Assembly: GCA_024220525.1 (NCBI GenBank)
Contig: JAMYWO010000358.1
Coordinates: 1-36,407, forward strand
From: Cochliopodium minus
Taxonomy: Eukaryota; Discosea; Himatismenida; Cochliopodiidae
Direction: 5' to 3'
DNA: 36,407 bases
The position numbers and the translations under genes are program-made. The number at the start of each line of letters is the position of its first letter. Position 1 is the first letter of the stretch. The notes under the pieces were generated by a model, which worked only from the letters and a program-made list of their open reading frames with translations, had not been told where the DNA came from and made no database searches. This document shows positions 1 through 36,407 of this stretch, piece after piece.

Positions 1-35
1 ATTTTTTAATTCTTATTTAAATTTTATTTTGTCAG

Positions 36-781
36 GTATTGGAGTACCAGTCAATAAACAAAAGGCTTTCGAATTCTACATGATATCGGCAGAGATGGGC
101 AACCATATGGCAATGAATAATATCGCCCATTTCTACCAAGAAGAGAACCGTCTCTTAAAAGAAAACAAAGAGCATGTTACTTCTTCTTTTCTTTACAAGA
201 AAAATCTTTCTCTTTCAGAAAATATCAAAGAAAACGATTCTAAAACTGTCAAAGTATTTTATTTTATTTTATTTTTTATAATATTTTTTTTATAATATTT
301 TCTTTTTTTTTATTTACTTTTTATTTATTTTACAGTTCTATCAAAAATCAAGCAATTTGGGAAACAGCGTTTCCATGAATAACTTGGCTACTATTTATTA
401 CAATGAAAAACACGAAAAAAGCTTGGAGAAAGCTCTCAGTCTTTTTGAGAAATCCTCCGAGCTTGGTAATTTTTATTTTTAATTCTAATTTTTATAATTT
501 TTTATTTTTTTAATTTTTTAATTTTTATTTTTTAAATTTTTTTTAATTTTTTTTTTTTGAAAGGTAATTCACAAGCTTTCTACAATTTGGGAATGATTTA
601 TTTGGAAGGGGAGAAAGTCGATAAAGATCTTCAGAAGGCCACTTCCTACTTCGAGAAATCTCTCGAGTTGGGTAACGAAGAGGCCATGAGAGCTCTTGAT
701 TACATATATCATGATGAAAAATACAAAGAGATGAATGTTTCTAATTCTATCTCTACTTATTTAAAATTAATTGGAAAATAA
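36..781 (+). CDS. Sel1-like repeat protein (3' part)
   Basis: Three exons are visible: 36-253, 336-465 and 564-781 (stop TAA). The introns at 254-335 and 466-563 are GT..AG and almost pure A/T, and the reading frame is continuous across both. The upstream exons lie outside the window, and the acceptor at 34-35 leaves a phase-1 join. The protein shows Sel1-type helix-turn-helix repeats with the usual features: an A-F-x-F/Y core, 'LGN' turns ('SSELGNSQAFYNLGMIYL', 'SLELGNEEAM') and about 36 residues per unit. One unit has an insertion rich in K, E, S and N. Sel1 repeats are protein-interaction scaffolds, often in ubiquitin-ligase or kinase adaptors; the partner here is unknown. The last about 20 residues have no repeat character. 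The gene ends 111 bp from the convergent RasGEF gene. Confidence 0.85.
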
Positions 782-892
782 AAAGTAATAAATTTAAAAT
801 AAATTAAAATTAAAAATAAATTTTTTTTTAAATCAATTTTATTTTTTTTTTTTGAAATGATCTTTTTTCCCGTTGTAAATTTATTTTTTCAT

Positions 893-3800
893 TCAAATCA
901 ACTTCAAAATAGTGGAAGGACTAGACTCAACAAACCACAAAGAAATGGAAAACTCATTACACTTCTCCTCAACGCCATCCTCAACAGAGTTAGCGATGAC
1001 GACGTTCTTCGTTTCGACTTGGTTGATTTTAGAGTAAAATTGGAACTTTTTGACGTAGATGGAAAGGTCGTGGAGGGAGACGAAGCCTTTGCCGTCCACT
1101 ACACAGTTGGTTCCTCCAAACTTTATTTGGTAAAGATTGATTTTTGTTGGCCATCCGTCTAATTAAAATAAAAAATAAACATTAAAATAATGTAAAATTA
1201 ATGTTTAAATAAAAATGAAATTATTTAAATTGGAAAAATAAAAATATAAAAAAAAAAAAAAAAATAAAAATAAAAATAATAAAAAAAAATAAAAATAAAA
1301 AAAAATAAAATGAAGGTTACAGACAACACCCTGATCATCTTGTTGAGAGAAATCGTTGATGTTGACGGATTGCTTCAGACTTTTGAATTTTTCTTGTAAC
1401 AAGTGGTGTGCGGTAGACTCGCTTTTGATGAGAGATTCCAATTGCTTCTCCAATTTGTTGACCTTTTCCACCAATTTTGGATCTTAATAATAAAAAAAAA
1501 AAATTTATTTTCTTGAACTATTTTTGTTTTGTTTGATTTTTTGATTATTTAAAGTTATTTTTGGATGAATTTTTTTTATTTCGATTTATTATTCGATATT
1601 TTTATTTATTTTAGTTTTAAAATTTTCCAAGTTCATTTTTGAAAATTATTTTGATTATTTTCAAATTTATTTTAATTATTTCAATAATTTTATTTTCAAA
1701 TTTTTTTAAATTTTTGATTATTTAAAGTTTTTTTATTTTAAATTTAATTTATTTCCATATTTTTATGTTTTAAATCATTTTAAAGTTTATTTTTACCACC
1801 ATTAGAGGAAAATTTTTTTTGTAAGAGGGAGGAGAACTGGCTGTTGGAGTTGAGGAGTTGGATGAGTGACTTTTCCAACTCAGAGGAGGTGGTGGGTGAT
1901 TCGAAAAAGGAGTTGGAGATCACTGATGTTTTTGAATCTTCGTTTAAATCTAAACAGAACAAAAAATTCAAAAATAATAAAGTTATTTTTTAAGAGACTA
2001 TTCATGAAATAAAAAATCAAAAAAATCAAAAAAATCAAAAAACAAAAAATCAAAAAAATCAACAAAATCAAAAAAAAATCAAAAAAAATAAAAAAAAAAT
2101 ATAAAATAAAAAATTTAAATAAAAAATAAAATAAAAATAAAAAAATTACTTGGCACAGTGTTTACTCTCACAGTACTTTCTTTCTTCTTTCCCATTTTGG
2201 ATTTGCTTACACTCAATGTTCCATTTGATCTTTCAGAGAACAATATCTACAGAAAATAATTAAAAAATAAATAAAAAATAAAATAAAAATAAAATAAAAA
2301 TAAAAAAATAAAAAATAAAAAATAAAAATAAACATAAACAAAAAAAAATGAATCCGAAAAAAAAAAATTTTACAGAACTTGATATAATTTGATCCATTGA
2401 TGGAATACCACTTGTGCTAACAAATTCATGTACCTTTTTAAAAATAAAAAAAATGAATAAAACCATAATAAAAATAAAAAAAATAAAACCATAAATAAAC
2501 ATAAAAATGTAATTCAAAATATAATTGATAAAAAATATCAAATTGAACAATAAAAATTTATCTTTCAAAAAAAAGTAAAAAATTATTAAAAAATAAAAAA
2601 ATAAAAATAACAAAAAAATTATTATGATTTAAAAATAGAATTAAAAATAAATTAAAAAATAAAAATAATTTACAATATCTAAAATTTGGAGTTGATAGTT
2701 CGAAGATTGAAATTGCAAAGTGTCATGGATGACGTCGGAGATTTTTCTTCTTTTGCTAAAGTTGATGAGCTTAGTATCGATAAAATCTTGGTTTGCGTCG
2801 TTGAGACGAATGAGTTGGTTGATGCAAGTTCTCAAGTTAGGAATTGCTGGTGCATCCACTTTTTTCATCCTGTTTTAAAATATTGAAATAATTAAACAAA
2901 AAAATATTTTCATTTTATTAAGAAATTTTTCATATTTTATTTTAATTTTTTGATAGTAATTCTTTTTTTATGATAATTTTTAATTAATTTTTTGAATTCA
3001 AATGTTGATTAGATGAGATTTGAATCAGATATTGTTTTTTTTTTTTTTGAGAAACAAAAAAATTGTGATATTTCATTATGGAGAAAAAATTTTGAAATTT
3101 AAAACAGATATTTTCATTCTTTATGGAAAAAACTTTTGGTTTGATTCCAAAAATTTCTTTTTTATTAAAAATTGTTTAAAATTAATTTTTCATTATTTTT
3201 GATAAATTGAAAATCTCTTTTTTAGGATTTTTGAAAAATTGTTGGTAGAAAATACTCTTCTTCTTTTTTTATTTTTAATTCTTGAGGATTTTAAAAAATT
3301 TGATTGATATTTATTTTTAATTTTGTTTTATTTCATTTGAAATTTTTTAATTTGTTTTATATTTTTTGTTTGAATTTTATTTGAAATTTTTTTGTTTAAT
3401 TTTTTTTTTTTTTTTACCATTGTTGTGAACGGTCCCAAACATCAAGATCCTTGACAAACTCATTAAACTTCTGGATCTTCACGGTAGTCTTAGGAGAAAC
3501 ATTGATCCAAACGTTCTCAAGAGACTGCACGCTGGGAAGGGACAAAACCTTGATGACCTCACAAACAGAGCTGAAATTGTTGAGCTCCTTGAAAAACTTG
3601 GCGACTTTGACGAGATGTTCGATCACTTTGACTGCTTCGCTCTCGTCTTTGCATTTGAAGATTTGGTTGGCGTACCATCTTTCCATCTCGTCGTTTCTTA
3701 CCAGGTATTTTAATACAGAAGGGATATCGTTTACAGTTTTGCCTGAGTCATTGAAAAATAAAAATAAAAAATAAAAATGAAAGAAATTTGGGATTCAAAA

Positions 3801-6800
3801 AAAAATTAAAATAAAAAATAAAAAATCATTTAAAAAAATAAAAAATAAAAAATAAAAATAAAAATAAAAATAAAAATAAAAATAAAAATAAAAATAAAAT
3901 ATATAATATGAAATAAATAAATAAATAAATATAATATAAAAGTAAAAATAAAAAATATGAAATATAAAAGCAAAATAATAAAAATAAATTTTTTACCGTC
4001 AAAATAATCTTTCAACGAAGCAACTTTTACAAGTTCATATGGATCGATGTTAGAATAACATATAAACTCTTTGATGGTGATTTGTCTTGCGAGTTCTTCC
4101 GGCTCGATGTCTGTGAGCTCCAATTCGTTTATGTTGGTTTGTTTGGGGATTAAGGGAGTAGGGAGAGGTTTGTTGTTGGTTTTTGCTACTTTTTTTCTGT
4201 CGATGTCGCTCGAACAGTTCTCCAAAAACTTGAGCAATGTCTTTGAAGAATTATCCATACCTTTAAAAAAAGATGAAAAATCAAAAAATTTAATCTTCAT
4301 TAAATTAAACACAAAATTTAAAATTTGAACACAAAAATTCAAAATTAATCCAACAAAAAATTTTTACAAAATAATAAATAAAGTGAAAAAATTTTGATAT
4401 TAAAAACAAAGTGAAAAATTTTATGTTAAAAAAAAAAGTATTTTAAAAATTTGTCAAAGTAAAATCAACTAAATTATTAAAAAATAATAATTTAAAATGA
4501 TTTCAGAAAAAAAAACAAAAAAAAAATTATTTACCTGCTTTGGACATTGTTGTCTCACAAAAATTTTTCAATTTTTTAGCAAGTTCTTTATCCACAAAGG
4601 AGGCAGGAGTGTTGTTGATCCACTGTTTGAGAATGTTGAAAGTTCTGAGTCTGATGGGTCTCACCTTCTTGCTCTCGTACTCTTGCAAGAGTTTGGGGTC
4701 GTTGTTCTTGGGATTGGGGATGTTGAATCTGGCAATCAAAAGGTCCAAAAGCTGGTAGTTGTTGGTGAAGGACTCAAAGGTGAGCATGAAAGCCCTGGCA
4801 AAGTTTTGTTCGGGAGATTTTTCGAAAGTGAGCCTCTCGACAAGTTTAGAAAGACTGGCAGCTTCGACGATTTGATTTTCGTCGTCTTCAAAGGTGATGC
4901 ATTCGTCAGAATCTGGCAAATTGAAGAGATATGGCGCGGAGAGCTCGCCAAAGTCTATTTCGGTGACGCTGCTTTGTCTAACAGGCTTCTCGGTAGTTTT
5001 CTCATCGATGTCTTTGATGTCTATCTCCTTTTCTCCACCTCTTGGAATGATGGCGATGGACAACTCATAGACCTTGTCCTCGCTCATCGGATCCAACTTT
5101 TTCAAAAAATCTTTGATGACAGGCACAGACTGCAAGAAGTAAGGTGTCTGTTGGTACTGTTGGATCTCTCTGATCACACTCGCAACTTGTCTTCTCTTCA
5201 CAAAGTTAATCAACCCATCTTCCATGATGTCTTTGTGTCCGTCTTCAATGAAGGTGAGATCGGTCAAGTACATTCCCAAGTAAGGGATGCAAGGAGGTGA
5301 AATCGTTTTGAGTCTTCCTCTAAAGTTCTGAAAGTTTTTGTCTCTCGACATCCTCTCTGCCATCTCGTCGTATCTCCTCTTCCACTTGGCGTTCAATCCT
5401 CCCCATGTGTCCTTCAATCTGAAAACACCACTAGATTGCAAACCAGAAATGATTTCCATCATTCCATTAAAGTTGTTCAATTCTTCCAAATACTAATGGG
5501 AAAAGAGATAAATTTTTCATTCAATCAAAAAATATTTTAAATGAAAAAAAGCTTTATAAAAAAATTCTTTAAAATTATTAGAGTTATGAAATATCAAAAC
5601 TTTTAAAAAAAAATTAATAAAAAAATTTTCTTTCAAAAAATTATTACATGCATGACTTGCAAACATCTTGTTAAGCTAGCTACTCTCTTCTTCAAACTCT
5701 TTGATGCAACAACTTCGCTCGCCATAAAGTTACTTACTTGATTGAAGAAGGTAATCATTCCGATTACGTGAGGAGACTTGTCCATTTTGTCCTTCTTTGT
5801 CCATCCTTGTCCCAAACACTCCCATGGCTTAATATCTCTATAAAATTTCGCTTCGATAATTGTTAATTGACGAGCAATTTCTTGCGGATGTATATCAGAA
5901 AAGGTAAGTTGTCTCTTCACTTCTGGAATGTGTGGTCTTGGAATATCTACGTTTTTTTTTGAAATTTAATAAAATAAAACTTCTCAAATTTTTGAATATA
6001 ATTTGTTTATTCTTTTTAAAAATTTGATTAATAAAATCTAATCAAGAGCATTCTATGCTAAAAGTATCTTGTATTAAAATTTTATTATTCATCGTTTTAT
6101 TTTATACAATCAGATATCTTGTTTCATTTTATTGTTAGAAATTGAAATCGAACAAAATTATTTTGTTGATATTTAATTTTGGATTAGATTTCAATTTAGT
6201 TTAGATCTATTTAAATTTTCATTCAAAAGATATCATTGATCAATAGATATCTATTATTGATCAATGATATTTAGATTAATACCAAATTTTCAATTCGTAT
6301 TCAATTAATTTTAAAGGATGATTTTGATATTTAAAAGAAAATGTTTTTATATACCTTTAGTGGTGATCAATTTTCTGGCTGATTTCTCATCAGTGTTCAA
6401 TCCCTTCTCAAGGAGCGAGATGACCTGCTTGGAGGCAGATTCCATCGAAACAGCCATCACCTCCTCGCAGAAATGTCTCATCGCCTCGACCAACTGAGGA
6501 CTCTCTCTGAAATCATAAAAGTAATGGGTCACCCATGTCTTGATGGTGTTGAATACACGCAATTGGATGGGTTTTTGTTTGGATTTCTTGAATTCTTCGA
6601 TCTCCTTTGGATCCTGGGATTCTTGTGGTACTGGAACTTGGAATCTGTTTGCTAACAATTTCAAGAAATCGGTGGGAGTAGTGAATGATCTGTATGTCAG
6701 CAAGAAAGCTTGCAAATATTGTGGATCTGAAGATCGGAAAAATTTAAAATTTGATAAAGGGTGAAAGACGATCGTATTTTATTGCAATTTATTTTCCATA

Positions 6801-7699
6801 AATGGAATTGTTTTATATGTGGTTAAATTTGGTAAATTCAAGAAATATAATTTTTTATAATTTTCCTAATTTATAATGGATACTATGAGATTGAAATATT
6901 TCGATAGGAATAAATTTGATTATGATGTAAATGAGAAATATATGTTGTAAATGAGTAATATTTATCAAATTTCAAAAATCATACCAGGATGTCCTTCATA
7001 AGTTGCTTTTTCTACCAATTTCTCCAAAGAAGCATTCTTTATCTCGTTCTTTCCCTGTTCTTGTACATATTTGATGTTCTCCTCAGAATCAGGAGTGGAG
7101 AATTTGTAATCTTTTTCAGATATCTTGAATGATTCTCTATTCAAATTCTTTAATGATGTATTTTTAACTGCCATATTTTTCACTGCTTTCAATAATTCTG
7201 AATTCGATTTGGGATTGGTTTTTACGATGATGGATTTCCTTGGATTATTGTTTTCTGGTGGATCCTTCTTCTCTGGCAACTCTTTTTTCTCTGGAAGATC
7301 CTTTTTAACAGATGTTGGCTCCTTTATCTCTATTTGATCTATCTGATCTTTCCCTTCTGAATTTTTCTATTTTGTATTTGATATATTTGTTATATTGTTG
7401 TGTTTGAATTTAAAAAATAATTATTTTTTCAATATTATAATATATTTGAACGATAATTATTTAAATTTTTCAAATTTTTATTTTTTTTTTACATCATTTT
7501 CTTCTCCATCTATTGTCGAATTCTTCTTGAACATAACTTTTCCTTTGTTGAAAAATTTCTGTGTACGTATTTCATTTTTGAAAAAAATATATTAAAACCA
7601 ACAAATTTTTTGACCAAATTTCATCATATACTTTGTAATTATGAATTCTGGATTGATAGTTTTCAAATTTATTTATTTTACCTTCATTTTTGATGTCAT
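893..7699 (-). CDS. Double RasGEF protein: RasGEF_N-RasGEF-RasGEF_N-RasGEF
   Basis: Fourteen exons on the minus strand: 7682-7699, 7493-7558, 6985-7366, 6355-6726, 5648-5946, 4535-5492, 3997-4260, 3418-3742, 2674-2869, 2374-2433, 2150-2246, 1797-1949, 1321-1482, 893-1158. They sum to 3618 nt (1205 aa). Approximate domains: RasGEF_N 139-245; catalytic RasGEF 298-514; second RasGEF_N 591-700; second RasGEF 750-975; then a tail with a coiled-coil-like stretch near 1065-1095. The single uninterrupted exon 4535-5492 holds the end of the first catalytic domain and the start of the second RasGEF_N, so this is one protein and not two genes. Unit 1 keeps the SOS-like 'NNFNG', 'PPCIPYLGMYLTDL' and 'INFVKRRQVA' blocks and should activate a Ras/Rap GTPase. 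Unit 2 is degenerate ('NNFSS', 'PAIPNLRTCINQL'). The first exon (MTSKMK) is tentative; the alternative start is the ATG at 7534. The exon-3 acceptor could also be at 7357. Confidence 0.88.
2870..3417 (-). other. Longest intron of the double RasGEF gene (548 nt)
   Basis: This stretch separates the exon ending in 'SQQW' from the exon starting 'MKKVDAPAIP'. The Trp codon is split across it (TG|G). It is T-rich on the plus strand. I saw no hidden exon, RNA gene or repeat structure in it. Confidence 0.75.
3842..3900. repeat. (AAAAAT)n simple repeat in RasGEF intron
   Basis: About nine near-perfect hexamers of AAAAAT lie in the intron 3743-3996. On the coding (minus) strand this is a T-rich tract. 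It explains the meaningless I/F-rich reading frame across this stretch. Confidence 0.85.
6139..6270. repeat. Nested inverted repeats inside a RasGEF intron
   Basis: Within the 408-nt intron 5947-6354 there is a perfect 16-bp inverted repeat: 6230-6245 (atatcattgatcaata) pairs with 6255-6270 across a 9-nt loop. A second 11-bp pair, 6139-6149 (aaattgaaatc) with 6187-6197, encloses a short aacaaaat/attttgtt palindrome near 6150-6167. The intron lacks the long T runs typical of its neighbours, so this is a structured element and not simple low complexity. No terminal motif or clear target duplication was found. Confidence 0.7.
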
Positions 7700-7705
7700 A
7701 AAAGG

Positions 7706-10700
7706 ATGATATGTTTTTGATTTTTTTTTTTTATTTTTTTATCAATTTAAATAAGTGAAGTGTTTGGAAAGAATAATCAACACATATATACCTTTAAATC
7801 TGCCCCATCTCGCCAATTAATTTTATTCATTCAAAAAGTATTGGTCCATCAAAAGAAGAATATTCAAAGTAAAAATTTTATTGAACATCTTCTTTCAGCA
7901 AATTCAAAAAAAAAAATGATTAATGAGTTGAAGGTTGATATAGAAATAGAGGTGGATCTCAATAAAAGTGATATATATGAGAATGAGGGGAAGGAAGAGG
8001 AAAAAAAAGTAAATTTGAGGGATATTCCTCTTGCTATATGCATATCCAACACAGAGAAACAAATGGATGGCAAAAAGGAATACATGGTAAACAAATAAAC
8101 ATTAGCAAATGAATATTTATAGCATATTTGAGCACATTTTTGTTTAAAATATTTTAATATCAATGATAGTCATATGAAATAGAAATTCAGAAGGGATCAT
8201 TTGCAAGGTAATTACTATTTCAATAATAAATAAAGTTGGAAAATAAATATAAGAAGAAAATAATAATTGGATAAAAATTATTGAATCATTTAAATTTTAT
8301 TTTCTTCAAAATAAAACGTGAAGAAAATAAACATCCTTTTTGAAAATAATTAATTTTATTAAAAACATATATGCGAGTTTTTATCTTCAGAAAAACTTCA
8401 ACATTAAAGCAAAATAATGAAAGATATTTTTTAAAAAAGATGGAAAGTAGTGAAAAGGTATTCACAGTTGGCGGAATTAAACAGCTGGGTTAAAAAATGG
8501 TTTTTCGAAATTTTCAATCAACTTCCACCCTTCCCCAACAAACTCTCCATGTTCTCTTTGCAGTCCGAAGAGGAGTTTGTCAATAAAAGAAAGAAAGATT
8601 TCAACACCTATTTGCAGCATCTTTTGTCACACTCCAAGATAGTTCATTCTTACGAAGTACAATTGTTTTTCGAAATCAAGCAAAATGTAATCAATATTTT
8701 TTCAAATATTTAATTTTAATCTTTTTTTATTCAATATTATTATTAAAATTTTTTGAATTTTTTTTAAAGATTTGATCTCATATATTTTATTTTATTTTTA
8801 CTCTAATATTTTTACAAAATTTTTTAAAATATAACTTTATTAATAGTGATTTATTCATTATGTATATTTCAAAATTTTTATTCAACGTTTAAATAATATT
8901 TTATTCAATTGAAATACAATTTTTATATAAAGTTATTCTTTTGTGACATGGATATTGATTATAATTCATTAATTTTTTTTTATTTTTTTAAAAAAATAAG
9001 ATTCTTTCACTTGAAAATGAAAGAGAACCAATAAAAGTAATCGTTCCTCTTCCAGATAAAGACTTTGATCCCACAGAAAGTAAAAAAAATTAAAAAAAAA
9101 CTATTCCTATTTAGAATAAAAGAAAATGAATAAATTTTTTTTAAAAAAAAAAGTATCTGTTCCATGGAAGATATTAACAAACGAAGGAATTGATGGTAAT
9201 TTATTATTTTCAGTTTAAAATCTTTTATTTTTATTTATTTTTAAATTAATAAATTTTTTAAATTTTTTATTGTTAAATTAATAAATTTTTTTATTGTTTT
9301 AGATGTTTTTTTAAAAATTATTTTAAATATTTTTATTGAAAACAATTGAAAAAATTTTCGTTTAAAATAGTTTTTTTTGCGACTGAAAATGGAGATATCC
9401 CTTCTGCTGATCACATGCAAGTTTCTCCAGAAGGAGTATTATTAGGACAACTTGGAGCAGGTCTCAATATAAAACTTTTTTAAATAAATGAATGATTTTA
9501 AAATATTATAGAATTTGAAGCAAGGTAATTCATTTATTTAATTTTTTTTGATTCTTTTATTTTTGATTCTTTTATTTTTGAAAATTTTATAAATTTATTT
9601 TTATTTTTATTTTTTATTTTTATTTTTTATTATTTTATTTTGGTTTTTTATTTTTATTTTTATTTATTTATTTTTGAAATTTTTATAAATTTTTTTTTTA
9701 TTTTTTATTTTTTATTCATTTTTTTATTCATTTTTTTATTATTTTTTTTATTTTTTATTTTTTTTTGGTTTTTGGTTTTTATTTTTTATTTTTATTTTTT
9801 ATTTATATTTTTGATTTTTTTAAGCTTTAATCAATTTTTTCTAAAGGAAGTATTACGAAGAGATGGCAAATTCGGGAAACTTCAAAAAACCACTTGTATG
9901 GAAAGATCTAGAGATGGACAAATTTGACGGACTTTACCTTTGTGGAGGACATTCTCCTGGAATGAAACAATATTTAGAAAGTGAAACTTTACAAAATAAA
10001 ATTTATGATTTTTGGTTTGAAATTTCTTCAGAAAAATTTTTATATTTTTATTTTATTTTTTTGTTTTTTCATTATTTCAATTTAAAAATTTTTTTATTTC
10101 TTATTTTTATTTTTCATTAATTATTCATTATCAGGAAGTTAGAAAGACCTATCGCCGCAATGTAAAGAAATCTAAAAAAAAATCATTTTATTTTATGTAA
10201 ACACAATTTTTTAGATGGTAAAATTTTTTATTTTATTTTATTTTATTTTATTATTATTTTATTTTATTTTATTTTATTATTATTATTATTATTATTTTTT
10301 TTTTATTTTTTTTCAGTATTTTTTATTTTTATTAATTTTATTTATTTTTTCTAGTCACGGAACTCTTTTGCTGGCAAGAACTAAAGACCATAACACCTCC
10401 AAATCAGTTCTTGTGAACAGGAGGACTGCCACTTTGCCAAAGTACATGGAACAAGTAAAAAATCTTTATTTAGTAATTTAAATTATTTTTATTAAATTCA
10501 AAAAATTAGATGGCTTATTTCATTACAAGACCAAAGGTTTTATTTTATTTTATTTTTTTTTTTTTAAAACAATTAAAAAAAAATTTTTTTTGTTGACAAT
10601 TTTATTTATTTTTTCATTGACAAATTTTTTTTTTCATTATTTTTTTATGTTCATTTTTAAACAGGTTGGAAAGCTTTATAGAACTTACGAAAAATACTGT

Positions 10701-10904
10701 GAGGAGGAAGTGATAGAACTTATTGAAGACGAGAAGAACTATGAAAAGGGTCCCACAACTGTAGGATCCAAGGGAAACATTTTCGACAACTCCAAGGCTT
10801 TTTATTGCAGAGACAACAACTATTTATCTGCTAGATGGCCTGGTGACGCTTATCTTCTTGGAAAAGAGTTTTCTGAATTATTGTTAAAAGAAAAATCGAA
10901 ATAA
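7706..10904 (+). CDS. PX domain - DJ-1/PfpI domain fusion protein
   Basis: Fourteen exons: 7706-7712 (tentative), 7761-8086, 8170-8207, 8440-8686, 9001-9079, 9154-9195, 9371-9460, 9512-9524, 9847-10014, 10135-10161, 10215-10217, 10355-10454, 10511-10537, 10665-10904. Total 1407 nt, 468 aa. Residues about 85-200 form a PX domain: the 'WKVVKRYSQLAEL' phosphoinositide-pocket motif, 'LPPFPNK' proline loop and 'FVNKRKKDFNTYLQHLL' are clear, so endosomal membrane binding is expected. Residues about 210-468 are a DJ-1/PfpI (class I glutamine amidotransferase-like) domain: 'PLPDKDFDPTE', 'VPWKILTNEG', 'FFATENGDIPSAD', 'GLYLCGGHSPGM', nucleophile elbow 'AAICHG' (Cys about 347) and 'DNNYLSARWPGDAYLL'. 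These blocks match a bacterial single-domain family, suggesting transfer followed by intron gain. The substrate is unknown (protease, glyoxalase or deglycase-like chemistry are possibilities). If exon 1 is wrong, the ATG near 7918 would still include the whole PX domain. Confidence 0.87.
9512..9524 (+). other. 13-nt micro-exon in the DJ-1 domain
   Basis: This exon is flanked by 'atattatag' and 'gtaatt'. It supplies phase 2 at both ends and encodes E-F-E-A, joining 'GQLGA' to 'RKYYEEM'. Family alignment expects about this many residues between the two flanking blocks, and the frame is otherwise broken. Confidence 0.75.
10215..10217 (+). other. 3-nt micro-exon (ATG) completing the catalytic Cys codon
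   Basis: The exon ending at 10161 leaves a phase-2 'AT', followed by donor gtaaag. A 53-nt intron ends in ttttttag at 10214; then comes ATG, then donor gtaaaa at 10218; a 137-nt intron ends in ttttctag at 10354; the next exon begins T-CAC-GGA. Joining all three gives ATA TGT CAC GGA, that is I-C-H-G, the invariant DJ-1/PfpI elbow. Direct joining without the ATG gives ATT CAC GGA (I-H-G), in frame but lacking only the cysteine. The intron sizes fall within the range of others in the gene (51-56 nt introns at 9461-9511 and 10455-10510). Confidence 0.72.
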
Positions 10905-11005
10905 AACTTTCAAAATTATTTTTTTTAATTTTTATTATTTTTTTTTATTATTTTAAAATTTACAAAAAAATTCAAAAAGACAAAAAATTTTTTCTTTTAA
11001 TGTTG

Positions 11006-11837
11006 TCAATTAATAAAAATTGTAATTTTGTTTTTCGGAGATAAAACAAAAGATTTACTCATCACTCTCACTCTACAATAAAACTTGATTATAATGTGTT
11101 GGATAGGCTTAGGTAACTTCAAATGTTGAGGAAATTTTTTGACATTCTTTTTACTGTGTTGTGAAAGAATGTTCAAACAAGTCAAAAAATAAAAGATCGT
11201 GGTACGAATTTCGGTAGCCAAGTTTTTGTGGATGACAGGCGACCATTCCTATTTTGGAAATTATTAAACATTAAAAATTTTTTTAATTGAATAAATTTCA
11301 GATTATTTTTTAAATTTTTACTTCAGAATATTTACAATTATGAACCATCTTTAAATCATCAAAATCAAGTTTGGTGGGAAACATTTTTTTTTCTGTAGAT
11401 CCCAGTCCAAGTTCTCCTGATTCTCCACTTCCACATACAAATATTTCGTTGTTTCCTTTTAACGTAAAAGAAAATAAGAAAAATAATTTTAAAAAATTAA
11501 ATAATTTTAAAAAATATTCTTTGATTTTTAAAAAAAAAAATTTACGATTAATAAAAACATTGTGATTAATTCCGTTTGTTATGAAAGCGATGTTGGAAAG
11601 GTTTACTTTGGTAAAAGATGTAATGTCAGTGTTGTTACCCAAACCAAGTTGTCCTTCAATATGATTCCCACAACCATAAACATCCCCTTCATCTAAAAAA
11701 AAATAAATAAAAAATAAAATAAAATAATAAAATAAAAAATAATAAAATAAAAAATAAAAAATAAAAAATAAAAAATAAAAATAAACATAAACATAAACAT
11801 AAACATAAACATAAAAATAAAAATAAAAATAAAAATA

Positions 11838-11868
<31 letters not shown>

Positions 11869-12824
11869 AATAAAAATAAAATAAAAAATAAAAAATACAA
11901 AGAATACAAAATTTAAAAAAAATAAAAAAAATATTAAACACAAATACAATTAATAAAAATAAAACAAATAAAATAATTGTAAAAATAATTAATGGAAAAA
12001 ATAAAAAATAATAAAATAATAAAATTATTAAAAGAAAAAATCAAATAATCAAATTACCAGTCAATATAAGAGTGTATTCTCCTCCACAATGAACCGACAG
12101 AACATTTGGGAAAGTTTCTATTGTGTTAATCCCACTTGATTGTCCTTGGTGTCCCAATCCTAATTGTCCTTCACTATTCATACCAAAACATTTTAAAATT
12201 GTCTTTCCTTTTTCGTTTCCTTTTCAAGAAAAATTTAAATAACAAAATATTATTTTTGCATCCCAAAAAACTTTTTTTTTTTTTATAATTTATTTATTTA
12301 TTATTTTCTCTTTTTTATAAAGTTATTTTTTGATTATTTTAGAGAAATTTATTACATTAAATTTTATTTCTTGAAATGTTTTTTTTTTTTTATTTTTATT
12401 TTATTTTTCTTTTTATTTTTCATATTTCACTTATTTTCCAGATTTTATTTTTATTTTAATTTATGTATTTCCACAATTTTTTTACGTGTTAAAATGAAGG
12501 TATGTTCCCACCCACACACAACAGAAATGATTCTTTTGTCTGTCAATAAGAGAGTAGGTTTATTTACTTTTTCGATCTTTTCACTAAATCCACAACATCC
12601 ACCTTCATTTGAACCCATGACCCATACTTCTCCATTCTCTAAGAAAAAATAGAAATAAAATAAATAAAATAATGAAAAATAAAAAATAAAATAAAAAATA
12701 AAAAATAAAAAATAAAAAATAAAAAATAAAAAATAAAAATAAAAATAATAAAAATAAATAATAGATAAAAATAAAAGTAAAAAATAAAAAATAAAATAAA
12801 AAATAAAATAAAAAAATAAAAAAT

Positions 12825-12857
<33 letters not shown>

Positions 12858-13734
12858 ATAATTAAAAAAATAGAAATATAAAAATTGGAAGCGAAAAATT
12901 ACTCTTAAAAAATAAGACTAGAAAAAATATATTTTTTGAATTAAAGAAAAAAATCACCTTTCAAGAATAAACAATGATCATGTCCTAATGAAAAAGAAAC
13001 AACGTTGTCTATTTTAATTTCTTTGAATTTCTTTATTTTATTTTTTAATGCAATCCAATAACCACAAGAATATAATTTTCCGTCATCTGAATACGAAAAA
13101 AAATAAAAAATAAAATAAAAATAAAATAAAATAAAAATAAATAAAATAAACCACCTTTTTGAATGATAGTTAAATGGAAAGAAGCAGAAACTTGACGGAC
13201 ATTTTGACAAATTAATTCGAATGAAACAACTTTCGAATCGCTCTTAATCCCCATTTGTTTTTTTTCATTTAAACCTTTTTAAAAATAGACAATAAAAAAA
13301 AATGAAAATGAAATTTAAATCATACCACACCCATACAAATCTCCATTATCTTTTTTGTAAAAAAAATACTTTATAATAAATTTTTTAAACTAATAATATC
13401 AAGATTTAATATCAATCAAAATTCTCAAAATAAATTTGCTTAAATTTCAAATTAAAAATATTGAAAAAATTTTTACGTTCCAAATAAAAGGAGGTACAAT
13501 GACCCAACACAATAGATTTTATATTTGAATTGTTCATTATTTTGGTTGGTTTTAGAATATTTTGACCAAAAGTACCATTTCCACATTGCCCATAAGGATT
13601 GTAACCAAAAGAATAGACATCTCCATTTTCTTATCAACAAAAAATGTGGGTTTGTAATGAATAAAAACATATAATGATTTACCTTTCATGAAGATGTTGT
13701 GATATGAAAAACAAGAACTCGAACCTTGTATCAT
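11006..13734 (-). CDS. RCC1-repeat protein with WSPxxHK C-terminal module
   Basis: Ten exons on the minus strand: 13683-13734 (start ATG), 13477-13629, 13326-13349, 13155-13274, 12958-13086, 12486-12638, 12058-12219, 11546-11692, 11322-11455, 11006-11248. Total 1317 nt, 438 aa. The start 'MIQGSSSCFSYHNIFMK' is followed by about seven RCC1 beta-propeller blades with the typical '(D/N)GxVYxxGxNxxGQLGLG' pattern; each blade is roughly one exon and nearly every intron is phase 1. RCC1 propellers act as GEFs or protein scaffolds; no Ran-GEF specificity can be read here. The last exon carries 'EWSPVIHKNLATEIRTTIF', which matches the final exon of the plus-strand RCC1 genes 15-20 kb away. Exon number and phases are the same as in those genes, so this is an inverted paralog. 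Its C-terminus is about 30 residues longer. Confidence 0.92.
11780..11866. repeat. (AAACAT)n followed by (AAAAAT)n in RCC1 intron
   Basis: Five consecutive AAACAT-type hexamers grade directly into about eight AAAAAT hexamers within the intron 11693-12057. A C-to-A change in the unit seems to have spread through half the array. The reading frames across it are low-complexity artefacts. Confidence 0.85.
12660..12860. repeat. (AAAAAAT/AAAAT)n low-complexity tract in RCC1 intron
   Basis: This tract of 5-7 bp A-rich units occupies most of the 319-nt intron 12639-12957. No exon or structured element was seen in it. Confidence 0.8.
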
Positions 13735-14099
13735 CGATATATCTTCTAATTAAAAATTCATTATCTACAAATATAGCACAGTATAAACTCATTTTATTTG
13801 ATTTTTTGATCAATATAAGAGGTTATAAAAGGAATAAACAATAAATATGAACAATACAATCATATTCGTTGAATGTAACAATCTAAATTGTTACCTTAAT
13901 TTCAATTAGACAATTTTTTTATTTTTTCTTGAAATTAGTTTTGAATATATTTGTTTGAATCATCAAATAGATTACATTTTGAATCAAGAATTTGGAAGGA
14001 TAATGAAGGATAATTATTTTTGATTGAGAAATGTAAATTTAAGTTCACTCAAACATTATAAAAAAATAAAAAAAAAGCAATTTCAATTCTTCAAAATCA
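13735..14099. promoter_or_regulatory. Divergent intergenic region (365 bp)
   Basis: This stretch lies between the start codons of the minus-strand RCC1 gene and the plus-strand two-repeat gene, so it must hold promoters or 5' UTRs for both. It is AT-rich. I could not identify a specific motif. Confidence 0.5.
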
Positions 14100-15057
14100 A
14101 TGTCAAGCAAGAGAAAAGAAAAATCAAAATCAAGATCTCCATCTCCAAGCAAAAAGACCAAAAAAGAGATTGATAAAAGAGAAGGATATACTTTGAATGT
14201 TAACAAAGCTTTGGATAAAAAGTATGGTAAAAAAACGAAAGAAATGAAAAAAATAAAAATATTTTGAATAATTATTAGAAAATATTTATTTATTATTTTA
14301 ATTTTCTTATTTTCTTTTTTGTAAAAGAAAATGAAAGTTTCACTGAGATCATCAAATTGCCACCATCTGCACTTCAAGGATTGGCAGATAGAGCCGATGA
14401 TATCTTTGAGGAATTGTAATTTAAAGTTCAAAAAAAATTTTAAATTAATTTTTTAAACAAATTTTGAAGCAAAATTAAGACAATTGAAGATTTAGCAAAT
14501 TGGAAATTCTACCAAATTGCAAAAACTATTCAAATTTTGAGCGTAAATAAATCTCCTCTAATCAAATTTAAAATAAATTCGTTATTTTTTTAAAAAATTT
14601 ATTTATTAGGAAGTTGAAGAGGATGGCAAGAGAGATTCTTCATCCAACCAAAACATCAACAAGGCATTAGATTCTGATTTTGAAAAGAAGTCATTTGCTG
14701 AAATTTTGGGTAAAATGAAAAAAAAAAACATATTTATTGCCTCAATATTAATTTTTCTTTCTTTATAGATGCTCCTGTATCCACATTGCAAGGTGAATAA
14801 AATTTAATAAATGTTCAAAAATAAATATAATTTATTTCTTCCTTCAAAAAAAAAAGGTCTTGCTAAATGGGCTGATGGAACTTTAAAAAAATTGCACATC
14901 ACTACTGTTGCAAAATTGGCAAATTTTAAATATTGCAGGTAATATTTTCACATTTTTCATTTTTCTTTTTTCAATAAAACTATATTTTGAAAAAAGATGG
15001 GCTGAAGCACTCGTGATTGCTGCAAATTATGAGAATAGCGATTTTTCTTCTAAATGA
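14100..15057 (+). CDS. Basic/SP-rich protein with two copies of a small helical domain
   Basis: Seven exons: 14100-14226, 14328-14415, 14470-14542, 14610-14709, 14769-14792 (24 nt), 14857-14938, 14997-15057. Total 555 nt, 184 aa. Residues 1-24 are rich in K, R and S ('KRKEKSKSRSPSPSKKTKK'), which resembles a nuclear-localisation or SR-like segment. Residues about 33-96 and 112-175 are two copies of one domain with the shared pattern NKALD-x(3)-E-x-x-SF-x-EI-x(3)-P-x-S-x-LQGLA-x(2)-AD...I-x-T-x(3)-LAN-x-K. The 'IKTIEDLANWKF' part resembles a helix-hairpin-helix-like turn. I recall similar single domains in microbial proteins but cannot name the family or function. Intron positions differ between the two copies, so the introns probably post-date the duplication. 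Nuclear localisation is an inference. Confidence 0.85.
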
Positions 15058-15357
15058 TCAACCCCTTTTTTTTCAAATTGGAATGTTTGAATTAAAATCA
15101 CTTATTAATCAATTCTATTCATATTTCTTTTGAATAGTAACTATTTATTTGATATTTATTTTTAAATGGGGCAAATTTTAATTCATTTAAGCAAAATATA
15201 GAGGCAATATCAATTATTGAAGAAGAATAAAGTGTCAAATAAAATTAACATTGTTTGATTTTATCGTTGAAAAATAAAAAATAAAAAAAATATTTGGATT
15301 TTTCTCTTTTTGAATCAACAAGTTTAATTGATTGGAAGATTGAAAAAAAAGAAATAA
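15058..15357. promoter_or_regulatory. Intergenic region upstream of the BEACH gene
   Basis: This 300-bp AT-rich stretch follows the stop codon of the two-repeat gene and ends at the BEACH gene ATG. It presumably contains the terminator of the first gene and the promoter of the second. I see no gene or clear motif in it. Confidence 0.4.
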
Positions 15358-26213
<10,856 letters not shown>

Positions 26214-26360
26214 ATTTGATGGAAAAATTTCATTTTTCTATTTATTTTTTTTGATTGTTTTTTGTACTTTTTATTTTTTTTTTATTTTTTTTTTGTCACA
26301 ATATAAAATAAAAAATTTATTTAATTTTATCATTTTTTATTTTTAAATTTTCGATTCCCA

Positions 26361-26475
26361 AAATAATTTAAATCTTTAAAGATTGAGTTAAATGTTTGTT
26401 GTCTTTGAGAAGGATTTCTTTCAAAATACCAAAACCTCTTTAGTTATTGTCTAAGGATCTGTGAAATGTCATAAA
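26361..26475 (+). pseudogene. Relic of an RCC1-gene last exon
   Basis: About 150 bp beyond the BEACH stop codon, the sequence 'gtttgttgtctttgag..aaggatttctt..caaaataccaaaacct' aligns with the last exon of the intact RCC1 genes (for example 33407-33562). It has a gap of about 13 bp and several substitutions, continuing through the equivalent of 'GSVKH'. No other exon of this copy is recognisable. It is therefore a decayed fragment of a further tandem copy of the host RCC1 family. Confidence 0.65.
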
Positions 26476-26562
26476 TTTGTTCCTAAATATTAATCTCAAT
26501 CATACCTTAATAAAAATTGATTTCAAAAATAATAATGTAAAAAAAAAATAAATAAAATTTAG

Positions 26563-27723
26563 AAAATGGAGATGTTTATTCATTTGGATATTACAATAAT
26601 GGACAATGTGGATTAAAAAAAAAGTAAAAAAATTGGATTTTCCCCGTCTTTTATCAACAGATCCTAACATTCTTTCTATTTCTTGTTGATACAGTTCTTC
26701 ATTTTAAGAAGTAAAAAATTTAAATTATAATATCAAAATAAATGAAATATACTAAATAATTAATTAAAAATTTATTATGAAGAATAAATAAAAAAAAAGG
26801 AGAAGAAAAAGGGAAGACAATTTAGAAATGTTTTGGTTTTAATTCTAATGGTATTGGGAATTGGGAAATACCAATAACAATTGAAATTCAAACAATAAAC
26901 TCTTTTCCAAACATTTGTTCTGTTCATTGTGTTGGACAATTTACTTTCATTTTAACAAGTAAAGTTTTTTAATCTTTTAAAAAAATATAAAAATAATTTT
27001 TAAACATAAAAAATAAATGAATGTTAAAACAAAAAAATATCACTATAAAAGGAATTGGAGAAGTTTATCGATGTGATGGACAACTTGGTTCAGGAAATAA
27101 GATTAAAAATTATTCTTCTTTTACAAAAACTGATCTTCAAAACATTTCTTTCATCAAAACTGGAAATTTTCACTCCATATTTGTTAATAGTAAAAAACTA
27201 ATTTTAATTTATTTTTTTTTTTTTTAATAATTTTAATATTAAATTTTTTCATTATGAAAAATTATTTATTTTGGGAAATAAAGAAATATTTGTTTGTGGA
27301 AATGGAGATCATTTTCAATTAGTTTTGGGAGATGCAATTAGCAAAATAATGCTTGCAAACTTGAGTTTAATGATATCAAATTGATTCAAAACTGTACTGT
27401 ATGGTTGGTAAATAAATAATTATTTTATTCTTTTTTTAAAATTTTAAAATTTTTTAACATTTTTATTAAATTTAAACATTTTTTAAATAATTAAAATTCA
27501 CTTTTATTAGGATTGGTCTCCAGATAAACACAAATATTTCGCAAAAGGATTTACAGATAGATTAAAAGTGTTTGTGTTGTGTTTGAAAAGGATTTCTTCT
27601 TTCAACAAACTTTTCAAAATACCAAAACCTAATTTATTCATTGTCAATGGATCAGTTAATTTCCAAAAGTTTTTGACCCAAGGGATTGAAACAAATAAGT
27701 GTTCAGTTGATCATTTTTTTTAA
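26563..27723 (+). pseudogene. Broken RCC1-repeat paralog
   Basis: Exon-like blocks at about 26573-26706, 26804-26957, 27043-27190, 27281-27410 and 27511-27723 correspond to exons 2/6, 7, 8, 9 and 10 of the intact genes at 28234 and 31159. The first-exon equivalent (MKQNSTSCF...) and exons 3-5 are missing. The first block starts like exon 2 ('NGDVYSFG') and continues like exon 6 ('GQCG', then 'LLSTDPNILSIS'), with the switch near a shared 'ggacaatgtgga', so exons 2-6 were probably collapsed by recombination between repeats. In-frame stops occur in that block (after 'GQCGLKKK' and in the 'SISC' region). The last exon is still open and encodes 'DWSPDKHKYFAKGF..RLKVFVLCLKRISSF', running about 18 residues longer than in the intact copies. 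A shortened product from internal starts cannot be excluded. Confidence 0.8.
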
Positions 27724-28233
27724 AAACACTATCAAATAATAAAAATTTCAAAAACTATTAATAAACTTCTTTTAATTCCTTAATTGGTTTGAAATTTTTA
27801 AATTATAATAAATAATTTTAAATAATAAAATATTATTAATCTTCCAAAAAGACAACTGATTGATTAGGCTTTGTTTTTACTCACTAGTTTTCATTAAAAT
27901 TATTATTGAAAAATATTAAAAAAAATTCTGTTCTTTGAGGTAAATATCTTATCTTATAAAATTTTTCAAAATGAATCGCTATTATTTTTCAAAAAATATT
28001 GCAATCAAACCAAAAATAAAATATTTCAACAATATAAAATTTGTTTGTTATAAATTTATTAACATCAACAAAGATTTTGGGATGCGATAAACAGAATTTT
28101 GAAAATTAATTTTTTTTCAAATTAATTTTTAATTGAAAGGGAGAATAAAGTAATTATTTAATTAATTTTTTGATTTGGAAGATTCTTTTACATCTGAAAT
28201 AATAGAAAAATAATTGTAAAACAAAAATTAGAA
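27724..28233. other. Intergenic region before RCC1 copy A
   Basis: This 510-bp AT-rich stretch lies between the broken RCC1 paralog and the first intact plus-strand copy. It does not resemble the matching spacer upstream of copy B in any obvious way. I see no gene or repeat in it. Confidence 0.5.
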
Positions 28234-30646
28234 ATGAAACAAAACTCTACTTCTTGCTTTTCCCAACACAATATTTTCATGAAAGGTAATAAAAATATAA
28301 AAAAAAAAATTAATAAAAAGAATAATATATAAAAAATAAATTTTTAATAAATGAAAAAAAAATGAACAAAAATAAAAAATAATTTAAATTCAGAAAATGG
28401 AGATGTTTATTCATTTGGGAGTAATGGTTACGGACAATGTGGAAAAGGAAATAGAACTCCTGCCAAAACACCAACTTTGATTATGAATAATCCTAAAATA
28501 AAATCAATTGTCTTGGGAATATACAATTCTTTTTATTTGGAAGGTAATTTTAATTTTTTTATTATTTATTAAAATTCTTTTTATTAATTATTTTACTAGA
28601 TTTTTTATTTTTGTCCATTTTACCAGATTTTTTTAATTATAATTTTTTATTTTTTGAAAAATTTTTTTAGAAGATGGAAATTTGTTTGGATGTGGTAATT
28701 TTACTTCAAAAACAAAATATTTTTTTTAGGATTATTTAATTTTAAATAATTTAGGTCATAACGATTATGGACATTTGGGAATAAAAAATAATAAAACAAA
28801 TTTATCAACATTTACTTTCATTTCTTCTAATGTTACTCAAATTTGTGCTTCTTATAAACTCGTTTTTATTCAAAAAGGTAATTTAATTATTAAATTATTC
28901 CATTTCTTTTTATTTTTCATCTTTTTTATTTTTTAAATTTTTTTTTTATTTTTTTTTTATTTTTTTTTAATTATAATTTATTTTAGATGATGGGAAAATA
29001 TATTGGAGTGGATATTGGGAAGGATTAAATAGACTAAGTGATGGTTTTACAGAAATAAACATTGATAATGTCATCTCTTTTTCTTGTGGATCTAATCATG
29101 CTTTGTTTTTAAAAAGTAAAAAGTTTATTAAAAAAATTAGAAATCAACTAAAATGAAAAAAAATAAAAAATAAAAAATAAATAAATAATTAAAATTTTTA
29201 AAAAAGAAAATGGAGAAGTGTGGGTGATGGGAAATAATAAATTTGGACAATGTGGATTTGAAAAAAAAGTAAATGAAGTGAATGTCCCTCTTCTTTTATT
29301 AACAGATCCTAATATTCTTTCTATTTCTTGTGGATACGGTTCTTCTTTCATTTTAACTCGTAAAAGGATGGAAAAAAAAAATCTAAAATAAAATACATTA
29401 AATTTATTATACAAACACAATAAAAAATAAAATATAAAAATAAAATAAAAATATGTAAAATAATAATAATAAAAAAACATTAAATTTATTATACAAACAC
29501 AAATAAAAAATAAAATGTAAAAATAAAATAAAAAAATGTAAAATATAAAACAAGAATAAAAATTAAAAAATAAATAATAAAAAATAAATGAAATATAATA
29601 AATAATTGGTTAAAAATCACTTATTTTTTACACAGATTATAAAATCAATAAAGTAAATTTAATTAATAATTTAAAATAAAAAAAGGAGAAGAAAAAGGAA
29701 ATACAATTTTGAAATGTTTTGGATATAATTCACATGGGCAATTAGGACTAGGAAATACCAAAAATATATTTTCGATTCAAACAATAAATTCTTTCCCAAA
29801 TATTTGTTCTGTTCATTGTGGTGGATTCTCTTTTAGTTTCATTTTAACAAGTAAACAATTTAAATTTATGGATAATACAAAAATTATTAATATGTATAAA
29901 ATCATTTTCAAAATAAAAAATAAAAAATAAAAAATCATAATCAAAAATAAAATTCATTACCAAAATAAAAAATAAAATTACTTGTTAAATATAAATTTTT
30001 TAGGAGATGGAGAAGTTTATGGAAGTGGAAACAATGAATATGCACAACTTGGATTAAGAAATAAAAAAACTATTTCTTCTTTTACAAAAATTAATCTTCA
30101 AAACATTTCTTACATTACAACTGGATATTACCATTCTGTTTTTGTTAACAGTAAAAAATTTATACATTTATTTTTATTCATTATTTTATCTTGTTTATTA
30201 TTTAAATAAAAATATATTTCTATGAATATTATTTATTAGGAAATAAAGAAATATTTTTTTGTGGAAGTTGTCAATTAGGATTGGGAAATACAATGAAAAG
30301 AAACACGCCTTGCAAACTTGAATTTGATGATATCAAATTGATTCAAAACAATGTTCTTTGCTGTGTAACAAAAATTTAATTTTAATTTTGTTTAAATAAT
30401 TTTATTTTTAATTTTTTAAAAAATTGACTTTCTTTTCCATTTTTGTTTTTATAATAATCATTTTTAATTATTAAAATTCACCTTTATTAGAATTGGTCTC
30501 CAGAAGAACACAAATATTTTCCAAAAGGATTCAAAGATAGAATAAAAGTGTTTGTGTTGTGCTTGAAAAGGATTTCTTCTTTCAACAAACTTTTCAAAAT
30601 ACCAAAACCTGTTTTGTTTCTTGTAATTGTATCAGTAGATTTTTAA
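28234..30646 (+). CDS. RCC1-repeat protein, tandem copy A
   Basis: Ten exons: 28234-28285, 28394-28543, 28671-28694 (24 nt), 28755-28877, 28987-29115, 29207-29359, 29686-29850, 30004-30150, 30240-30364, 30491-30646. Total 1224 nt, 407 aa. It starts MKQNSTSCFSQHNIFMK, followed by about seven RCC1 blades ('NGDVYSFGSNGYGQCG', 'HNDYGHLG', 'GEVWVMGNNKFGQCG', 'NSHGQLGLG', 'GEVYGSGNNEYAQLGL', 'EIFFCGSCQLGLG'). The C-terminal module reads 'NWSPEEHKYFPKGFKDRIKV' followed by a 'KIPKP' segment. Blade 3 is weak (SGYWEGLNRL). A propeller scaffold or GEF-like role is the family expectation only. Exons 2-10 and their introns are apparently identical to copy B up to 30593; exon 1 and the last about 17 codons differ. 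Codons are AT-ending, unlike the RasGEF and BEACH genes. Confidence 0.92.
28392..30593 (+). repeat. Duplicated 2.2-kb segment, copy A
   Basis: This segment matches 31308-33509 with a constant offset of 2916 bp. By eye I found no mismatch, including in the intron low-complexity tracts. Similarity drops abruptly just before exon 2 (C versus T at 28391) and inside exon 10 (T versus A at 30594). Confidence 0.85.
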
Positions 30647-31158
30647 AAGTTTTTTACCCAAAGTTTTTCATAAATTGTTCTGCTCAAGCAAATTTTTTCC
30701 TTGTCAATAATAAAAGGCAATCTCTTATAAAAAAATAATTTTATTATAAGATTTCATTAAAAAAATTTCTTTGATATTTTGGTAAAATTCTCCCTATAAT
30801 TTCCTTTCTCATAAAACATTTAATTTTCCTATGAATCCCATTTTATTTTATATAAGAATTTTTTGAAAGGATTTCAAAAAATATTACAACAGTTTATATT
30901 TTGTAAGTAATAATTTTATGTACTCTAACAAAGTTGTAATATTTGGAAATGTCAAGCATTTTTTCTTGAATGCTTCATAATATGGAAGAAATTTTCTCCA
31001 ACATAACAAGAAATTATTTGCATTTGAATCCGATTCAATATACAACAAATAAAAATAACATTGTATTTGGTTATATCTCTCATATCATGTTTGATTTTTA
31101 TAATCATCTAAAATTAAAAAGTAAGAAAAATTACTAGGAACAACAAAGAATTTCAAAA
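30647..31158. other. Intergenic region between RCC1 copies A and B
   Basis: This 512-bp spacer is AT-rich and has no recognisable gene. It is not a copy of the 27724-28233 spacer, so the identical segment does not extend into flanking DNA. Confidence 0.5.
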
Positions 31159-33562
31159 ATGAAACAAAACTCCACTTCTTGTTTTTCTCGTCACAATATT
31201 TTTTTGAAAGGTAATAAAGGTATAAGAAAAAAAAATTAATAAAAAGAATATTTAAAAAATTAAAATGAATAAAAATAAATAAAATGAAAATAAAATAATT
31301 TAAATTTAGAAAATGGAGATGTTTATTCATTTGGGAGTAATGGTTACGGACAATGTGGAAAAGGAAATAGAACTCCTGCCAAAACACCAACTTTGATTAT
31401 GAATAATCCTAAAATAAAATCAATTGTCTTGGGAATATACAATTCTTTTTATTTGGAAGGTAATTTTAATTTTTTTATTATTTATTAAAATTCTTTTTAT
31501 TAATTATTTTACTAGATTTTTTATTTTTGTCCATTTTACCAGATTTTTTTAATTATAATTTTTTATTTTTTGAAAAATTTTTTTAGAAGATGGAAATTTG
31601 TTTGGATGTGGTAATTTTACTTCAAAAACAAAATATTTTTTTTAGGATTATTTAATTTTAAATAATTTAGGTCATAACGATTATGGACATTTGGGAATAA
31701 AAAATAATAAAACAAATTTATCAACATTTACTTTCATTTCTTCTAATGTTACTCAAATTTGTGCTTCTTATAAACTCGTTTTTATTCAAAAAGGTAATTT
31801 AATTATTAAATTATTCCATTTCTTTTTATTTTTCATCTTTTTTATTTTTTAAATTTTTTTTTTATTTTTTTTTTATTTTTTTTTAATTATAATTTATTTT
31901 AGATGATGGGAAAATATATTGGAGTGGATATTGGGAAGGATTAAATAGACTAAGTGATGGTTTTACAGAAATAAACATTGATAATGTCATCTCTTTTTCT
32001 TGTGGATCTAATCATGCTTTGTTTTTAAAAAGTAAAAAGTTTATTAAAAAAATTAGAAATCAACTAAAATGAAAAAAAATAAAAAATAAAAAATAAATAA
32101 ATAATTAAAATTTTTAAAAAAGAAAATGGAGAAGTGTGGGTGATGGGAAATAATAAATTTGGACAATGTGGATTTGAAAAAAAAGTAAATGAAGTGAATG
32201 TCCCTCTTCTTTTATTAACAGATCCTAATATTCTTTCTATTTCTTGTGGATACGGTTCTTCTTTCATTTTAACTCGTAAAAGGATGGAAAAAAAAAATCT
32301 AAAATAAAATACATTAAATTTATTATACAAACACAATAAAAAATAAAATATAAAAATAAAATAAAAATATGTAAAATAATAATAATAAAAAAACATTAAA
32401 TTTATTATACAAACACAAATAAAAAATAAAATGTAAAAATAAAATAAAAAAATGTAAAATATAAAACAAGAATAAAAATTAAAAAATAAATAATAAAAAA
32501 TAAATGAAATATAATAAATAATTGGTTAAAAATCACTTATTTTTTACACAGATTATAAAATCAATAAAGTAAATTTAATTAATAATTTAAAATAAAAAAA
32601 GGAGAAGAAAAAGGAAATACAATTTTGAAATGTTTTGGATATAATTCACATGGGCAATTAGGACTAGGAAATACCAAAAATATATTTTCGATTCAAACAA
32701 TAAATTCTTTCCCAAATATTTGTTCTGTTCATTGTGGTGGATTCTCTTTTAGTTTCATTTTAACAAGTAAACAATTTAAATTTATGGATAATACAAAAAT
32801 TATTAATATGTATAAAATCATTTTCAAAATAAAAAATAAAAAATAAAAAATCATAATCAAAAATAAAATTCATTACCAAAATAAAAAATAAAATTACTTG
32901 TTAAATATAAATTTTTTAGGAGATGGAGAAGTTTATGGAAGTGGAAACAATGAATATGCACAACTTGGATTAAGAAATAAAAAAACTATTTCTTCTTTTA
33001 CAAAAATTAATCTTCAAAACATTTCTTACATTACAACTGGATATTACCATTCTGTTTTTGTTAACAGTAAAAAATTTATACATTTATTTTTATTCATTAT
33101 TTTATCTTGTTTATTATTTAAATAAAAATATATTTCTATGAATATTATTTATTAGGAAATAAAGAAATATTTTTTTGTGGAAGTTGTCAATTAGGATTGG
33201 GAAATACAATGAAAAGAAACACGCCTTGCAAACTTGAATTTGATGATATCAAATTGATTCAAAACAATGTTCTTTGCTGTGTAACAAAAATTTAATTTTA
33301 ATTTTGTTTAAATAATTTTATTTTTAATTTTTTAAAAAATTGACTTTCTTTTCCATTTTTGTTTTTATAATAATCATTTTTAATTATTAAAATTCACCTT
33401 TATTAGAATTGGTCTCCAGAAGAACACAAATATTTTCCAAAAGGATTCAAAGATAGAATAAAAGTGTTTGTGTTGTGCTTGAAAAGGATTTCTTCTTTCA
33501 ACAAACTTTACAAAATACCAAAACCTATTTTGTTCATTGTCATTGGATCAGTGAAACATTAA
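31159..33562 (+). CDS. RCC1-repeat protein, tandem copy B
   Basis: Ten exons: 31159-31210, 31310-31459, 31587-31610, 31671-31793, 31903-32031, 32123-32275, 32602-32766, 32920-33066, 33156-33280, 33407-33562. Total length is the same as copy A (407 aa). Exon 1 (MKQNSTSCFSRHNIFLK) differs from copy A at 7 of 52 bases. The C-terminal end differs as well: 'LYKIPKPILFIVIGSVKH' here against 'LFKIPKPVLFLVIVSVDF' in copy A. Everything between is apparently the same. Domain content is as in copy A: about seven RCC1 blades and the WSPxxHK module. The C-terminus of copy B resembles the decayed fragment at 26361-26475 more than it resembles copy A, which suggests several old paralogs with mixing between them. 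Confidence 0.92.
31308..33509 (+). repeat. Duplicated 2.2-kb segment, copy B
   Basis: Partner of 28392-30593. Identity covers exons 2-9, most of exon 10 and all intervening introns, while flanking exon 1 (about 87% identical) and the 3' tail are diverged. Confidence 0.85.
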
Positions 33563-34081
33563 AAAGTTTGTTGACTCAAATTGAAATATTTCTTCAGTAG
33601 AGCATTTTTTTAAAAAACAATTCCATCAAATATTAATTCGTAAAAACTTCAATGTTTGAACAAAAAAGAACTTTTTGTTACTATTTATTAATTCATAGTT
33701 TGAAAGAAGAAATTAAATGAGGATTGTTAATATGGTACCCAAAAATGCATTGAAATGTGACAAATAATGTGAAGCTGGAACACATAACTAAAAATTATAA
33801 AAAACTAATTAATAAGCTCATATGTCTATTCAATGGAAGATTTCATAGATGAGATATAGGTTCTTTCTTGAGAAGTTTTCACAAGTAAATAGCTTTTAGT
33901 TTTGTTTTTCCCATTTAATTAAAATATTTGGTGTGATTTTTTTTTTAATGATGCTAATTTCCTTTTTTTCAATTGTTGTTCTTTTGGATTTAAATGACCT
34001 TTTTTAGTTTTAATAATCAAGATATCTTTCCAACATTTTTTTTAGAAATGGTAAAAAATTAAATTAAAAAACAACTATAAA
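33563..34081. promoter_or_regulatory. Intergenic region upstream of the Ras gene
   Basis: This 519-bp stretch between RCC1 copy B and the Ras-like gene is AT-rich with no reading frame or repeat that I can support. It presumably holds the Ras promoter. Confidence 0.4.
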
Positions 34082-34809
34082 ATGCTGCAAGGAAAGTCTA
34101 ACAAAATCTTCTTCAATGGAGACATTAAACTTATGGTTATTGGTGATACAGGTTCAGGTGAAAAATTTGTTTTTTTTAATTTTCCATCTCAAAAATAAAC
34201 ATTGAAGGAAAATCCTGTCTAACAAAGAAATTTATGTAAATATTATTTTTTCTTTATAAAAACCATTTTAACTGAAAAATATTAAATTACATTAATATAT
34301 TATAATTAAAAATATATTATAAAAAAAGGTACAATACTTATAACAGTGAATATAATCCTACAATAGCAGATGGATACAGAAAAAAAGTGGAGATATATAG
34401 AGATAATATGATTGTAGATATCTTGGACGTATCTGGACAAGAGGAATATATGAGGGAAAAATTTTATAGATTGGCAGATGGATTCATTATTGTATATTCT
34501 GTGATGGATAGGCATTCATTCCAAGAATTGATAGGTTTCATCGAATACATCATAAAATTGAAACAGCGGAGAATTCCTATCTTGATAGTTGGTTGTAAAT
34601 CTGATGTGGATTCTTCAGTGAGGGAAGTCACATCCGATGAAGCAAATAAACTATGCGATAAATTGAAATTGGATTATCTTGAGACCTCTGCCAAAATAGG
34701 ATATAATGTCCTCAATGTTTTTTCAGATATCATCATGAAAGTTTACAACTACAAATTGAATTACCACACCCAAACTGATAAAAAGAAAAAGAGATGTACC
34801 ATATTTTGA
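34082..34809 (+). CDS. Ras-family small GTPase with CAAX box
   Basis: Three exons: 34082-34157, 34208-34235 (28 nt) and 34329-34809. Total 585 nt, 194 aa. G1 P-loop 'GDTGSGKS' is split by the first intron. Switch I is 'YNPTIADGY', with the Thr35 equivalent present. G3 is 'DVSGQE' (canonical DTAGQE), with the Gln61 equivalent present. G4 is 'GCKSD', where the usual Asn of NKxD is Cys. G5 is 'ETSAK'. The C-terminus is polybasic 'KKKKR' then CTIF, a CAAX box for prenylation (Phe at X allows geranylgeranyl- or farnesyltransferase). The closest subfamily is Ras/Rap. It should be a membrane-anchored GTP switch and a possible client of RasGEF proteins such as the one at 893-7699, though nothing here shows that pairing. 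The ATG start lies 17 residues before the first beta-strand motif 'LMVIGD'. Confidence 0.92.
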
Positions 34810-35079
34810 TACAAAATAAAAAATAATTAATCATTTTAATTGAAAAAAAAAAAAAAATGTAAAAAATGAATAAATAATAACAAGAACAATTGAAATAGCT
34901 TCAGATTATTAAACAATTTTTTGAAGAAATTATGAACAATTTTGAGATATTTTAATTTTGACAAAGGTGAATTAATTAAAAAAACAAGATTGATTAAGAT
35001 TGCATGTTTTGATTTTTTGTCTTAGTTTAAAAAAATTTTTTTTTTACATTTTTTTTTAAACTTATTTTTAATTTTATTT

Positions 35080-36188
35080 TTAATTGACGTCACTAAAAAC
35101 AGGAGGGTGGATATCAGCATCCAAATCAATGGACTGCAAAAAGTCCAAAACATCATTAGCAAGAATGGTGGCTTGGAGTCTGCTGAAGACTTTCTTCATA
35201 ACGAGGATGTCCTCCTCTTTCTCGAGAGGCGAGCCCATGATGTTGACGATCACCCTCACCATGTATATTGCCAATCCCACCTTTACTGAACTTTCCAAAA
35301 CTCCCTGTTTTCCATAAAAAAAAAAGAAATTTTTTATTTTTTATTTTTATTTTTTTTTAATTATTATTTTTCAAATTTATTTTTATTTTTATTTTTTATT
35401 TTTTACTTTTTATTTTTATTTTTTTATTATTTTTTGTTTCATTTTTATTTTCTTATTTATTTTGAAAAAAAGCATCAAAATACTTCTCCAATCAATTATT
35501 TTTTCCATTATTTTTTGTTATTATTAACTTTATTTTTATTTTGTAAGTTTTTTTATTTTATTTATTTTAATTTGAAATTAATTATTTTTAATTTAATTAC
35601 CATATCCAAATTTCCAGTTCTAACAGGATCACATCCGTTGATGACTTCATCCAAATAAATCTGTAAGAATTGGGATTGCTGTTTCTTTCGGGTGTTCAAA
35701 GACAAGCAACGAGACAAAAACACCGCCAAATCATACCCAACAAAGAACACACAACTTTGCTGCCAATCGTGAACAACCAAGTTTAAGCTTCCTATTTTAT
35801 TTATTTTTAAATAAAATTTCAAAAAAATATCGTTTTTTTTCTTCAAAAGAATTTTATTTTTTTATTTTTTATTTTTTATTTTTTATTTTTTAATTTATTT
35901 ATTTCAATTTATTTATTATTTTTTTTTTTATTTTTTTATTTATTTTTATTTTTTATTTTTATTTATTTTACCTTCATAAGGGGAATGGAAATAACAATCA
36001 TCAGGAGAAAAATCACCATGAACAACAGAATGAGGCAAAAACTTTTCACTGAAATCCAAAATGGACCAAAAAAGTTCTTTGACAAACTCTATCGTCTCCA
36101 AAAACTGAGGGAGCAGTTTTATTTTGAACACTTGGGTGAAAAACTCTTCTATGCGTGAATATTGTTCGCAGAATTTGTCATAAATAAC
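35080..36188 (-). CDS. APH-type kinase (phosphotransferase) domain protein, 3' part
   Basis: Three exons on the minus strand: 35972-36188, 35601-35791 and 35080-35304 (stop TAA), 211 codons including the stop. Upstream exons, including the N-lobe, lie beyond the right edge. 'VVHGDFSPDDCYF' matches the catalytic loop of the aminoglycoside phosphotransferase/choline-kinase-like fold (HGDxxxxN), except that the Mg-binding Asn is Asp. 'NLVVHDWQQS' matches the DFG-equivalent 'DWQ' motif, and 'GYDLAVFLSRCL' the following 'DLAYFL' helix. These enzymes phosphorylate small molecules. The substrate cannot be inferred, and antibiotic resistance should not be assumed. The gene is convergent with the Ras gene, 270 bp apart. 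The change at the Asn position leaves activity uncertain. Confidence 0.8.
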
Positions 36189-36407
36189 CTTTCAGTTTTT
36201 TTATTTTGGTAAAAATAAAATTAATAAAAAAAAAAAAATTTTTATTAAAAAAAATGTTGATCATCTTTTAAAGAAGTAAATGAAAAAAAATCATAAAAAT
36301 TAATTATAATTTCATAAATGTTTGTTCAAAAAAAAAATAAAATAAAAAAATGAGTAAAAATAGTTTATAATTTACAATAAATAAATAAAAAATAATAATG
36401 TAAAAAT
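36189..36407. other. Non-coding AT-rich end of window
   Basis: This is probably an intron of the kinase gene, since the exon at 35972-36188 begins with a good acceptor and the protein's N-lobe is missing. No exon is recognisable here. Confidence 0.5.

Follow-up and report, generated by a model that had tools for sequence, protein, structure and literature searches.

The window, the 36,407-nucleotide stretch of DNA analysed here, is a contig of 18–35% GC (2-kb steps) in an AT-rich eukaryotic assembly of 44.65 Mb. On its forward strand, 13 modelled exons and 12 introns span positions 7756–10904 in one frame through to a stop codon, with 1,405 modelled coding bases. The predicted product is a fusion of a PX domain and a ThiJ-like domain of the DJ-1/PfpI superfamily, matching the Pfam families PX, ThiJ_like (PF17124) and DJ-1_PfpI (PF01965). 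The first modelled exon (7756–8086), placed by our ab initio model, splice sites and frame, is an open frame N-terminal to the PX domain, 7756 not being an assigned start codon. The PX domain begins in exon 8170–8207 (SYEIEIQKGSFA; ab initio model, splice sites, frame and homologue alignment), and its remainder occupies exon 8440–8686, which is supported by homologues and by a PF00787 match to its 8486–8686 part (E 8.3e-9). The ThiJ-like/DJ-1 domain starts in exon 9001–9079 with the motif DFDPTE, including its glutamate, and, by frame and homologue alignment, runs on through exon 9154–9195 (42 nt, SVPWKILTNEGID), exon 9371–9460 (90 nt, FFATENGD...), a 13-nt micro-exon at 9512–9524 (EFEAR; ab initio log-ratio 7.62) and exon 9847–10014 (168 nt, KYYEEM...GGHSPGMKQYLES...). 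There follow exon 10135–10161 (27 nt), an intron of 53 nt (10162–10214, gtaaag...ttttttag), a candidate exon of three nucleotides, ATG, at 10215–10217, an intron of 137 nt (10218–10354, gtaaaa...ttttctag), exon 10355–10454 (100 nt), exon 10510–10536 (27 nt, MAYFITRPK; frame and homologue alignment) and the last exon, 10665–10904 (VGKLYRTYEKYC...RWPGDAYLLGKE...; frame and homologues), which ends in TAA. The exons that run from the PX domain through the stop codon are joined in a single frame, and their product aligns with homologues.

The 27-nt exon ends in GCC GCA AT, the AT being the first two bases of an isoleucine codon, and is followed by gtaaag, while the 100-nt exon opens with T CAC GGA and is preceded by ttttctag. 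Splicing 10161 straight to 10355 yields A-A-I-H-G (...PIAAIHGTLLL...) with the frame kept. Splicing by way of the ATG, which is framed by ttttttag on its 5' side and gtaaaa on its 3' side, yields ...WKLERPIAAICHGTLLLARTK... with A-A-I-C-H-G and an unchanged frame, so that the sequence of 10160–10360 and its two readings are as an earlier note on this DNA had described them. That note also held that skipping the ATG would cost the cysteine alone without a frameshift; the direct join is indeed open and in frame, with the refinement that the ATG is not a codon but covers parts of two, being split AT/A TG/T, so that it ends the isoleucine codon and gives the TG of the cysteine codon. Because it spans two codons, isoleucine is encoded with or without it and the cysteine alone depends on it. 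With its AG/GT borders and viable introns of 53 and 137 nt, 10215–10217 would fall within the class of micro-exons (spliceosomal exons of about 30 nt or less). When it is included, the product has the cysteine followed by histidine that marks the nucleophile elbow of the family, and without it the product does not. The Pfam scores rise with the exon from 105.4 to 116.2 bits for PF17124 (cut-off 30) and from 38.8 to 52.8 bits for PF01965 (cut-off 26.6), both cut-offs being passed either way.

We enumerated the splice paths across this region using GT or GC donors, AG acceptors, introns of at least 30 nt and zero or one internal exon, with AT-AC introns set aside. Among the 29 GT/GC-AG combinations, nine were open and in frame, and a single one, the path through 10215–10217, produced CHG; the direct join of 10161 to 10355, which also uses GT-AG sites, is another of the nine. 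Other splice solutions were thus ruled out, CHG arising from no other enumerated GT/GC-AG path. The ATG is moreover the sole AG..GT candidate exon of at most 30 nt in 10162–10354 that leaves an intron of at least 40 nt on each side. The chance of such a site was estimated from simulated introns of 193 nt scored for a usable AG[ACT]TGGT under nine null models. Order-1 models gave 0.0013–0.0016; order-2 models gave 0.0029–0.0035 when trained on pooled introns and 0.0205 when trained on the 10162–10354 intron alone; order-3 models gave 0.0056–0.0138 on pooled introns and 0.24 on that intron alone, where the model has memorised the site. In eight of the nine models, therefore, a chance site in this intron has a probability of about 0.1–2%. 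The window as a whole contains AGHTGGT 17 times, against 5.8 expected from shuffles.

The homologue set consisted of the best 120 of 2,919 and the best 120 of 2,899 matches, together 124 distinct proteins at most 58% identical. At the position of the cysteine, 122 of the 124 listed homologues have cysteine, one has serine and one histidine, and in none of the 124 does a gap fall within three positions of that column; in the first set by itself (best 120 of 2,919) the counts are 119 cysteine and one serine. The glutamate of DFDPTE is kept in 123 of the 124, the remaining one having a gap, and by analogy with Glu22, a putative catalytic residue of Pseudomonas aeruginosa PfpI (PMC11987610), it may act as the upstream glutamate near the nucleophile. 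In that PfpI, methylglyoxalase activity was confirmed to require the elbow residues Cys112 and His113 (PMC11987610). The present protein resembles it in the Cys-His of the elbow and the upstream glutamate, and would presumably be an active enzyme, but unlike PfpI as described there it is of the PF17124 type, is fused to a PX domain and has its elbow codons split by two introns. The PX-ThiJ fusion recurs in 12 proteins among the best 120 of 2,899 matches (sources jgi, lgn and eukprot), covering 82–99% of the PX-to-stop product; a limited literature search returned no paper on the fusion by title. All four of the 12 that come from EukProt, with assembled-transcript names, read ICHG. Ten of the 12 listed fusions have the cysteine and two do not, P0036 having serine (AISQG) and P0125 histidine (AIHSG). 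P0125 contains unusual insertions, and its gene call may be unreliable; judged from their sequences, both are possibly inactive members of the group. Loss of the cysteine by substitution therefore occurs among the fusions, whereas none of the listed homologues had lost the position itself. No second copy of the gene was found in the genome assembly, and the idea that another copy supplies the cysteine was accordingly rejected; in a DNA-level paralogue search the matches other than the locus itself fell for the most part on the stretch of the query that corresponds to the 10537–10664 intron. Other DJ-1/PfpI matches in the genome are distant, and two of them, L003 (AAICASP) and L002 (SVCTG), carry the elbow cysteine within one unbroken exon each.

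A small gene-finding model was trained on 168 kb, namely the window plus the unmasked sequence of C1:1–200000 from the same assembly; the 10162–10354 intron was excluded from the starting introns, and re-training was restricted to introns between predicted exons of at least 45 nt. A first version with loose splice costs had been discarded, as false micro-exons proliferated. The model called 430 introns in the 168 kb and predicted 10215–10217 as an exon unaided, the sole 3-nt exon that it called. Its preference for this exon was weak (1.21 nats), and two nearby splice sites were set wrongly, the 168-nt exon ending at 9980 instead of 10014 and the 27-nt exon starting at 10143 instead of 10135. 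Ranked among the sites of 266 predicted introns, 12 of which are 53 nt or shorter, the acceptor of the 3-nt exon stands at the 83rd percentile and its donor at the 64th, compared with the 21st for the outer donor at 10162 and the 43rd for the outer acceptor; the donor at 10162 is required by inclusion and skipping alike.

Micro-exons were also predicted elsewhere in the genome. Predicted internal exons of at most 15 nt numbered 21 across 409 intron regions; 12 controls in which the intron interiors had been shuffled averaged 6.2 (range 1–10). For exons of at most 6 nt the count (6) was indistinguishable from the controls (0–6), and for exons of exactly 3 nt it was one, against two over all 12 controls, a spurious one appearing in 2/12. 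Two of the genes concerned, which contain some of the strongest of these other predictions, lie in segments of C1:1–200000 that begin at 99455 and 137881 (loci L022–L041) and are identified by ab initio prediction and conserved domains: a Sel1-repeat protein with predicted exons of 13 and 13 nt, the joined product of which matches Sel1 at 162.1 bits, and a Na/Ca exchanger with predicted exons of 15 and 8 nt, the joined product of which matches Na_Ca_ex at 83.3 bits and the 15-nt exon of which falls in GATLLAAGTSSPE. A 1-nt exon predicted on C1 is not claimed, as it sits in an apparently falsely fused gene. Rab/Ras-like genes in two C1 segments, which begin at 19566 and 28122, repeatedly show predicted 18-nt and 20-nt exons at the DTAGQERF motif. 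Within the window, a PH-BEACH protein of 2,263 aa is encoded at 15358–26212 by 21 modelled exons, the shortest of 73 nt; small exons are therefore not uniform across genes.

Given the unique CHG path, the conservation of the cysteine, the low chance of such a site, the predicted micro-exons in this and other genes and a probability of 0.28 for so small an exon under random intron placement, we conclude that the 3-nt exon is very probably real and gives a DJ-1-like enzyme its reactive cysteine; most likely it is included constitutively, as a by-product of closely packed introns. The complete reading, in which two introns split the elbow codons of a PX-ThiJ-like gene and the 3-nt exon, originating from intron density, is included constitutively by sequential intron-defined splicing, receives a probability of roughly 0.84. 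Counted against it are the two cysteine-less proteins among the 12 fusions, the weak 1.21-nat preference, the spurious 3-nt exons in 2/12 shuffled controls, the count of exons of at most 6 nt lying within the control range, the misplaced neighbouring sites and the 21st-percentile donor at 10162. As to origin, 12 introns placed at random in 1,405 coding bases leave one or more internal exons of at most 3 nt with P = 0.284, and the corresponding expectation over all predicted genes is 8.2 such exons, against 2 predicted among 366 internal exons. Exons of this size are therefore expected from intron density. The shortfall may reflect selection against them, or it may reflect missed exons, because the model hardly detects exon lengths divisible by 3.

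In the mechanism we propose, introns landing close together in a very intron-dense gene would have left the 3-nt exon, the codons of the nucleophile elbow being split by two introns three mRNA bases apart. Three nucleotides are probably too few for both splice complexes at once. The flanking introns, short (53 and 137 nt) and AT-rich, would instead be recognised across the intron and removed one after another, removal of the first presumably making the other junction an ordinary one, so that most mRNA molecules, or all of them, would retain the 3 nt and encode an enzyme with its cysteine. This accords with published views of micro-exons: steric interference has been cited and splicing by intron definition argued, the latter being easier with short flanking introns (PMC8378409), and a section title in a paper on a 4-nt constitutive exon states that splicing was maintained until exon length was cut to zero (PMC9929638).

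The earlier note had gone further and raised a splicing on/off switch as a possibility. Such a switch is conceivable because only one residue, the presumed catalytic nucleophile, depends on the exon and its skipping leaves the frame unchanged: a real but regulated exon would, when skipped, leave an in-frame protein one residue shorter, without the nucleophile and with the enzyme off. The skipped path is open, in frame and bounded by GT-AG sites, cysteine-less members exist in nature (2/12 listed fusions), and the exon of Drosophila TnT, also 3 nt, is reported as skipped in a larval muscle system (PMC8042270). Against this, the splice sites of the 3-nt exon itself score well (83rd and 64th percentiles), an elbow gap occurs in 0/124 listed homologues, the loss of a residue from the elbow would probably harm the fold as well as the chemistry, and one third of tiny exons keep the frame by chance. 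Since dense intron placement explains the exon without a switch, the proposal lacks support, and we regard a regulated exon as improbable. Its purposeful form, in which both mRNAs are made by design, one for an active enzyme and the other for a dead protein one residue shorter that is targeted to membranes by the PX domain, is slightly less probable again; were it true, a single-residue exon would serve as the on/off switch of one active site.

The ATG might instead be an accident, with 10161 joined to 10355 in a cysteine-less ThiJ-like protein. This direct join likewise satisfies frame and GT-AG sites, and the two fusion homologues without cysteine give it some precedent, but it requires a residue loss found in 0/124 listed homologues together with a chance site (about 0.1–2% in 8/9 null models) that exactly restores the motif, in a gene where the glutamate, histidine and glycine of the site are still present; we consider it highly improbable. 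An error of sequence or assembly, or a decaying gene, is scarcely credible: although there is a single assembly with no second copy found in it, the PX-to-stop exons join in frame, the 12 fusion homologues cover 82–99% of their product, and an error would have had to produce AG-ATG-GT exactly.

Ultra-small exons as such are not new. Exons of 3 nt and 1 nt, some of them in conserved motifs, have been published, and the view that the present exon is among the smallest possible does not hold, 1-nt exons being described in Arabidopsis APC11 (PMC4674806) and Fusarium CYP621A (PMC12940212). Two features set the present exon apart: no residue but the presumed catalytic nucleophile depends on it, and its omission would leave the reading frame intact; a limited literature search, partly by title, found no prior report of a 3-nt exon supplying a catalytic cysteine or of a micro-exon in DJ-1. 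The 1-nt exon of CYP621A is similar in kind, lying in a conserved motif of an enzyme and having likewise been deduced because the flanking exons alone spoil the motif. Its omission, however, breaks the phase, and it is backed by SRA reads and 20 orthologous genes (PMC12940212), whereas the present exon, the skipping of which would keep the frame, is predicted from one sequence. The plant genes APC11 (PMC4674806) and VPS55 (PMC8831610) resemble the present gene in having an ultra-small exon between introns, which for Arabidopsis APC11 is stated to be constitutive; unlike ours, these 1-nt exons were demonstrated by RT-PCR and RNA-seq and are not a multiple of three (PMC4674806, PMC8831610). Isoforms lacking the VPS55 exon are reported in some plants (PMC8831610).

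Exons that are 3 nt and in frame, as here, are described in Drosophila homothorax (micro-Ex8; PMC7392893), Drosophila TnT and mouse Ncam (PMC8042270). In contrast to ours these are animal exons, those of homothorax and TnT being described as alternatively spliced (PMC7392893, PMC8042270), and the available portions of the two reports make no mention that we found of a catalytic residue encoded by any of the three. The human MPC1 micro-exon is tiny and stated to be constitutively included, as we propose here, but it is 4 nt long and not a multiple of three, and its exon-defining flanking-intron regions were demonstrated with minigenes (PMC9929638). The locus would offer a clean test of the minimum exon size for the spliceosome on short AT-rich introns and of whether an exon so small can come under regulation, and it illustrates clearly how an enzyme would seem inactive if a gene call overlooked three isolated bases within an intron.

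Elsewhere in the window, positions 27481–33577 hold a tandem array in which three copies of a 201-nt stretch are spaced by 2,980 and 2,916 bases and are 88 and 85% identical, and in which a 300-nt stretch is present in two copies (87%). The gene model of the array shows repeated exon sets, and its opposite strand carries two identical open frames of 153 aa.
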